Shown here piece after piece: positions 1-64,000 of a DNA stretch of 64,000 bases (position 1 is its first letter; each line of letters begins with the position of its first letter). The notes under the pieces are model-generated. The model searched no databases, was not told the origin of the DNA, and worked only from the letters and a program-made list of their open reading frames with translations. Origin of the DNA: Ornithinimicrobium pekingense DSM 21552 (GTDB taxonomy: Bacteria > Actinomycetota > Actinomycetes > Actinomycetales > Dermatophilaceae); the NCBI RefSeq assembly GCF_000421185.1, contig NZ_ATWJ01000008.1:186001-250000 (forward strand), read 5' to 3'. The position numbers and the translations under genes were made by a program.

Positions 1-1
1 C

Positions 2-3214
<3,213 letters not shown>

Positions 3215-3242
3215 GCCCGCGAGCTCGCCGGCTCCGGCCCGC

Positions 3243-3665
3243 TCACCCCCCGGCCGACCAGGCGTCGAGCGCGGCCTGGACCTCCTCCGGCGTCAAGGTC
3301 ACCGCCGTGCCGACGATCCACTCGTGACCGAACGGGTCGCGGAAGCGGCCCTGGCGGGCACCGTAGGGCTGGTCGGCCACCCCGAAGACCGGCACGGCAC
3401 CGTGCTCCACGGCACGGTCCATGACGGCGTCCGGGTCGTCGCAGAGCACGTCGAGCACGACGCCCACCCCGCGGCCCTGCGGCGCCGGGTCGTGCTCGTC
3501 GGCGTCCTTGACCTGGACGGTGTCCCCGCCGGGAAGCTCCAGCTCGGCCAGGACGACGGTCTCGCCCATGGTGAACCGGCTGACGGGCCGGGCGCCCAGG
3601 ACGGCCTCGTAGAAGGCGAGCGCGTCGTCGGCGCCGGCGACGACCAGCTTGGGCCGGACCCTCAC
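3243..3665 (-). CDS. VOC (glyoxalase/bleomycin-resistance fold) family protein
   Basis: A 140-residue vicinal oxygen chelate protein. It shows one VOC module with the usual landmarks: LAFYEAVLGARP near residue 15-26 and RFRDPFGHEWIVG near residue 108-120. This sequence type is close to the PhnB/YdeO-like VOC proteins, whose substrates are generally unknown. The start is GTG at 3663-3665 and overlaps the stop of the upstream DUF1801 gene in a GTGA arrangement, so the two are translationally coupled. It is the last gene of an apparent AraC-VOC-DUF1801-VOC operon read leftwards. Substrate and reaction cannot be deduced. Confidence 0.85.
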   Translation of the reverse strand: MRVRPKLVVAGADDALAFYEAVLGARPVSRFTMGETVVLAELELPGGDTVQVKDADEHDPAPQGRGVGVVLDVLCDDPDAVMDRAVEHGAVPVFGVADQPYGARQGRFRDPFGHEWIVGTAVTLTPEEVQAALDAWSAGG

Positions 3666-4084
3666 GCCACGGCCCGCCTCACCAGCTCCCGGACCCTCTC
3701 GGCGTCAGCCTTGGTGAGCGTGGTCAGCGCCCAGGACGTCGGCCACATGGACCCCTCGTCCAGGTGGGCGGCCTCGTCGAACCCGAGGGTCGAGTAGCGG
3801 GCGTCGAACTTGGAGGCGCCCTGGAAGAAGACCACGATCTTGCCGTTGGCGTCGGCGTAGGCGGGCATGCCGTACCAGGTCCTGGCGGTCAGGTGCGGCG
3901 CCTCCTCCGTGACGATGTCGTGGATCTGCCTGGCCAGCTTCTGCTCGTCCTCGGGCATCTCGGCGATCTTGGCGAGGACCGCCTGCTCGAGCTTCTCCTT
4001 CTTCTGGCTGGCCTTGAGCTCGGCCGCGCGCTCCTTGATCGCCTTCTTCTCGGCGGCCGAGAGGGTCGTGGTGTCGGTGGCCAT
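3662..4084 (-). CDS. DUF1801/YdhG-like small domain protein
   Basis: A 140-residue cytoplasmic protein with a charged Lys/Glu-rich helical N terminus (residues 10-50) and a C-terminal DUF1801-like domain around ARTWYGMPAYADANGKIVVF and YSTLGFD. Proteins of this fold are annotated as iron-chaperone-like or YdhG-like, but no biochemical role can be claimed here. It sits between two VOC-family genes in one leftward operon: 21 nt follow the upstream VOC gene, and its stop overlaps the start of the next. The ATG start has a purine-rich AAGGAG upstream. Confidence 0.8.
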   Translation of the reverse strand: MATDTTTLSAAEKKAIKERAAELKASQKKEKLEQAVLAKIAEMPEDEQKLARQIHDIVTEEAPHLTARTWYGMPAYADANGKIVVFFQGASKFDARYSTLGFDEAAHLDEGSMWPTSWALTTLTKADAERVRELVRRAVA

Positions 4085-4105
4085 CGTGGTGTCTCCTTGT
4101 CGTCG

Positions 4106-4513
4106 TCAGGCCTGCTGGACACGGACGGAGTTGCCGGCGGGGTCGCGGACCGCGAAGTCCCGGGCGCCCCAGTCCTGGTCCATCGGCTCCTGCATGATGT
4201 CGGCCCCGCTGGCCTGCACCCGCTCGAAGGCGGCGTCGAGGTCGGTCGTGGCCAGGTTGATGCCGGCGAAGGTGCCCTTGGCCATCATCTCGGCGATGAC
4301 GGCGCGCTCGTCGTCACTGATGCCCGGGTCGACCGCCGGCGGGTGGAGCACGATGGAGGTGCCGGGCTGAGCGGGCGGGCCGACGGTGATCCACCGCATC
4401 TGGCCCGACCCGACGTCGCCGCGGACCTCGAAACCGAGGGCGTCGCGGTAGAAGGCCAGCGACGCCTCGGGGTCGTCGGCCGGCAGGAAGCTGGAGGAGA
4501 TGGTGATGTCCAT
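4106..4513 (-). CDS. VOC family protein
   Basis: A 135-residue single-module VOC protein. Landmarks are SLAFYRDALGFEVRG at residues 17-31 and ARDFAVRDPAGNSVRV at the C terminus. I chose the ATG at 4511-4513 because the VOC fold begins directly there; the open frame further upstream lies inside the AraC gene and is not homologous to anything I recognise. It starts 5 nt after the AraC-type regulator, which suggests the regulator controls this operon, as is common for AraC-VOC pairs involved in small-molecule or antibiotic tolerance. The ligand is unknown. Confidence 0.85.
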   Translation of the reverse strand: MDITISSSFLPADDPEASLAFYRDALGFEVRGDVGSGQMRWITVGPPAQPGTSIVLHPPAVDPGISDDERAVIAEMMAKGTFAGINLATTDLDAAFERVQASGADIMQEPMDQDWGARDFAVRDPAGNSVRVQQA

Positions 4514-4518
4514 GGCCC

Positions 4519-4971
4519 TCACGCTAGGGGCGTCGTCGCCAGCGGTGCTTCTCGATTCCTGATCGGTCTGGTGACCCTCCTGGTCACGCACGGCGGGATC
4601 GCCAGCCGCTCCGCGTCCCGGCGGTAGGTGCTCGGCGGGACCCCCACCAGCTCGGAGAAACGGGTGCTGAAGGTCCCCAGGGAGGAGAAGCCCACCTCGA
4701 AGCACACCTCGGTGACGCTCAGGTCGCCCCGCCGCAGCAGGGTCATCGCCCGCTCGATCCGCCGGGTCATGAGGTAGGAGTAGGGCGACTCGCCGTAGGC
4801 CTCGCGGAACTGGCGCGAGAGATGACCCGCCGACAGGTGCACCTCGCGCGCCAGCGCCGGGACGTCGAGCGGCTGGGCGTAGTCGCGGTCGATGCGGTCA
4901 CGCACGCGCCGCAGCAGCGCCAGGTCGCGCAGCCGCTGGTCGGTCGTCGAGCGGGGGCCCACCATCCGCAT
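4519..4971 (-). CDS. AraC-family transcriptional regulator, DNA-binding domain only
   Basis: A 150-residue protein consisting almost entirely of the double helix-turn-helix AraC domain (residues about 15-115). The motifs VHLSAGHLSRQFREAYGESPYSYL and VCFEVGFSSLGTFSTRFSELVGVPPSTYR mark its two HTH units. It lacks the usual 150-200 residue sensor domain, so it belongs with SoxS/MarA-sized members. It is first in the leftward operon with two VOC genes and DUF1801, and diverges from the WS/DGAT gene across only 75 bp. A GACGGT hexamer lies 6 nt before the ATG, in the leaderless layout seen elsewhere in the window. Confidence 0.9.
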   Translation of the reverse strand: MRMVGPRSTTDQRLRDLALLRRVRDRIDRDYAQPLDVPALAREVHLSAGHLSRQFREAYGESPYSYLMTRRIERAMTLLRRGDLSVTEVCFEVGFSSLGTFSTRFSELVGVPPSTYRRDAERLAIPPCVTRRVTRPIRNREAPLATTPLA

Positions 4972-5005
4972 GATGCCACCGTCGACGGACGGGCCGCAGC
5001 AGTCC

Positions 5006-5011
5006 TAGCCT
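5006..5011 (+). promoter_or_regulatory. -10 hexamer of the WS/DGAT gene
   Basis: TAGCCT fits the actinobacterial TANNNT -10. It is followed by a roughly 30-nt leader with a purine-rich ribosome binding site (GGGAGGAG) before the ATG at 5047. The region also serves the divergent AraC gene. The assignment rests on sequence only. Confidence 0.5.
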
Positions 5012-5046
5012 GGGGCGAGGGGCGCGCTCGACCGGGAGGAGCGGGT

Positions 5047-6348
5047 ATGGCGTCGCGAGGCACCGGTGTCGAGCCGCTCAGCGCGGCCGACGCCTCCAAC
5101 GTCTACATCGACGCCGCCGACCAGGTCAACGTCTTCCTGCTCGCGGGGGTCCTCGGCCGGGGCGGGTTCGTCGGGGACGACGGTGAGCCGGACCTGTCCC
5201 GGTTGCGCTCCGACCTGACGGCCAGGCTGGCCGGCGACGACGGTCTGCGCCGCCTGTCGCAGCGCGTCGCCGGTCGGGGCGGCGCGCTCCGGTGGGAGCC
5301 GTGCACGCCCGACCTCGCCCGACACGTGCGACGGGTCGAACCGGTGACCGGCCGGGAGGGTCTGGCCACGCTCTGCGCGGCCCTGATGACGGTGCCGCTC
5401 CCCGAGGACCTCCCCAGGTGGGAGCTGCTGGTCGTCCCGGGCGCCTCGGTGGACGGGCCCGGCATCGTCCTGCGCATCCATCACGCCGTCGCGGACGGCG
5501 CGGCCGGGGTCGGGCTGGTGCAGCGGCTGTTCGGGGCCCCCCCGGAGGACCGTCCGGACCAGGCCGGCGGAGCGGTCGCGACCGCCGGCCCAGCCGGTCT
5601 GCCCGACGCGCCGCCCCGCTGGCGGAGGGTCCTCACCGGCCTGTGGCGGGTGGTGTCGGTCCTGCGCAGGACGGTCCCGCCGACGGTGCTGCTCGGCCCG
5701 GTCTCGTCGCGGCGCGGGGTGGCGTTCGCGGTCGTCGACCTGGGGCCGCTGCGGCAGCGGGTGCGGGACGCGGGGGCGACGGTCAACGACGCGCTCCTGT
5801 CGGCGGTGGCCGTCGGCGTGGCGGCGGGGCTGCGCGGCGTCGGGGAGGAGGTGCCGGCGGCGGTTCCCGCGAGCGTCCCCGTGGCGCTGCCGGGGCGCGG
5901 CGGGTCCGGCAACGCGGTCGGGGTCATGCTGGTCCCGCTGCCGACCGGCGAGCCCGACGGAGACCGACGACTGGGCCTCGTCGCCGGGACCACCAGGGCA
6001 CGGCGGGCGCAGGCTCGAGGACAGGGCACGTTCGAGCTCACCCGCACGCGCTGGGGCTCGCGCGTCTTCGCCTGGCTGGCCCGGCGGCAACGCTTCGTGG
6101 CCGTCTTCGTGACCAACGTGCGTGGGCCGGACCACCCGCTGAGCGTCGCCGGCGCCCCACTCCTGGAGGCGTGGCCGGTGGCGCAGATCCAGGGCAACGT
6201 GCGCCTGGGTGTGACAGCCCTGTCCTACGCGGGTCGGCTGTGCTGCACCGTGCACTGCGACGCCCGCGCGGTCCCGGCCGACCTCGTCGCCGCGACCCTG
6301 GCCGGGGAGCTGGAACGTCTCGCGGGCACCGCCGGCGGCCGTCCGTGA
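5047..6348 (+). CDS. wax ester synthase / diacylglycerol O-acyltransferase (WS/DGAT) family
   Basis: A 433-residue protein of the bacterial WS/DGAT family, which esterifies acyl-CoA to fatty alcohols or diacylglycerol to make storage lipids, usually at the inner face of the membrane. The catalytic HHxxxDG motif is intact as HHAVADG at residues 145-151, and the protein opens with the family-typical PLSAADASNVYID. The C-terminal half corresponds to DUF1298. It is slightly shorter than the 450-470 residues common in mycobacteria. The ATG at 5047 is preferred over earlier in-frame codons because of the strong upstream RBS and the family N terminus. It may connect functionally to the lprG-p55-like lipid export pair at 21815-24314 (inference). 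Confidence 0.88.
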   Translation: MASRGTGVEPLSAADASNVYIDAADQVNVFLLAGVLGRGGFVGDDGEPDLSRLRSDLTARLAGDDGLRRLSQRVAGRGGALRWEPCTPDLARHVRRVEPVTGREGLATLCAALMTVPLPEDLPRWELLVVPGASVDGPGIVLRIHHAVADGAAGVGLVQRLFGAPPEDRPDQAGGAVATAGPAGLPDAPPRWRRVLTGLWRVVSVLRRTVPPTVLLGPVSSRRGVAFAVVDLGPLRQRVRDAGATVNDALLSAVAVGVAAGLRGVGEEVPAAVPASVPVALPGRGGSGNAVGVMLVPLPTGEPDGDRRLGLVAGTTRARRAQARGQGTFELTRTRWGSRVFAWLARRQRFVAVFVTNVRGPDHPLSVAGAPLLEAWPVAQIQGNVRLGVTALSYAGRLCCTVHCDARAVPADLVAATLAGELERLAGTAGGRP

Positions 6349-6378
6349 GCACACCTTCCCCCTGTCGGTGGGCGGGTC

Positions 6379-6384
6379 TACCGT
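6379..6384 (+). promoter_or_regulatory. -10 hexamer placing the start of a leaderless mRNA
   Basis: TACCGT stands exactly 7 nt before the ATG at 6392, so transcription would begin at or next to the A of the start codon. No Shine-Dalgarno is present. The same layout recurs at many genes of this window. Confidence 0.6.
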
Positions 6385-6391
6385 CGACCTC

Positions 6392-6916
6392 ATGGACACG
6401 ACGCCGAGGTCGAGCCGCCCCACCTTCCCCGACGGCTACGGCATACCGGAGACGACGGACGGCCTGCTGACCTGGGACCAGGTGGAGCCACGGCTGCGCG
6501 AGGCGATGCACTACTGGCTCAGCAGCGTGCGTCCCGACGGGCGGCCGCACTCGGTGCCGCGGTGGGGCGTGTGGCTCGAGGGCCGGTTCTGGTACGACGG
6601 GGCCCCGACCACCCGGCACACCCGCAACGTGGAGGTCAACCCGGCGGTCACGCTCACGCTCGAGAGCGGCACCGAGGTGGTGATCGTCGAGGGTGAGTCG
6701 CACGCCACCCGGGCCGAGCCGGACGGGCTGGGCGCGCGGTTGGCGGAGGCCTTCGGCAAGTACGCCGACGCCGGCTACAGCCCCGGACCGGACTCCTGGG
6801 CCGGGCCCGACGGCGGCGGGCTGCGGGTGGTCACGCCCCGGCGCGTGATGGCGTGGTTCGCGTTCCCGACGGACTGCACGCGCTTCACCTTCGGCGAGCC
6901 GGACGGCCGGGTATGA
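6392..6916 (+). CDS. pyridoxamine 5'-phosphate oxidase-fold (split barrel) FMN/F420-type protein
   Basis: A 174-residue split-barrel protein. It has the PNPOx-like N-terminal sequence MHYWLSSVRPDGRPHSVPRW, followed by GRFWYDGAPTTRHTRNV and VTLTLESG, which line the flavin pocket in this superfamily. Members bind FMN, F420 or haem and are mostly uncharacterised oxidoreductases. I chose the ATG at 6392 because the fold starts there and a -10 hexamer sits 7 nt upstream. Its TGA overlaps the ATG of the next gene (ATGA), so both are probably translated from one mRNA. It is unlikely to be true PdxH, because the C-terminal PdxH signature is absent. Confidence 0.82.
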   Translation: MDTTPRSSRPTFPDGYGIPETTDGLLTWDQVEPRLREAMHYWLSSVRPDGRPHSVPRWGVWLEGRFWYDGAPTTRHTRNVEVNPAVTLTLESGTEVVIVEGESHATRAEPDGLGARLAEAFGKYADAGYSPGPDSWAGPDGGGLRVVTPRRVMAWFAFPTDCTRFTFGEPDGRV

Positions 6917-7581
6917 CTTCGCGCTCGCAGGAGGGCACCACGCCCGGACGCCCGGCGGTCTTCTTCGACGGCCCGGAGGCGTTCCGCAGCTGGCTGGAGG
7001 AGCACCACGACTCGGCGACCGAGCTGTGGATGGGGCTGCGGCGCAAGCACGTGCCCGACCGTGGTCTGACCTGGGAGGAGGCGGTGCCGGTCGCCCTGTG
7101 CTTCGGGTGGATCGACTCGGTCAGCCAGCGCATCGACGAGGACGCGCGCCGGCAGCGCTGGACGCCGCGCCGCAAGGGCAGCACGTGGAGCGCCGTCAAC
7201 GTCGCCCACGTCGAACGCCTGCTCGAGGCGGGGCTCATGCACCCGGCCGGGATCGCGGCCTACGAGGCGCGGCGTGCCGACCGGACGGGGGTCTACTCCT
7301 ACGAGCGACCCACGGAGCTGTCTGCCGGCCAGCTGGCCGCGCTCGAGGCGGACCCGGCGGCCACCGCCTTCTGGGAGCACACCACCGCGAGCTACCGCAG
7401 GACGGTCGCAGCCTGGCTCGCCGGCGCCAAGCAGGAGGCGACGCGCGACCGGCGCCTGCGCCAGCTCGTGGACGACTGCGCGGCCGGGCGGCTCATCCCG
7501 CCGCAGCGCTACGGGCAGGCTCCGGCCTGGGTCGGCCGGGCGGCCGAGGCAGCGCGTGCGGCACGTGGCGCCACGACCTGA
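6913..7581 (+). CDS. YdeI/OmpD-associated family protein
   Basis: A 222-residue cytoplasmic protein of the YdeI (bacteriocin-protection, OmpD-associated) family. Recognisable elements are FRSWLEEHHDSATELWMGL near residue 24, WEEAVPVALCFGWIDSVSQ near residue 55, a basic RRQRWTPRRKGSTWSAVN stretch, and a helical tail typical of the DUF1905-less subgroup. Start overlap with the upstream PNPOx-like gene indicates co-expression. It converges on the SRPBCC gene at 7592, leaving 10 nt. Its biochemical function is not established. Confidence 0.8.
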   Translation: MTSRSQEGTTPGRPAVFFDGPEAFRSWLEEHHDSATELWMGLRRKHVPDRGLTWEEAVPVALCFGWIDSVSQRIDEDARRQRWTPRRKGSTWSAVNVAHVERLLEAGLMHPAGIAAYEARRADRTGVYSYERPTELSAGQLAALEADPAATAFWEHTTASYRRTVAAWLAGAKQEATRDRRLRQLVDDCAAGRLIPPQRYGQAPAWVGRAAEAARAARGATT

Positions 7582-7591
7582 GCCTTGCGGG

Positions 7592-8050
7592 TCAGTGACC
7601 CTGCTCGCCGGCGACCACCCTCTCCAGGCGCTCGAGGTCCTTGGTCATGGCCCTGCGCATCGCCGCGGGCAGGATCCCGGCGGCCAGGGAGGCGAAGCCG
7701 CTCGGCCGTCCGGTGTTGCGAAGCTCCATCCCGGTGCGCGCCCCGTCGGGACCCGGTGGCTCGTCCCACCACGTGTAGGTCGTCTCCATGGGGAACGGGC
7801 CCGAGGCCGTCCGCATGACCATCCGCTCCTGGGGCACCAGGTCGACGATCTCGTAGGTGTAGGCCAGGTCACGCCCCAGGAAACGGGCCACGAAGTCCAC
7901 CCGCGCGCCGACCCGCACCTCCGGCTCCCCGTGCCAGCGGACCGAGCGGATGTTGCTGTACCAGCGCACCGCCTGCGAAGGGTCCCCCGCGACCGCGGCA
8001 ACCCTGCTGCGCGGCGCGGGCAGGACGCGTGAGACGGCGACATCGACCAT
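7592..8050 (-). CDS. SRPBCC (START-like, polyketide cyclase) family protein
   Basis: A 152-residue helix-grip protein. It starts as a typical member (VAVSRVLPAPRSRVAAVAGDP), has the central strand DFVARFLGRDLAYTYEIVDL, and ends in the long C-terminal helix AMRRAMTKDLERLERVV that closes the hydrophobic ligand cavity. The SRPBCC superfamily binds lipids and hydrophobic metabolites; no ligand is suggested by the sequence. A CATACT hexamer lies 6 nt before the ATG, in leaderless geometry. It follows purA on the same strand after 59 nt. Confidence 0.82.
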   Translation of the reverse strand: MVDVAVSRVLPAPRSRVAAVAGDPSQAVRWYSNIRSVRWHGEPEVRVGARVDFVARFLGRDLAYTYEIVDLVPQERMVMRTASGPFPMETTYTWWDEPPGPDGARTGMELRNTGRPSGFASLAAGILPAAMRRAMTKDLERLERVVAGEQGH

Positions 8051-8109
8051 GCGGCCAGTATGCGGCCGGGGCCGGAGCTGACGCTGGGGGCCCTGACCGG
8101 CCTGGGGCG

Positions 8110-9408
<1,299 letters not shown>

Positions 9409-9452
9409 TCGCTGACCTTTCGCTACGGGTATCGGCGGTCCATCAGCCCCCC

Positions 9453-9458
9453 AGCCTA
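9453..9458 (-). promoter_or_regulatory. putative purA -10 hexamer
   Basis: Read on the minus strand this is TAGGCT, a TANNNT -10, about 45 nt before the purA ATG. It overlaps the TAG stop of the regulator gene at 9456. No convincing purine operator was recognised in the leader. Confidence 0.45.
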
Positions 9459-10445
9459 GCGTCGGGCCCCGTCGAGCAGCCCCAGCCGGCCCGCGGCCAG
9501 CCCCAGCTGGTAGCGCGTGTCGGCACCGTGCTCGGCCATCAGGGTGGCGATCCTGCGCCGCACCGTGCGCAGCGACAGCCCCAGCTGCCGGGCGACGGCC
9601 TCGTCCTTGAGGCCGAGTGCCAGCAGCTCCAGCAGCCGGACCTCGCCGTCGGACACGTCCCGCCCCAGGGCGGGCTCGGCGCGTCGCCACAGCTCCTCGA
9701 AGAGCGCCGTGAACACCTCGACGAGGGAGGTGTCGCGCACGATGAGGAAGTCCTCCTGGTGCCCGGTGCTCAGCACCACCGCCGAGCTGCCGAAGACCCC
9801 GAACGCGACGGGGATGGCGTCCACCGGCAGGTAGCGCTGCTCCTCACCGTCGGCCGCGCGGCCCCTGGCCCAGTCCGACCAGTGCTCGCTCTCCAGGACC
9901 GACTGCGGGAAGACGGAGCGGAGGCTCCGGCCGGAGGACAGCCAGCGGTCGCGCTGGCGCTGGACCTCCTCCTCGTGACCAGGGCCGTAGGAGACGTAGC
10001 GGCTCACCTGCAGCAGTCCTCCGGTCGTGGTCCGGAGCAGGTGGTCGACGGCCGCGCTGGCCTCGGTGGGCGCCACCCGGTCCCACGGCGGGGTGCGGGG
10101 GCCGGAGAGCTGCAGACCGCGGCGGTAGTCGTGCTCGAAGGTCTCCAGGGCCTCCCGCAGCTCCAGCAGCCGGCGCCGCCGCCCGTCGAGCTCCACCTCC
10201 TCGCCGTCGAGCAGGCGGCCCACGGTGGCCCGGGGGTCGTCGACGCGCACGGTGCCGTCTGCCGTGTGCCGGACGAGCCCCAGCCGCTCCAGGTCACGCA
10301 GCAGCCGCGTGGTCCGGTCCGCGGGCCAGCCCAGCGCCTCCGCGTGCTGCTCCGGGGTCCGGGGCAGGTTGCGCAGGACATGCCGGTAGAGCACCTGGGC
10401 CTCGTCCCCGAGGCCCAGGTCGACCGCGCGCCGATGAGGGTTCAC
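9456..10445 (-). CDS. LuxR-type helix-turn-helix regulator with N-terminal winged helix
   Basis: A 329-residue regulator. The N terminus (about residues 10-65, [20 protein letters not shown]) looks like a TrmB/MarR-type winged helix. The middle holds an uncharacterised regulatory region, including a segment that follows the mitomycin/erythromycin-type pattern found in actinobacterial LuxR proteins of this class. The C terminus ([34 protein letters not shown]) is a LuxR-type HTH. It starts with GTG at 10445, with TAACCT 6 nt upstream, in leaderless geometry. It lies directly upstream of purA on the same strand, but nothing shows that it regulates purA. The target is unknown. Confidence 0.8.
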
Positions 10446-10556
10446 GGTGGCAGGTTAGGGCCACTGGCAGCCTTCGGCCACCAAGGGCGGCGGAACTCTG
10501 CTTTCATGAGTGCTCACGGGCGACACCGCCAGGGGACGCGAGCGCCCGCTCAGGGG

Positions 10557-10593
10557 GCGCGGTCGGGGCCGGTCCACCCGGCGCCGACCGCGC
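10557..10593 (-). terminator. hairpin terminator of the fba-DUF3151 unit
   Basis: A perfect 10-bp outer stem (10557-10566 with 10584-10593) encloses a 5-bp inner stem (10568-10572 with 10578-10582). It begins 19 nt downstream of the DUF3151 stop in the direction of transcription. It has no U-tract, as is usual for high-GC actinobacterial terminators. Confidence 0.65.
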
Positions 10594-10611
10594 GGGGGGC
10601 AGCGTCGGTCC

Positions 10612-11015
10612 TCAGAGCCCGAGCTCGCGGGCCGCCTCCACCGACGACGCGCGCAGGAACTCCGTGCACCGCGCCCGCTCGTCCTCCTCGCCGATCCGCC
10701 CGGCCGCGTGCGCCAGCGCGGCCAGTGCCCGGAGGAAACCACGGTTGGGCTCGTGCTCCCAGGGCACCGGCCCCTGGCCGCGCCAGCCCGCCCGTCGCAG
10801 GGAGTCCAGCCCGCGGTGGTAGCCGGTGCGGGCGAAGGCGTAGGCCGTCACGTCGTCGCCCTCCTCCAGCGCCCGCTCCGCCAGCGTCGCCCAGGCCAGG
10901 CTCGAGGCCGGGTATGCCGTGGCCACCTGGCGCGCGTCCGCCTTGCCGAGCGCCTCGGCCGCGGGGTCCGTGGGCAGGTGCGTGGGCGGGATGCCCAGCA
11001 GGTCGCCGCCGGCCG

Positions 11016-11019
<4 letters not shown>
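10612..11019 (-). CDS. DUF3151 family protein
   Basis: A 135-residue protein of the actinobacterial DUF3151 family, whose function is unknown. It carries the conserved helical repeats-like core ATAYPASSLAWATLAERAL, VTAYAFARTGYHRGLDSLRRAGWRG and PVPWEHEPNRGFLRALAALA. The start is GTG at 11017-11019, chosen because family members begin shortly before the LLGxPPTHLP motif. That GTG overlaps the TGA of fba (GTGA), so translation is coupled to the aldolase. The fba-DUF3151 pairing is, from memory, also seen in mycobacteria, and hints at a role linked to central carbon metabolism (inference). Confidence 0.85.
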
Positions 11020-12044
<1,025 letters not shown>

Positions 12045-12126
12045 GGTTGCTCCTTCTCGAAAGGGCATCGGCGGTCGGCTCAGGGCCATGCTTGCACAGG
12101 GCGGGTATGCCGTGCCGCCGGGTCTC

Positions 12127-12747
12127 TCAGGGGCGTCCGGCGTGCTGCAGCGCCCAGTGGTACATGACGATCGCCGCGGCCGCGCCGGCGTTGAGCGACC
12201 GGGTGGAGCCGTGCTGGGTGATGGCCAGGACGGTCTCGCTGGCCGCCACCGCCTCGGGGCTCAGCCCCGGCCCCTCCTGGCCCAGGAGGAGCACGCAGCG
12301 GCGCGGCACGGCATACCCCTCGAGGGCGACCGAGCCCGGCACGTTGTCCACGCCGAGGATCGGCAGGCCCTCCGCGCCCGCCCACTCCGCGAGCGCGGCG
12401 ACGTCGGCGTAGTGGTGCTCGTGCTGGTAGCGGTCGGTGACCATCGCGCCGCGGCGGTTCCAGCGGCGCCGGCCGACGATGTGGAACGCGGCGGCGTTGA
12501 AGGCGTTGGCGGTGCGGATCACCGAGCCGATGTTGAAGTCGTGCCCCCAGTTCTCGACCGCGACGTGGAAGCCGTGGCGTCGCGTGTCCAGGTCGGCCAC
12601 GATGGCCTCGTGCCGCCAGTAGCGGTAGCCGTCGACCACGTTGCGGGTGTCACCCTCGCGCAGCAGCTCGGAGTCGAGGTGCTCGGGGAGGGCACCGTCC
12701 GGACCGGCGGGCCAGGGCCCGTCCCACGGCCCCACGCCGACGCTCAT
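12127..12747 (-). CDS. TrmH/SpoU-family RNA 2'-O-methyltransferase
   Basis: A 206-residue SPOUT methyltransferase. The knotted SAM-binding fold is visible as FNIGSVIRTANAF (motif 1), VLLLGQEGPGLSPEAV (motif 2) and ITQHGSTRSLNAGAAAAIVMY (motif 3). It probably methylates a ribose in tRNA or rRNA; the exact nucleotide cannot be read from sequence. The start codon ATG at 12747 overlaps the TGA of dedA (ATGA), so the two are co-translated. It reads towards fba after an 82-nt gap. A TrmH-type gene near pyrE and clpB is also part of the mycobacterial gene order (from memory). Confidence 0.9.
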   Translation of the reverse strand: MSVGVGPWDGPWPAGPDGALPEHLDSELLREGDTRNVVDGYRYWRHEAIVADLDTRRHGFHVAVENWGHDFNIGSVIRTANAFNAAAFHIVGRRRWNRRGAMVTDRYQHEHHYADVAALAEWAGAEGLPILGVDNVPGSVALEGYAVPRRCVLLLGQEGPGLSPEAVAASETVLAITQHGSTRSLNAGAAAAIVMYHWALQHAGRP

Positions 12748-13379
12748 GCCGAGCGGTCGCGACGCAGCCGTCGCAGGCGGCTCACGACGAACCAGGCGGC
12801 GCCCAGGACGACCACGACGATGACGACCCTCTGGAAGATCCCGGCGTAGTCCTCCACGACGTGCCAGCTCTCCCCCAGCTGGTACCCCGCGACGACGAAG
12901 AGCGTGTTCCAGATGAGGCTGCCGGCGGTGGTCAGGGCGACGAAGAGGGGCAGCGGCATACGCTCGATGCCTGCCGGGATCGAGATCAGGCTGCGGAAGA
13001 TCGGGATCATCCGGCCGAAGAAGATGGCCTTGGCGCCGTGACGGCCGAACCACGCCTCGGTGCGGTCCAGGTCGTCCAGGTCGACCAGCGGCAGCCGGCT
13101 CCAGACCGCCCGGAAGCGCGTGCGTCCGAAGACCGCACCCAGGGTGTAGAGGAGCAGCGCGCCGACCACCGACCCGGCGGTGGTCCAGGCGATCGCCCCG
13201 GGCACCGTGAACGTCCCCTGGCTGGCCGTGAAGCCGGCCAGCGGGAGGATGACCTCGCTCGGCAGGGGCGGGAAGAGGTTCTCGGCAGCGATGATCAGCC
13301 CGGCACCCGGCCCCCCGAGACGTTCCATGACGTCGACGGCCCAGCCGGCCACCCCGGTCAGCTCGGCCTGCGTGCTCAC
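12744..13379 (-). CDS. DedA family (SNARE-associated/VTT) membrane protein
   Basis: A 211-residue inner-membrane protein of the DedA/VTT family, several members of which are undecaprenyl phosphate or phospholipid flippases. The family signatures are present: ENLFPPLPSEVILPLAGF near residue 33, the FGRTRFRAVW loop, and RFxP-like FFGRMIPIFRSLISIPAGI near residue 122. About five hydrophobic segments follow, and the protein ends in a basic tail (SRLRRLRRDRSA). The start is GTG at 13379. It is the first gene of the dedA-trmH pair. Confidence 0.9.
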   Translation of the reverse strand: MSTQAELTGVAGWAVDVMERLGGPGAGLIIAAENLFPPLPSEVILPLAGFTASQGTFTVPGAIAWTTAGSVVGALLLYTLGAVFGRTRFRAVWSRLPLVDLDDLDRTEAWFGRHGAKAIFFGRMIPIFRSLISIPAGIERMPLPLFVALTTAGSLIWNTLFVVAGYQLGESWHVVEDYAGIFQRVVIVVVVLGAAWFVVSRLRRLRRDRSA

Positions 13380-13548
13380 GGTTGTTCTCCTGTCGACAAG
13401 GGGGGATCGGACCTGATTGTCCCATCCGCGCAGGTCCCCTCAGACCGTGCGCGACCTGCGCAGTCGCACTACGGTGGGCTCAGCGCCGCAATCTCTGCGG
13501 GCGCCCCGGACGCGGCCGTGCACGGGCCGCCACTAGGAGGAACGCCTC

Positions 13549-14868
13549 ATGAACGACACCACGAAGTGGATCATGATCATCCTGCTGCTGCTGCTGATCG
13601 CCGCCGCGGTGTTCATGCTCCTGCGCTCCCCCGGCAAGGACAACGGCACCGACGAGCGGGATGGTGCGCTGACCCGTGGGGACGCCGACCGTGACGGCGT
13701 GCCGGACGCGCGGGAGCGCCCCGTCGACCAGGGCAGCGGCGCGGGCGCCGTGGACCGTGGCGTCTACGACCAGGAGGCGGACACGGCCGCCCGCGCCGGC
13801 ACGGCGCACGCCGCTCCTGAGGCGGAGCCGGTCGTCGCCGACCGCGAGCACCCCGTCGCCGACCGGGACCACCCCGTCGCCGACCGTGGTGACACCGTGG
13901 GTGACCGCGACGAGACCGTCCACCGCGACGAGCCCGTCGGGCACGTCACGGACGAGGACCCGACCACGGCACCGGTCGAGACCACCGGCTACGACGACAC
14001 GACCACGACCCCCGTGGAGGTGCCGCCGACGCACTTCGACGACGGCACCGCGCGGGACGCCGACGTGCAGGAGGCTCCTGCGACCGGCTGGGACGAGCCC
14101 GCCACCACCGCGACGGCCCCCGTGGCGTCCGAGGACACCACCACCGACGTCCACCCCCTGACCGACGACGAGGTCACCCACGGCGGCAGCGACGAGCCCC
14201 TCACCCGCGGGGAGCAGGAGCCCTGGGACGGGGGCGACGAGGCCGCCGCCACCCCGGACATCCATGACGACGCAGCCGGGAGCACCTCCCCCGTCGACCG
14301 GGACGGGCCGGACACGACGGCCGCGGCCGCCGCTGGTGCGGCCGGCGCTGCTGGTGCCGCGGGCGCCGGTGCGGGTGCGCGGTCGCAGGACCGTGAGGAC
14401 GGCGCGGGCTACCACCAGGGCACGCTGTACGCCGACGACACCACCGTCCGGGACACCGGACGGGGGGCGACGGAGGAGCACCCGGTCGGTGAGGAGAGCA
14501 CCACCTACCGCGCGGCCCAGGGTGAGGCCGTGGTGGTCGAGGACGAGCGGGCCGACGCGCCGGCGGACACCGGCACCGGGGCACCGCAGACGGCCGACGA
14601 GATCGTGGAGGGCCGCCAGACCTCGACGACGGACGGCGCCGCGCCGGCACCGGTGTTCACCGAGGCGGCCTACGGCCCCGGCTCGGCCGAGCCGCTCGAG
14701 GACGGCACCGGGCCCGCCGGCTGGGAGATCAAGGGCAACATCGGCTCGATGCTCTTCCACACCCCCGAGTCGCCCAGCTACGACGCCGTGCGCGCCGAGG
14801 TCTGGTTCGAGAGCGAGGAGGCCGCCCGCACGGCCGGCTTCGCCCACTGGGACCGTCGCCGCCGCTGA
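13549..14868 (+). CDS. membrane-anchored, acidic low-complexity protein with C-terminal sunset-like domain
   Basis: A 439-residue protein with one N-terminal transmembrane helix (residues about 7-26, IMIILLLLLIAAAVFMLL). A very long Asp/Glu/Thr/Pro-rich, probably disordered region of about 350 residues follows. It includes near-repeats of HPVADRD (positions 13838-13890) and an Ala/Gly tract (14320-14370). The last 45 residues are the only folded-looking part: WEIKGNIGSMLFHTPES, then AEVWFESEEAARTAGF. This resembles the small C-terminal module called the sunset domain in actinobacterial proteins (recalled from memory). The ATG has a strong AGGAGG upstream and a TACGGT -10 near 13470. Function unknown; the acidic tail could be cytoplasmic or surface exposed. 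Confidence 0.75.
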   Translation: MNDTTKWIMIILLLLLIAAAVFMLLRSPGKDNGTDERDGALTRGDADRDGVPDARERPVDQGSGAGAVDRGVYDQEADTAARAGTAHAAPEAEPVVADREHPVADRDHPVADRGDTVGDRDETVHRDEPVGHVTDEDPTTAPVETTGYDDTTTTPVEVPPTHFDDGTARDADVQEAPATGWDEPATTATAPVASEDTTTDVHPLTDDEVTHGGSDEPLTRGEQEPWDGGDEAAATPDIHDDAAGSTSPVDRDGPDTTAAAAAGAAGAAGAAGAGAGARSQDREDGAGYHQGTLYADDTTVRDTGRGATEEHPVGEESTTYRAAQGEAVVVEDERADAPADTGTGAPQTADEIVEGRQTSTTDGAAPAPVFTEAAYGPGSAEPLEDGTGPAGWEIKGNIGSMLFHTPESPSYDAVRAEVWFESEEAARTAGFAHWDRRRR

Positions 14869-14882
14869 GGTGCTGCTCGAGC

Positions 14883-14915
14883 GCGGGCCCTGCCGACCCC
14901 GTCGGCAGGGCCCGC
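14883..14915 (+). terminator. perfect 15-bp hairpin terminator
   Basis: Arms 14883-14897 and 14901-14915 pair perfectly around a 3-nt loop, 15 nt after the stop of the acidic membrane protein gene. No U-tract follows. Confidence 0.7.
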
Positions 14916-14932
14916 GGCCTGTCCCGTCACGC

Positions 14933-14948
14933 TGTGTCCGGCGTCACA
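14933..14948. promoter_or_regulatory. CRP/GlxR-like site
   Basis: TGTGT-N6-TCACA matches the CRP-family consensus TGTGA-N6-TCACA with one mismatch. It lies about 285 bp before the cell-wall hydrolase gene. Confidence 0.5.
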
Positions 14949-15091
14949 CCCGTCACACCAGGACACGCGGACCACACCGCTGCGCGGGCCGCGTGTGACC
15001 CGCGAAACAGATGTGACAGAGGCGCAAAACTGCTGGTCAGCGAGTTACACCGGTGTGATATTGGGCTTGACCTGCGACGATGCCCTCACGG

Positions 15092-15107
15092 TGTGACCAA
15101 ACTCACG
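15092..15107. promoter_or_regulatory. second CRP/GlxR-like site
   Basis: TGTGA-N6-TCACG matches the TGTGA-N6-TCACA consensus with one mismatch. It lies 126 bp before the start codon and 159 bp from the first site. Confidence 0.5.
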
Positions 15108-15132
15108 GAGTTACATGCTTGTGGTTCCCGCA

Positions 15133-15224
15133 TGGGACGGCCTCAACGGACGACGAGAGGCTTGCGCAGGTCGCTGACATGGGGATTCACTGTCCCTGCT
15201 CGCCCCTGCGAGAGTCCCGTCCCA
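15133..15224 (+). ncRNA. candidate structured 5' leader RNA
   Basis: A long-range 8-bp stem (15133-15140 with 15217-15224, core GGGACGG/CCGTCCC) would enclose three smaller hairpins: CCTC/GAGG after 15141, CGCAGG/CCTGCG, and GGGA/TCCC inside it. The 3' strand of the closing stem ends 8 nt before the ATG at 15233, where a ribosome binding site would be expected; none is visible. It could be a cis-regulatory RNA. It does not show the canonical ydaO (c-di-AMP) core sequences that I remember. Confidence 0.3.
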
Positions 15225-15232
15225 CGAGTCAG

Positions 15233-16885
15233 ATGGCTGGTTCTATGTCGTCCCGTACGCGCAGTCTGTCCCGCACGCTGATCGCCGTCACCGCGGCCAC
15301 CGCCCCGGTGGTCGCGCTCGCCCCCACCGCCTCCGCCGCACCGTCCCCCCAGGTGCCGCGCCTGCCCCAGGGCCTGGTGCCCGCCACGCCGACGATGCCG
15401 GCCGCGCCGGCGCGCATCCTGCCCACGGTGGAGCACAACAGCGTCACCCGGTGGGTCAGCGTCCCGGTCGCCAACGTGCGCTCCGGGCCGAGCACGTCAT
15501 ACAAGGTCGTGGGCACCAGGACGCAGGGCGCCGCCGTGAAGGGCACCGTCACCTCCAACGGCTGGCTGAAGATCTCGGACACGCAGTTCATCGCGCCGTC
15601 GGTCGTCAGCTCCACCGACCCGGGCGCACCGAGCGCCGGCACCGCCGGACAGACCGCGACGATGTACCTGTCCGCCAAGGTCGGCAACGTGCGGTCGGGG
15701 GCGGGCCTGCAGCACCGCGTCGTCGGCACGCTGCTCAAGGGTGCCGAGGTCAAGGGCACCTGGACCAGCAACGGCTGGCTGAAGATGGCCGGGGACCGCT
15801 ACGTCAGCGGCACCATCCTCACCTCCTCCGGCTCCTCCTCGGCCCCGGCGGGCGGCAGCCCGACCGCCCCGTCGACCTCCGGGACGGTGGCCCGCTGGGT
15901 CAGCGTGCCCGTGGCCAACGTGCGGCGCGGGCCGTCGACGTCGCACTCGGTGGTCGGCACCAAGACCTCCGGGGCCCAGGTCCGCGGCACCCTCAGCTCC
16001 AACGGGTGGCTGAAGATCTCCGACACGCAGTACATGGCGCCCTCGGTGCTCACGAACGACCAGCCCGGTGGCAGCACCTCGAGCGACACCTCCACCGAGG
16101 TGACGCAGTACGTCACCGCCGCCGTGGCGAACATCCGCTCCGGCCCGGGTCTGAACCACCGGGTGGTCGGGACGACGACGCAGGGCACCCGGCTCACCGG
16201 GACCTGGACGAGCAACAACTGGCTCGACCTGGGCGGCGGGCGCTTCATCAGCGGCCTGATCCTCAGCTCGGGGGCCACGGCCACGCCGCCGCCCGCCTCC
16301 CAGGTGGTCGACCGCTGGGTCAGCGTCCCGGTCGCCAACGTGCGCTCCGGCCCCTCGACCTCCTACTCGGTCGTCGGCACCAAGACGCAGGGCACCAAGG
16401 TCAGCGGCGAGGTGAGCAACGGCTGGCTGAAGATCTCGGCCACCCAGTACATGGCCGAGAGCGTGCTCACCGCCACTCCCCCGGCGACCAGCCCCGCCCC
16501 GGCGCCCGCGCCCGCGCCCGCGCCGCCCGCGCCCACCCCGCTGCGCCAGGCGCTCCTCGACACGGCGGCCCAGTACGTCGGCTACCCCTACGTGCTCTAC
16601 GGCACGCCGCCGGAGGCCTTCGACTGCTCGGCCTACACCTGGTGGATCTACAAGCAGAACGGCATCAACATCCCGCGCACGGTCCGCGACCAGCGCACGT
16701 TCGTCACCCCGGTCACCGACCCCCAGCCGGGCGACCTGATCTTCTACAAGAACTACTACCACGTGGGCATCTACGCCGGGAACGGCATGACCTACGAGGC
16801 GCAGAACCCCGACGTCGACGTCATCTACGGCAAGGTGTGGGACCGCCCGGAGAACGTCTGGTACGGCCGGGTGCCGGGGCTCTGA
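15233..16885 (+). CDS. exported SH3-repeat NlpC/P60 peptidoglycan endopeptidase
   Basis: A secreted cell-wall hydrolase of about 550 residues. A signal peptide (basic start, then LIAVTAATAPVVALAPTASAA) is followed by five bacterial SH3 modules of about 60-70 residues each, a Pro-Ala linker, and a C-terminal NlpC/P60 domain. The catalytic Cys is in AFDCSAYTWW and the His in YYHVGIYAGNG. Such enzymes cleave stem peptides of peptidoglycan. The SH3 repeats alternate: modules 1, 3 and 5 share VSVPVANVR, and modules 2 and 4 share a GTWTSN/SGxIL type. The start is uncertain between ATG 15233 and ATG 15245; neither has a good RBS. The long leader suggests tight regulation. It converges on pyrE across a shared terminator. 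Confidence 0.9.
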   Translation: MAGSMSSRTRSLSRTLIAVTAATAPVVALAPTASAAPSPQVPRLPQGLVPATPTMPAAPARILPTVEHNSVTRWVSVPVANVRSGPSTSYKVVGTRTQGAAVKGTVTSNGWLKISDTQFIAPSVVSSTDPGAPSAGTAGQTATMYLSAKVGNVRSGAGLQHRVVGTLLKGAEVKGTWTSNGWLKMAGDRYVSGTILTSSGSSSAPAGGSPTAPSTSGTVARWVSVPVANVRRGPSTSHSVVGTKTSGAQVRGTLSSNGWLKISDTQYMAPSVLTNDQPGGSTSSDTSTEVTQYVTAAVANIRSGPGLNHRVVGTTTQGTRLTGTWTSNNWLDLGGGRFISGLILSSGATATPPPASQVVDRWVSVPVANVRSGPSTSYSVVGTKTQGTKVSGEVSNGWLKISATQYMAESVLTATPPATSPAPAPAPAPAPPAPTPLRQALLDTAAQYVGYPYVLYGTPPEAFDCSAYTWWIYKQNGINIPRTVRDQRTFVTPVTDPQPGDLIFYKNYYHVGIYAGNGMTYEAQNPDVDVIYGKVWDRPENVWYGRVPGL

Positions 16886-16898
16886 CCTCCAGCACCAC

Positions 16899-16949
16899 GG
16901 CACGGCAGGGCCCCCGCACCCGGGGAAGGTGCGGGGGCCCTGCCGTGCC
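16899..16949. terminator. bidirectional 21-bp hairpin terminator
   Basis: Arms 16899-16919 and 16929-16949 pair perfectly over 21 bp around a 9-nt loop, between the NlpC/P60 gene and the convergent pyrE. The hairpin abuts the pyrE stop codon and would serve both strands. Confidence 0.85.
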
Positions 16950-17495
16950 CTACGCCAGCCCGAGGTCCTCCAGGGAGTAGGCCGCGAGGTAGTCCACGCC
17001 CGCCCCCCGGATGCGCTCGTCGGCCCCGCTGGCACGGTCGGCGATGACCGCCACGGCCACCACCTCGGCCCCCGCCCCGCGCACCGCCTCGACCGCCGTG
17101 AGCGGCGAGCCGCCCGTGGTGCTGGTGTCCTCGACGACCAGCACGCGGCGCCCGGCGATCGAGGGGCCCTCCACGCGCTGCTGCAGCCCGTGGGCCTTCT
17201 CGCTCTTGCGCACCACGAAGGCGTCCAGCCGCCGGCCCCGGCGCGCGGCCGCGTGCAGCATCGCGGTGGCCACGGGGTCGGCGCCCATGGTCAGGCCCCC
17301 GACGGCGTCGTAGTCCAGCTCCCCGGTGAGGTCGAGCATGACGTCGCCGACCAGCGGCGCGGCCTCGCCGTCGAGGGTGACCCGGCGCAGGTCGACGTAG
17401 TAGTCGGCCTCCGTGCCGGAGGAGAGCGTGACGCGGCCGTGCACGACGGCCTTGTCCTTGACGATCTCGAGCAGTCGCTCGCGGGCAGCAGTCAT
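16950..17495 (-). CDS. pyrE: orotate phosphoribosyltransferase
   Basis: This enzyme transfers PRPP phosphoribose to orotate, giving OMP in pyrimidine synthesis. The 181-residue protein shows the PRTase core: VGGLTMGADPVATAML, the flexible loop region RRGRRLDAFVVRKSEKAHG, and the PRPP-binding motif VLVVEDTSTTGGS. The ATG at 17493-17495 begins MTAARERLLEIV, typical of actinobacterial PyrE. A TACCCT hexamer lies 8 nt upstream. It ends in a TAG directly at the shared hairpin. The SDR gene upstream on the same strand is separated by 24 nt and may be co-transcribed. Confidence 0.95.
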   Translation of the reverse strand: MTAARERLLEIVKDKAVVHGRVTLSSGTEADYYVDLRRVTLDGEAAPLVGDVMLDLTGELDYDAVGGLTMGADPVATAMLHAAARRGRRLDAFVVRKSEKAHGLQQRVEGPSIAGRRVLVVEDTSTTGGSPLTAVEAVRGAGAEVVAVAVIADRASGADERIRGAGVDYLAAYSLEDLGLA

Positions 17496-17519
17496 GGGAC
17501 CCGAGGGTAGTGGGCCCGC

Positions 17520-18305
17520 TCAGCGCCCCCGGTCCCGCGGTCGGCGCCGGGTCGCCAGCGAGCCCGCCACCCGGCGGCTGAGGCGCCGCGGCACCACCCG
17601 CAGGACCCCCACGACCCCCTTGTAGACCGGGGACGGCACGGCCACCACGGTGCCGTCGCCGACGGCCTCCAGTGCGTCACGCACCACGTCCGGCGCCCGC
17701 AGCCACAGCCCCGCCGGCAGGCGCGACATGTCCATCTCCGCGCGCTGGTGGAACTCGGTGCGCACGAAGCCGGGGCACAGCGCGGTCACGGTCACCCCGT
17801 GCGGCGCGAGCTCGGTGGCGAGCGCCTCGGACAGGACCGTCACGTAGGACTTGATCGCCGAGTAGTGCCCCATCACGGTGAAGGAGGCCACGGAGGAGAC
17901 GTTGAGGATCGCGCCGTGCCCCCGCCCGCGCATCGCGCCGCCGGCGGCGTGGCACAGCACCATCACCGCGCGCACCATCACGTCGACGGCGCGCTCCTCC
18001 TCCTCGAGGTCGTTGCTGACGAACCCCCTGCGCGACCCGAAGCCGGCGTTGTTGACGAGCAGGTCGACCGGTCGCGCGGGGTCGGCGAGCCGGTCGGCCA
18101 CGCGCTGCAGCTGGGACCGGTCGGCCAGGTCGGCCGCGAGCACCTCCACGTCGGCCCCGTGCCGGGCACGCAGCTCGGCGGCGACCGCCGCCAGACGGTC
18201 CCGGTCCCGCGCGACGAGGACGAGGTCCTCACCCCGCGCGGCCAGCTGCTCGGCGAACTCCCGGCCCAGTCCGGCGGTCGCGCCGGTCACGAGTGCGACG
18301 GTCAT
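17520..18305 (-). CDS. short-chain dehydrogenase/reductase (SDR)
   Basis: A 261-residue classical SDR. It has the Rossmann glycine motif TGATAGLGRE at residues 7-16, LADRSQL, the NNAG motif (LLVNNAGFG), the catalytic Ser in NVSSVASF, and Tyr/Lys in YSAIKSY, followed by PGFVRTEF. The substrate cannot be inferred. The C terminus (RVVPRRLSRRVAGSLATRRRPR) is unusually basic, as in SDRs that sit on membranes or act on lipid-like substrates. TACCCT stands 7 nt before the ATG at 18305, which indicates a leaderless mRNA. Confidence 0.88.
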   Translation of the reverse strand: MTVALVTGATAGLGREFAEQLAARGEDLVLVARDRDRLAAVAAELRARHGADVEVLAADLADRSQLQRVADRLADPARPVDLLVNNAGFGSRRGFVSNDLEEEERAVDVMVRAVMVLCHAAGGAMRGRGHGAILNVSSVASFTVMGHYSAIKSYVTVLSEALATELAPHGVTVTALCPGFVRTEFHQRAEMDMSRLPAGLWLRAPDVVRDALEAVGDGTVVAVPSPVYKGVVGVLRVVPRRLSRRVAGSLATRRRPRDRGR

Positions 18306-18388
18306 GCCGCACAGGGTATGGCGCTCGCCGCGCCGGCCGCGCGGCGCAGGGTGGCTAGGCTGACGGCTCCACGCAGAAGGAGGCTCGC

Positions 18389-18802
18389 ATGGCACCGGAG
18401 TTCACCGTCGACCTCGTGGTGGCGGGCAGCCCCGAGGAGGTCTGGCAGCGGCTGTGGGACCTGGACCGCCACGGCGCGACCGTCCCGCTGACCACCATGA
18501 CCGGAGGACCGCTCGGGCCCGGCGTCCGCTTCTCGGGCCGCACGGCCCTGGGCCCGCTCGGCTTCGACGACGACATGGTCGTGCGCGACTGGGACCCGCC
18601 GCGACGTGCGGTCGTGGACAAGGTCGGCCGCGTCGTCACCGGGTCGATCGTCGCCACGCTGGAGCCGGTCGTCGACGGCACCCTGCTGCGGTGGCGCCAG
18701 ACCTACGGCTCCGCCCTCGTCCCCGGCCGCCTCGCCGGGCTCGCCCGCCCGGCCGTGCGCGCCGCATACCGCAGCGCCCTGCGTCGCATCGCCGCCCCCT
18801 GA
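18389..18802 (+). CDS. SRPBCC family protein
   Basis: A 137-residue START-like protein. The usual first strand FTVDLVVAGSPEEVWQRLWDLDRHG and the middle strands GVRFSGRTALGPLGFDDDMVVRDWDPP are present. The C-terminal helix AGLARPAVRAAYRSALRRIAA fits the superfamily. An AAGGAGG RBS lies 5 nt before the ATG, and a TAGGCT -10 lies near 18356, so this gene has a conventional short leader. It diverges from the SDR gene across 83 bp and is followed by xth after 51 nt. The ligand is unknown. Confidence 0.8.
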   Translation: MAPEFTVDLVVAGSPEEVWQRLWDLDRHGATVPLTTMTGGPLGPGVRFSGRTALGPLGFDDDMVVRDWDPPRRAVVDKVGRVVTGSIVATLEPVVDGTLLRWRQTYGSALVPGRLAGLARPAVRAAYRSALRRIAAP

Positions 18803-18840
18803 GCGACCTCCCGCCCGGTCGGGCGCGGTGGGCGCCCGCC

Positions 18841-18846
18841 TAGGGT
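18841..18846 (+). promoter_or_regulatory. -10 hexamer of leaderless xth
   Basis: TAGGGT stands exactly 7 nt before the GTG at 18854, in a gap without Shine-Dalgarno. This supports GTG 18854 rather than the in-frame GTG at 18845 as the start. Confidence 0.6.
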
Positions 18847-18853
18847 GGGGCGC

Positions 18854-19654
18854 GTGCGCATCGCCACCTGGAACTGCAACAGCATCCGCTCCCGCGTCGA
18901 CCGTGCCGTCGCCTTCCTGGAGCGGCACGACGTCGACGTGCTGGCGCTGCAGGAGACCAAGTGCCGCGACGACCAGTTCCCGATGATGCCCTTCCAGGCC
19001 GCGGGGTATGACGTCGCGCACGTCGGCTACAACCAGTGGAACGGCGTCGCGGTGGTCTCCCGGGTCGGGCTGGAGGACGTGCAGGTCGGCTTCGAGGGGA
19101 TGCCGACGTGGGGCGACGGTGACGAGGCGACGGCCGAGGCGCGGGCGGTCTCGGCGGTGTGCGCCGGGGTGCGGGTGTGGTCGCTCTACGTGCCCAACGG
19201 GCGCTCGCTGGTCGACCCGCACCTGCTCTACAAGCTGGACTGGCTCGCCGCGCTGCGCGACGCCGGGTCGGGCTGGCTGGCGCGGGACCCGGAGGCGCCG
19301 ATCGCGCTCATGGGCGACTGGAACATCGCCCCGACCGACGACGACGTGTGGTCGGTGGAGTACTACGAGGGCAAGACCCACACCTCGCCGGAGGAGCGGG
19401 CGGCCTTCGCCGGGGTGGTCGACGCCGGCTTCACCGACGTGACGCGCGAGCACACACCCGGCCCGGGGACGTTCACCTACTGGGACTACACCCGGCTGGC
19501 GTTCCCCAAGCGCCGCGGCATGCGGATCGACTTCTGCCTGGGCAGCCCCGCCCTCGCCGGCCGCGTCGAGGGTGCGTTCATCGACCGCGAGGAGCGCAAG
19601 GGCAAGGGGGCCAGCGACCACGCGCCCGTGGTCGTCGACCTGACAGCTGCGTGA
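18854..19654 (+). CDS. xth: exodeoxyribonuclease III / AP endonuclease
   Basis: A 266-residue enzyme of the EEP (exonuclease-endonuclease-phosphatase) fold that cuts abasic sites and trims 3' ends in base excision repair. All family motifs are visible: MRIATWNCNS at the start, LALQETKC with the metal-binding Glu, NGVAVVSR, SLYVPNGR, GDWNIAPTDDD, FTYWDYTRLAFPKRRGMRIDF and the catalytic ASDHAPVVV. The start GTG 18854 is preceded by a perfectly spaced -10 hexamer. The last codons and the stop lie inside a 42-bp sequence that is repeated perfectly 83 bp further on. Confidence 0.95.
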   Translation: MRIATWNCNSIRSRVDRAVAFLERHDVDVLALQETKCRDDQFPMMPFQAAGYDVAHVGYNQWNGVAVVSRVGLEDVQVGFEGMPTWGDGDEATAEARAVSAVCAGVRVWSLYVPNGRSLVDPHLLYKLDWLAALRDAGSGWLARDPEAPIALMGDWNIAPTDDDVWSVEYYEGKTHTSPEERAAFAGVVDAGFTDVTREHTPGPGTFTYWDYTRLAFPKRRGMRIDFCLGSPALAGRVEGAFIDREERKGKGASDHAPVVVDLTAA

Positions 19655-19759
19655 GGACACGGAGCGCAGCGCAGCGAGCACCGGCCCGGAGGGCGGCGCG
19701 GAAGGTCGACAACGGGCTCGACCTGACAGCTGCGTGAGGACACGGAGCGCAGCGCAGCG
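19635..19759 (+). repeat. 42-bp perfect direct repeat, two copies 83 bp apart
   Basis: Copies at 19635-19676 and 19718-19759 are identical over 42 bp, separated by 41 bp. The first covers the last codons and stop of xth, and the second repeats this end (encoding DLTAA and a stop again) without an upstream gene. It looks like a tandem duplication of the gene end or a small repeat element. It contains the imperfect inner repeat GCGCAGCGCAGCG. Confidence 0.85.
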
Positions 19760-19775
19760 TCCCGACGGCCGGTTC

Positions 19776-20987
19776 TCACCGGCGTGAGCGCAGGGCGATC
19801 GGCAGCGTCAGCAGCACCAGCCCGGCCGTGATGGCCATGCCGACCCCGAACCCCCACCCGACGGCGACCGCCCCGACGAGGACGGACCCGGTGGCCGTTC
19901 CCGCGTCGAAGCCGGCGTTCCAGATCGCGCTGGCCGCCCCCACCCGTCGCGGGCCGGCCTTCTCGAAGGCCCGGATCATCGTCAGGGTCTGCAGGCCGCC
20001 GTAGGCCGCGCCGAGCAGGGCGCACCCGGCCAGCCACAGCAGCAGCGCCCCGGTCCCCACCGGGTCGCGGGTCAGCCAGGCGAGGGCCAGGAGCCCGGCG
20101 ACGGCCACGAGGACGAACGCCCACAGCAGCCGCCCGCTGCCGAGCCGGTCGGCGAGGCCGCCGGCCCGCCAGCGCAGGAGGGTCGAGACCAGCCCGAAGG
20201 CGAACAGCCCCGCCGTGGCCAGCCAGGCCACGGCGACCATCTGCGGCGCGAAGGTGATGAGCGCCCCGCCTGCCAGGGTGATCCCCAGCAGGATGAGGGT
20301 CGGCGGCAGGACCACCCGGAGCGTGGCCCGCCCCGTGGGAGCCTCCAGCACAGCGGGGTGCCGGTGGTCGTGCGTCGCACGCTCCGGCAGGTGCCGCGCG
20401 AGCACCACGGTCGCCGGGATGCCCAGCAGCGAGGCGCCGCTGAGCAGGAAGACGATCCAGAAGCCCCACGTCTCGGCGACCCAGGAGCCCACCGGCATGA
20501 GCAGGACGTTGGGCGCGGCGAGGGCGAGCGAGTAGGCACCCACCGCCGCGCCGCGCCGGGCCGGGTCCACGAGGAGCACCGCGGCGGCGCTGGCCGCGAC
20601 GGTGAGGATGCCGAAGCCGACCCCGCGCACCGCCGACAGCGCCAGGATGACCCCGAGCTCGTCGGTGAGGATGTGCAGCAGGGCGGGGACGCCCAGCAGG
20701 AGGAGCGCCAGGCTCAGGGTGAGCGCCCAGCCGACGCGGCGGATGAGGGCCGGCACCGCGAACTGCGTCGCGACGGTCGCTCCCAGGAGCACGAAGTTGA
20801 CCAGCCCCGCGCCCGCCGAGTCGGCACCGCCGCGCACCGCCCACAACGGCGCCACCGGCAGCAGCGCCGCATACCCCGAGAAGCCCGTGAAGGCCACCAC
20901 GGCGAGGGCGACCATCCCCGGGACCGACCACACGCTGCCGCGCAGGTCCTCCCCCCGGGGCGGGGGTGCGCCCCCGGGGACCGTCAC
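19776..20987 (-). CDS. MFS transporter, 12-helix type
   Basis: A 403-residue major facilitator with about 12 hydrophobic helices. The loop 2-3 region (VPALIRRVGWALT) and the GVGFGILTVAASAAAVLLVDP segment resemble drug/sugar efflux MFS proteins. No substrate is indicated. The start GTG at 20985-20987 overlaps the TGA of the HhH-GPD gene (GTGA), so the two are co-translated. Its stop lies 17 nt beyond the 42-bp repeat. The N terminus before helix 1 (residues 1-22) is Gly/Pro rich and likely cytoplasmic. Confidence 0.85.
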   Translation of the reverse strand: MTVPGGAPPPRGEDLRGSVWSVPGMVALAVVAFTGFSGYAALLPVAPLWAVRGGADSAGAGLVNFVLLGATVATQFAVPALIRRVGWALTLSLALLLLGVPALLHILTDELGVILALSAVRGVGFGILTVAASAAAVLLVDPARRGAAVGAYSLALAAPNVLLMPVGSWVAETWGFWIVFLLSGASLLGIPATVVLARHLPERATHDHRHPAVLEAPTGRATLRVVLPPTLILLGITLAGGALITFAPQMVAVAWLATAGLFAFGLVSTLLRWRAGGLADRLGSGRLLWAFVLVAVAGLLALAWLTRDPVGTGALLLWLAGCALLGAAYGGLQTLTMIRAFEKAGPRRVGAASAIWNAGFDAGTATGSVLVGAVAVGWGFGVGMAITAGLVLLTLPIALRSRR

Positions 20988-21565
20988 GCCCGGGCGGCCT
21001 TCGCCGCCGCCTTCTTCTCCTTCTTGTAGGCGCGCACCTTGGTCAGCGACTCGGCACTCGTCACGTCGGCGATCGACATGTGCACCCCGTCGCGGCCGTA
21101 GTCACCCGCCGCCTCCCGCCAGCCGGGCGCCTCGAGCCCGCGCTGCTTGCCGAGGAGGGCCAGGAAGATCCGAGCCTTCTGGTCGCCGAAGCCGGGCAGC
21201 GCCTTGAGCCGCTTCAGCACCTCCTTGCCGTCCGGCTCCCCCCGCGTCCAGATCGCGGCCGTGTCGCCGTCGTAGTCGCGGACGACCGCGACCGCGAGGT
21301 CGTGCACGCGCTGGCCCATCGACCTGGGGAAGCGGTGCACGGCGGGCGGCGTGGCGCACAGGGCGATGAACTCCTCCGGGTCCGTGGCGGCGATCTGGTC
21401 GGGCTCCACCGAGCCGAGCCGCTCGACGAGCTTGCGCGGCCCGTCGAAGGCCACCTCCATGGGGATCTGCTGGTCCAGCAGCATGCCGGTGAGCAGCGCG
21501 AACGGGTGCTCGGTGAGGATGCGGTCGGCCTCCGGCTCGCCGACGAGGTGGAGGGTCTGGGTCAT
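20984..21565 (-). CDS. HhH-GPD-type base excision DNA repair glycosylase
   Basis: A 193-residue protein of the actinobacterial HhH-GPD family. Residues 24-40 (LLTGMLLDQQIPMEVAF) and the helix-hairpin-helix LKALPGFGDQKARIFLALL near residue 118 mark the fold. A Lys-rich tail (KEKKAAAKAARA) may aid DNA binding. It presumably excises damaged bases, but the damage type is unknown. It is shorter than Nth/MutY and has no FeS cluster cysteines. TACCAT stands 6 nt before the ATG. It is oddly paired in an operon with an MFS transporter. Confidence 0.85.
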   Translation of the reverse strand: MTQTLHLVGEPEADRILTEHPFALLTGMLLDQQIPMEVAFDGPRKLVERLGSVEPDQIAATDPEEFIALCATPPAVHRFPRSMGQRVHDLAVAVVRDYDGDTAAIWTRGEPDGKEVLKRLKALPGFGDQKARIFLALLGKQRGLEAPGWREAAGDYGRDGVHMSIADVTSAESLTKVRAYKKEKKAAAKAARA

Positions 21566-21621
21566 GGGCCGATGGTATGCCGAGTCGGTCGGTGAGCCGG
21601 CTGGGGTGGGCGGGCACCGCA

Positions 21622-21627
21622 TACCCT
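21622..21627 (+). promoter_or_regulatory. -10 hexamer before the small disrupted ORF
   Basis: TACCCT stands 6 nt before GTG 21634, the same leaderless layout as at intact genes in this window. Confidence 0.4.
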
Positions 21628-21633
21628 GCCGTC

Positions 21634-21818
21634 GTGTCCACACCCGACCTGCTCGCGCTCCACGGCGTCCGGGTGCTCGGGTCCGCGAGTGGATCCAGCT
21701 GTGGCACCTGGTGGTGCTGCTCGTGCCCGTGGTCCTGGCGCTCCTGCTCTACGCCGTGGTCCGGACCGGCGTCCGGCACGGCATGCAGGACCACCGAGAG
21801 GATCGCGGGACCCTCTAG
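21634..21818 (+). pseudogene. small gene with apparent frame change, possible remnant
   Basis: From GTG 21634 the frame reads MSTPDLLALHGVRVLG with strong G/C third positions. It resembles the start of a winged-helix family that begins with LLALHAVRL-type sequence (from memory). From about 21680 the G/C-biased frame is the one shifted by -1, which encodes REWIQLWHLVVLLVPVVLALL, one transmembrane helix and a charged tail ending at TAG 21816-21818. In that second frame no ATG or GTG occurs before 21711. So either a frameshift (real or a base error), a chimera left by a deletion, or two tiny genes. Its stop codon shares CTAG with the stop of the convergent MFS gene. Confidence 0.35.
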
Positions 21819-23596
21819 CCCGCGGGCGGACGGTCGGCGTGACCGACGGGCCGCACCCCCAGGCCGAGCGCGACCAGCGCCGCCAGGGCGGCCGCGACCC
21901 CCGCGCCGGTGAGGACGGTCTGCACCTGGACCACGGCGGCGTCCAGGAGCGCCTGGGTGTCGGTCGGGTCGGCCAGCCGGGCGACCTCGAGATGGAAGCG
22001 GCGCAGACCCCAGGACGTGAGCAGCGCCAGGCCGACGACCATCCCCACCATGCGCGCGACGACCACCAGCGAGCTCACCGTGCCGTGCCCGTCCTCGCGG
22101 GCGTCAGCGAGCGCGGCGTCGTTGACGGGGGCGATCGCCAGACCGATGCCGAGACCGGCACCGACCAGCGGCAGCGTGGTGGCGACGAGGTCGTCGAGGG
22201 AGGTGCGGTCCCACTGCGCCATGGCCAGGATGGACCCGGCGGCGACCGCCAGCCCGGGGGCGGCCACGACCGCCGGGCCGACCCGGCGCAGCAGCCAGCC
22301 GCCGAGCACGGCGCCGACCGGGACGGCGACGAGGAAGCGCACGAGCACCAGCGCCGCGTCGGTCTCGTCGGTGTCCTGGACCAGCCGCGAGAGGAGCGGG
22401 ACGTCGACGACCACCGCGACGATGGCCGCACCGACGAGCAGGCTCACGCCCAGGGCCGGCCACACGCGTCGGCGCACGACTCCCGCGGGGACCAGGGGGT
22501 CGCGGGCGGCGCGCTGGCGCACCAGGAAGGCGACCGTCGCCAGCGCGGCCAGCGGCAGCAGCCACAGCCCCCAGGCGCCCAGCACCTCGGTCTCCGGGTC
22601 CGCGGTCGAGAAGGTCAGCACCACCGCGCCCAGCGCGACCGCCACGAAGGTTGCACCGAGCAGGTCGGCCCGCAGCAGCAGCGGCAGCCACCGACGCGCG
22701 GTGAGGGCCGCGAGCACGAGCCAGGCGAGCCCGGCTGCCGCACCCACGGGGGTGAGGGCCCGCGAGCCCGACCCCGGCTCGAACGGCACGAAGGGCCCGC
22801 CCAGCGCGATCGAGGTGGTCAGCGCCTCCGGCGCCCACAGCGCCAGGGTCGTCAGCAGGGCGGCGACCGCCGTGAGCAGGTATGCCGTGAGCGTGGCGGC
22901 GCGGGGACGGGCGCGGCTGCGATGGGCGTCCTGCAGCGGGACCTGGTTCTGGGAGCCGGTTCGAACCGGCTGCGAGAACCCCGTCCGGCTCTCGGTGGGC
23001 ACCCCGAGCAGCCAGACCGCCACGAGGCAGGCCAGGCCCAGCACGACGTTGAGCCAGAAGATCTCGCGCCACCCGGCCACGGCCAGCACCAGCGCGCCGA
23101 GCAGCGGGCCCAGCACCGAGCCGAGCTCCTGCACCCCGCCGACGACGCCGAGCGGCATACCCCGCCGGCCGGGGGGCCACAGGTCGGCGACGAGCGCGAG
23201 GGTCGCGGGCACCAGACCGCCTCCGCCCAGCCCCTGCAGGAACCGGCCGCCGACCATGACCGGCAGCTCGACCGCCGCCGCGGTCACCGCCGATCCGACG
23301 ACGAAGACCACCAGGCACCACAGCAGGATCCGGCGGCGGTCGACGAGGTCGGAGAGGCGGCCGATGAGCGGCAGCACGGCGATGTAGCCGAGCAGGAAGC
23401 CGGAGATGATGGGCGTGGCCCGCTGCAGCGACTCGATGCCGACACCGACGCCGGCCATCATGTCGGTCAGCGCCAGCACGACCACATAGGTGTCGGCCGC
23501 CGCGAGCGCCACCGCCAGCGCCGCCACGCTCAGCAGCCCGCGGGCGCCGCGCGTCACCGGGGCCGTCCGCGTGGCCGCCGTCCGCCCCCGCGTCAC
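21815..23596 (-). CDS. 14-helix MFS transporter, P55/Rv1410-like, partner of LprG
   Basis: A DHA2-type major facilitator of about 593 residues with roughly 14 transmembrane helices. GGRFLQGLGGGGLVPATLALVADLWP is the motif C-like helix 5 region, and RLSDLVDRRRILLW is motif A. It follows the LprG-type lipoprotein gene with a 1-nt gap. In mycobacteria the lprG-p55 (Rv1411c-Rv1410c) pair exports triacylglycerides, so the same job is proposed here by context. The start is GTG 23596 or GTG 23626; the latter overlaps lprG by 29 nt. The loop after helix 6 carries a large palindrome in the DNA (22945-22980). Confidence 0.85.
   Translation of the reverse strand: MTRGRTAATRTAPVTRGARGLLSVAALAVALAAADTYVVVLALTDMMAGVGVGIESLQRATPIISGFLLGYIAVLPLIGRLSDLVDRRRILLWCLVVFVVGSAVTAAAVELPVMVGGRFLQGLGGGGLVPATLALVADLWPPGRRGMPLGVVGGVQELGSVLGPLLGALVLAVAGWREIFWLNVVLGLACLVAVWLLGVPTESRTGFSQPVRTGSQNQVPLQDAHRSRARPRAATLTAYLLTAVAALLTTLALWAPEALTTSIALGGPFVPFEPGSGSRALTPVGAAAGLAWLVLAALTARRWLPLLLRADLLGATFVAVALGAVVLTFSTADPETEVLGAWGLWLLPLAALATVAFLVRQRAARDPLVPAGVVRRRVWPALGVSLLVGAAIVAVVVDVPLLSRLVQDTDETDAALVLVRFLVAVPVGAVLGGWLLRRVGPAVVAAPGLAVAAGSILAMAQWDRTSLDDLVATTLPLVGAGLGIGLAIAPVNDAALADAREDGHGTVSSLVVVARMVGMVVGLALLTSWGLRRFHLEVARLADPTDTQALLDAAVVQVQTVLTGAGVAAALAALVALGLGVRPVGHADRPPAG
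22945..22980. repeat. 36-bp interrupted palindrome inside a coding region
   Basis: The core AGCCGGTTCGAACCGGCT (22954-22971) is an 18-bp perfect palindrome. GGTTCT (22945-22950) and AGAACC (22975-22980) extend it beyond a 3-nt mismatch on each side. It encodes a hydrophilic inter-domain loop of the MFS protein (SQPVRTGSQ region). Confidence 0.8.
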
Positions 23597-23597
23597 G

Positions 23598-24314
23598 TCA
23601 GGGCCGGGTGACGGTGACCGGCGCACCGTAGCTGTCGAGGGTCACCGTGTAGGTGGACGTCGCCGGCGGGTAGAAGGGGCCGGTGATCTCGACGGTCCGC
23701 ACCTGCCAGCTCTCCTCGACCAGCGCGTAGGTGACGTCGAACGGTGAGGAGGCGTCACCGGCCAGCAGCAGGTCGGTGACGGTCTCGCCCGGCAGCGTGC
23801 CGGTGACCTCCTGCACCGTCTCGGCGCCGGCCCGTGCGCGCTGCCCGAACTGCGGGTCCTGTGTCTGCGGGAGCAGCCCCACCAGCCCGGCCTCGGGGTC
23901 GAAGAGCGTGGCGGGGTCCGGCACGCCCAGGTCGGCCGGGTCGGTCCGCACGTGGGCGGGGGCGAAGGGCAGCTTGACCCACAGCTCGCCGTCGAGGGCG
24001 ACGGTCGGCACGTCGGCCTGGATCCCGGCCAGCCGGGCCGTGATCGTGCCGGTGAAGGCGGGCGGCTCCATCGTGCCCTCCCCGACGGCGCTGATGATGT
24101 AGCTGCTCTCGTCCTCGGGCAGGTCCGTGCCGGTCAGCGCCAGGTGGACCGAGCCCGCGTCGACGAGCACGCCGCGGGCCTGCTCGAGCCGGTCGGCGGC
24201 GGTCGGCTCCGCGGTCGTGGGCGCCGCGTCCTCCCCGCCCCCGTCGCAGGCGCTCAGGAGCAGGGCGGCGCCGGTCACGACGAGCGCGGCCAGCGACCGC
24301 CTGGAGGGACTCAT
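23598..24314 (-). CDS. lprG: LppX/LprAFG-family lipoprotein, LprG-like
   Basis: A 238-residue lipoprotein. A signal peptide ends in the lipobox LLSAC with acylated Cys23, followed by a short acidic linker and the LppX_LprAFG fold, seen in ARGVLVDAGSVHLALTG, DGELWVKLPFAP and WQVRTVEITGPFYPP. In mycobacteria LprG binds triacylated lipids and works with the MFS exporter P55. The MFS gene here starts 1 nt after this stop, so the pair is conserved. CATACT stands 7 nt before the ATG (24322-24327), so it has its own leaderless promoter downstream of pstB. Gene symbol by family and context. Confidence 0.8.
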   Translation of the reverse strand: MSPSRRSLAALVVTGAALLLSACDGGGEDAAPTTAEPTAADRLEQARGVLVDAGSVHLALTGTDLPEDESSYIISAVGEGTMEPPAFTGTITARLAGIQADVPTVALDGELWVKLPFAPAHVRTDPADLGVPDPATLFDPEAGLVGLLPQTQDPQFGQRARAGAETVQEVTGTLPGETVTDLLLAGDASSPFDVTYALVEESWQVRTVEITGPFYPPATSTYTVTLDSYGAPVTVTRP

Positions 24315-24345
24315 GCGGCCCAGTATGGCGTGCCGGTCGCCCCGG

Positions 24346-25125
24346 TCAGCCGAAGCGGCCGGAGATGTAGTCCTCGGTGGCCTTCTGGCTGGGGTTGTTG
24401 AAGATCGTCTGCGTGGTGTCGAACTCCACGAGCTGGCCGGGCTGGCCGGTCGCCTTGAGGTTGAAGAACCCCGTCTTGTCCGAGACGCGCGCCGCCTGCT
24501 GCATGTTGTGCGTGACGATAACGACGGTGTAGTCGGACTTGAGGTCGTTGATGAGGTCCTCGATCGCCAGGGTCGAGATGGGGTCCAGGGCCGAGCAGGG
24601 CTCGTCCATGAGGATCACCTCGGGCTGGATCGCGATCGCACGCGCGATGCACAGGCGCTGCTGCTGACCGCCGGACAGGCCCGACCCGGGCTTGTCGAGG
24701 CGGTCCTTGACCTCGTTCCACAGGTTGGCCCCGCGCAGGGCGCGCTCGGTGAGCTCGTCCGCCGCCGAGGAGGAGATGCGCCTGGCGTTGAGGCGCACGC
24801 CGGCCAGGACGTTCTCCTTGATCGACATCGTGGGGAAGGGGTTGGGCCGCTGGAAGACCATGCCGACCTGGCGGCGGACGTCGACCGGGTCGACGCCCTT
24901 GCCGTAGAGGTTCTGGCCGTCGATGAGCACCTCGCCCTCGACGCGCGCACCGGGGATGACCTCGTGCATGCGGTTGAGGGTGCGCAGGAAGGTCGACTTG
25001 CCGCAGCCCGAGGGGCCGATGAAGGCGGTGACCGACCGGGGCTCGATGGTCATGGAGACACCCTTGACGGCATGGAAGTCGCCGTAGTAGATGTCGAGGT
25101 CCTTGACGTCGATTCGCTTGGACAT
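24346..25125 (-). CDS. pstB: phosphate ABC transporter ATP-binding protein
   Basis: The 259-residue ATPase of the high-affinity phosphate importer. It has Walker [10 protein letters not shown], the signature [14 protein letters not shown], Walker [14 protein letters not shown] and the switch His in [10 protein letters not shown]. The C terminus [18 protein letters not shown] is characteristic of PstB. It is the last gene of the pstS-pstC-pstA-pstB operon, 29 nt after pstA. No phoU lies next to it in this window. Confidence 0.97.
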
Positions 25126-25154
25126 GAGGTGTGGGTCTCTCCTGGGGCAGGGGG

Positions 25155-26312
25155 TCAGCGGCCGGTCTTCGGCGCGAACATCTTGGCGATGAGGCGGGCC
25201 AGCAGGTTGAGCGCGACGACGATGAGGACCAGCAGCAGGGCTGCGGCCCACGCGCGCTCCAGGCTGGGCTCCCGCACGGCGGGGCTGAGCGGCTTGGTGA
25301 ACATGTAGTAGGCGTAGACCGCGAGGGTGTTCATCGGGCCCTCGAAGGCGTTCAGGCTCAGCCCGCGGGCGTAGCCGATGGCCACGAGCAGCGGGGCCGT
25401 CTCACCGATGACGCGGGCGATGGCCAAAGTGATGCCGGAGGCCAGGCCGGAGGCGGCGGTCGGCAGGACGACCTTGGCGATCGTGCGCCACTGCGGCACG
25501 CCGAGGGCCAGCGACGCCTCGCGCAGCTCGTTGGGGACGATGCGCAGCATCTCCTCGGAGTTGCGCACGACGGTGGGGATCATCAGCACCGACAGCGCGA
25601 TCGCCCCGGCGATGCCCATCTTCGCGTCGCGCGGGCCGAAGAGCTGCACGAAGAGCGCGAACGCGAACAGGCCGGCCACGATCGAGGGGATGCCGGTCAT
25701 CACGTCGACGAAGAAGCGGATCCAGCGCGAGAGCGGGTTGCGGCCGCCGTACTCCACGAGGTAGATCGCGGTGAACAGGCCGATCGGCACCGAGATCAGC
25801 GTGGCCAGCCCGGTGATGATCAGCGTGCCGACGATCGCGTGGTACGCACCTCCGACGAACGGCCCGACACCCTCGGCGTAGTCCTGGTCGTGCAGCCCGG
25901 TGACGCCGTTCATCGTCTGGTTGAGGAAGGACGGGTCGAAGGCCCGGCCGGCACCCTGGGCCACGACTGTCCACAGCAACGAGGCCAGCGGCACGATCGC
26001 GCACACGAAGGCGAAGTAGACGAGGGCGCGCAGCACCTGGTCCACCGCCACCCGCGGCCCGCCGAGGTGGCGGTACACCGCATACACGGCGCCGAGGTAG
26101 CCGACGAAGGACAGCACCAGGGCGAGGGCGACGTGCATGTCGAGGCCGAGCCGCAGGACGACCGCGAGCACGAGCGCACCGAGCGCCAGCAGCAGCGCCG
26201 GACGCCCCGTGGTGGGGCGCACGCGTGAGAGCACGACGCCCTCGACGTCCTCCAGGCGGGACCGCTGCACGTCGCCCTGCGGGGTCTGCGGGGTCTGGGT
26301 CTGGATGCTCAT
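25155..26312 (-). CDS. pstA: phosphate ABC transporter permease PstA
   Basis: A 385-residue permease. The C-terminal two-thirds is the BPD transmembrane domain with the EAA-type loop [23 protein letters not shown] and six helices. The N terminus is extended by about 80 residues with two extra hydrophobic segments ([14 protein letters not shown] and [14 protein letters not shown]), so the protein is longer than the E. coli form (about 296 residues). The ATG at 26310-26312 shares one base with the pstC stop (TGATG). It forms the channel with PstC. Confidence 0.95.
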
Positions 26313-27253
26313 CAGTTGGCTCCGGAGAACTCGGCACGGCGGTCGACGATCCAGCGCGCGAAGAGGTTGACGGCCAGGGTGATCACGAAGAGCACCAGGC
26401 CGGCGGCGATCAGCTCGGACAGGCGCAGGCCCGCGGCCTCGGGGAAGTTGAGGGCGATCTCGGCCGGGATGGTGGCGTTGCCGGCACCGATGAAGTTCCA
26501 CGAGAACACGCCCGGGGCGAGGATGATGGCCACGGCCATGGTCTCACCGAGCGCGCGTCCCAGGCCGAGCATCGTGCCGCCGATCACGCCAGGCATGCCG
26601 AAGGGCAGGACCGCGGTGCGGATCATCTCCCACTTCGTGGCCCCCAGGGCGAGGGCGGCCTCCTCGTGCAGGCGGGGGGTCTGGAGGAAGACCTCGCGCG
26701 AGACCGAGGTGATGATCGGCAGGATCATCACGGCGAGCACGATCGAGGCCGTCATCAGGGTCCGGCCGGTCGCCGAGGCGTCGCCGAAGATGGGGATCCA
26801 GCCGAGGTTCTGCGAGAGCCACTCGTAGAGCGGGCCGAGCCGGGGTGCGAAGACGGCCATGCCCCACATGCCGAAGACCACGGACGGCACGGCCGCGAGC
26901 AGGTCGATGACGAAGCCGATCCCGTTGCCCAGTCGACGTGGCGCGTAGTGGGAGACGAACAGGGCGATGCCGATCGCCACCGGCGTCCCCAGCAGCATCG
27001 CGATGACGGAGGCGACCACGGTGCCGAACACCAGGGGCCAGACGTAGGCGAAGAAGCCTTCCCCGCCGCTGATCTCCTCCGCGGGCGCGGTCAGTGCCGG
27101 GACCGCCTCCATCACCAGGAAGAAGGCGACGCCGGCCAGGATCAGCAGGATCAGGACGGCGGAGCCGAGGGAGGCGCCGTTGAAGAGGATGTCACCCGGA
27201 CGGCGGACGGCCGTCGAGGACGAGCGCGCACGCCGCGTGGCAGGGGCGTTCAT
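26312..27253 (-). CDS. pstC: phosphate ABC transporter permease PstC
   Basis: A 313-residue permease with about six transmembrane helices. The conserved cytoplasmic loop is RLHEEAALALGATKWEMIRTAVLP, followed by GLGRALGETMAVAI, both typical of PstC. The N-terminal 20 residues are basic and cytoplasmic. The ATG at 27251-27253 follows an AAGGAA-type RBS. A strong hairpin separates it from pstS, as expected if PstS is made in excess over the membrane subunits. Confidence 0.95.
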   Translation of the reverse strand: MNAPATRRARSSSTAVRRPGDILFNGASLGSAVLILLILAGVAFFLVMEAVPALTAPAEEISGGEGFFAYVWPLVFGTVVASVIAMLLGTPVAIGIALFVSHYAPRRLGNGIGFVIDLLAAVPSVVFGMWGMAVFAPRLGPLYEWLSQNLGWIPIFGDASATGRTLMTASIVLAVMILPIITSVSREVFLQTPRLHEEAALALGATKWEMIRTAVLPFGMPGVIGGTMLGLGRALGETMAVAIILAPGVFSWNFIGAGNATIPAEIALNFPEAAGLRLSELIAAGLVLFVITLAVNLFARWIVDRRAEFSGAN

Positions 27254-27293
27254 GAAGTTCCTTCGGGACAGGGACAGACGGGCGGAACGGCAC

Positions 27294-27330
27294 GACCGGC
27301 GGTCGTCGTCATCATCGACGACCGCCGGTC
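27294..27330 (-). terminator. 15-bp hairpin between pstS and pstC
   Basis: Arms 27294-27308 and 27316-27330 pair perfectly around a 7-nt loop, 24 nt after the pstS stop. It probably terminates most transcripts after pstS, or protects the pstS mRNA 3' end, while read-through supplies pstCAB. Confidence 0.75.
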
Positions 27331-27354
27331 CATGCTGACACGAGGGCTCAGCGG

Positions 27355-28485
27355 TCAGCCACCCTGGATGGAGTCGATGAGGTTCGTGGCCTTCTCGCGC
27401 AGCTCCTCGGAGATCGGCGCGGAGCCGGCCGCCTCCGAGGCCGCCGTCTGGCCGTCCTCCGAGACGACGTAGGTCAGGAAGTCCTTGACCGCGTTGGCAC
27501 GGTCGGCGTCGTCGTAGCTGGAGCACGCGATGTGATAGCTGACCAGCACGATCGGGTAGGCGCCCGAGGCGGTGGTGTCGCGGGCCAGCTCGAGGGCCAG
27601 GTCGCCCTCCACCCCGGTGTCGGCCGGCTCGGAGGCGTCGACCACCTTGGCCGCGGCCTCCGGCGAGAACTCGACGAAGTCCTCCCCGACACCGATCGCG
27701 GCGGACTGGCCGGTGACCACCGAGGCGTCGGCGTAGCCGATGGTCCCCTCGGTGGAGTTGATCACCTGGATGACGCCGGTGTTCTGCGCGGCGGCCTCGG
27801 CGGGCACCGGCCAGGCCTTGTCGGCCTCGTGCGGCCAGGCGTCCGGCGCCGCGGCGGAGAGGTACTCCATGAAGTTCTCGGTCGTGCCCGAGTCGTCGGA
27901 GCGGTGGACGACCGTGATCTCCGTGGCAGGCAGCTCGGCGCCGGGGTTGTCCGCGGCGATCGCCGGGTCGTCCCAGGTGGTGATGTCCTGGTTCATGATC
28001 TTCGCCAGGGTCTCCGGGGTGAGCTGCAGGCCGTCGACACCGGGCAGGTTGTAGGGCACGGCGACCGGGGAGATGTAGACCGGGATGTGGTAGGCGCCCC
28101 CCGGGCCGCAGACCTCCTTGACCGCCTCGCGCTCCTCCTCGTCCAGGTAGGCGTCGGAGCCGGCGAAGTCGACGGCACCGGCGATGAGGTTCTCGCGGCC
28201 GCCGCCGGAGCCGATGGAGTCGTACTGCACGGTGACGCCCGGCTGCACGGCCTGGTAGCCGGCGATCCAGGCGGTCATCGCGGCCTCCTGGGAGGAGGCG
28301 CCGGAGGCCTTGACGTCGCCGGAGAGCTGGCCGGAGGCGTCACCCTCGGTCTCGGACGCCTGCTCCTGGCCGCCGTCGTCGGCGCCGGAGGCGGGGGTGG
28401 TGGGGCTGTCGTCGCCGCAGGCGGCGAGCACGAGGCTGGCCGTCATCGCGATCACGACGGTGGGGCCAAGGCGGTGCAGCTTCAC
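27355..28485 (-). CDS. pstS: phosphate-binding lipoprotein PstS
   Basis: The 376-residue extracytoplasmic phosphate receptor. A signal peptide ends at the lipobox LVLAAC (Cys23), and a Gly/Asp/Glu-rich linker follows. The phosphate-binding residues lie in KASGASSQEAAM, GSGGGRENLIAGAVDFAGSDA and HRSDDSGTTENF, as in known PstS proteins. It starts with GTG at 28485 after a GAGAGG-type RBS. A PHO box lies upstream. This is the first gene of the pst operon. Confidence 0.96.
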   Translation of the reverse strand: MKLHRLGPTVVIAMTASLVLAACGDDSPTTPASGADDGGQEQASETEGDASGQLSGDVKASGASSQEAAMTAWIAGYQAVQPGVTVQYDSIGSGGGRENLIAGAVDFAGSDAYLDEEEREAVKEVCGPGGAYHIPVYISPVAVPYNLPGVDGLQLTPETLAKIMNQDITTWDDPAIAADNPGAELPATEITVVHRSDDSGTTENFMEYLSAAAPDAWPHEADKAWPVPAEAAAQNTGVIQVINSTEGTIGYADASVVTGQSAAIGVGEDFVEFSPEAAAKVVDASEPADTGVEGDLALELARDTTASGAYPIVLVSYHIACSSYDDADRANAVKDFLTYVVSEDGQTAASEAAGSAPISEELREKATNLIDSIQGG

Positions 28486-28587
28486 TTGACGAACCTCTCT
28501 TCACGGATGGCTGGGTGGTGGCACGCCGGTCCCCCGCACGGGTCGGGGGGTGGTGTGTGGTGCCGGCGGCGCTGCCTACCGAGACCG

Positions 28588-28593
28588 AACGTA
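28588..28593 (-). promoter_or_regulatory. putative pstS -10 hexamer
   Basis: On the minus strand this reads TACGTT, a TANNNT hexamer, about 100 nt before the GTG and 27 bp downstream of the PHO box. Confidence 0.4.
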
Positions 28594-28620
28594 GGAAGGT
28601 CAGGTGACCCGAAGAGGCGG

Positions 28621-28642
28621 AGCGGGTGAACGGTCCGTGAAC
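28621..28642 (-). promoter_or_regulatory. PHO box, two 11-bp direct repeat units
   Basis: On the minus strand the units GTTCACGGACC and GTTCACCCGCT follow each other directly. This matches the actinobacterial PhoP consensus of 11-bp repeats starting GTTCAC, upstream of pstS. Confidence 0.75.
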
Positions 28643-28679
28643 GAGCGACGAATGTCGGTCGACCGACCCTGGACAGGCC

Positions 28680-28713
28680 GACGGCCCGGCCCCCGCGTGG
28701 GGACCGGGCCGTC
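28680..28713 (-). terminator. clpB terminator hairpin
   Basis: Arms around 28680-28694 and 28699-28713 form a 14-bp stem with one bulged A and a 4-5-nt loop, 40 nt beyond the clpB stop. Confidence 0.65.
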
Positions 28714-28752
28714 GCCGGCCGTGCCGGGTATGCCGTGCGCGGGCAGCCGCGC

Positions 28753-31332
28753 TCAGCGCAGGGTGAGCCCGTCGGCACCCTCCGTGCGGTCGACGTCCAC
28801 CGTGACCCGCTCGCCGTCCCGGACCTCCCCGGACAGCAGCCCGCGGGCCAGCCGGTCGCCGATCTCGGTCTGCACCAGGCGGCGCAGCGGCCGGGCGCCG
28901 TAGGCCGGGTCGTAGCCGCGCTGGGCCAGCCAGGCGGCCGCCTCCGGCGTCACGTCCAGCTCGATGCGCCGGTCGCTAAGGCGCCGGGCCAGGTGCTCGA
29001 CCTGCAGGCCGACGATGGTCGCGAGCTCGTCGCGGGTGAGGGCGTCGAAGACGACGACCTCGTCCAGGCGGTTGAGGAACTCCGGCTTGAACGCCTGCCG
29101 GACCGCGACCATAACCTGCTCGCGCTTGGCCTCCGGGTCGGTGAGCGGGTCCACGAGGAACTGGCTGCCCAGGTTGGAGGTCATCACGAGGATCACGTTG
29201 CGGAAGTCCACCGTGCGGCCCTGGCCGTCGGTCAGGCGCCCGTCGTCGAGCACCTGCAGCAGGATGTCGAAGGTCTCCGGGTGGGCCTTCTCGACCTCGT
29301 CCAGCAGCACCACCGAGTAGGGACGGCGCCGGACGGCCTCGGTCAGCTGGCCACCCTCGTCGTAGCCGACGTAGCCGGGGGGCGCGCCGATGAGACGCGC
29401 GACCGCGTGCCGCTCGGAGTACTCCGACATGTCGATGCGGACCATCGCCCGCTCGTCGTCGAAGAGGAAGTCGGCCAGCGCCTTGGCCAGCTCGGTCTTG
29501 CCGACGCCCGTCGGGCCGAGGAAGAGGAAGGACCCCGTCGGGCGGTCGGGGTCGGCGATGCCGGCCCGGGCGCGGCGCACGGCGTCGCTGACGGCGCGCA
29601 CCGCGTCGCGCTGGCCGATGAGCCGCTCGCCGATGACCTCCTCCATCCGGAGCAGCTTCTCGGTCTCGCCCTCGAGCAGACGCCCGGCGGGGATACCGGT
29701 CCAAGTGGAGATGACGTCGGCGATGTCGTCGGCGCCGACCTCCTCCTTGACCATCGGCGCCTCCGCGCCTCGCCCGCCCACGGCGGACTCCTCGTCCTCC
29801 ACCGCCGCGGTCAGCTCGGCCTCGGCCGCCGGGATCTCGCCGTAGAGCAGCCGGGAGGCGGCCTCGTAGTCGCCCTCGCGCTGCAGCCGCTCGGCCTGGG
29901 TGCGCAGGTCGTCGAGGCGGGCCTTGAGCTCACCGACCCGGTTGAGGCCGGACTTCTCGGCCTCCCAGCGGGCCGTGAGGGCGGCGAGCTGCTCGCGCCG
30001 GTCGGCGAGGTCGGCGCGCAGCCGCTCCAGCCGCTCGCGCGAGGGCTCGTCCTCCTCGCGCTGCAGGTGCATCTCCTCCATCGTCAGGCGGTCCACCTGG
30101 CGCTGGAGCTCGTCGATCTCCACGGGTGAGGAGTCGATCTCCATCCGCAGGCGCGAGGCGGCCTCGTCGACGAGGTCGATCGCCTTGTCGGGCAGCTGCC
30201 GGCCGGTGATGTAGCGGTCGGACAGCGTCGCCGCGGCCACGAGCGCCGAGTCGGCGATGGCCACCTTGTGGTGCGCCTCATACCTCTCCTTGAGCCCGCG
30301 CAGGATCGCGACGGTGTCCTCGACGGAGGGCTCGCCGACGAAGACCTGCTGGAAGCGGCGCTCGAGCGCGGCGTCCTTCTCGATGTTCTCGCGGTACTCG
30401 TCCAGCGTCGTGGCGCCGACCATGCGCAGCTCGCCGCGGGCCAGCAGCGGCTTGAGCATGTTGCCGGCGTCCATCGAGGAGTCGCCGGTGGCACCGGCGC
30501 CGACGACGGTGTGCAGCTCGTCGATGAAGGTGACCACGCGCCCCTCGCTGGCCCTGATCTCGCCGAGGACGGCCTTGAGCCGCTCCTCGAACTCGCCGCG
30601 GTACTTCGCACCCGCGACCATCGCGCCGAGGTCGAGGGAGATGAGGGTCTTGCCGCGCAGCGACTCCGGGACGTCGCCGGCGACGATGCGCTGGGCCAGC
30701 CCCTCGACCACCGCGGTCTTGCCCACGCCCGGGTCGCCGATGAGGACGGGGTTGTTCTTGGTCCGCCGCGACAGCACCTGCACGACGCGGCGGATCTCGG
30801 CGTCCCGGCCGATGACCGGGTCCAGCTTCCCCTCGCGCGCCATCGCGGTCAGGTCGGTGCCGTACTTGCCCAGGGCGTCGAAGGTGGCCTCCGGGTCGGC
30901 GGTGTCGACCTTCTTGCCGCCGCGCAGGGTCGGGATGCGCTCCTCGATGGCGCCGGCGTCCAGCACCGGGAACCGCCCGGTGCGGGCGACGCCGAGGAGC
31001 AGGTGGTCGGTGGAGACGAAGGTGTCGCCCATCGAGGCCATCGAATCCTGGGCGTCCTTGACCACGCCGTGCAGGGCGCGGGAGAAGGCGGGGTTGCCCA
31101 TCGAGGACCCGCTCGCGGTCGTCAGCCCCCGCAGCACGCCCTCGGCGGCCTGCAGCGCGGACGCGGCCGAGGAGCCGATCGCGTCCAGCAGGGGGGCGGT
31201 CGTGGTCTCGGTCTGCTGCGCGAGCGCCTTGAGCAGGTGCGCGGGCTCGACCTGGGCGTGGCCCGCCGCGGCGGCGTCGCGCACGGCGGTGGACAGGGCC
31301 TCCTGGGCCTTGGTGGTCAGGGACAGATCCAT
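28753..31332 (-). CDS. clpB: ATP-dependent disaggregase ClpB
   Basis: An 859-residue Hsp100 chaperone that rescues aggregated proteins together with DnaK. The order is an N-terminal Clp_N repeat domain (residues 1-145), AAA1 with Walker A GDPGVGKT, the coiled-coil M domain (about 400-520, rich in Glu/Arg), AAA2 with Walker A GPTGVGKT, and a C-terminal ClpB_D2 domain. The start ATG 31330-31332 gives the family N terminus [18 protein letters not shown]-type operator lies 61 bp upstream, so HspR (56282-56722) probably represses it. A hairpin closes the gene. Confidence 0.97.
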
Positions 31333-31392
31333 GTGACACCTCGGGTATGTCGTGCAGGTGGAAGGAACTCTGGTCAGTGCAACCGCGACAAA

Positions 31393-31413
31393 GTTGAGCC
31401 TATTCCGCTCAAC
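31393..31413. promoter_or_regulatory. HAIR element (HspR operator) upstream of clpB
   Basis: GTTGAGC-N7-GCTCAAC is a perfect inverted repeat with the 7-nt spacing of the actinobacterial HAIR consensus CTTGAGT-N7-ACTCAAG. It lies 61 bp before the clpB start. Confidence 0.8.
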
Positions 31414-31439
31414 CCTGTCGGCCGCTCCTGACGCCTGCG

Positions 31440-32252
31440 CTAGGCCGCCGGCGCGGCCAGCAGCTGCAGGCTCAGCACCATGACCACCGCGCCGAGGAAG
31501 AAGCCGACCAGGGACTGGGTGTAGTGGGTCTCGTAGCGGCGCGCGGCGGGCAGCAGCTCCAGGAAGCTGACCGCCAGCATCATCCCGGCGACGAGCGCCA
31601 GGGAGAGGATCAGCCACTCCTCGGGCAGCAGGGCGCGCAGCAGCAGGTAGCCGACGACGGCCCCGAACGGCTCGGCCAGGCCGGACACGGTCGCCCAGCC
31701 CAGCGCCATGGCGCGGCTGCGGGTCGCGGCGTAGATCGGCGCCGCCACGGCCAGCCCCTCGGGGATGTTGTGGATCGCGATGGCCACCGCCAGGGTGATG
31801 CCCCCGGTCGGCTGCTCCAGCGTCGCGACGAACGTCGCGAGCCCCTCGGGCAGGTTGTGCAGGCCGACCACGGCGGCCAGCAGCACCCCGCTGCGCAGCA
31901 GCCGGCCGTCCAGCTGGCCGGCGGTGATCCGCTCCAGCTGCTCCCCGCCCTCGATCTCGGCCGGGTTGACGTCGTGGGGGATCGCGCGGTCGATGCCGAC
32001 CACGACGACCGCGCCCAGGACGATCGCCCCACCGACCCACAGCAGCGCTCCGGCGTGACCCACGACGTCGGCCAGGGACCGGACGGCGACCGGGGCGATC
32101 TCGACCACCGAGATCGTGATCATCAGCCCCGCCGCGAAGGCCAGCGAGGCGGCCAGGGCGTCCCGGCGCAGCAGCTGCGGGCGGGTGCCCAGCCAGCCAC
32201 CGACGACGGTGGACAGCCCGGCGAGCAGCGCGACGACGAAGGCGAGGGTCAC
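31440..32252 (-). CDS. ZIP-family metal (zinc/iron) transporter, ZupT-like
   Basis: A 270-residue integral membrane protein with about eight helices. The two metal-coordinating helices carry LHNLPEGLATFVA and IHNIPEGLAVAAP, the hallmark of ZIP transporters of the ZupT/GufA type, which import Zn2+ and other divalent cations. The start is GTG at 32250-32252: it has GGAGG exactly 6 nt upstream, while the nearby ATG in the spacer is out of frame. It is transcribed away from the macro-domain gene across about 100 bp. Confidence 0.9.
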   Translation of the reverse strand: MTLAFVVALLAGLSTVVGGWLGTRPQLLRRDALAASLAFAAGLMITISVVEIAPVAVRSLADVVGHAGALLWVGGAIVLGAVVVVGIDRAIPHDVNPAEIEGGEQLERITAGQLDGRLLRSGVLLAAVVGLHNLPEGLATFVATLEQPTGGITLAVAIAIHNIPEGLAVAAPIYAATRSRAMALGWATVSGLAEPFGAVVGYLLLRALLPEEWLILSLALVAGMMLAVSFLELLPAARRYETHYTQSLVGFFLGAVVMVLSLQLLAAPAA

Positions 32253-32355
32253 GGCATACCTCCTCGTCGCGGGGCCCGCACCACCCGGCGCAGGTGCTGT
32301 GATTGTGCACCGTGCCGGGGGCGCCCCGCGGCACCGGCGTGCCACCCTGGAGGGT

Positions 32356-32874
32356 ATGCAGATCCGAGGGCACCAGGGCGACATCACCACCGAACGGGTC
32401 GACGCGGTGGTCAACGCCGCCAACTCCACGCTGATGGGCGGCGGCGGCGTCGACGGGGCCCTCCACCGCGCGGCCGGCCCGGACCTGCTCGAGGAGTGCA
32501 GGCGGCTGCGGGCCGCCCGCTGGCACGAGGGGCTGCCCGTGGGCGAGGCGGCCGCCACCGGCGCCGGGCGCCTGCCGGCGCGGTGGGTGATCCACACGGT
32601 CGGGCCGAACCGGCACCTCGGCCAGACCGACCCCGACCTGCTGGCCTCCTGCTTCCGGCGCAGCCTGGAGGTGGCCCACGAGGTGGGTGCGCGCTCGGTG
32701 GCCTTCCCCGCGATCAGCGCGGGCGTCTACGGGTGGGACCCCGCCGTCGTCGCGGGGGTGGCGGTGGAGACGGTGCGCGCCACGGCTCCGGACGTGCCGT
32801 CGGTCGAGGAGGTGCGGTTCGTGCTCTTCGGCCCCGACGTCCTCGTGCACTTCGAGCGGGCGATCGCGGGCTGA
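32356..32874 (+). CDS. macro domain protein (ADP-ribose / O-acetyl-ADP-ribose binding)
   Basis: A 172-residue single macro domain of the YmdB/MacroD type. Signatures are GDITTERVDAVVNAANSTLMGGGGVDGALHRAAG (the ADP-ribose distal loop, residues about 7-40) and FPAISAGVYGWDP (phosphate loop, about 117-129). Such proteins hydrolyse O-acetyl-ADP-ribose or remove ADP-ribose from Asp/Glu. The ATG has GGAGGGT directly before it, and CACCCT stands 7 nt upstream. A sirtuin, which would make O-acetyl-ADP-ribose, is encoded 18 kb away at 50537-51331. Confidence 0.93.
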   Translation: MQIRGHQGDITTERVDAVVNAANSTLMGGGGVDGALHRAAGPDLLEECRRLRAARWHEGLPVGEAAATGAGRLPARWVIHTVGPNRHLGQTDPDLLASCFRRSLEVAHEVGARSVAFPAISAGVYGWDPAVVAGVAVETVRATAPDVPSVEEVRFVLFGPDVLVHFERAIAG

Positions 32875-32904
32875 CGGCGCGGGTGCCCCGTCCTCCGCGG
32901 GTGG

Positions 32905-34410
32905 TCAGGGCCAGGGGTGCTCCAGCGCGACCCGCAACGCGGCCTCCCCCTCCTCGGCAGCCTCCGCCCGCGCCGTCTCCCGCCCGGCGAGCACGCCGTA
33001 GGTGTAGGTCGGCTCCCCCGCCCGCTCCGCCGTGCCTGCGATCTCGCGCAGCCAGCCGGCGGCCAGGGCCGCGTCCTGGACGGCGCCGAGCGTCTCGGTG
33101 ACCTGCTCCCAGGTCGCCGCGGCCTGCGCCGCGTCCTTCCCGAGCGCGGGCGCCAGCGCCTCGCAGGCGTAGCGCACGGCCTTGGCGCGCTTGCGGGCCT
33201 CGTGCAGCAGGTGGAGCCGCTGCACGCCCTCCGCCGCCGCTGCCGACCGCGCCTCGACCCGCGCCCGGCCGACGGCCCTGGCCACCAGGTCCGGCAGGAC
33301 CTTCCCGGCCCGCCGGCTCGCACGCCCCCGCCACGGGGGCTCGGCCAGCAGCTCGAGCAGCCGGTCGACCAGCTCGCGGTAGCGGTCGGAGTCCATCACC
33401 TCGACGAGTGCCTGGTGGGCCTCCGCGTGCCGCCGGTCCGCCTCGGCACGGACCCGCTGGCGGACGGGGCCGACGACCTCCTCCTCCGGCAGCTCGTCGA
33501 GGGCGGCGAGGAGGTGGTCGCGCATGACCTCGGCGTCCCGCGGCTGCCCCAGGGCGGTCGCGAACCACCTGATCTCCTCGCGCAGCGGGTCGCTGACCTC
33601 TCGGTCGAGGAGCCGCCGGAAGGTGCGTAGCGCGCTGCGCAGCCGCCGGGTCGCGACGCGGCTGCGGTGCACGGCGTCCGGGACGTCCGCGCGCACGTCG
33701 TCCTCCCGGGCGACGACGACCGCGACCTGCGCGGCGAGGTAGGCCAGCACCACGTCGGCGGCGGGGCCGTCGGCGGCGGGGCCCTCACCACGCCCGGCCC
33801 GCGCGGGCCGGTCGCCCAGGGCCCGGGACAGCTTGGAGGGGTGGTCGGCGAGGGTCACGCCCTGGTCGGCGAAGGCGTCGGCGACCGCCCCGAGCAGGGC
33901 CTGGTCGCCGTCGACGAGCTCGACCTCCAGCTCGCGCCAGGTGCTTCCCTCCGGCAGGGCCGTCACCCGGTCGTCGCACAGCTGGGCCAGCACCACGTCG
34001 TGCCGGTCCGGGTCGAGCAGGTCGACCTCCAGGCGGTGGGTGGTGAGCACGGCGGCCGGGAGCAGCGCACCCTCGGGGCCGTCCGGCCACGCGTGGCCCA
34101 GTGCGGCCCGCACCTCGTCACGCAGCTCCTGCGGGACCCGCATCCGCCCTGGCCCCTCCCCCAGGGGCGCGTGCACCTCCAGCCGCGTGCCGTCCGGGCG
34201 CGGCAGCTTCAGGTGCCAGCCGGCGTCCGCGCCGCCCTCGCGGCGGCGCAGGGTGATGCGGTGCCGCACGAGGAGCAGGTCGGGGGTGTCCAGGTAGACG
34301 GCGCGCATGCGGTGCTCGCGCACCGGGCCCACCTCGGCGAGGTCGCCCGGTGCGGGCAGCGGGGCGTCCTCGCCGATGGCGAACTTCAGCTCGGACTCGA
34401 CCTGCCGCAT
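32905..34410 (-). CDS. CYTH-CHAD domain protein
   Basis: A 501-residue protein. The N-terminal CYTH triphosphate tunnel domain (residues 1-200) shows the ExExK motif as ESELKF at residues 5-10, then RHRITLRRREGG and WHLKLPRPDGTRLE. The C-terminal CHAD domain (about 220-500) is all-helical with conserved His and Arg residues (VHRSRVATRRLRSALRTF, LHEARKRAKAVRYACEAL). CYTH domains hydrolyse inorganic triphosphate or similar; CHAD domains bind polyphosphate. A role in polyphosphate metabolism is likely and fits with the pst operon nearby, although that link is inference. It follows the RraB-like gene by 14 nt. Confidence 0.9.
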   Translation of the reverse strand: MRQVESELKFAIGEDAPLPAPGDLAEVGPVREHRMRAVYLDTPDLLLVRHRITLRRREGGADAGWHLKLPRPDGTRLEVHAPLGEGPGRMRVPQELRDEVRAALGHAWPDGPEGALLPAAVLTTHRLEVDLLDPDRHDVVLAQLCDDRVTALPEGSTWRELEVELVDGDQALLGAVADAFADQGVTLADHPSKLSRALGDRPARAGRGEGPAADGPAADVVLAYLAAQVAVVVAREDDVRADVPDAVHRSRVATRRLRSALRTFRRLLDREVSDPLREEIRWFATALGQPRDAEVMRDHLLAALDELPEEEVVGPVRQRVRAEADRRHAEAHQALVEVMDSDRYRELVDRLLELLAEPPWRGRASRRAGKVLPDLVARAVGRARVEARSAAAAEGVQRLHLLHEARKRAKAVRYACEALAPALGKDAAQAAATWEQVTETLGAVQDAALAAGWLREIAGTAERAGEPTYTYGVLAGRETARAEAAEEGEAALRVALEHPWP

Positions 34411-34424
34411 ACCTGCCTCGCGGC

Positions 34425-34733
34425 TCAGCCGGTGGCGGGGCGGGGGTCGCCCGGCTCGTCGTACCAGCCGTCGTGCTGGCGGGCCAGGTCGATGAACCGG
34501 TCCCGCAGCGCCTCGTAGGCCGCTCCTCCTGCGGCGTCGGGCAGCCGGGTGTCGGTGATGTGCACCGCCCACTCGTGGTCCTCGTCGTCCTCCTCGGTCC
34601 GCGACGCCTCGCGCAGGACCCGGACCCACAGGAAGCCCTCCTCGTCGAGCTCCTCGGCGATGGCCTCGGCCACCTCCCGGTCCTGCAGGATGATGAGGTG
34701 CTCGCTGCCGGGGTGGAGGGGCTCGGTGGTCAC
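34425..34733 (-). CDS. RraB-like (ribonuclease E regulator B family) protein
   Basis: A 102-residue acidic protein. The sequence LIILQDREVAEAIAEELDEEGFLWVRV and the ending RFIDLARQHDGWYDEPG fit the RraB/DUF695-like fold, in which the DGW motif near the C terminus is conserved. RraB binds and inhibits RNase E in enterobacteria; whether this protein does the same is unknown. The start is GTG 34731-34733 with TACCCT 6 nt upstream (leaderless layout). It precedes CYTH-CHAD on the same strand. Confidence 0.65.
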   Translation of the reverse strand: MTTEPLHPGSEHLIILQDREVAEAIAEELDEEGFLWVRVLREASRTEEDDEDHEWAVHITDTRLPDAAGGAAYEALRDRFIDLARQHDGWYDEPGDPRPATG

Positions 34734-34811
34734 AGGACCAGGGTATGGGGTGCGCGCGGCCGGGAGGTCACGCCGGGGAATGGTGTTGACGGCCCCGGGG
34801 AGGATGGTCCG

Positions 34812-35390
34812 GTGACCGACCTCTCCGACACGCCGACCCTCACCGGTGACCTGGTCGCGCTGCGCCCGGCCGACGGGCGTGACGCGCCCTGTCTCCACGC
34901 CCTGATGGCCGACCCTGAGGTGACGCGGCTGACCGGGTCGGCGCACTCCAGCGAGGACCTGACCTCGGCGCGCTGGTCGGTCGAGCAGCTGGTGGAGGTC
35001 TACGACCGGTGGTCGAAGGCCGAGGACCGCCTCGTGTGGGCGGTGGTCGAGCGCACCTCGGGCGCGGTCGTGGGCGAGGCCCTGCTGCTCGACCACGACC
35101 CTGGCAACCGCTCCTGCTCCTTCCGGATCTGGATCAGCGGCGCCCGCGACCGGGGCCTGGGCACCGAGGCGACGCGGCTGGCCGTGGGCCACGCCTTCAC
35201 GACGCTGGGGCTGCACCGGGTCCAGCTCGAGGTCTACGCCTTCAACCCCCGGGCGCGGCGGGTCTACGAGAAGGTCGGCTTCGTCCTCGAGGGCACCCAG
35301 CGCGAGGCCCTGCTCTTCGACGGCCGGTGGGTTGACCTGCACCTCATGGGGATGCTGGAGCAGGACTGGCGGGCCGCCGCCGGTCGGTGA
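34812..35390 (+). CDS. GNAT-family N-acetyltransferase (RimJ/RimL-like)
   Basis: A 192-residue GNAT enzyme. It starts LTGDLVALRPADGRDAPCLHALM, as in RimJ-type proteins, and has the acetyl-CoA motif A region WISGARDRGLGTEATRLAVGHAFTTLGLHRVQLEVYAFN, followed by RRVYEKVGFVLEGTQREALLFDGRWVDLHLMGML. It probably acetylates an alpha- or epsilon-amino group or a small amine. GTG 34812 is preferred as the start: GGGGAGGA lies upstream, and the N terminus then matches the family. Confidence 0.85.
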   Translation: MTDLSDTPTLTGDLVALRPADGRDAPCLHALMADPEVTRLTGSAHSSEDLTSARWSVEQLVEVYDRWSKAEDRLVWAVVERTSGAVVGEALLLDHDPGNRSCSFRIWISGARDRGLGTEATRLAVGHAFTTLGLHRVQLEVYAFNPRARRVYEKVGFVLEGTQREALLFDGRWVDLHLMGMLEQDWRAAAGR

Positions 35391-35396
35391 GCCCCG

Positions 35397-35603
35397 TCAG
35401 TGGATGGGGGCGTGCGCCAGGTGGACGCGCACCAGCAGGTCGTGGAACCAGTGGTGCTCCTCGTCGACGGCGGGCGGGGCGTGCCGCGCCGACGCCTCCT
35501 GCTGACGCAGGAGCGGGTCCTGGTGGCGCTGGGCCGCGCGGAGCCCGTGCTCGCGCTCCCGGGCCATGCTCTGGGCGGCCATGAGGTCGAGGTGCTGGTA
35601 CAT
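35397..35603 (-). CDS. small hypothetical protein
   Basis: A 68-residue His/Arg/Gln-rich ORF starting with ATG 35601-35603 (MYQHLDLMAAQSMAREREHG), preceded by an AAGGAC ribosome-binding-like sequence. G/C third-position bias agrees with coding. It has no membrane helix or signal peptide. The end (EEHHWFHDLLVRVHLAHAP) is rich in His and Trp. It converges on the GNAT gene and diverges from the large BTAD-nSTAND gene. I do not recognise a family. Confidence 0.45.
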   Translation of the reverse strand: MYQHLDLMAAQSMAREREHGLRAAQRHQDPLLRQQEASARHAPPAVDEEHHWFHDLLVRVHLAHAPIH

Positions 35604-35734
35604 CGGGTGTCCTTCGGTCTGGTGGGTGGTCGCGGGCGTCACTGGACGTAGCGGTGGAGCAGCGTGGGTCAGGCGATGGTGCTGGTGCGTCCGGCCGCTT
35701 GCCGATCCACTGCTCGACCACCGTCGCGCGCCGC

Positions 35735-35778
35735 GGTAACAGGACGGTCGCGCAGCGGTATCAGCCGGGTATCAGCAC
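35735..35778 (+). promoter_or_regulatory. four 11-bp direct repeats, SARP/OmpR-type binding array
   Basis: Units begin at 35735, 35746, 35757 and 35768, in exact 11-bp phase. They start GGTAAC, GGTCGC, GGTATC and GGTATC; the last two share GGTATCAGC perfectly. The array ends 50 bp before the ATG of the first BTAD gene. SARP proteins bind direct repeats of about 11-bp period next to the -35/-10 region. Confidence 0.65.
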
Positions 35779-35814
35779 GCCGGAAACCTCTTGTGGCACC
35801 CCCGAGACGGGGAG

Positions 35815-35820
35815 GACCAT
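35815..35820 (+). promoter_or_regulatory. possible -10 of the first BTAD-nSTAND gene
   Basis: GACCAT lies 7 nt before ATG 35828, with TTGTGG at 35791-35796 as a possible -35 (18-bp spacing). It is a weak match and needs mapping. Confidence 0.3.
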
Positions 35821-35827
35821 CGCTGGT

Positions 35828-38800
35828 ATGACCGGCATCACCGTGCTGGGACCCGTGGCCGTCGGCGACGACGGCGCGCTGTCCCCGCGGGACCGGGTCG
35901 TGCTGTCGGTGCTGGTCGCCCGGCGCGGGCGCGAGGTGCCGGCCGAGGTCCTGGCCGAGGCGCTGTGGGGCGAGGACCTGCCGGCCTCCTGGCACAAGGT
36001 CGTGCAGGGCTGCGTGGCCCGGCTGCGGCGCCGGCTGGGGCACGAGGCGATCGTGACCGGCGGGGGCGGTTACCGGCTCGCGGTCCCGGCGGAGGACGTG
36101 GACGCCGCTCGGTTCGAGCGGCTGGTCGACCGCGCACGCGAGCTGCTGGTCCTGGGGCACGCCGACCAGGCCGCGTTCACGGCCGACCAGGCCCTCGCCC
36201 TGTGGCGGGGTATGCCGCTCGCCGACCTGGCGGACTGGGCGCCCGGCCGCGGCGAGGCAGAGCGGCTCGGGGAGCTGCGCCTGCGCGCCGAGGAGCTGCG
36301 GCTCGATGCGTTGCTGGCCGCGGGCCGGCATTCGGAGGTCCTGCCGGAGGCCGGGCTGCGGGTCCGTGAGGAGCCGCTCCGCGAGCACCGGTGGGCTCTC
36401 CTCGCCCGGGCGCAGTACCAGGACGGACGCCAGGCCGAGGCCCTGGCCACCCTGCGCCGCGCCCGGGAGACGCTCACCGAGGAGCTGGGGCTGGACCCCG
36501 GGGCCGAGCTCGCCGGCCTCGAGCACGCCGTGCTCACCCAGGACCCGGCGCTCGCCGTGGCCGTTCCCGGGATGCCCGCGTCGGCCTGCCCCTGGCCGGG
36601 CCTGGCGGCATACGACGTCGACGACGCCGACGCGTTCTTCGGCCGCGAGGCCGAGCTCGCGCAGTGCCTGGAGCGCCTCGACCGGTCGGGCTTCCTGGCG
36701 GTCGTCGGGCCGTCGGGCTCGGGCAAGTCCTCCCTGGTGCGCGCCGGTCTGGCCGCGCGCCTGCGCCGGGACGGCCGCCGCGTGCGGGTCATCACCCCGG
36801 ACCCCCGCCCTCTGGACGCGCTGGCGGCCGCGACCTCCGACCCTCACCGTGGCCTGGTGCTGGTCGTCGACCAGTGCGAGGAGATCTTCGGCGTCTCGGT
36901 GCCGCCGGCGGTGCGTCAGGCGTTCCTCACCAGCGTGGCCGAGCACGCGTGGAGCGGGACGACCGACGTGGTCCTGACGCTGCGGGCCGACCGGATGGGC
37001 GAGCTCGCGGCGTTCCCCGACATGGCGCGGCTCGTGGAGGAGGGGCTCTACCTGCTCAAGGGCATCGGTCCTGACGGGCTGCGCGCGGCGATCGAGCGAC
37101 CGGCCAGGCGGGCCGGCCTCCTGCTGGAGGAGGGGCTCGTCGACCTGCTCGTGCGCGATGTCGAGGGCGAGCCCGGGTCGCTGCCGCTGCTGGCGCACGC
37201 CCTGCGCCAGACCTGGGAGCGACGGGAGGGCAGCACGCTGACGGTGGGGGGCTACCGCGCCTCGGGCGGCATCCGGGGGGCGGTGGCCCGCTCCGCCGAG
37301 CAGGTCTACGAGAGGGCCAGCCAGGAGCAGCGGCACGCGCTGCGCGAGCTGATGCTGCGCATGGTGCAACCGGGGCCCGGGGGCGACCCGGTGCGGACCA
37401 GCGTCCCGCGGGCCGTCCTGACCGACGAGCGGCACGTCGCCGTCGTCGAGCAGCTGGTCCGGGCCCGGCTGGTGACCGCCGCGGAGGACCGGCTGGAGAT
37501 CGCGCACGAGGCGCTGGCCCGGGCCTGGCCCCGCCTGCAGGCCTGGCTGGCCGACGACGTGCAGGGCGAGCGGATCCGGCACCACCTGGCCGCGGCCGCC
37601 AGCGCCTGGGACGGGATGGGGCGTCCGGAGAGCGAGCTCTACCGCGGGGCGCGGCTGGCGGCTGCCCGCGAGTGGCGGGACGCCGGCACCCACAGCCTCA
37701 GTCAGGTCGAGCAGGACTTCCTCGCCACCAGCGAGGCGGCGCACCGGTCACGGCTCGCCCGCGCCGAGGACGAGGCACGGCGGCAGCGGCGGCTCAACCA
37801 CCGGTTGCGCCTGCTCGCCGTCGGAGCCGTCGTCCTCGCCCTCGTCGCGGCCACCTTCGGGGCGGTCGCCCGTGCCCAGTGGCGGGACGCGCGGACGGCC
37901 AACGAGCTCGCCGTCGTCGAGGCTGCGCGGGCACGGTCGCACGAGCTGGCGGCGGCGGCGCTGGCGGACCTGCCGGCGGACCCCGCTCGGGCGAAGTCGC
38001 TGGCGGTGCTGGCCGGTGAGGTGACCGACCCCGGACCGCAGACGGCGGGTGCCCTGCACGCCGCCCATGCTGCCGATCCCGTGGTCGCGCGGGTGAGCCT
38101 GCACCGGCGGACGGCGTGGACACGGCTCTGGACCGCCCTGCGCCCGGACGGAGAACGGGTGGCGATGGCCGGAGAGAGCGCCGTGGAACCCAGCCTGGCG
38201 CTCGAGGTGCGCGACGCGGTGTCCGGGGAGCTGGTGTGGGAGTGGCTGCCGCAACGGCGCCCCGGGCACGAGTCGGCCTACGTGGCGGGCGCCGCCTACT
38301 CCCCCGACGGGTCCGTGCTCGCCACCGGCGTCGTGTGGCACCCGACCTTCGAGGAACGGTTGGCACCCTCCCACGAGGACGCACCACCTCCCCCGGACGG
38401 CCTGCTCGGGATCCACCTGCGCGACGCGCGGACGCACGAGCCTCTCGGCGTGATCGACGTCGGGCCGTGCGGCGGCTGGCCGCTGGGGGTCACGGCCGAC
38501 CGGGTGCTCGTCCGTGCGCTCGTACCCTCGACCGACCCTGCGTCGGTCCCCGTGACGGACCACGAGGTCCTGGCCGGCTGCCGGTGGTGGGAGGGCGGAT
38601 GGGCCAACTACGTGGTGGACCGGCAGACCGGGGACCGCACCCTGCTGGCGGTCACCGACCCCTCGTTGCTGCAGTGGAGCGTGGGCGCCGCCCTCAGCGG
38701 TGACGGGTCCGTCGCCGCCGCCTGGCACCAGAGCAGCAGCGACAGCACTCTGGGCGACCGCGAAGGGCACGAGTCCACCGTCCTCGTCGACACGACCTCC

Positions 38801-40663
38801 GGGAAGGAGCTGGGACGCATCGACCACGCCTTCCCGGTCGACCTCGACGCCGCGGGCGAGCGGGTCCTGCTGCGCGACCGGGACGTCGAGGACTCCAACG
38901 TCCGCTCCGCGAACACCTGGCGGGTGGTGCGGGTCGACGACCTCAGCACCCTGGCCACCTTCGCGGGGCACGAGGGACGACCGACCTACGCGGCGTTCTC
39001 CGCCGACGGCACCAGCGTCCTGAGCACCGGGCTGGACAACGTCCTCCTCGAGTGGGACGCCTCGAGCGGCACGCTGCTGCGCAGGGTGGTCGGCGCGGGG
39101 TCGGGGCACCCCGACCCTGCCGGGACGTCCCGCACGGTCATCCCGCGCCCGCTCACCGGTGGCGCCGTCGTCGTCGACACCTCTCCCCGTGGGGAGGGGT
39201 GGGCCGTGCCCCCCTGCGACGGCCTGGGCGCCCCCGACCAGCTCCGGGTCGTCGACGGGTCGGTCGTCGCGGGGCGTGGTTGCGACGGCCGGCCGGGGAC
39301 CCTCGAGGTCTTCGACCCCCTCACCGGTGGCGTGCGGCAGATGCCCGGCGCGGTCCGGAACGAGGCGTTCGGGGTCTCGGCCGACGGTGAGAGGGTCGTG
39401 TCCCAGGGCGGGGACGAGCCCGGTCCGTTGCAGGTGCGGCAGCTCGGGTCGGAGGAGGTGGTGCTCACGCTCGAGGCGTCCTCCTCCGCGAGCGCGGTCA
39501 GGTGGTCCCCCGACGACCGCTGGGTGGCCGCGCTCGACGGAGCCACAGGTCGGGTGGGGGTGTGGGACGCCACGACCGGCGACCAGGCCTGGTCGGCCGT
39601 CCTCGGCGGGGACCAGGGCTTCAGCGCGGCCTGGGACCTGCTGTTCTCCACCGACTCCGCCCGCCTGCTGGTGTCGACGGACGACGCCCGGCTGATCGCC
39701 GTCGGCACGGAGACGGGCGAGGAGCTGGGGGCTGCCGCCCTGCCCTCGGGCGGCAACCACATCTCGCCGGGCCTGGTCGGCCACCGGGGCGACGGCGCGG
39801 TCGCGGTCGTGAGCCCCCTGCGCAACAACGCCACCAGCACCTCGCTGCTGCTGCTGGACCCGACGACCCTGGAGACCAGGCAGACCTTCTCCAGCGTCGT
39901 GGACGGATCGGTGCGCTCGGCCGCGGTGTCCCCCGACGGGACACGCGTCGCAATGGCCACGAGCGAGGGGTTCGTCGGCGTCTGGGACCTCGCCACCGGT
40001 GCCGCCGTGGACCGTGCCGACCTGGGGCTGGGCAGCCTGGAGGGGGTGCAGTGGACCGCCGACGGGGACCTGCTCGTGCTGAGCGCGGAGGGTGCCATCG
40101 TCCGGGTCACCTCGGACCCTGCACAGCTGACCTCGCTCGTGCGCGGCACGCTCACCCGGGGCCTCACGCTCAGCGAGTGCGCGGCCCACGCCATCGACCC
40201 CTGCCCCGACCTGGGCACGCTGAGGGGTGCGGCACCGACCGTGCCGGACGAGCTGCGCGGCAGCTACACCCTCACCTGGACCGTCGAGGAGCTGCGCGAG
40301 GCGGGGGCGGCCGCCGTCGCCGACGCCTACGGCGCAGGTCCCGGCCCGGAGGCGCAGCAGACGCTCGACGACTTCGCGGCCGCCATGGCCGGTACCTACC
40401 GTCTGACCTTCTCCGAGCACGGCTACTCCGTCACCTCGCCCAGCGGGCAGGAGTGGTGCACCGGTGCCGTCACCCGACGCGCGAACGACCCCGACCGGTT
40501 GCTTCTCGGGGCCGACCGCGGGGCGGGGTGCGTCGACTTCCACTACGCCGAGACGGGCTGGCGCCTCGAGGGGGACGAGCTCGTCCTCCCGCCCGAGACG
40601 TTCCGCGGCAGCCAGCTCGACGCACTGCTGTGGACCGGCCGCCCGCTGGAGCGGGCCGGCTGA
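35828..40663 (+). CDS. BTAD/SARP-type winged-helix, nSTAND NTPase, transmembrane, WD40-like propeller regulator (paralogue 1)
   Basis: A 1611-residue multidomain protein. The order is: OmpR-like winged helix (residues 1-90, with SWHKVVQGCVARLRRRLG as recognition region); BTAD helical domain (95-245, ending LTEELGLDPGAELAGLEHAVL); nSTAND-type NTPase with Walker A GPSGSGKS at 294-301 and Walker B LVVDQCEEIF at 345-354; helical region with EIAHEALARAWPRLQAWL; one transmembrane helix at about 660-684 after a basic stretch (RRQRRLNHRLR); a helical stalk; WD40-like repeats (about 760-1440, for example VGVWDLATGAAV); and a C-terminal calycin-like beta domain (about 1480-1611, with GTYRLTFSEHGYSV). 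Cys pairs 881/918, 1130/1152, 1451/1459 and 1544/1568 lie only after the membrane helix, as expected for disulfides outside the cell. Likely a membrane-bound transcription regulator sensing an outside signal (inference). A tandem paralogue follows after 26 bp. Confidence 0.85.
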   Translation: MTGITVLGPVAVGDDGALSPRDRVVLSVLVARRGREVPAEVLAEALWGEDLPASWHKVVQGCVARLRRRLGHEAIVTGGGGYRLAVPAEDVDAARFERLVDRARELLVLGHADQAAFTADQALALWRGMPLADLADWAPGRGEAERLGELRLRAEELRLDALLAAGRHSEVLPEAGLRVREEPLREHRWALLARAQYQDGRQAEALATLRRARETLTEELGLDPGAELAGLEHAVLTQDPALAVAVPGMPASACPWPGLAAYDVDDADAFFGREAELAQCLERLDRSGFLAVVGPSGSGKSSLVRAGLAARLRRDGRRVRVITPDPRPLDALAAATSDPHRGLVLVVDQCEEIFGVSVPPAVRQAFLTSVAEHAWSGTTDVVLTLRADRMGELAAFPDMARLVEEGLYLLKGIGPDGLRAAIERPARRAGLLLEEGLVDLLVRDVEGEPGSLPLLAHALRQTWERREGSTLTVGGYRASGGIRGAVARSAEQVYERASQEQRHALRELMLRMVQPGPGGDPVRTSVPRAVLTDERHVAVVEQLVRARLVTAAEDRLEIAHEALARAWPRLQAWLADDVQGERIRHHLAAAASAWDGMGRPESELYRGARLAAAREWRDAGTHSLSQVEQDFLATSEAAHRSRLARAEDEARRQRRLNHRLRLLAVGAVVLALVAATFGAVARAQWRDARTANELAVVEAARARSHELAAAALADLPADPARAKSLAVLAGEVTDPGPQTAGALHAAHAADPVVARVSLHRRTAWTRLWTALRPDGERVAMAGESAVEPSLALEVRDAVSGELVWEWLPQRRPGHESAYVAGAAYSPDGSVLATGVVWHPTFEERLAPSHEDAPPPPDGLLGIHLRDARTHEPLGVIDVGPCGGWPLGVTADRVLVRALVPSTDPASVPVTDHEVLAGCRWWEGGWANYVVDRQTGDRTLLAVTDPSLLQWSVGAALSGDGSVAAAWHQSSSDSTLGDREGHESTVLVDTTSGKELGRIDHAFPVDLDAAGERVLLRDRDVEDSNVRSANTWRVVRVDDLSTLATFAGHEGRPTYAAFSADGTSVLSTGLDNVLLEWDASSGTLLRRVVGAGSGHPDPAGTSRTVIPRPLTGGAVVVDTSPRGEGWAVPPCDGLGAPDQLRVVDGSVVAGRGCDGRPGTLEVFDPLTGGVRQMPGAVRNEAFGVSADGERVVSQGGDEPGPLQVRQLGSEEVVLTLEASSSASAVRWSPDDRWVAALDGATGRVGVWDATTGDQAWSAVLGGDQGFSAAWDLLFSTDSARLLVSTDDARLIAVGTETGEELGAAALPSGGNHISPGLVGHRGDGAVAVVSPLRNNATSTSLLLLDPTTLETRQTFSSVVDGSVRSAAVSPDGTRVAMATSEGFVGVWDLATGAAVDRADLGLGSLEGVQWTADGDLLVLSAEGAIVRVTSDPAQLTSLVRGTLTRGLTLSECAAHAIDPCPDLGTLRGAAPTVPDELRGSYTLTWTVEELREAGAAAVADAYGAGPGPEAQQTLDDFAAAMAGTYRLTFSEHGYSVTSPSGQEWCTGAVTRRANDPDRLLLGADRGAGCVDFHYAETGWRLEGDELVLPPETFRGSQLDALLWTGRPLERAG

Positions 40664-40689
40664 CCGCCTCACCAGGGGACGGAGCTCCC

Positions 40690-43600
40690 GTGACCGGCAT
40701 CACCGTGCTGGGACCCGTGGGGGTCGGTGACCAGGGGTCGCCGCTCCCGCCGCGGGACCGGGTCGTGCTCTCGGTGCTGGTCGCCCGACGGGGGCACGAG
40801 GTGCCGGCGGACACGATCGCCGAGGCCCTCTGGGGTGAGCACCTGCCGCCGTCCTGGCACAAGGTCGTCCAGGGCTGCATCGCGCGGCTGCGGCGCCGCC
40901 TCGGGCACGACGCCATCGTCACCGACCGTGGTGGCTACCGCCTCAGCGTCCCGCCCGAGTCGGTCGACGCAGGCCGCTTCGAGCGCCTGGTGCACCACGC
41001 CGGGGACCTGCTCGCGCTGCACCAGCCCGACCAGGCGGCGTTCACCACCGACGAGGCCCTGGCCCTGTGGCGGGGTATGCCGCTCGCCGACCTCGTGGAC
41101 TGGCCCCCCGGGCGCGGCGAGGCCGAGCGCCTCGGGGAGCTGCGCCTGCACGTCGAGGAGCTGCGCCTCGAGGCCCTCCTCGCCTCGGGGCGGGTGGCGG
41201 AGGCCCTGCCGGAGGCCCGCGCCCGGGTGCAGGAGGAGCCGCTGCGCGAGCACCGCTGGGCCCTGCTGACGCGCGCGCTCTACCAGGACGGTCGCCAGGC
41301 CGAGGCCCTCACCACGATCCGGCAGGCGCGCGACACCCTGGCCGATGAGCTGGGGCTCGACCCGGGCCCCGAGCTGGCGGCTCTGGAGCACGCGGTGCTG
41401 CGGCAGGACCCCGACCTCGCCGTCCCGGTCGCGGAGACGGTGGCGGCCGGGTGCCCGTGGCCCGGCCTGGCGTCCTACGACGTGCAGGACGCGGACTCTT
41501 TCTTCGGCCGTGACGCCGAGGTCGCCGAGTGCCTCGAGCGGCTGGACCGGACCGGTCTGCTGGCCGTCGTGGGCCCCTCCGGCTCGGGCAAGTCCTCCCT
41601 CGTCCGGGCCGGGCTGGCGGCGCGCCTGCGCCACCTGGGTCGGCAGGTCGTCGTCCTCACGCCGGGGCCGCGGTCCCTGGACGCGCTGGTCCCGCCGGCC
41701 GGCACCTCCGCCACGGTGCTGGTGATCGACCAAGGCGAGGAGATCTTCGCCCCGACGGTGCCGCTCACGGTGCGGTCGACCTTCCTGCACCAGGTGACGG
41801 AGCAGGCTGCACGCGGCCCCGTGGTGCTGACCCTGCGCGCCGACCGGCTCGGCGAGCTGGCCGTATACCCGCGGGTCGCCCGGCTCGTCGAGGACGGTCT
41901 CTACCTGCTGACGCCTCTGGACACCCGGGGCGTCTGCGAGGCCATCGAGCGCCCGGCACGTCGTGCGGGGCTGCTGCTCGAGCAGGGGCTGGTGGACCTG
42001 CTGGTGCGTGAGGTCGAGGGAGAACCGGGCTCGCTGCCCCTGCTCACCCACGCCCTGCGCGAGACGTGGGCGCGACGGGTCGGCTCGACGCTGACGGTCG
42101 AGGGCTACCGGGCCTCCGGCGGCATCCGCGGAGCGGTGGCACAGTCAGCCGAGCGGATCTACCAGGCCGCCACCGAGGAGCAGCGGCGGGCCCTGCGCGA
42201 GCTCCTGCTGCGCCTGGTGCAGCCCGGGCCCGCGGGCGAGCCGGTGCGCACCAGCGTCAGCCGCTCCGTCGTCGACGACGAGCACGCACCGGTCGTCGAG
42301 CAGCTGGTGCGGGCGCGTCTGGTCACGGCGCACACCGACCGCCTGGAGATCACGCACGAGGCCCTCGTCCGGGCGTGGCCCCGGCTGCAGGCGTGGCTGG
42401 CCGAGGACGTGGAGGGCGAGCGGCTGCGCCACCACCTCGCGGCGGCGGCGCAGGCGTGGGACGCCATGGACCGGCCGGCGAGCGAGCTCTACCGCGGTGC
42501 CCGGCTCGCCGCCGCCCGCGAGTGGCGGGACACCGGCCTGCACCGGCTGACGACCCTCGAGCGCGCGTTCCTCGACGCGGGCGACGCGGCGGAGCGGTCC
42601 GAGCTCACCCGCGCCCAGCACGAGGCGCGTCGGCAGCGACGGCTCAACCGGCGGCTGCGGCTGCTGGCCGTCGGGGCCGTCGTCCTCGCCCTCGTGGCCG
42701 TGACCTTCGGCACGCTCGCACGCCTGCAGTGGCAGGAGGCCGGCGACGCGCGTGCGGCCGCCCAGGTCGAGGCGGACGCGGCCCGGGCGCAGGAGACGCT
42801 GGCCCGCTCGCAGGAGCTGGCCGCCGCCTCGGTCGCCGCGGTCGGGCAGGACCCGGCCCTCGCCAGGACCCTGGCCGTCCTCAGCGCGGCCGAGGGTCGC
42901 CCCACACCGCAGAGCACGGACGCCCTGCACCGCGCGCTGTTCGCCGACCACGTCGTGGCACGGACGGGCACGGACCGGGCGCCCGGGCGGCTGTGGGCCG
43001 TCCTGCACCCGGAGGGGGACCGCGTCGCGATGACGGCAGAGCACGCCTACCAGCCCGCGGACGGCATCGAGGTCCGGGACCCGCGGACCGGTGCGCTGGT
43101 GTGGGAGTGGGTCCCCCCGGAGGAGCCGGAGTACGGCTCGGTGGTCGTGGCGGGGGCGGAGTACTCACCCGACGGGACGGTGCTCACCGGAGGCGTGCTC
43201 CGAGACCCCGCCGGCCAGGTCCGTCCGGACCCCGTCCCCGACCAGCCCCCACCCCCGCCGGAGGGTGTGGTCGGCGTGCACGTCTGGGACGCCACGACGC
43301 ACGAGCTCCTGCAGGTCGTGGACGTCGGTCCCTGCGGAGGGTGGCCGGTCGCGGTGGCGGGCGACGCGCTCCTCGTCCGGACGCTGGCCGCCCGACCGAG
43401 CGACGGTCTCGACGCTGCCGGGCGCGAGCGCTTCCTGCGAGCGTGCCCGTGGCAGGAGGGCGCGATCGCCACCCTCCTGGTCGACCGGAGCACCGGGCGG
43501 TCCCGGCAGGTGAGCATCACCGAGGACCTCAACATCACCCTCACCGTCGGCCACGCACTCAGCGACGACGGCTCCCTCGCCGTCGTGCCGGACCTGCAGA

Positions 43601-45591
43601 CCTGGGACGCCGTGCTGCTGGACGTCCCGACCGGCCGGGAGGTGGGGCGGACCGACAACGCCGTCGCCCTCGACCTCGACTCCACCGGTGAGCATCTCCT
43701 GACCATCGACGTCATCCCGTTCGGCAACGACCTGTGGCGCATCGTCTCCGTGCCCGGGCTGGAGACGGAGGTGACCTACACGGGCCGCAGCTCCTGGAGC
43801 AGCTACGGGCGCTTTTCCTCCGACGACGCCACGGTCTGGACGACGGGGACGGAGAACGCGCTGGTGCAGTGGGACGCCGGCACCGGGATCCACCTGCGCA
43901 CGTTGCCGGCCGTGGGCAGCGGCGCTCCCAGCGTCGCCGGGACGCGCGTCCTGGTGCCGCGCCCCGAGACCGCCGGTGCCGTCCTCCTGGAGACCCGCCC
44001 CCACGGCGACCTGTGGTCGGTCCCGTCCTGCGGCGGCGCGGCCGGGACGGACCGCCTGCGGGTCACCGACACCCTCGTCGTCGTCGGACGAGACTGCGAC
44101 CCGGCGCCCGGCGGCCGGGTGGAGACGCTGACGACCGCCGGCGAGGCCGTCGCCAGCCACGACCTCCTCAGCTGGGAGGCCTTCGAGGTCTCCCCGGACG
44201 GCCGTCGGGTGGTCGGTCGGGAGGGCGCCCTCGACCCCGGCACCGGAGCACCGCACGTCGGCGCGCTGACGGTGCGGGACCTGCGCACGGGTGCGGAGGT
44301 CGTCGAGCTCGAGGGCCTCTGCGACCACGCCCTGATCACCTCGCTCGCCAGCGTCGAGGGCGGCGACCCGGCTGCCGAGGGGTGCCGTCGCTTCCCCGAC
44401 GCGCCCTTCCGGTTCATGACCGGGTCGGTCGCGTGGTCCCCGGACGGGCGATGGATCGCGGCGGCCAGCGAGGGCCTCGGGGTCTGGGACGCACGGACCG
44501 GGGAGCTGGTCACCACGCTCGGCGGCACGGGCTCCGCCGCCAACCAGCGGTGGGGCCTGCCGTGGGACCTCTCCTTCACCGACGACTCCCGGCGCCTGCT
44601 GATGACGACCCTCGGCCGGTACGTCGTGCCGGTGGACACGACGACCTGGGAACCGGGCCCGCCCGCACGGCTGCAGGTGCAGAGCGCCCACTCGGCGGGC
44701 CTGGTCGGGACCGCCGCCGACGGCGCGCTGGTCGTCGTCACGCCGCTGCACCAGATCGCCGGCAGCACCACCGTCCTGCTGCTCGACCCCGACGACCTCG
44801 AGGTGCGGCAACGGTGGGACGCCTCCACCGACGCGTCGGTGCAGTCGGCGGCGCTCTCTCCCGACGGCACCCGCCTGGCGCTGGCCCGCAGCGACGGTCT
44901 CGTCACCGTGTGGGACCTGGCCAAGCAGTCGCGGGTCGACCAGGCCGGCCCCGGGCTGGGACGCCTGGACGGCGTGCGGTGGCTCAGCGACCGCCACCTC
45001 GTCGTGCTCAGCGCGAGCGGCCACGTCACCACGGTGACCACCGACGCCGACGAGCTCCTCGGGCTGGCGCGGGAGTCCCTGTGGCGCGGCCTGACCCAGG
45101 CCGAGTGCACCTCGCACGCGCTGCCGGCGTGCCCGACGCTCGCGGACCTGCGCGGCGACGGGCCGGTCGTGTCCCCCGGCCTGCAGGGCAGCTACGAGGT
45201 GACGTGGGGTGCGGACGAGCTGAGGACCACCCTCCTGCGGTGGGCGCGCGAGTCGCTCGGGGACCTCGACCCCGACTCCGGAGCCTTCCTGGCGGAACAG
45301 GCAGAGCTCGCGGAGGGCACCCTCCGGCTGCAGCTGCGCGGGTCGGACTACACCGTCAGCCGCGGGGACGGCGAGGAGGTGTGGTGCACGGGGTCGGTCA
45401 GCCCCAGCCCGAGCGACCCTGACCGGCTGGTGCTGTGGGCCGACGCCGGCGAGCGGTGCACCGACGTGAAGTACGCCGAGCTCGGCTGGCGGGTCGACGG
45501 CGACCGTCTCGTCCTGCCGCGGGGGGAGTTCCGCGGGGACGACGTCGACCGGGTGCTGTGGACCAGCAAGCCCCTGGAACGGACGGGCTGA
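40690..45591 (+). CDS. BTAD/SARP-type winged-helix, nSTAND NTPase, transmembrane, WD40-like propeller regulator (paralogue 2)
   Basis: A 1633-residue paralogue of the preceding protein with the same architecture from end to end. It shares long identical blocks such as MTGITVLGPV, RDRVVLSVLVARRG and GPSGSGKSSLVRAGLAARLR. Walker B is VIDQGEEIF. The transmembrane helix (LLAVGAVVLALVAVTFGTLA) lies at about 658-680. Cys pairs 882/919, 1114/1136, 1473/1481 and 1566/1590 match paralogue 1; an extra pair, 1211/1232, is unique to this copy and sits in an insertion of the propeller. The N-terminal halves are far more alike than the sensor halves, which suggests a shared DNA target or signalling mode but different ligands (inference). 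It starts with GTG 40690, 26 bp after the first stop, and has no promoter of its own visible, so the two form an operon. Confidence 0.85.
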   Translation: MTGITVLGPVGVGDQGSPLPPRDRVVLSVLVARRGHEVPADTIAEALWGEHLPPSWHKVVQGCIARLRRRLGHDAIVTDRGGYRLSVPPESVDAGRFERLVHHAGDLLALHQPDQAAFTTDEALALWRGMPLADLVDWPPGRGEAERLGELRLHVEELRLEALLASGRVAEALPEARARVQEEPLREHRWALLTRALYQDGRQAEALTTIRQARDTLADELGLDPGPELAALEHAVLRQDPDLAVPVAETVAAGCPWPGLASYDVQDADSFFGRDAEVAECLERLDRTGLLAVVGPSGSGKSSLVRAGLAARLRHLGRQVVVLTPGPRSLDALVPPAGTSATVLVIDQGEEIFAPTVPLTVRSTFLHQVTEQAARGPVVLTLRADRLGELAVYPRVARLVEDGLYLLTPLDTRGVCEAIERPARRAGLLLEQGLVDLLVREVEGEPGSLPLLTHALRETWARRVGSTLTVEGYRASGGIRGAVAQSAERIYQAATEEQRRALRELLLRLVQPGPAGEPVRTSVSRSVVDDEHAPVVEQLVRARLVTAHTDRLEITHEALVRAWPRLQAWLAEDVEGERLRHHLAAAAQAWDAMDRPASELYRGARLAAAREWRDTGLHRLTTLERAFLDAGDAAERSELTRAQHEARRQRRLNRRLRLLAVGAVVLALVAVTFGTLARLQWQEAGDARAAAQVEADAARAQETLARSQELAAASVAAVGQDPALARTLAVLSAAEGRPTPQSTDALHRALFADHVVARTGTDRAPGRLWAVLHPEGDRVAMTAEHAYQPADGIEVRDPRTGALVWEWVPPEEPEYGSVVVAGAEYSPDGTVLTGGVLRDPAGQVRPDPVPDQPPPPPEGVVGVHVWDATTHELLQVVDVGPCGGWPVAVAGDALLVRTLAARPSDGLDAAGRERFLRACPWQEGAIATLLVDRSTGRSRQVSITEDLNITLTVGHALSDDGSLAVVPDLQTWDAVLLDVPTGREVGRTDNAVALDLDSTGEHLLTIDVIPFGNDLWRIVSVPGLETEVTYTGRSSWSSYGRFSSDDATVWTTGTENALVQWDAGTGIHLRTLPAVGSGAPSVAGTRVLVPRPETAGAVLLETRPHGDLWSVPSCGGAAGTDRLRVTDTLVVVGRDCDPAPGGRVETLTTAGEAVASHDLLSWEAFEVSPDGRRVVGREGALDPGTGAPHVGALTVRDLRTGAEVVELEGLCDHALITSLASVEGGDPAAEGCRRFPDAPFRFMTGSVAWSPDGRWIAAASEGLGVWDARTGELVTTLGGTGSAANQRWGLPWDLSFTDDSRRLLMTTLGRYVVPVDTTTWEPGPPARLQVQSAHSAGLVGTAADGALVVVTPLHQIAGSTTVLLLDPDDLEVRQRWDASTDASVQSAALSPDGTRLALARSDGLVTVWDLAKQSRVDQAGPGLGRLDGVRWLSDRHLVVLSASGHVTTVTTDADELLGLARESLWRGLTQAECTSHALPACPTLADLRGDGPVVSPGLQGSYEVTWGADELRTTLLRWARESLGDLDPDSGAFLAEQAELAEGTLRLQLRGSDYTVSRGDGEEVWCTGSVSPSPSDPDRLVLWADAGERCTDVKYAELGWRVDGDRLVLPRGEFRGDDVDRVLWTSKPLERTG

Positions 45592-45624
45592 CCTGCAGTG
45601 CCCGGACGGGCCGGCACCACCCGG

Positions 45625-46884
45625 TCAGGACCGTGGGCCGTCGTCCTGCAGGGTCAACGGCTCCGGAGCGCGCAGCCACGGCAGCACGCCCACGACGCAG
45701 ACGAGCCCGGTGACGAGGAAGGCGGCCCGAAAGCCGAGGGCGTCGGCGACGACGCCGATGAGGATCGGCCCCACGATCGCCCCGCCGTCCTGGGCCATCT
45801 GGAATCCGGACAGCACCGGCCCGCCGTTGCGCTCATGGCCCACCACGTCGGCCACCGCGGCCTGCTGGGCGGGGTTGACCAGCCCGGCACCGATGCCGGA
45901 GACCACCGACAGGCCGAGCAGGACGACCAGCCCCGCCGTGGTGGGCAGCACCGTGGCCATCCCGAGCAGCCCCATGGACACCCCCATGACCAGCAGCCCG
46001 GTGATGACCAGCGGCCTGCGTCCCACCCGGTCGGCCATCCGGCCGGAGAACTGCAGGGTGGCGGCCGTCCCGACCGCCCCCACCGCCAGGACGGCGCCGG
46101 CGACCCAGGGCCGGTCGAGGACCGCGATCGCCAGCAGCGGCAGCACGGCCATGCGCACGCCGAAGTTGGTCCATCCGTTGGCCGCGCCGGAGACGAGGAC
46201 GGCGCGGTAGACCGGCGAGCCCCAGGCCTCCTTGACCCGCATCGTCGGGTGCGTCGCCCGGTCCGGGGCGGGGCGCAGCCGGGCCCCGCCCAGCCCCACC
46301 GCGACCACCGCGGCGGCGAGAAGCAGCGCGACGCCATACACGACGAAGGGGGCGCGCAGCCCCCAGCCGGCGAGGAGGCCACCGATCAGCGGCCCGACCA
46401 TCCCGCCGACGAGGAAGGCCGAGCCGTAGGCCGAGGAGACCCGGCCGCGGGCGCGCGGCGGGGCCAGCCGCACCAGCAGCGCCATCGCCGAGATGGTGAA
46501 CATCGTCGAGCCGACGCCACCCAGGCCCCGGAAGAGCAGGAGCTGGCCGTAGGACTGGGCGAAGGCCGTCGCGAACGAGGAGACCGACACGACGAGCAGG
46601 CCGGTCAGGTAGACCGGTCGCTCACCGAGCCGGCCCACGAGGAACCCGCCGGCGGGGGCGAAGACCAGCCGGAAGAAGGCGAAGGCCGAGACGATGACGG
46701 AGGCCGCCGCCACCCCGACGTCGAAGGACCGGGCGTAGGCCGGCAGCACCGGGGAGACGATGCCGAAGCCGACGGCGATGACGAACGCGGCACCGACGAG
46801 GATCCAGATCTCGCGGGGTATGGGGTCGCGCGGGGCGGGCGTCGCCGCTCCCGCTCCCCCGCCGCGCTCAGCGGGCCTGCGCAC
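45625..46884 (-). CDS. MFS transporter
   Basis: A 419-residue, 12-helix major facilitator. Motif A-like GGFLVGRLGERPVYLTG follows helix 2, and GRMADRVGRRPLVITG marks the second half. It resembles multidrug or sugar efflux permeases; the substrate is unknown. The start is tentatively GTG 46882-46884, which overlaps the end of the ATPase gene by 17 nt; no ATG lies closer to the first helix. It converges on the second BTAD gene with a 33-nt gap. Coupling to the ATPase gene suggests a joint function. Confidence 0.82.
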   Translation of the reverse strand: MRRPAERGGGAGAATPAPRDPIPREIWILVGAAFVIAVGFGIVSPVLPAYARSFDVGVAAASVIVSAFAFFRLVFAPAGGFLVGRLGERPVYLTGLLVVSVSSFATAFAQSYGQLLLFRGLGGVGSTMFTISAMALLVRLAPPRARGRVSSAYGSAFLVGGMVGPLIGGLLAGWGLRAPFVVYGVALLLAAAVVAVGLGGARLRPAPDRATHPTMRVKEAWGSPVYRAVLVSGAANGWTNFGVRMAVLPLLAIAVLDRPWVAGAVLAVGAVGTAATLQFSGRMADRVGRRPLVITGLLVMGVSMGLLGMATVLPTTAGLVVLLGLSVVSGIGAGLVNPAQQAAVADVVGHERNGGPVLSGFQMAQDGGAIVGPILIGVVADALGFRAAFLVTGLVCVVGVLPWLRAPEPLTLQDDGPRS

Positions 46885-47980
46885 GGAGATGCTCGCGCAG
46901 GTAGGGCAGGGTGAAGTCGACGAAGCCGTGCCCCGCCGCCTGGACCAGCTCCCGGTCGATGAGGCGGGCGCGGTAGACGTTCTGCTGCTGCATCGGCACG
47001 CCCATCCGTTCGGCGACCTGGCGGGTGGCCGCGGGACCGTCGTCGGCGGCCATGGCGCGCAGGTAGGCGCGTTGTCCCTCCGGCAGCGCGCCGAGCGCCG
47101 GGGCGTGGACCAGCCTGCCCATGCGCTCCACGACCAGCGGCCGGGTGCCTCCCACGTCGTCGGGGGTGATCTCCGGACGCTGGGGCGCGACGCGCCAGGC
47201 GTGGTAGCCGACGAGCTGCAGCAGGTAGGGGTAGCCGTGGACGATCCGGGCGTAGCGCTCCAGCGCCTCCTCGCCGATGCTGCGGCCCGCGTCCTCGACC
47301 GTGGCCCGCGCCGCGGTGCGCACGTCCTCGTCGGCGAGCACCGCGAGGTGGACCCGCTCGGCGCGCCGCAGGAAGGTCGTGCCGGCCTGCCGCAGCAGCT
47401 GGTCGATGCCGGTGGGCAGCCCGGCGGCCGCGAAGGCCACCTCGCGGTCGTCGCGCACCAGGTGCTGGTAGGTCGCCGCGAACCGGCCGACGACGTCGGG
47501 GGAGGCGGCCTGGACCTCGTCGAGGGTGAAGAGCAGGCCGGTCTCGTGCCCGACCAGCACGTCGAGGAGCCGGCCGAGCAGCTGGGCCAGCGACTGCCGC
47601 ACGGGGTAGCGGTCCTCCACCTCGGTGGAGACGGAGCCGACGGCGCTGATCCCGCCACCGGTGAACCGGCGGCGCACGGCGGTGGTGTCGTGCTCGGCGA
47701 GGAGGGCCGGCACGGTGGAGGCCTCGAGCTCCTCGAGCATCCCGTCACCCTCGGGCAGCCGCACGACCAGCCATCCTCGTGTGCGCGCGATGTCCTCCAG
47801 CTCGTTGAGGACGACGGTCTTGCCCATCCCCCGCGCTCCGCTGACCAGCAGCGAGCGCAGCGGGGACCCGGGGCCCTCGTCGAGGGCCACGTCGAAGTCC
47901 TGCAGCAGGTCCTCGCGGCCGGCGAGCACGCGCGGGGACACCCCGAAGCTGGGGCGGAAGGGGTTGGCTCCGGTGACCAC
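46868..47980 (-). CDS. AAA/STAND-like ATPase with C-terminal winged helix (ORC/Cdc6-like)
   Basis: A 370-residue P-loop protein of the AAA ATPase_2/Orc1-Cdc6-like type. It opens with FGVSPRVLAGREDLLQDF, has Walker A SGARGMGKT near residue 47-55, Walker B LLFTLDEVQAA near residue 150, an arginine-rich region, and a C-terminal winged helix (ATRQVAERMGVPMQQQNVYRARLIDRELVQ). Such stand-alone ATPases are frequent in actinobacteria and their role is mostly unknown; regulatory and toxin-related roles have been proposed. It is the first gene of a two-gene unit with the MFS transporter. Upstream lies a striking array of GTTACA repeats. Confidence 0.75.
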   Translation of the reverse strand: MVTGANPFRPSFGVSPRVLAGREDLLQDFDVALDEGPGSPLRSLLVSGARGMGKTVVLNELEDIARTRGWLVVRLPEGDGMLEELEASTVPALLAEHDTTAVRRRFTGGGISAVGSVSTEVEDRYPVRQSLAQLLGRLLDVLVGHETGLLFTLDEVQAASPDVVGRFAATYQHLVRDDREVAFAAAGLPTGIDQLLRQAGTTFLRRAERVHLAVLADEDVRTAARATVEDAGRSIGEEALERYARIVHGYPYLLQLVGYHAWRVAPQRPEITPDDVGGTRPLVVERMGRLVHAPALGALPEGQRAYLRAMAADDGPAATRQVAERMGVPMQQQNVYRARLIDRELVQAAGHGFVDFTLPYLREHLRAQAR

Positions 47981-48043
47981 GTCGTACCTCCTCTCGGGGT
48001 GGGCGTCCGAGGCTAGCCCGGACCCCCGACGGACCCGAGCGAC

Positions 48044-48088
48044 GTTACACCTGTTACATCCCCACGATCGAGTTACATCTGTTACATC
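48044..48088. repeat. two tandem GTTACA-pair direct repeats between divergent genes
   Basis: GTTACACCTGTTACATC (48044-48060) and GTTACATCTGTTACATC (48072-48088) differ at one base and start 28 bp apart. Each holds two GTTACA words 9 bp apart. They stand in the 164-bp divergent region between the ATPase gene and the gene at 48145, and look like an operator for an unknown regulator. Confidence 0.75.
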
Positions 48089-48132
48089 TTGTGTGCTGGA
48101 CTGCCGTTTTCGTCCTCCGGCTGCCGGGGCGT

Positions 48133-48138
48133 CAGGAT
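48133..48138 (+). promoter_or_regulatory. -10-like hexamer before 48145
   Basis: CAGGAT stands 6 nt before ATG 48145, in leaderless geometry. It is identical to the hexamer before the gene at 62135. Confidence 0.4.
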
Positions 48139-48144
48139 GGGGGT

Positions 48145-48906
48145 ATGACGTACGAGATCGCCCTCTACCCGCGCCGGGCCGGGCAGGACTGGGCCGACGT
48201 GGTCGCCGCCGACGAGCAGGACGGCCCGCCGATGGACCGCACCCAGCTGGAGGCCGGGGTGGCCACCTTCCGCCGGATCGAGGCGCACCTGCGCGAGCTG
48301 CTCACCGAGCCGGTCGAGGTCTGGGTGGCCGAGGAGGCCGACGGCGACGTCCTCGGCGAGCTGACGGCGACCGGCAGCGGCCTGCAGGTCGAGCTCTACG
48401 ACCGGTCGGCGTCGGTGTCCTTCCCGACCGGGGCCACCGAGGGTCGCGCCCTCCTGCACGACCAGGCCCGCCGGGCGGTGCGGGTGGTCGCGACGGAGAC
48501 CGGTTACGAGGCGTACGACCCGCAGACGGGCCGCGCCTACGACGGCCTGTTCGACGACGGGTCGCAGCCCGGGCCCCCCGTGGGCGGGACGGCGGCGGCC
48601 TCGACGGAGCCGTCCGTGCCGTCGGCCGCCGCGGCACCCGCGGGCCCGGCCGGCCCGCCCTCCCCCCTGGCCGACCCGCGGCTCGACCCTCGGATGCTGC
48701 GCCGCCGGGCGGTGCTCTACCTGGTGCTGGGCGCCGCGCTGATGGTCTTCGCCCTGGCCCGCCTGAGCGCCGGGGACACCGGCTGGCTGACCTGGCTCTT
48801 CCTCGGGTTCGCCGGGTTCAACCTGCTGGCCGGCTGGATGATGCGGCAGCTGGCGGCCCAGGCCACCCAGCGCGCGGCCGAGGAGCCGGGGACCGCCGGC
48901 GCCTGA
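48145..48906 (+). CDS. hypothetical protein with two C-terminal transmembrane helices
   Basis: A 253-residue protein that I do not recognise. The N-terminal 140 residues (MTYEIALYPRRAGQDWADVV...) look like a soluble alpha/beta domain with several Glu- and Asp-rich segments. A Pro/Ala/Gly linker of about 40 residues follows, and then two hydrophobic helices (VLYLVLGAALMVFALARL and TWLFLGFAGFNLLAGWMM). A basic pair, RMLRRRAV, before the first helix places the soluble domain in the cytoplasm. It diverges from the ATPase gene over the GTTACA array and converges with the ilvA-like gene after 4 nt. Confidence 0.7.
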   Translation: MTYEIALYPRRAGQDWADVVAADEQDGPPMDRTQLEAGVATFRRIEAHLRELLTEPVEVWVAEEADGDVLGELTATGSGLQVELYDRSASVSFPTGATEGRALLHDQARRAVRVVATETGYEAYDPQTGRAYDGLFDDGSQPGPPVGGTAAASTEPSVPSAAAAPAGPAGPPSPLADPRLDPRMLRRRAVLYLVLGAALMVFALARLSAGDTGWLTWLFLGFAGFNLLAGWMMRQLAAQATQRAAEEPGTAGA

Positions 48907-48910
48907 GCCG

Positions 48911-49888
48911 TCAGGCGGGAGCGTCGCGGCCGCCGACCAGCGCCGCGAAGCGGGTCAGGTCGACGTTGCCGCCGGAGAGCACGACACCCACGCGGGCACC
49001 TGCGGTCTCCGGCACGGCACCGGACAGCAGCGCGGCCAGCCCGAGCACCCCGGTGGGCTCCACGACCTGCTTGAGCGTGGCTGCCACGAGGCCCATGGCC
49101 CCGACCAGCTCCTCGTCCGTGGCGGTGACGACCCCGGTCACGCCGTCGCGGATGACCGGGAAGGTCAGCTCCCCCAGGTGCAGCGTCTGCGCCCCGTCCG
49201 CGATCGTGCGCGGCGTCTCGATGTGCACGATCCGCCCCTCCTGCAGCGACCGACGGGCGTCGTCCCCCGCCTCCGGCTCCACCCCGTAGACGCGGGCCTG
49301 CGGGGCCAGGGCCCGGGAGGCGAGGATGCTGCCCGACAGCAGCCCGCCCCCGCCGAGCGGCGTGATGATGACGTCCAGCGGTCCGGCGTCCTCGAGCAGC
49401 TCCTTGACCGCGGTGCCCTGGCCGGCGATGACGTGACGGTGGTCGTAGGGCGGCACGAGCGTCATCCCGCGCTCGCGGGCCAGCGCGGCGCCGATCGCCT
49501 CGCGGTCCTCGCTCCAGCGGTCGTAGCGGACGACCTCCGCGCCGTAGCCCCGCGTCGCCGCGACCTTGAGCGCCGGGGCGTCGTGCGGCATGACGATGGT
49601 CGCGGGGACGCCGAGCTCGCGCGCCGCCAGCGCGACCGCCTGGGCGTGGTTGCCGGAGGAGTAGGCCACGACCCCGCCGCGCCGCTGGTCGGCGTCGAAG
49701 GCCGACAGCGCGGTGAAGGCGCCGCGGAACTTGAAGGCCCCCACCCGCTGCAGGTGCTCGGCCTTGAGGTGCACCTGGCACCCGGCGAGCTCGTCGAGCC
49801 GGCGCGAGCGCAGGACCGGGGTGCGGTGGGCCACGCCCTCGATCACGGCCGCCGCGGCCTCCACGTCGGCGTAGGTGGGTGCGCTCAT
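48911..49888 (-). CDS. threonine/serine dehydratase (PLP-dependent, no regulatory domain)
   Basis: A 325-residue fold-type II PLP enzyme. The PLP lysine is K53 in VGAFKFRGA. SSGNHAQAVALAAR is the substrate-binding loop, and GGGGLLSG binds the phosphate. The protein stops where the C-terminal ACT-like regulatory domain of biosynthetic IlvA would start. It therefore resembles catabolic threonine ammonia-lyases or serine racemase-like enzymes that produce 2-oxobutyrate or pyruvate. CAGACT stands 7 nt before the ATG at 49886-49888. It lies 5 nt after the methyltransferase gene on the same strand. Confidence 0.88.
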   Translation of the reverse strand: MSAPTYADVEAAAAVIEGVAHRTPVLRSRRLDELAGCQVHLKAEHLQRVGAFKFRGAFTALSAFDADQRRGGVVAYSSGNHAQAVALAARELGVPATIVMPHDAPALKVAATRGYGAEVVRYDRWSEDREAIGAALARERGMTLVPPYDHRHVIAGQGTAVKELLEDAGPLDVIITPLGGGGLLSGSILASRALAPQARVYGVEPEAGDDARRSLQEGRIVHIETPRTIADGAQTLHLGELTFPVIRDGVTGVVTATDEELVGAMGLVAATLKQVVEPTGVLGLAALLSGAVPETAGARVGVVLSGGNVDLTRFAALVGGRDAPA

Positions 49889-49893
49889 GACGC

Positions 49894-50526
49894 TCAGTCT
49901 GACGCCTCCCGCCCCCACGGCCACCGGCGGCCCCGGCGGTGACCGGAGGGGCCGGAGGTCTGCAGGGGCACGAAGCGGTAGCCCCCGGGCGCGCGGTCGA
50001 CCTGCGCGTGCCCGGCGGTCAGGGTCACGCGGGCCAGCCGGCCCCGCAGCGGCAGCACCATGAGGCCCTCGGGCGCGAGCTGGCCGAGGAGGGCGTCCGG
50101 CAGCTCCCCCGCCATAGCCGAGACCAGGATGCGGTCGAACGGCGCCGCGTCGGGGGCGCCCAGCTCGTCCGCGGCCGCCACCCGGACGGACGCGTGCGCC
50201 AGGCCGTCCCGCCGCAACCGGTGGGCGGCGTCCTGCACCAGCTCGTCCACGACCTCCACCCCCACCACGCGGCCGGCCGGGCCGACCAGCCGCGCCAGGA
50301 TCGCCGTCGTCCATCCCGAGCCGCTGCCGACGTCGAGCACCCGCTGCCCCTCGTGGACGTCGAGCAGCTCGAGCATCGTGCGGACCGTGGAGGGCTGGGA
50401 GCAGGTCGACCCGTGCCCCAGGTCCACCGGCGCGTCGACCGCGGCCCGGTGCCGCGCCGGCCCGGGCAGGTAGTCGGCGCGGGGCGTCGCCCGCATCGCC
50501 TCTCCCACCGCCTCACGCCCGGGCAT
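49894..50526 (-). CDS. protein-L-isoaspartate O-methyltransferase-like protein
   Basis: A 210-residue class I SAM methyltransferase of the PCMT family. SAM motif I is RVLDVGSGSGWTTAILARLVG, with VVGVEVVDELV following. The N-terminal element HGSTCSQPSTVRTMLELL corresponds to the PCMT SQPxxV region. PCMT repairs isoaspartyl residues by methylating them; this short sequence diverges enough that another protein substrate is possible. The ATG 50524-50526 has both a well-placed GGAGGT and TAGCGT 7 nt upstream. The C terminus ends in a basic stretch (HRRGRRWPWGRE). Confidence 0.8.
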   Translation of the reverse strand: MPGREAVGEAMRATPRADYLPGPARHRAAVDAPVDLGHGSTCSQPSTVRTMLELLDVHEGQRVLDVGSGSGWTTAILARLVGPAGRVVGVEVVDELVQDAAHRLRRDGLAHASVRVAAADELGAPDAAPFDRILVSAMAGELPDALLGQLAPEGLMVLPLRGRLARVTLTAGHAQVDRAPGGYRFVPLQTSGPSGHRRGRRWPWGREASD

Positions 50527-50536
50527 GACCTCCACG

Positions 50537-51331
50537 CTAGGGCGGCGGGGTCGCGCCCGCGAGCGCGGCGACCAGCGCGGGCAGCGCCTCGGCGGCCGGA
50601 GCGCGCCATACCTCGTCCGCGGCCTCGCTGACCGCGGTCTCCCTGGGGTTGACCTCGACCACCGGCACGCCCCGCGCACCCGCGAGGTGCGGGATCGTCG
50701 CGGCCGGGTGGACCAGGCCGGACGTGCCGACCACGAGGACGAGGTCGGCCTCGCGGGCGGCGTCGGCCCCGGCGAGGAAGTCCGCCTCCGGCAGTGCCTC
50801 GCCGAACCAGACCACGCCCGGACGCACCGGCCCGCCGCAGACCCCGCACACGGGCGGGTCCAGGTGCCCGACCGGCCCGGTGACCTCCGGGTATGCCGCG
50901 TCGCTGGGCCGGTCGCAGCGCGCGCAGCGGAGCGTGAAGAGGCTGCCGTGGACGTGGGCGAGCACCTCGGCACCCGCGCGCTCGTGCAGGTCGTCGACGT
51001 TCTGGGTGACGACCGCCAGGTCGACGCCGGGCCGCCGCTGCCACGCGGCCAGCGCCTCGTGCCCGGCGTTCGGCGCGGCCCGGCGCACGAGCGAGGCCCG
51101 CCACGCGTACCACGCCCAGACCTGCGCGTGGTCCCGCTCCCAGGCCTGGGGGCTCGCCAGCTCGGCGGGGTCGAAGCGCTCCCACAACCCGACCTGCACG
51201 TCCCGGAAGGTCGGGATCCCCGACTCGGCCGACATCCCCGCGCCGGTCAGCACGCACACACGCGCCGCACCCCGGGCGAGGTCGAGGATCGCCTCAGGCA
51301 CCTGGTCGGTAGCATCCGTCAACGAGGTCAT
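50537..51331 (-). CDS. Sir2-family NAD-dependent protein deacylase (sirtuin)
   Basis: A 264-residue sirtuin. The NAD-binding motif is TGAGMSAESGIPTFRD. The substrate-channel motif is TQNVDDLHERAG, with the catalytic His in HVHGSLF. Two zinc Cys pairs, CARC and CGVCGG, are intact, and VVGTSGLVHPAA completes the Rossmann half. It should deacylate lysines using NAD, forming O-acetyl-ADP-ribose, in the cytoplasm. An Arg and Tyr (WAWYAWR) in the pocket agree with class III desuccinylase-type sirtuins. GAGAAT stands 6 nt before the ATG at 51329-51331. Confidence 0.93.
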   Translation of the reverse strand: MTSLTDATDQVPEAILDLARGAARVCVLTGAGMSAESGIPTFRDVQVGLWERFDPAELASPQAWERDHAQVWAWYAWRASLVRRAAPNAGHEALAAWQRRPGVDLAVVTQNVDDLHERAGAEVLAHVHGSLFTLRCARCDRPSDAAYPEVTGPVGHLDPPVCGVCGGPVRPGVVWFGEALPEADFLAGADAAREADLVLVVGTSGLVHPAATIPHLAGARGVPVVEVNPRETAVSEAADEVWRAPAAEALPALVAALAGATPPP

Positions 51332-51383
51332 GGGCACATTCTCCCCGACCCGCCGACCGCGGACCCCGACCCGGACGACAGGC

Positions 51384-52310
51384 ATGGACACCGACCCCTT
51401 CCCCACGGCGCGCCGGACGGCCCTGCTCGGCACGACCGCCCTGCGGCGGCTGTGGGTGCGGCTGGGGCTGCCGCCCGACGAGCCCCGGGTCCTGTCCAAC
51501 CGCGGGTCGCTCATGGTCCGCATGCCCCGCGCCGGGGTGGTCGCCCGGGTCTCCACCCACACCGGCGCCCAGCGACGGGACCCCGGCTGGTGGCTTCGCA
51601 CCGAGGTCGCCGCCGGGAGGATCGCGGCCGCGGCGGGAGCGGGGGTGGTCCCGCCCGCGACGCACCCGGACGCCGGGCCGCACGAGGTGGACGGGCTCTG
51701 GGTCTCGCTGTGGACCGACCTGGGTGACGGGGGTGGCGACAGGCCGGAGCCGTTGGCCGCGGCGCGGGCGCTGGCCCGCTGGCACCGGGCCCTCGAGGGC
51801 GCGGACGGCACCGCCCTGCCCGCCCTGACAGTGGCGCGCGGGGTCATCAGCGAGCCGCTGGAGCACGCGCGACGGCACGGCTTCCTCGACGCTGCGGAGC
51901 ACGCGGCGCTGCGGCGCGAGCACGAGGAGGCGCTCGCGGGGATCGAGGGTCGCGGGTCGCGGCAGGTGGTGCTCCACGGCGACGCCCACCGCGGCAACCT
52001 GCTGCGCGCGGCCGACGGGTCGTGGGTGTGGAACGACCTGGAGGAGGCCTGCCGGGGCCCGCTCGAGTGGGACCTGGCCGTCCTCGGCACCACCCCGACG
52101 CCACAGCTGGGGGCGCGGGCCCTGTCCGCCTGCTGCGCGCTGCTGGGACGCGAGGTGCCCTCGGCGGAGGAGCTGGCCCCGTGGCTGCGGCTGCGGCGGC
52201 TGGAGGGCAACGCCTGGGCCATCGGGTGCGCGGTCACCTTCCCCGAGCGGTATGCCGAGGGCGCGCGGCGGTTCGTCGCGGAGGTGGTCGGCCGGCCCGG
52301 GGGGCACTGA
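51384..52310 (+). CDS. aminoglycoside phosphotransferase-family (APH-like) kinase
   Basis: A 308-residue protein with the APH/choline kinase fold. The catalytic loop is VVLHGDAHRGNLL, the metal-binding segment is VWNDLEEACRGPLEWDLA, and the N-lobe phosphate loop region is LSNRGSLMVRMPRAGVVARV. The fold includes antibiotic kinases, homoserine kinase-like and small-molecule kinases; the substrate is unknown and resistance cannot be claimed. The ATG at 51384 lies about 50 bp from the divergent sirtuin start. It converges on the response regulator gene. Confidence 0.85.
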   Translation: MDTDPFPTARRTALLGTTALRRLWVRLGLPPDEPRVLSNRGSLMVRMPRAGVVARVSTHTGAQRRDPGWWLRTEVAAGRIAAAAGAGVVPPATHPDAGPHEVDGLWVSLWTDLGDGGGDRPEPLAAARALARWHRALEGADGTALPALTVARGVISEPLEHARRHGFLDAAEHAALRREHEEALAGIEGRGSRQVVLHGDAHRGNLLRAADGSWVWNDLEEACRGPLEWDLAVLGTTPTPQLGARALSACCALLGREVPSAEELAPWLRLRRLEGNAWAIGCAVTFPERYAEGARRFVAEVVGRPGGH

Positions 52311-52328
52311 CCTGCCGCGGGCGACGGG

Positions 52329-53012
52329 TCAGTCCACGGGGGCCTCGCCCGCGTCGTGGACCAGCAGCGCGACCTGGACGCGGTTGGACAGCCCGAGCTT
52401 GGCCAGGATGCTGGAGACGTGGGCCTTGACGGTCGGCACGCCGAGGTAGAGCTCGCGGGAGATCTCGGCGTTGGAGCCGCCGCGGGCGACGGCCCGGGCG
52501 ACCTCGCGCTCCCGGTCGGTCAGCGCCGCCAGGCGGCCGCGCGCACGGGCCGCCCGCTCGTCGACGCGGCCCGTCCCGGCACCGGAGGAGACCTGGTCGA
52601 CGAGCAGCGCGGTGACCGAGGGCGACAGGGCGTGGTCGCCGCCCGCCACCTCGTGCACCGCTGCGACGAGCCGGTCGGGCGGGGTGTCCTTGAGCACGAA
52701 CCCCCGCGCACCCGAGCGCAGCGCCTCGACGACGTGGTCGTCGGCGTCGAAGGTGGTCAGCACGAGCACCCGGGCGGAGGGATAGGCCGCCAGGACGGAG
52801 CGGGTGGCCAGCAGCCCGTCCACCCTGGCCATCCGGATGTCCATGAGCACGACGTCGGGGCGGTGGCGGCCGACCAGCTCGACGGCGCGGTCGCCGTCGT
52901 CCCCCTCGGCGACCACGTCCACCCCGTCCGGGCCGCCGAGCATCATCCGCAGGCCGGCGCGCACCAGCGGGTCGTCGTCGACGATGACCACCCTGGGACG
53001 GCCCTCACCCAT
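52329..53012 (-). CDS. NarL/FixJ-family response regulator
   Basis: A 227-residue two-component regulator. The receiver domain has acidic residues DDD at 12-14, phospho-acceptor Asp58 in VVLMDIRMA, Thr in VLVLTTFD and Lys in FVLKDTPP. A LuxR-type HTH follows at about 160-220 (LTDREREVARAVARGGSNAEI, then PTVKAHVSSILAKLGLSNR). Its start overlaps the end of the kinase gene by 8 nt, so both are made together. The divergent ABC exporter operon at 54479 is the likely target, and paired repeats lie in the intergenic region. Confidence 0.95.
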   Translation of the reverse strand: MGEGRPRVVIVDDDPLVRAGLRMMLGGPDGVDVVAEGDDGDRAVELVGRHRPDVVLMDIRMARVDGLLATRSVLAAYPSARVLVLTTFDADDHVVEALRSGARGFVLKDTPPDRLVAAVHEVAGGDHALSPSVTALLVDQVSSGAGTGRVDERAARARGRLAALTDREREVARAVARGGSNAEISRELYLGVPTVKAHVSSILAKLGLSNRVQVALLVHDAGEAPVD

Positions 53013-54315
53013 CGTCTCCTCCTCGACCCGGCCACGGCAGCCAGGTCCGCACCACGAAGTCGGTCACCTCGACGCCCGCCTCGAAGCGCCCGCCCGCCAG
53101 CTGCACGCGCTCGGCCAGGCCGGCCAGCCCGCGGCCGCCGGAGGGGAGCGTACCCTCCGCGACGGGTGGCGTCGGGTTGGCCACCGTGATGGACAGGCCC
53201 CGCCCGGGACGCCCGTCGACGTGCACGGTGACCGGTCGGCCCGCCGCGTGGCGGCGGGCGTTGGTCAGGGACTCCTGGACGACGCGGTAGGCGTGACGGC
53301 CGGTGCTCGCCGGCAGCGACAGCGACCGCCGCCACAGGTCCTCCTCGACGCTCAGCCGGACCTGCTGGCCGCTGCCGGTCACCTCGGCGAGCAGGGCCGG
53401 GATGTCGCTCAGCCCCGGCTGCGGAGCCTCGACGCGACGCTCGCCGCCCTCGCGGTCGTCGTCCCTGAGCACCCCGAGCACCTCGCGCAGCTCCTCCAGC
53501 GCCTGGTGCGCGCCGGACCGGACGACCTCGGCGGCCTCGACCCGCTCCTGGTCCGTCAGGTCGGGACGGTGGGCCAGGGCTCCGGCGTGCATGGCGACGA
53601 GGGAGAGCCGGTGGGCGAGCACGTCGTGCATCTCCCGCGCGATCCGGGCACGCTCGGCGAGCTGGGCCTGCGCGACGCGTGCCGCCTGCTCGCTGGTGGC
53701 GGTCTCCGCCTGGCGGCGCCAGCTCGCGACGAGCTCGCGCCGCGACCCGACGTTCCAGCCGATGAGGACCACGACGCCGTAGAGGAGCAGCGCGAACGCC
53801 ACGTAGACCAGCCCGTCGACGAGCCAGCCCTGACCGGTGAGGCTCTCCCGGAACTCCGCGGGGGTCGTCCAGGGCACGACCAGGCGCTCGTGCGCGGCGC
53901 CCACCACCCCGTTGAGCACGCCCAGCCACACCAGCGGCCACAGCCGCCGCCGGGTGGCCAGGGACATCACCGCCAGGAACACCGGCCCCACCGCGAGCAC
54001 CGACACGGCGGACAGCACCGTGGCCACCACGGCGACGGCCACCGGCCGGCGCCGCCGGAAGGCCACGAGGACCAGGGCAAGGTGTCCCACCAGCAGGTCG
54101 AGGAGCAGGAAGGCCCCGGCCACGGCCGCGTCCAGGTCGGACCGCGCGTTGAGCATGAGCGGGCTGACGTAGACCACGAAGAAGACCATGCCGAGCAGCC
54201 ACGCCACCACCAACCGCCAGGCGTTGCGCCACAGCGGGAGGCGCTCGAAGTCGCGTGCTGCCGAACCGGCCGTCGCCGCCGTGGGGGGCGGGGACGCGAC
54301 GGACAGGGACGGCAT
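53005..54315 (-). CDS. sensor histidine kinase, HisKA_3 type
   Basis: A 436-residue membrane kinase. Residues 30-190 hold about five to six hydrophobic helices with short loops, so no large outside sensor domain exists. The dimerisation/phospho-acceptor helix reads ERARIAREMHDVLAH, with His230, and is followed by the HATPase domain (VVQESLTNARRHA as N-box, GGRGLAGLAERV as G-box). It is the partner of the NarL-type regulator. TAGCAT stands 6 nt before the ATG at 54313-54315 (leaderless). Such kinases with intramembrane sensing often respond to cell-envelope stress and control a neighbouring ABC transporter. Confidence 0.93.
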   Translation of the reverse strand: MPSLSVASPPPTAATAGSAARDFERLPLWRNAWRLVVAWLLGMVFFVVYVSPLMLNARSDLDAAVAGAFLLLDLLVGHLALVLVAFRRRRPVAVAVVATVLSAVSVLAVGPVFLAVMSLATRRRLWPLVWLGVLNGVVGAAHERLVVPWTTPAEFRESLTGQGWLVDGLVYVAFALLLYGVVVLIGWNVGSRRELVASWRRQAETATSEQAARVAQAQLAERARIAREMHDVLAHRLSLVAMHAGALAHRPDLTDQERVEAAEVVRSGAHQALEELREVLGVLRDDDREGGERRVEAPQPGLSDIPALLAEVTGSGQQVRLSVEEDLWRRSLSLPASTGRHAYRVVQESLTNARRHAAGRPVTVHVDGRPGRGLSITVANPTPPVAEGTLPSGGRGLAGLAERVQLAGGRFEAGVEVTDFVVRTWLPWPGRGGDDG

Positions 54316-54355
54316 ACCGAGATGCTAGGTGGCCCGTCGCGGTCGGGACGACCGT

Positions 54356-54392
54356 CTTCCGTCGGGGGCGACCCCCTCCTTCGGTAGGGGGT
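54356..54392. promoter_or_regulatory. paired repeats between the two-component and ABC operons
   Basis: CTTCCGTCGGGGG (54356-54368) and CTTCGGTAGGGGG (54379-54391) are direct repeats 23 bp apart. The second is also the right half of an inverted repeat with ACCCCCT at 54371-54377. Likely a response regulator operator. Confidence 0.5.
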
Positions 54393-54478
54393 GGCCGCGG
54401 GCCGTGCCCGACCGACGGCCGCACCTGCCAGACGCACGGCCGATGTCCCGGGCCCGGCCCGGCGGCGAGCCTGGGGAC

Positions 54479-55390
54479 ATGATCCAGATCGAGAACCTGA
54501 CCAGGCGCTACGGCGGCTTCACCGCCGTGGACGACATCACCTTCACCGCCCGGCCGGGGCGGGTGACCGGCTTCCTCGGCCCGAACGGCGCCGGCAAGTC
54601 CACCGCCATGCGGATGATGGTCGGCCTGACCACCCCGAGCTCGGGCACCGCGCTGGTGCTCGGACGGCCCTACCGCGCGCTGCCCACACCGACACGGCAC
54701 GTCGGGGCGATGCTCGACGCGACGGCGCAGCACGCGGGGCGGACCGGGCGGGAGACCCTCAACCTCGCGGCCGTCATGGCCGGGCGCGGGCGTCGCGACG
54801 TCGACGCGGCCCTGGAGCGGGTGGGGCTGACCTCCCGGGAGGCGGAGCGTCGCGTCGGCAACTACTCGCTCGGCATGCGGCAGCGGCTCGGCCTCGCCGG
54901 TGCCCTGATCGGCGACCCGCAGGTGCTCGTCCTGGACGAGCCCGCCAACGGCCTGGACCCGGCGGGGATCCGGTGGATGCGCGGCCTGCTGCGCGACTTC
55001 GCCGCGGAGGGCGGCACGGTGCTGCTCAGCTCGCACCTGCTGCACGAGGTGGAGCAGATCGCCCAGGACCTGGTCATGATCGGCCGGGGGCGCATCGTCG
55101 CCCAGGGCACCAAGGAGGAGCTCCTGCAGGCCGGCGGCACCCTCGTGCGCTCGCCCGACCTGGCCGGGCTGGGCACGGCGCTGGAGCGGGACGGCCACGA
55201 GGTGACGCTGCGCGCCGAGGGTGACCTGCGCACGACGGCGACGGCGGAGGAGGTCGCCCGGCTAGCCCTGGCGGCGCAGCTGCTCGTCACCGAGCTGCGC
55301 ACCGCCGGGGGCAGCGGGCTCGAGGAGATGTTCCTGCAGCTCACCGCGGCGGACGCCCGGGAGACCGGCGCCGAGGGCGTCGCGGCATGA
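54479..55390 (+). CDS. ABC transporter ATP-binding protein
   Basis: A 303-residue ATPase. Walker A is GPNGAGKST, the signature is YSLGMRQRLGLAGAL, Walker B is VLVLDEPANGLDP, and the switch is LLSSHLLHEVEQ. The 80-residue C-terminal extension is typical of exporter ATPases of the CcmA/DrrA type linked to peptide or lipid-targeting antibiotic tolerance. The ATG at 54479 has a GGGGAC-like RBS. The stop overlaps the permease start (ATGA). It is divergent from the two-component genes, so it is probably induced by them. Confidence 0.93.
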   Translation: MIQIENLTRRYGGFTAVDDITFTARPGRVTGFLGPNGAGKSTAMRMMVGLTTPSSGTALVLGRPYRALPTPTRHVGAMLDATAQHAGRTGRETLNLAAVMAGRGRRDVDAALERVGLTSREAERRVGNYSLGMRQRLGLAGALIGDPQVLVLDEPANGLDPAGIRWMRGLLRDFAAEGGTVLLSSHLLHEVEQIAQDLVMIGRGRIVAQGTKEELLQAGGTLVRSPDLAGLGTALERDGHEVTLRAEGDLRTTATAEEVARLALAAQLLVTELRTAGGSGLEEMFLQLTAADARETGAEGVAA

Positions 55391-56265
55391 GCACGACCAC
55401 CCCCAGAGCCGGCACGACCGGCACGACCCGCCCGACCCGCACGACCCTCGAGGAGAGCGCCATGACCACGACCGCCCGACCGGGGACCGAGACGGCATAC
55501 CCGCCGCAGATCGACGCGGTGGGCGCACTGCCCTTCTCCCGGCTGCTGCGCACCGAGCTGCGCAAGCTCATCGACACCCGCGCAGGGCGGTGGCTGGTCG
55601 TCGCCATCCTGGTGATCACCGCGCTGTCGATGGGCGTCACGCTGTGGCTCAACCGGGAGACCGGCACCGGCATGCTCGGGCTGATGCTGGCGGCCAACAT
55701 CCCGCAGGCGCTGCTCATCCCGATCCTGGGCGTCATGACGGCGGCCAACGAATGGGGCCAGCGCACCGCACTCATCACCTTCACCCAGGAGCCCCGCCGG
55801 CTGCGGGTGATGGCCGCCAAGACGCTCGCCGCGGTGCTGCTGGGCCTCGGGGTGCTCCTCGTGACGACCCTGCTGGCAGCCGCCGCCCACACGGTCTCGG
55901 TCTCCGCCGCCGGTGGGGGTGAGGTCGACGCGTGGCTGGGCTGGCCGTTGACCGTCAACCTGCTGGTGCTGCAGACCATCGGGGTCCTCATGGGCGTGGC
56001 CTTCGGCGCGCTGTTCCTCAACGTGCCGGTGGGCATCGTCGCCTACTTCCTCGTCCCCATGCTCTCGCCGCTGCTCTTCCTCACCACGGCGTGGCTGCGG
56101 GAGAACTCAGCCTGGCTGGACATGTCCGTCGCCCAGGGCGCGCTCCTCGGCGACGAGTGGGCGACCGGTGAGCAGTGGGCCCAGGTGGGCACCACGAGCG
56201 CGCTGTGGATCCTGCTGCCGCTGGCCGTCGGCTTCTGGCGGGTGGCCCGGCGCGAGGTGAAGTGA
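55387..56265 (+). CDS. ABC-2-type transporter permease
   Basis: A 292-residue membrane protein with about six hydrophobic segments. These start at LVVAILVITALSMGVTLWL and include LMLAANIPQALLIPILGVM, LAAVLLGLGVLLVTTLLAAAAH and ILLPLAVGFWRVARREVK. The N-terminal 45 residues are Thr-rich and cytoplasmic; an internal ATG at 55462 (MTTTARPG) is an alternative start. It forms the exporter with the ATPase gene that overlaps it by 4 nt. It converges on hspR with a 16-nt gap. Confidence 0.88.
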   Translation: MSTTTPRAGTTGTTRPTRTTLEESAMTTTARPGTETAYPPQIDAVGALPFSRLLRTELRKLIDTRAGRWLVVAILVITALSMGVTLWLNRETGTGMLGLMLAANIPQALLIPILGVMTAANEWGQRTALITFTQEPRRLRVMAAKTLAAVLLGLGVLLVTTLLAAAAHTVSVSAAGGGEVDAWLGWPLTVNLLVLQTIGVLMGVAFGALFLNVPVGIVAYFLVPMLSPLLFLTTAWLRENSAWLDMSVAQGALLGDEWATGEQWAQVGTTSALWILLPLAVGFWRVARREVK

Positions 56266-56281
56266 CGAGCCGGTGCTCGTC

Positions 56282-56722
56282 TCAGTCCGGGAACGGCCAG
56301 CCGTGGGGACGCCAGAGCGCCAGCGCGGTGCTGCCCGAGCTGGCCCGTGGCCGGGTGCCGGCCCGCAGCGCGATGACCTCGCCGGAGCGGCCGGCGGCGA
56401 AGACCCGCTGCGACTGGCCCAGGGCCTCGCGCAGGGCGTGGTTCTCCGCGGTGAGCTCGGCGAGCCGGCTGCGCATCGCCTCGACCTGCATCTCCAGGTC
56501 GAGGATGCGCTGGATCCCGGCGAGGCTCACGCCCTCGGTGGAGAGGCGCTGCACCTCCCGCAGCCGGTCGATGTCGCGGGAGGAGTAGCGCCGGCCACCG
56601 CCCCGGGTGCGGGACGGGGTGACCAGGCCGAGGCGGTCGTACTGGCGCAGGGTCTGGGCGTGCATCCCTGCCAGCTCGGCCGCCACCGAGATCACGTAGA
56701 CGGGGGTGTCACGGTCGACCAC
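56282..56722 (-). CDS. hspR: MerR-family heat shock repressor HspR
   Basis: A 146-residue MerR-type repressor. The N-terminal winged helix reads VYVISVAAELAGMHAQTLRQYDRLGLVTPSRTRGGGRRYSSRDI, the typical HspR form. A coiled-coil dimerisation helix (DLEMQVEAMRSRLAELTAENHALREAL) follows. In actinobacteria HspR binds HAIR operators with DnaK as co-repressor. It is the last gene of dnaK-grpE-dnaJ-hspR, 6 nt after dnaJ, starting with GTG 56722. HAIR-like sites are seen upstream of dnaK and clpB, which closes the loop inside this window. Confidence 0.93.
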   Translation of the reverse strand: MVDRDTPVYVISVAAELAGMHAQTLRQYDRLGLVTPSRTRGGGRRYSSRDIDRLREVQRLSTEGVSLAGIQRILDLEMQVEAMRSRLAELTAENHALREALGQSQRVFAAGRSGEVIALRAGTRPRASSGSTALALWRPHGWPFPD

Positions 56723-56728
56723 GGGTCA

Positions 56729-57778
56729 TCACGCCCTCGCCTGACGCATCAGCTCGCTGCGGGGGTCGGCCGCCCCCTCCTCGTCGCGGAGGGTCTCGAC
56801 CGCCTCGCGCGCGGCGTCGGACAGCCGCTGCGGCACGACGACCTGCACCCTGACGAGCAGGTCGCCGGTGCCCTTGCTGGTCTCGATGCCCCGGCCCTTG
56901 ACGCGCAGCACACGCCCTGAGGGGGTGCCCGGGGCGATCCGGACCTTGACGGTGCCGCCGTCCAGGGTCGGCACGGCGACCGTGGCTCCCAGCGCGGCCT
57001 CGCTGAAGGTGACCGGCAGGTCCACGGTGAGGTTGTCGCCGTCCCGGCCGAAGACGGGGTGCGGGCGCACGGTCACGTGCAGGATCAGGTCGCCCGGCTC
57101 CCCGCCCTGGACCGGGGAGGGCATCCCCTTGCCGCGCAGCCGGATCTTCTGGCCGTCCTTGACGCCGGCCGGGATCCTGGTGGTGATGCGTCCGCCGTCG
57201 GGCTTGCTGAGGGTGACGGTGTCACCGCTCGCCGCGGCACGGAAGTCGATCGCGGTGCGGGCCTCCACGTCCTGGCCCTTGGCCGTACCCCGCTGCCCGC
57301 GCTGGCCGAAACCGCCGGGGAAGCCCTGGCCACCACCGGGGAAGCCCTGGCCGCCGCCGGGCTGGAAGCCACCGGCGCCGCCGAAGGCACCGAGCAGGTC
57401 CTCGAGGTCGATCCCGCCCCCGCCTCCGGTGGAGAAGCGCACGTTCTGGGCGCCGCCGCCACCGCCGAACATCTGGGCGAAGACGTCCTCGAAGCCGCCG
57501 CCACCGGGCCCACCGGGGCCGCCGGCGGTGAACCGGGCTCCGCCGCCCATCGCGCGGACGGCGTCGTACTGCTTGCGCTGCTCGGGGTCGGAGAGGACCG
57601 CGTAGGCCTCGCCGATGTCCTTGAACTTCTGCTCCGCCGCCGCGTCACCGGGCTTGGAGTCCGGGTGCCACTCGCGCGCGAGCTTGCGGTAGGTCTTCTT
57701 CAGCGTCTTCTCGTCGACGTCCTTGGGGACGCCGAGGATCGCGTAGAAGTCCTTCTCCATCCAGTCCTGGCTGACCAA
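56729..57778 (-). CDS. dnaJ: DnaJ co-chaperone without zinc finger
   Basis: A 349-residue J protein. The J domain carries HPD at residues 38-40. It is followed by a Gly/Phe region with the internal repeat GGGQGFPGGGQGFPGG and two C-terminal substrate-binding domains (RIPAGVKDGQKIRLRGKG, VRIAPGTPSGRVLRVKGRG). The four CxxCxGxG zinc motifs of classic DnaJ are absent, so this is the CbpA-like type. The start is TTG 57776-57778: the family N terminus SQDWxEKDFY begins there and AAGGAGGTGAGGAC precedes it. The next Met (ATG 57760) would cut the conserved part. It stimulates the DnaK ATPase. Confidence 0.92.
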   Translation of the reverse strand: MVSQDWMEKDFYAILGVPKDVDEKTLKKTYRKLAREWHPDSKPGDAAAEQKFKDIGEAYAVLSDPEQRKQYDAVRAMGGGARFTAGGPGGPGGGGFEDVFAQMFGGGGGAQNVRFSTGGGGGIDLEDLLGAFGGAGGFQPGGGQGFPGGGQGFPGGFGQRGQRGTAKGQDVEARTAIDFRAAASGDTVTLSKPDGGRITTRIPAGVKDGQKIRLRGKGMPSPVQGGEPGDLILHVTVRPHPVFGRDGDNLTVDLPVTFSEAALGATVAVPTLDGGTVKVRIAPGTPSGRVLRVKGRGIETSKGTGDLLVRVQVVVPQRLSDAAREAVETLRDEEGAADPRSELMRQARA

Positions 57779-57897
57779 CGGTCCTCACCTCCTTCGTCTT
57801 CTCGACCTTCTCCCGACCGAGGTCACGGTCTGTACGCCATTGTCCCCACCGACGACGCCGTGTGCCCGCATCTGCGGCCACCGGGGACTCCGGGTAT

Positions 57898-57955
57898 GGC
57901 GTGCACGCCGCGTCCCCGGTCGGGGGTGGGGCGTGCACGCCACGTCCTCGGTCGG
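57898..57955. repeat. two 26-bp direct repeats, each with a 12-bp palindrome
   Basis: Copies at 57898-57923 and 57930-57955 differ at only 2 of 26 bases. Each begins with the perfect palindrome GGCGTGCACGCC. They lie directly after the grpE stop, in the 177-bp gap before dnaJ. Confidence 0.75.
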
Positions 57956-58620
57956 TCAGGCGGGGTCGGCCACCGCGACGCGTGCCGCGCGGACGACCTT
58001 GTCGTTGACCACGAACCCCGGCTGGATCACCTGCACGACCGTCATCTCCGTCGAGCCCTCGGGCAGCTCGACGCCGGGGCTGTCGGCCGGCAGGTGCATG
58101 AGCGCCTCGTGCACGGTGGGATCGAAGACGTCGCCGACCTCGCCCACGCGCCGGACGCCGAACCGCTCCAGGGTGACCTCGAGCTTGTCCGCGATCGCCC
58201 GCAGCGGGGTGCCCTCGCCGAGGTCACCGTGCTCGCGGGCCGAGTGGATGTCGTCCATGACCGGCAGCAGGGCCTCGATGACCGAGGAGACCGCGCGGTC
58301 CTTGTCCGCCTCGCGCTCCCGCTGGGTGCGGTTGCGGAAGTTGACGAACTCCGCCTGCATCCGGCGCATCTCCTCCAGCCGCTCGGCGGCCAGGGCGGTG
58401 TCCGGGTGCGCGTCGTCACCGGCAGCGCCGGCGTCGGTCACGCCGGTGTCCGCACCGGCATCGCCGTCGGCCTGGCCGGGCGCCGGCTCGGGCGCGGTCT
58501 GCGGGGTGCGCGGCTGACCCGTCTCGGGGTCGATGCGCCGCTTGTCCCGGATGACCGGCCCCGAGCCGGGGTGCTCCTCGTCGCGAGGAGCACCCCCGGT
58601 CTGGGTGCCGAAGCTGTCCG

Positions 58621-58624
<4 letters not shown>
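57956..58624 (-). CDS. grpE: nucleotide exchange factor GrpE
   Basis: A 222-residue exchange factor for DnaK. The N-terminal 75 residues are acidic, Pro/Gly-rich and likely disordered. The long coiled-coil helix ([35 protein letters not shown]) and the beta-wing domain ([26 protein letters not shown]) are typical. GTG 58622-58624 overlaps the dnaK TGA (GTGA), so translation is coupled. A stable stem-loop (58568-58596) lies in its first 20 codons. Confidence 0.95.
58568..58596 (-). other. 13-bp hairpin within the first codons of grpE mRNA
   Basis: Arms 58568-58580 and 58584-58596 pair perfectly around 3 nt, about 28-56 nt after the grpE GTG. It may regulate grpE translation or process the dnaK-grpE mRNA (inference). 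Confidence 0.5.
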
Positions 58625-60531
<1,907 letters not shown>

Positions 60532-60583
60532 GTGGTGGTCTCCTTCGGGTATGAGGTGCGCCGCACCCGGGCGGGTGGACGCG

Positions 60584-60604
60584 GTTGACACGTCAGGACT
60601 CAAC
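60584..60604. promoter_or_regulatory. HAIR-like operator 1 of the dnaK operon
   Basis: GTTGACA-N7-ACTCAAC on the plus strand has the HAIR spacing with an imperfect left arm. It overlaps the -10 and the transcription start region of the dnaK promoter, so HspR binding would block RNA polymerase. Confidence 0.65.
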
Positions 60605-60631
60605 TCTGTGCGGCGCGGTCGATCTTGTCAA
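60603..60631 (-). promoter_or_regulatory. dnaK promoter
   Basis: On the minus strand TTGACA (60626-60631) serves as -35 and CAGAGT (60603-60608) as -10, with a 17-bp spacer, a near-consensus vegetative promoter about 70 nt before the dnaK ATG. Confidence 0.7.
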
Positions 60632-60647
60632 GCTCGCGCTCACCGAA

Positions 60648-60668
60648 GTTGAGTTCACCTGGCTCAAC
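60648..60668. promoter_or_regulatory. HAIR operator 2 of the dnaK operon
   Basis: GTTGAGT-N7-GCTCAAC is close to the consensus CTTGAGT-N7-ACTCAAG. It lies just upstream of the -35; its centre is 64 bp from that of operator 1, about six helical turns. Confidence 0.75.
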
Positions 60669-60738
60669 CTGCGCCCGGGCGGATGTGTTCCCCGGGCGGC
60701 TCCACCCCTCCCGTGCTGCGCCCGGGCCCCGGACGGCC

Positions 60739-60744
60739 TAGCGT
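60739..60744 (+). promoter_or_regulatory. -10 hexamer of a leaderless gene
   Basis: TAGCGT stands 7 nt before ATG 60752 with no Shine-Dalgarno in between. Confidence 0.6.
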
Positions 60745-60751
60745 GCTGCCC

Positions 60752-61372
60752 ATGGCTACCGACACCGCGCCGCTGACCGCCCTCGCGCTCAACTGCACGC
60801 TGAGCCCCTCCCCCGCGGAGTCCAGCACCCAGGTGCTCGCCCAGCAGGTGCTGGACGCCCTGGCCCGGCACGGCGTGAGCGGCTCGCAGGTGCGCGTCGT
60901 CGACCATGACGTGCGACCGGGCGTCGAGAAGGACATGGGCGACGGCGACGAGTGGCCGGCCATCCGCGAGCAGGTGATGGAGGCCGACATCCTCGTGCTC
61001 GCCACGCCCACCTGGATGGGCCAGCACACCAGCGTGGCCCAGCGGGTGCTGGAGCGGCTCGACGCCGAGTTGTCGGAGACCGACGACGAGGGGCGGCTGC
61101 TGACCTTCGGCAAGGTGGCGCTGGCCGTGGTGGTCGGCAACGAGGACGGGGCGCACCACATCAGCGCCGTCCTCTTCCAGGCGCTCAACGACGTCGGCTT
61201 CACCGTCCCGGCCAACGGCGTGACCTACTGGAACGGCGAGGCCATGCACACCGTGGACTACAAGGACCTCGACGAGACGCCGGAGGCGACCGCCTCGGCC
61301 ACGGCGACCGCGGCCACCAACGCCGCCCACCTGGCCCGGCTGCTGCGCCTGGACGGCTACCCGGCGGTCTGA
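60752..61372 (+). CDS. NADPH-dependent FMN reductase / flavodoxin-fold oxidoreductase (WrbA-like)
   Basis: A 206-residue flavodoxin-like protein. The phosphate-binding start is ALALNCTLSPSPAESSTQVL, and MEADILVLATPTWMGQHTSVAQRVLERLD and FGKVALAVVVGNEDGAHHISA follow, as in NAD(P)H-dependent FMN reductases. It likely reduces quinones or small flavins. The gene diverges from dnaK across 220 bp that hold the HAIR sites. An Ala/Thr-rich C terminus (ATASATATAATNAAHLA) is unusual. Because the HAIR sites lie between the two genes, HspR might also act on this gene, but the promoter 60739 is 71 bp away. Confidence 0.85.
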   Translation: MATDTAPLTALALNCTLSPSPAESSTQVLAQQVLDALARHGVSGSQVRVVDHDVRPGVEKDMGDGDEWPAIREQVMEADILVLATPTWMGQHTSVAQRVLERLDAELSETDDEGRLLTFGKVALAVVVGNEDGAHHISAVLFQALNDVGFTVPANGVTYWNGEAMHTVDYKDLDETPEATASATATAATNAAHLARLLRLDGYPAV

Positions 61373-61404
61373 GGCAACCTTTCCCCGTCCCCCCGCGACA
61401 CAGG

Positions 61405-61430
61405 GGTATGACGTGGCTCCACGTCATACC
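61405..61430. promoter_or_regulatory. 26-bp perfect palindrome
   Basis: The 12-bp arms (GGTATGACGTGG on the left, its complement on the right) flank a 2-bp centre. It lies 42 bp before the start of the exported AMIN-like gene and 33 bp after the flavodoxin stop. It resembles a dimeric repressor operator; as an RNA hairpin it could also end the upstream transcript. Confidence 0.65.
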
Positions 61431-61471
61431 TCACCCGGGCAGCCGCCCGGACGACGCAAGGGGAAGAGACC

Positions 61472-62068
61472 ATGGGGACGCGACGGACCCGACGACAGCT
61501 CACCGCACTGGCCGCGGCAGCGGCCCTGGCCGCCGGGCTCGGGGCACCCGCCTCGGCCCTGGCCGGCCCGGCCACCACCCTCGCCACGACGGCGCGGCCC
61601 TACTGCGGGATCACCTGGGGCTCGCTGGCCAAGGCCAACGCGGTCTCGCACACCACCGGCACCCTCAGCGGGGTCCGGTCCGGGCGCCACGACTGCTTCG
61701 ACCGCCTGGTCCTCGACGTCGCGAAGGTGCCCCGGTCGCTCAGCTACGACGTGCGCTACGTCACCACGGTGCGCGAGGACGGCAGCGGCAGGGCCGTGCC
61801 GCTCAAGGGCGATGCCGACCTGCGGATCGTCCTGCGGGCGCCGGCCTACGACGACCAGGGGCGCGCGACCTTCACACCGCGCAGCCGCACGAACGTCGTC
61901 GACGTCACCGGTTACTCCACCTTCCGGCAGGTGGCCTGGGCCGGCAGCTTCGAGGGACAGACCACGCTGGGCCTGGGCGTGCGCGCCCGGCTGCCGATGC
62001 GCGTCTTCGTGCTGGACGGGCCCGGTGACGGCGCGCGGCTGGTGATCGACGTCGCCCACCGGTGGTGA
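61472..62068 (+). CDS. exported AMIN-like domain protein
   Basis: A 198-residue secreted protein. A signal peptide (MGTRRTRRQLTALAAAAALAAG, cleavage probably after ASA or ALA near residue 28-31; the RR pairs could suit Tat but lack the full motif) precedes a beta-rich domain with two Cys (YCGITWGS, HDCFDRLVLDV). This matches the actinobacterial AMIN-like lipoprotein family known from memory (GxRSGxHxCFDRVVFD type). Its function is unknown; AMIN domains bind cell-wall glycans or lipids. An AGGGGAAG RBS precedes the ATG. The 26-bp palindrome upstream suggests regulated expression. Confidence 0.78.
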   Translation: MGTRRTRRQLTALAAAAALAAGLGAPASALAGPATTLATTARPYCGITWGSLAKANAVSHTTGTLSGVRSGRHDCFDRLVLDVAKVPRSLSYDVRYVTTVREDGSGRAVPLKGDADLRIVLRAPAYDDQGRATFTPRSRTNVVDVTGYSTFRQVAWAGSFEGQTTLGLGVRARLPMRVFVLDGPGDGARLVIDVAHRW

Positions 62069-62075
62069 GCCCTGC

Positions 62076-62112
62076 GCGGCGCCCGCGTCGGTCGGACCGG
62101 CGCGGGCGCCGC
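62076..62112 (+). terminator. 12-bp hairpin terminator
   Basis: Arms 62076-62087 and 62101-62112 pair perfectly around a 13-nt loop, 8 nt after the AMIN-like gene stop. Confidence 0.7.
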
Positions 62113-62134
62113 CGCGTCTCCCAGGATGAGGGGT

Positions 62135-63118
62135 ATGGAGCTCCTGCTGCTCGGCGGAACCGCCTTCCTCGGCCGCCAGATCGCCCTGTCCGCCCTGGCC
62201 GACGGCCACTCGGTCACCTGCCTGGCCCGGGGCAGCGCCCCGCCGCCGGAGGGCGTCACCTTCGTCCCCGGTGACCGCGACGACGACGCCGCCGACGCCC
62301 TGGCCCCCGTGGCCGGTCGTCGCTGGGACGCCGTGGTCGACCTGACCAGCCAGCCCGGCCGTGCACGCAGGGCGCTGCGCGACCTGCGGGCCGACCACTG
62401 GGTGTTCGTGTCCACGGCCAACGTCTACGCCGGGACGACGCCGGCCGGCCACCGCGAGACCGACGCCCTGACGCCGGCGCTGCAGGCCGAGGTCATGGCC
62501 GGGCCCGAGGACTACGGGGCTGCCAAGGTGGCCTGCGAGCAGCTCTACGCCGGGTCGGGCACGACCGCGACGCTCGTGCGCTCCGGGCTGATCGGCGGGG
62601 CGGGCGACACCTCGGGCCGGTCGGGCTACTGGCCGTGGCGCTTTGCGCACCCGGTCGGCGACGGGTCGGCCGTCGCCGTGCCCGACGACCCCGGCTTCCC
62701 CTGCGCGCTCGTCGACGTGCGCGACATCGCCTCCTTCGTCGTCACCGCCGCCCGCGAGCGCCTCGACGGGCCCTACAACGTCACGGGGCCGACCACACCG
62801 CTCTCGGAGGTGCTCGCGACCGCGGCCGAGGTGGCGGGGACGGCCGCCCGGCCCCACCCGGTGCCCCCGGCCCGGCTGGCCGAGCTCGGCGTGAACCCGT
62901 GGATGGGGCCGCGCTCGATGCCGCTGTGGATCGACGACCCCACCATGCGCGGCTTCGGGACCATGGACACCTCCCGGGCCCGTGCCGCCGGGCTGGTGAC
63001 CCGGCCGCTGGCCGAGACGCTGCGCGCGGCCCTGGCCTACGAGGAGAACCGCGAGGGCGAGCGACCGACCGGGCTCACCGACGAGGAGGAGCACGAGGTG
63101 CTGGCCGCGGTGCGCTGA
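62135..63118 (+). CDS. NAD-dependent epimerase/dehydratase-like protein (extended SDR)
   Basis: A 327-residue extended SDR. The Rossmann motif is LLLLGGTAFLGRQIA at residues 3-17. The NAD region DDDAADALAPVAGRRWDAVVDLT and FVSTANVYAG follow, with Tyr and Lys in EDYGAAKVACEQLY. It resembles reductase-type epimerases of plant CSP41/isoflavone reductase style found in actinobacteria; the substrate is unknown. ATG 62135 is chosen because CAGGAT stands 7 nt upstream and the fold begins at MELLLLGG. The patatin gene starts 22 nt after its stop. Confidence 0.87.
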   Translation: MELLLLGGTAFLGRQIALSALADGHSVTCLARGSAPPPEGVTFVPGDRDDDAADALAPVAGRRWDAVVDLTSQPGRARRALRDLRADHWVFVSTANVYAGTTPAGHRETDALTPALQAEVMAGPEDYGAAKVACEQLYAGSGTTATLVRSGLIGGAGDTSGRSGYWPWRFAHPVGDGSAVAVPDDPGFPCALVDVRDIASFVVTAARERLDGPYNVTGPTTPLSEVLATAAEVAGTAARPHPVPPARLAELGVNPWMGPRSMPLWIDDPTMRGFGTMDTSRARAAGLVTRPLAETLRAALAYEENREGERPTGLTDEEEHEVLAAVR

Positions 63119-63128
63119 GGCAACGGCA

Positions 63129-63134
63129 TACCCT
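63129..63134 (+). promoter_or_regulatory. -10 hexamer of the patatin gene
   Basis: TACCCT stands 6 nt before GTG 63141. It is part of the leaderless pattern and overlaps a GGCATACC octamer. Confidence 0.5.
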
Positions 63135-63140
63135 CGGGGC

Positions 63141-64000
63141 GTGGAGCCGCTGACGACGGACGCGCCCGGCACCGCCCTGGTCCTCGAGGGCGGCGGGATG
63201 CGTGCGTCCTACACCTCCGGGCTGGTCGTGGCCCTGCTCGAGGCCGGGGTCCACCTGGGCTGGGTGGGTGGCGTCTCGGCCGGGTCGAGCAACACGGTCA
63301 ACTACGTGGCGCGCGACCCGTGGCGTGCCCGGCACAGCTTCACCGACTTCGCCGCGGACCCCCGGTTCGGCGACTGGCGGACGTTCGTGCGCGGGCAGGG
63401 GCTGTTCAACGCGCGGTACATCTACGAGGAGACCGGGCTGCCGGGCGCCGCGCTGCCCTTCGACTGGGAGACCTTCGCCGCCAGCCCCGCGGCCGTGCGG
63501 ATCGGCGCCTTCAACGCCACGCGCGGCGAGCAGGTCTACTGGGGCCGCGAGGACCTCCCCACGATGGACGACCTCATGGTGCGCGTGCGGGCCTCGTCGA
63601 CCATGCCGGTCGTCATGCCCCCGGTGACGATCGGCGGCGAGGTCTGGGTCGACGGGGCGCTCGGGCCCTCCGGCGGCATCCCGCTGGACGCGGCGCGCGC
63701 CGACGGCTACCAGCGGTTCCTGGTCGTGCTGACGCGCGGGCGCGACTACGTCAAGACACCCTCGCGCCACGACTGGTACCTGCGCCGGCACTTCCGGCGC
63801 CTGCCCTCCGTGGCCGAGGCCCTCCGGCAGCGGCCGGCGCGCTACAACGCCGTGCGCGAGGAGCTGTGGGAGCTGGAGCGGGCCGGCACGGCCTACGTGT
63901 TCGTGCCCGGGGCCATGCCGGTGGGCAACGGCACCCGCGACGTCGCGCGGCTGCGCGCGAGCCACGAGGCGGGCCTGGCGCAGGCGCGCCGCGAGCTGCC
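63141..64000 (+). CDS. patatin-like phospholipase, 3' end cut by window
   Basis: About 286 residues are present and the frame is open at the right edge. The GTG at 63141 starts MEPLTTDAPGTALVLEGG. The patatin landmarks are intact: oxyanion motif EGGGMRASYTSG, nucleophile elbow GVSAGSS with Ser, and the catalytic Asp in VDGALGPSGGIPL. The dyad Ser-Asp enzyme hydrolyses acyl ester bonds of phospholipids. It resembles the YjjU/RssA-type bacterial patatins of about 290-320 residues, so only the C terminus is probably missing. Confidence 0.9.
   Translation, partial: MEPLTTDAPGTALVLEGGGMRASYTSGLVVALLEAGVHLGWVGGVSAGSSNTVNYVARDPWRARHSFTDFAADPRFGDWRTFVRGQGLFNARYIYEETGLPGAALPFDWETFAASPAAVRIGAFNATRGEQVYWGREDLPTMDDLMVRVRASSTMPVVMPPVTIGGEVWVDGALGPSGGIPLDAARADGYQRFLVVLTRGRDYVKTPSRHDWYLRRHFRRLPSVAEALRQRPARYNAVREELWELERAGTAYVFVPGAMPVGNGTRDVARLRASHEAGLAQARREL

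Follow-up and report, generated by a model that had tools for sequence, protein, structure and literature searches.

Predicted single-pass SARP-nSTAND1 receptors with an operator-like triple repeat in Ornithinimicrobium pekingense

STAND switches are mostly discussed as sensing within the cell, and Apaf-1 exemplifies STAND proteins whose WD40 propellers lie in the cytosol. Two adjacent genes of Ornithinimicrobium pekingense DSM 21552, here called A and B, raise the question of whether a SARP-type DNA-binding head, a STAND NTPase and a sensor outside the cell can be joined in one chain, and which DNA such a protein would bind. Both genes lie in a stretch of 64,000 nucleotides (contig NZ_ATWJ01000008.1, positions 186,001 to 250,000), which was analysed as a whole and is referred to as the window. 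We propose, with a probability of about 0.7, that A and B are single-pass receptors whose sensor, likely extracytoplasmic and composed of two predicted propellers and a lipocalin-like barrel, sets a cytoplasmic nSTAND1 switch, and that this switch controls DNA binding by the SARP head, likely on a triple repeat before A. Read directly from the sequence are the order of the domains, the Walker motifs in intact form, one hydrophobic helix, a set of conserved cysteines and an operator-like repeat with its recurrent geometry.

Domain composition of A and B

The pair occupies 35828..45591, as first described. The two genes are presumably co-transcribed, and the features of their switch halves are as follows (window coordinates).

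35828..40663, + strand: gene A, 1611 aa, ATG start at 35828
35876..36079, + strand: A, OmpR-type winged helix (Trans_reg_C), residues 17-84 (Pfam; PDB sequence matches to AfsR and EmbR)
36098..36535, + strand: A, BTAD, residues 91-236 (Pfam)
36590..37630, + strand: A, nSTAND1 NTPase, residues 255-601, Walker A at 294 (Pfam, motifs)
40690..45591 (stop), + strand: gene B, 1633 aa, GTG start, 26 bp 3' of A
40963..41400, + strand: B, BTAD, residues 92-237, with the winged helix (18-85) directly before it (Pfam)
41455..42477, + strand: B, nSTAND1, residues 256-596 (Pfam)

Both proteins begin with a winged helix followed by BTAD, the arrangement that defines a SARP. Trans_reg_C scores 29.6 bits in A and 28.4 in B (Pfam cut-off 26.2), BTAD gives E-values of 1.3e-33 and 2.7e-36, respectively, and the head of A, used as query, resembles AfsR and EmbR in PDB by sequence (E ~1e-26). 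Behind the head lies nSTAND1 (PF20703, cut-off 27.1), with 356 bits in A and 330.5 in B (E 4.8e-106 and 2.7e-98), containing the Walker A motif GPSGSGKS at A294 and B295 and a Walker-B-like stretch near residue 343 (LVLVVDQCEE in A, TVLVIDQGEE in B); both proteins thus belong to the STAND clade nSTAND1. The winged helix, BTAD and NTPase with intact Walker motifs that the preliminary description assigned to both proteins are therefore confirmed. WD40 (PF00400, cut-off 27) scores 47.6 and 29.2 bits in A and B. Overall the two are 55% identical, and they are the sole full-length copies found in the 3.85-Mb genome. Rfam returned zero matches across the 64-kb window. On the - strand, a CYTH-CHAD protein gene (window 32905-34410) lies upstream of A, and an AAA_16 ATPase gene (46868-47980) overlaps the MFS transporter gene adjoining B.

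SARPs are divided into small, medium, large (NB-ARC plus TPR) and SARP-LAL classes (PMC10972967). The words 'membrane', 'cytoplasm' and 'WD40' have no match in the available text of that review, which fits the earlier view of known SARPs as cytosolic. A and B share with the AfsR/SARP regulators of Streptomyces the winged helix and BTAD head (PDB matches 8hvr and 8k60), a STAND NTPase behind it and repeats spaced by 11 and 22 bp. Unlike AfsR, which in the accessible literature carries NOD and TPR parts behind its head, A and B have nSTAND1 and two predicted propellers in the place of NB-ARC/NOD and TPR, together with a predicted helix and a barrel. The NCBIfam AfsR model accordingly reaches 126.5 bits on A and 145.9 on B, far under its cut-off of 1430.

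In topology, the nearest known systems are ToxR/ToxS and VtrA/VtrC (PMC9214523). In these and in CadC the lipocalin-like part is in a second protein; in A and B it would be in the same chain. To our knowledge, none of the three contains an NTPase or a propeller. Apaf-1, the apoptosome protein, is soluble; A and B differ from it by a predicted membrane helix between switch and propellers and by having a DNA-binding domain as effector. PkwA of Thermomonospora curvata has a kinase effector, unlike the SARP head of A and B, and we know of no STAND domain in it. Papers on nSTAND1 and other conflict NTPases describe, in their accessible parts, variants of other systems that lie near the membrane, and STAND sensors of which some have membrane segments (PMC8195603, PMC7159879, PMC10907252); the layout of A and B was not found in those parts, nor in the available text of a survey of prokaryotic WD40 proteins (PMC5587647). 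Within the literature searched (titles and abstracts, with subscription papers mostly beyond reach) there is no characterised member with the full layout, as had been supposed.

The available text of PMC8195603 names nSTAND1 in conflict systems, and A and B could likewise form a phage- or competitor-sensing system, a role already suggested for nSTAND1 proteins elsewhere, in which the SARP head turns on the response. Patchy presence would agree with this, the barrel-bearing C-terminal domain being found in four of the 31 genus genomes and, among 296 genomes of the class, only in the genome of A and B itself. So would the lower likeness of A and B in the sensor half, with identity falling from 74% over residues 1-680 to 46% over 640-1611; this drop is what would be expected of a constant switch with diverging sensors. 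However, PADLOC finds only short P-loop matches in A and B (residues 285-348, best E 7.7e-5), with no known anti-phage system matching past the P-loop, and Pfam finds no toxic effector domain in either protein. Nor is any partner gene shared among the loci examined: no operon partner is common to all 16 compared, and shared surroundings occur for G014 with G023 and for Knoellia with Phycicoccus Soil748. A role in conflict is an unlikely reading of the pair.

The helix and the side of the membrane

The helix and sensor half add the following features.

37805..37867, + strand: A, predicted transmembrane helix, residues 660-680, with an R-rich flank before it (hydropathy; within model helix 642-714)
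38081..39178, + strand: A, predicted propeller 1, residues 752-1117, 28 strands, C881 and C918 (model)
39185..40111, + strand: A, predicted propeller 2, residues ~1120-1428, 28 strands, C1130 and C1152 (model)
40178..40204, + strand: A, cysteine pair C1451/C1459 after propeller 2 (sequence)
40238..40660, + strand: A, lipocalin-like barrel, residues ~1471-1611, C1544 and C1568 (VIA)
42655..42717, + strand: B, predicted transmembrane helix, residues 656-676 (hydropathy)
45013..45588, + strand: B, C-terminal domain, residues 1442-1633 (alignment to the C-terminal domain of A)

Each protein has a single strongly hydrophobic segment, in agreement with the one helix anticipated near residues 660-684: KD 2.27 at 660-680 in A (runner-up window 1.22) and 2.24 at 656-676 in B (runner-up 1.52). 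The segment of A sits inside one unbroken model helix, 642-714, the block of the model that holds the membrane part having a pLDDT of 57-73 (low confidence). Best windows range from 2.07 to 2.71 across the 19 closest proteins, against 1.33-1.77 in 15 control SARP proteins from relatives, scanned 510-594 residues past the head, of which two exceed 1.6 (L024, L031). Basic residues are more numerous before the helix than after it in 15/15 closest proteins with counted flanks (P0001-P0019 with A and B, minus P0003, P0011, P0012 and P0018, in which the helix was unplaced). The same holds for 38 of 40 nSTAND1 proteins in a class sample, which was drawn from 59 genomes and comprises 40 of their 42 best nSTAND1 places apart from those in the own genome. 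We infer that the helix spans the membrane with the C-terminus outside. The ToxR/CadC-like arrangement of a membrane one-component regulator, with OmpR-type head, one helix and sensor half behind, would fit A and B, the sensor being the part that would face outwards.

An AlphaFold model covering residues 640-1611 of A (pLDDT 87.2, pTM 0.83) predicts two seven-bladed propellers of 28 strands each, followed by a C-terminal domain that VIA assigns to a lipocalin-like barrel. The structure 3sfz is a fold match of the propeller model. The WD40-like propeller expected here is thus supported by both Pfam and the model, but there are two of them rather than one. For the calycin-like C terminus that had been suggested, VIA agrees, and Foldseek gives weak calycin matches (best E 0.023, none at E 0.001), so the fold call rests on VIA. 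The barrel also occurs alone in P0122, which is 185 aa long, has a signal peptide and a lipobox (the latter judged by eye) and matches the barrel at E 1.8e-4 and an hhalign probability of 98.1; the search with the C-terminal domain also returned P0121, whose 117 aa are encoded on a contig of 582 bases. Their additional barrel and the divergence of their sensor halves suggest distinct cues for the two receptors, perhaps lipid-like ones or ones at the cell surface.

In 17 aligned rows, eight cysteines located behind the helix are invariant (C881, C918, C1130, C1152, C1451, C1459, C1544 and C1568), and a further pair behind these is jointly present or absent with its loop (present in 13/17 rows). 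The 19 closest proteins, counting A and B, each have a total of either 8 or 10 cysteines in this part. Presumably these cysteines form disulfides. Since C62, C254 and C280 before the helix are also conserved (in 13, 13 and 14 of 14 rows, three of the 17 being cut before the helix), what counts is that the number behind the helix is even, rather than that the cysteines are conserved. In the 35 sampled nSTAND1 proteins with at least 380 residues behind the hydrophobic peak, the last 60 residues contain exactly two cysteines in 34 (the exception is L055), spaced by 24-26 in 32 of these and by 3 and 21 in the remaining two; when the sensor halves were shuffled 1000 times, a mean of 0.56 and a maximum of 4 of the 35 had at least two cysteines in the tail. 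Cysteines behind the helix are even in number in 29/35 and three in 6/35. Low cysteine content was dropped as a mark of an outside location: secreted-like genes at the same loci have 0.86% against 0.84% in the others, and the 0.08% cysteine of the sampled sensor halves is therefore no proof by itself.

An outside sensor is supported by converging indirect lines, namely the charge flanks, the cysteine pairs, the lipoprotein form of the barrel, the fall in A-B identity from the switch half to the sensor half and the SARP-type operator described below. The earlier proposal of sensing outside, with DNA binding and NTP hydrolysis inside, thus finds partial support from several features of the sequences. 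Alternatively, the helix could be only an anchor or be buried, with cytoplasmic propellers, making A and B membrane-associated or soluble AfsR-like regulators. The conserved cysteines before the helix would suit such proteins, as would the 3sfz match and the cytosolic propellers of Apaf-1-type STAND proteins. Yet there is one helix only, its basic side is towards the DNA-binding half, cysteine numbers behind it are even with a pair in the tail, and the barrel occurs as a lipoprotein as well, all of which leaves cytoplasmic propellers quite improbable.

The triple repeat before A

The candidate binding site precedes the first gene.

35735..35773, + strand: triple direct repeat GGTAAC-N16-GGTATC-N5-GGTATC, from -93 to -55 relative to the start codon of A (sequence; geometry recurs in relatives)

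Its units begin at -93, -71 and -60 and span 39 bp, with the consensus GGTAWC at 0/+22/+33. SARP binding sites are described in the available text of PMC10936776 as direct repeats spaced by 11 or 22 bp, and both spacings are present before A and before its relatives, making the repeat a candidate SARP operator. The triple direct repeat before A, with a geometry recurring in related genes, is new here. Three like 6-mers at 0, +22 and +33 within 140 bp were sought before 21 genes with related heads: all six columns are identical in eight and five in four, A among them (12/21 together), as compared with 0/5000 random stretches for six columns and 8/5000 for five or more. Three of the 12 (G195a, G195b and G258) were found through the operator search, and removing them leaves 9/18. 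Among five genes added later, G195c, G223 and G171a pass the same test, G171b has GATATC units at 0/21/32 (judged by eye) and G111 has no such repeat upstream; of the ten regions added later, L175 yielded no head and L176 and L177 fell outside the analysis.

Elsewhere the repeat is less regular. In O. cerasi, Knoellia #1 and an uncultured Phycicoccus the units match one another in four of six columns, a level reached by 229/5000 random stretches. The Kribbella repeat is spaced 21/11, and in Microbacterium the units are degenerate; an imperfect pair is seen in Knoellia #2, and the GGTGTC pair of Phycicoccus Soil748 is displaced. Neither B nor any of five distant SARP-nSTAND1 genes reaches five columns, and one has four. 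In two genes the unit is altered alike in all three copies (GGTATG in G223, GGTACT in G171a), and their recognition-helix stretch also deviates from the KVVQGC type common in the GGTATC group; G195c (GGTACA, KNLQSC) is an exception to a simple rule linking unit and recognition helix.

Exact triples number eight in 31 genus and 296 class genomes; six lie directly 5' of a SARP-head gene, and all four genus genomes with a barrel-bearing receptor have one. In G014 the receptor gene (G014:C1:3170678-3175596, L042) is broken into two reading frames, and its operator is intact. The seventh triple (G018:C7:67063-67079, L115) lies between the same neighbours, as we take the genes at both places to be, as the G014 receptor; the receptor itself is missing, so this triple is probably a relic. 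The eighth (G000:C10:36667-36705; L098, L136) is the only other perfect copy found in the own genome and stands between genes that we take to encode a 76-aa secreted Gly-rich peptide and a TrpR-like protein, followed by what is presumably hisG. The TrpR-like gene is present in 31/31 genus genomes, and the triple precedes only the own copy and none of the 24 others compared (25 of 30 loci placed by motif, the upstream sequence being limited to 418 bases in one; G020, G008, G019, G003 and G001 unplaced, G025 outside the set). This site is perhaps a relic, or else a target private to this genome. A scan of the TrpR-like protein against viral contigs gave no match. Prediction of a regulon from operators with at most one mismatch was abandoned, there being 13 matches in the 296 genomes against 12 for the reversed control.

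The repeat might instead belong to another regulator, with the SARP head binding elsewhere. G111, Knoellia #2 and Phycicoccus Soil748, with no repeat, an imperfect pair and a displaced pair, respectively, would be consistent with that. We give this reading little weight, since the repeat precedes such genes in differing genomic contexts, most exact triples are directly 5' of a SARP-head gene, and in G223 and G171a a change of unit in all three copies goes with a different recognition-helix stretch.

Returning to the SARP head as the likely binding partner of the repeat, the triple and its recurrent geometry fit SARP binding, and we therefore predict self-regulation of the pair: the head would bind the putative operator and so regulate A and B. 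In several relatives the repeats directly precede a TTGACG hexamer, so activation and repression are both conceivable. Beyond the identification of the domains, we infer the following steps. A ligand would meet the propellers or the barrel, and the resulting rearrangement would be transmitted across the helix. NTP-dependent assembly of nSTAND1 might follow, by analogy with other STAND proteins, bringing SARP heads side by side on the phased repeats; three half-sites would suit three gathered heads. Least probable among the alternatives is a membrane-bound precursor from which an outside signal releases the SARP-STAND half by cleavage as a soluble regulator: the DNA-binding half has to reach promoters and other membrane-bound regulators rely on cleavage, but the own promoter as likely target requires no release.

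A separate repeat, GGTATCACTCTGGTATC or a near-copy, recurs in the genus (L103, L104, L106, L107, L110, L112, L116-L119). The 3-kb loci around repeats of this type contain no SARP gene, and it is perhaps the site of another regulator; an ORF that we take to be Doc-like is close to it in L104 and L117.

The nSTAND1-helix-propeller core in the class

A hydrophobic peak stands behind nSTAND1 in all 40 sampled proteins (KD 1.76-2.89). A SARP head is present in 2/40, and the barrel of the A/B family in 0/40 by HMM. In a separate set, P0020-P0120, the Walker pattern used is seen in 44/101 proteins, 41 of which also show a helix at a distance of 280-520 residues behind the pattern. The nSTAND1-helix-propeller layout is thus widespread, the SARP head being one of several effectors on this core, and a singular layout is not supported. 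Other nSTAND1-WD40 proteins, with TIR, kinase, XRE or cyclase heads, share the core and often the C-terminal cysteine pair with A and B, and differ from them in the effector and, as sampled, the barrel.

We lean, by a modest measure, towards a more general proposal, in which bacterial nSTAND1 proteins are transmembrane STAND receptors with a double propeller outside, a disulfide in the tail, a helix, an NTPase inside and a swappable effector (SARP, kinase, cyclase or TIR), so that the part order of Apaf-1 would be laid across a membrane; the SARP branch would be wired to itself, its triple repeat coevolving with the recognition helix. If this topology is true, bacteria would possess many STAND receptors, each a single chain that senses the exterior and acts within the cell through an output that can be exchanged, and an NTPase switch of the immune-protein kind would be joined to a surface receptor. 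The SARP branch lends itself well to testing: with a likely operator that is short, defined and recurrent, it would allow DNA binding, NTPase control and outside sensing to be measured in one protein.

Exchange of heads is seen among the closest proteins themselves. P0017 carries kinase and cyclase parts ahead of the shared nSTAND1, helix, propellers and barrel, and P0019 has a cyclase head on the shared core with no barrel (heads assigned from Pfam and source labels, their boundaries set by eye).
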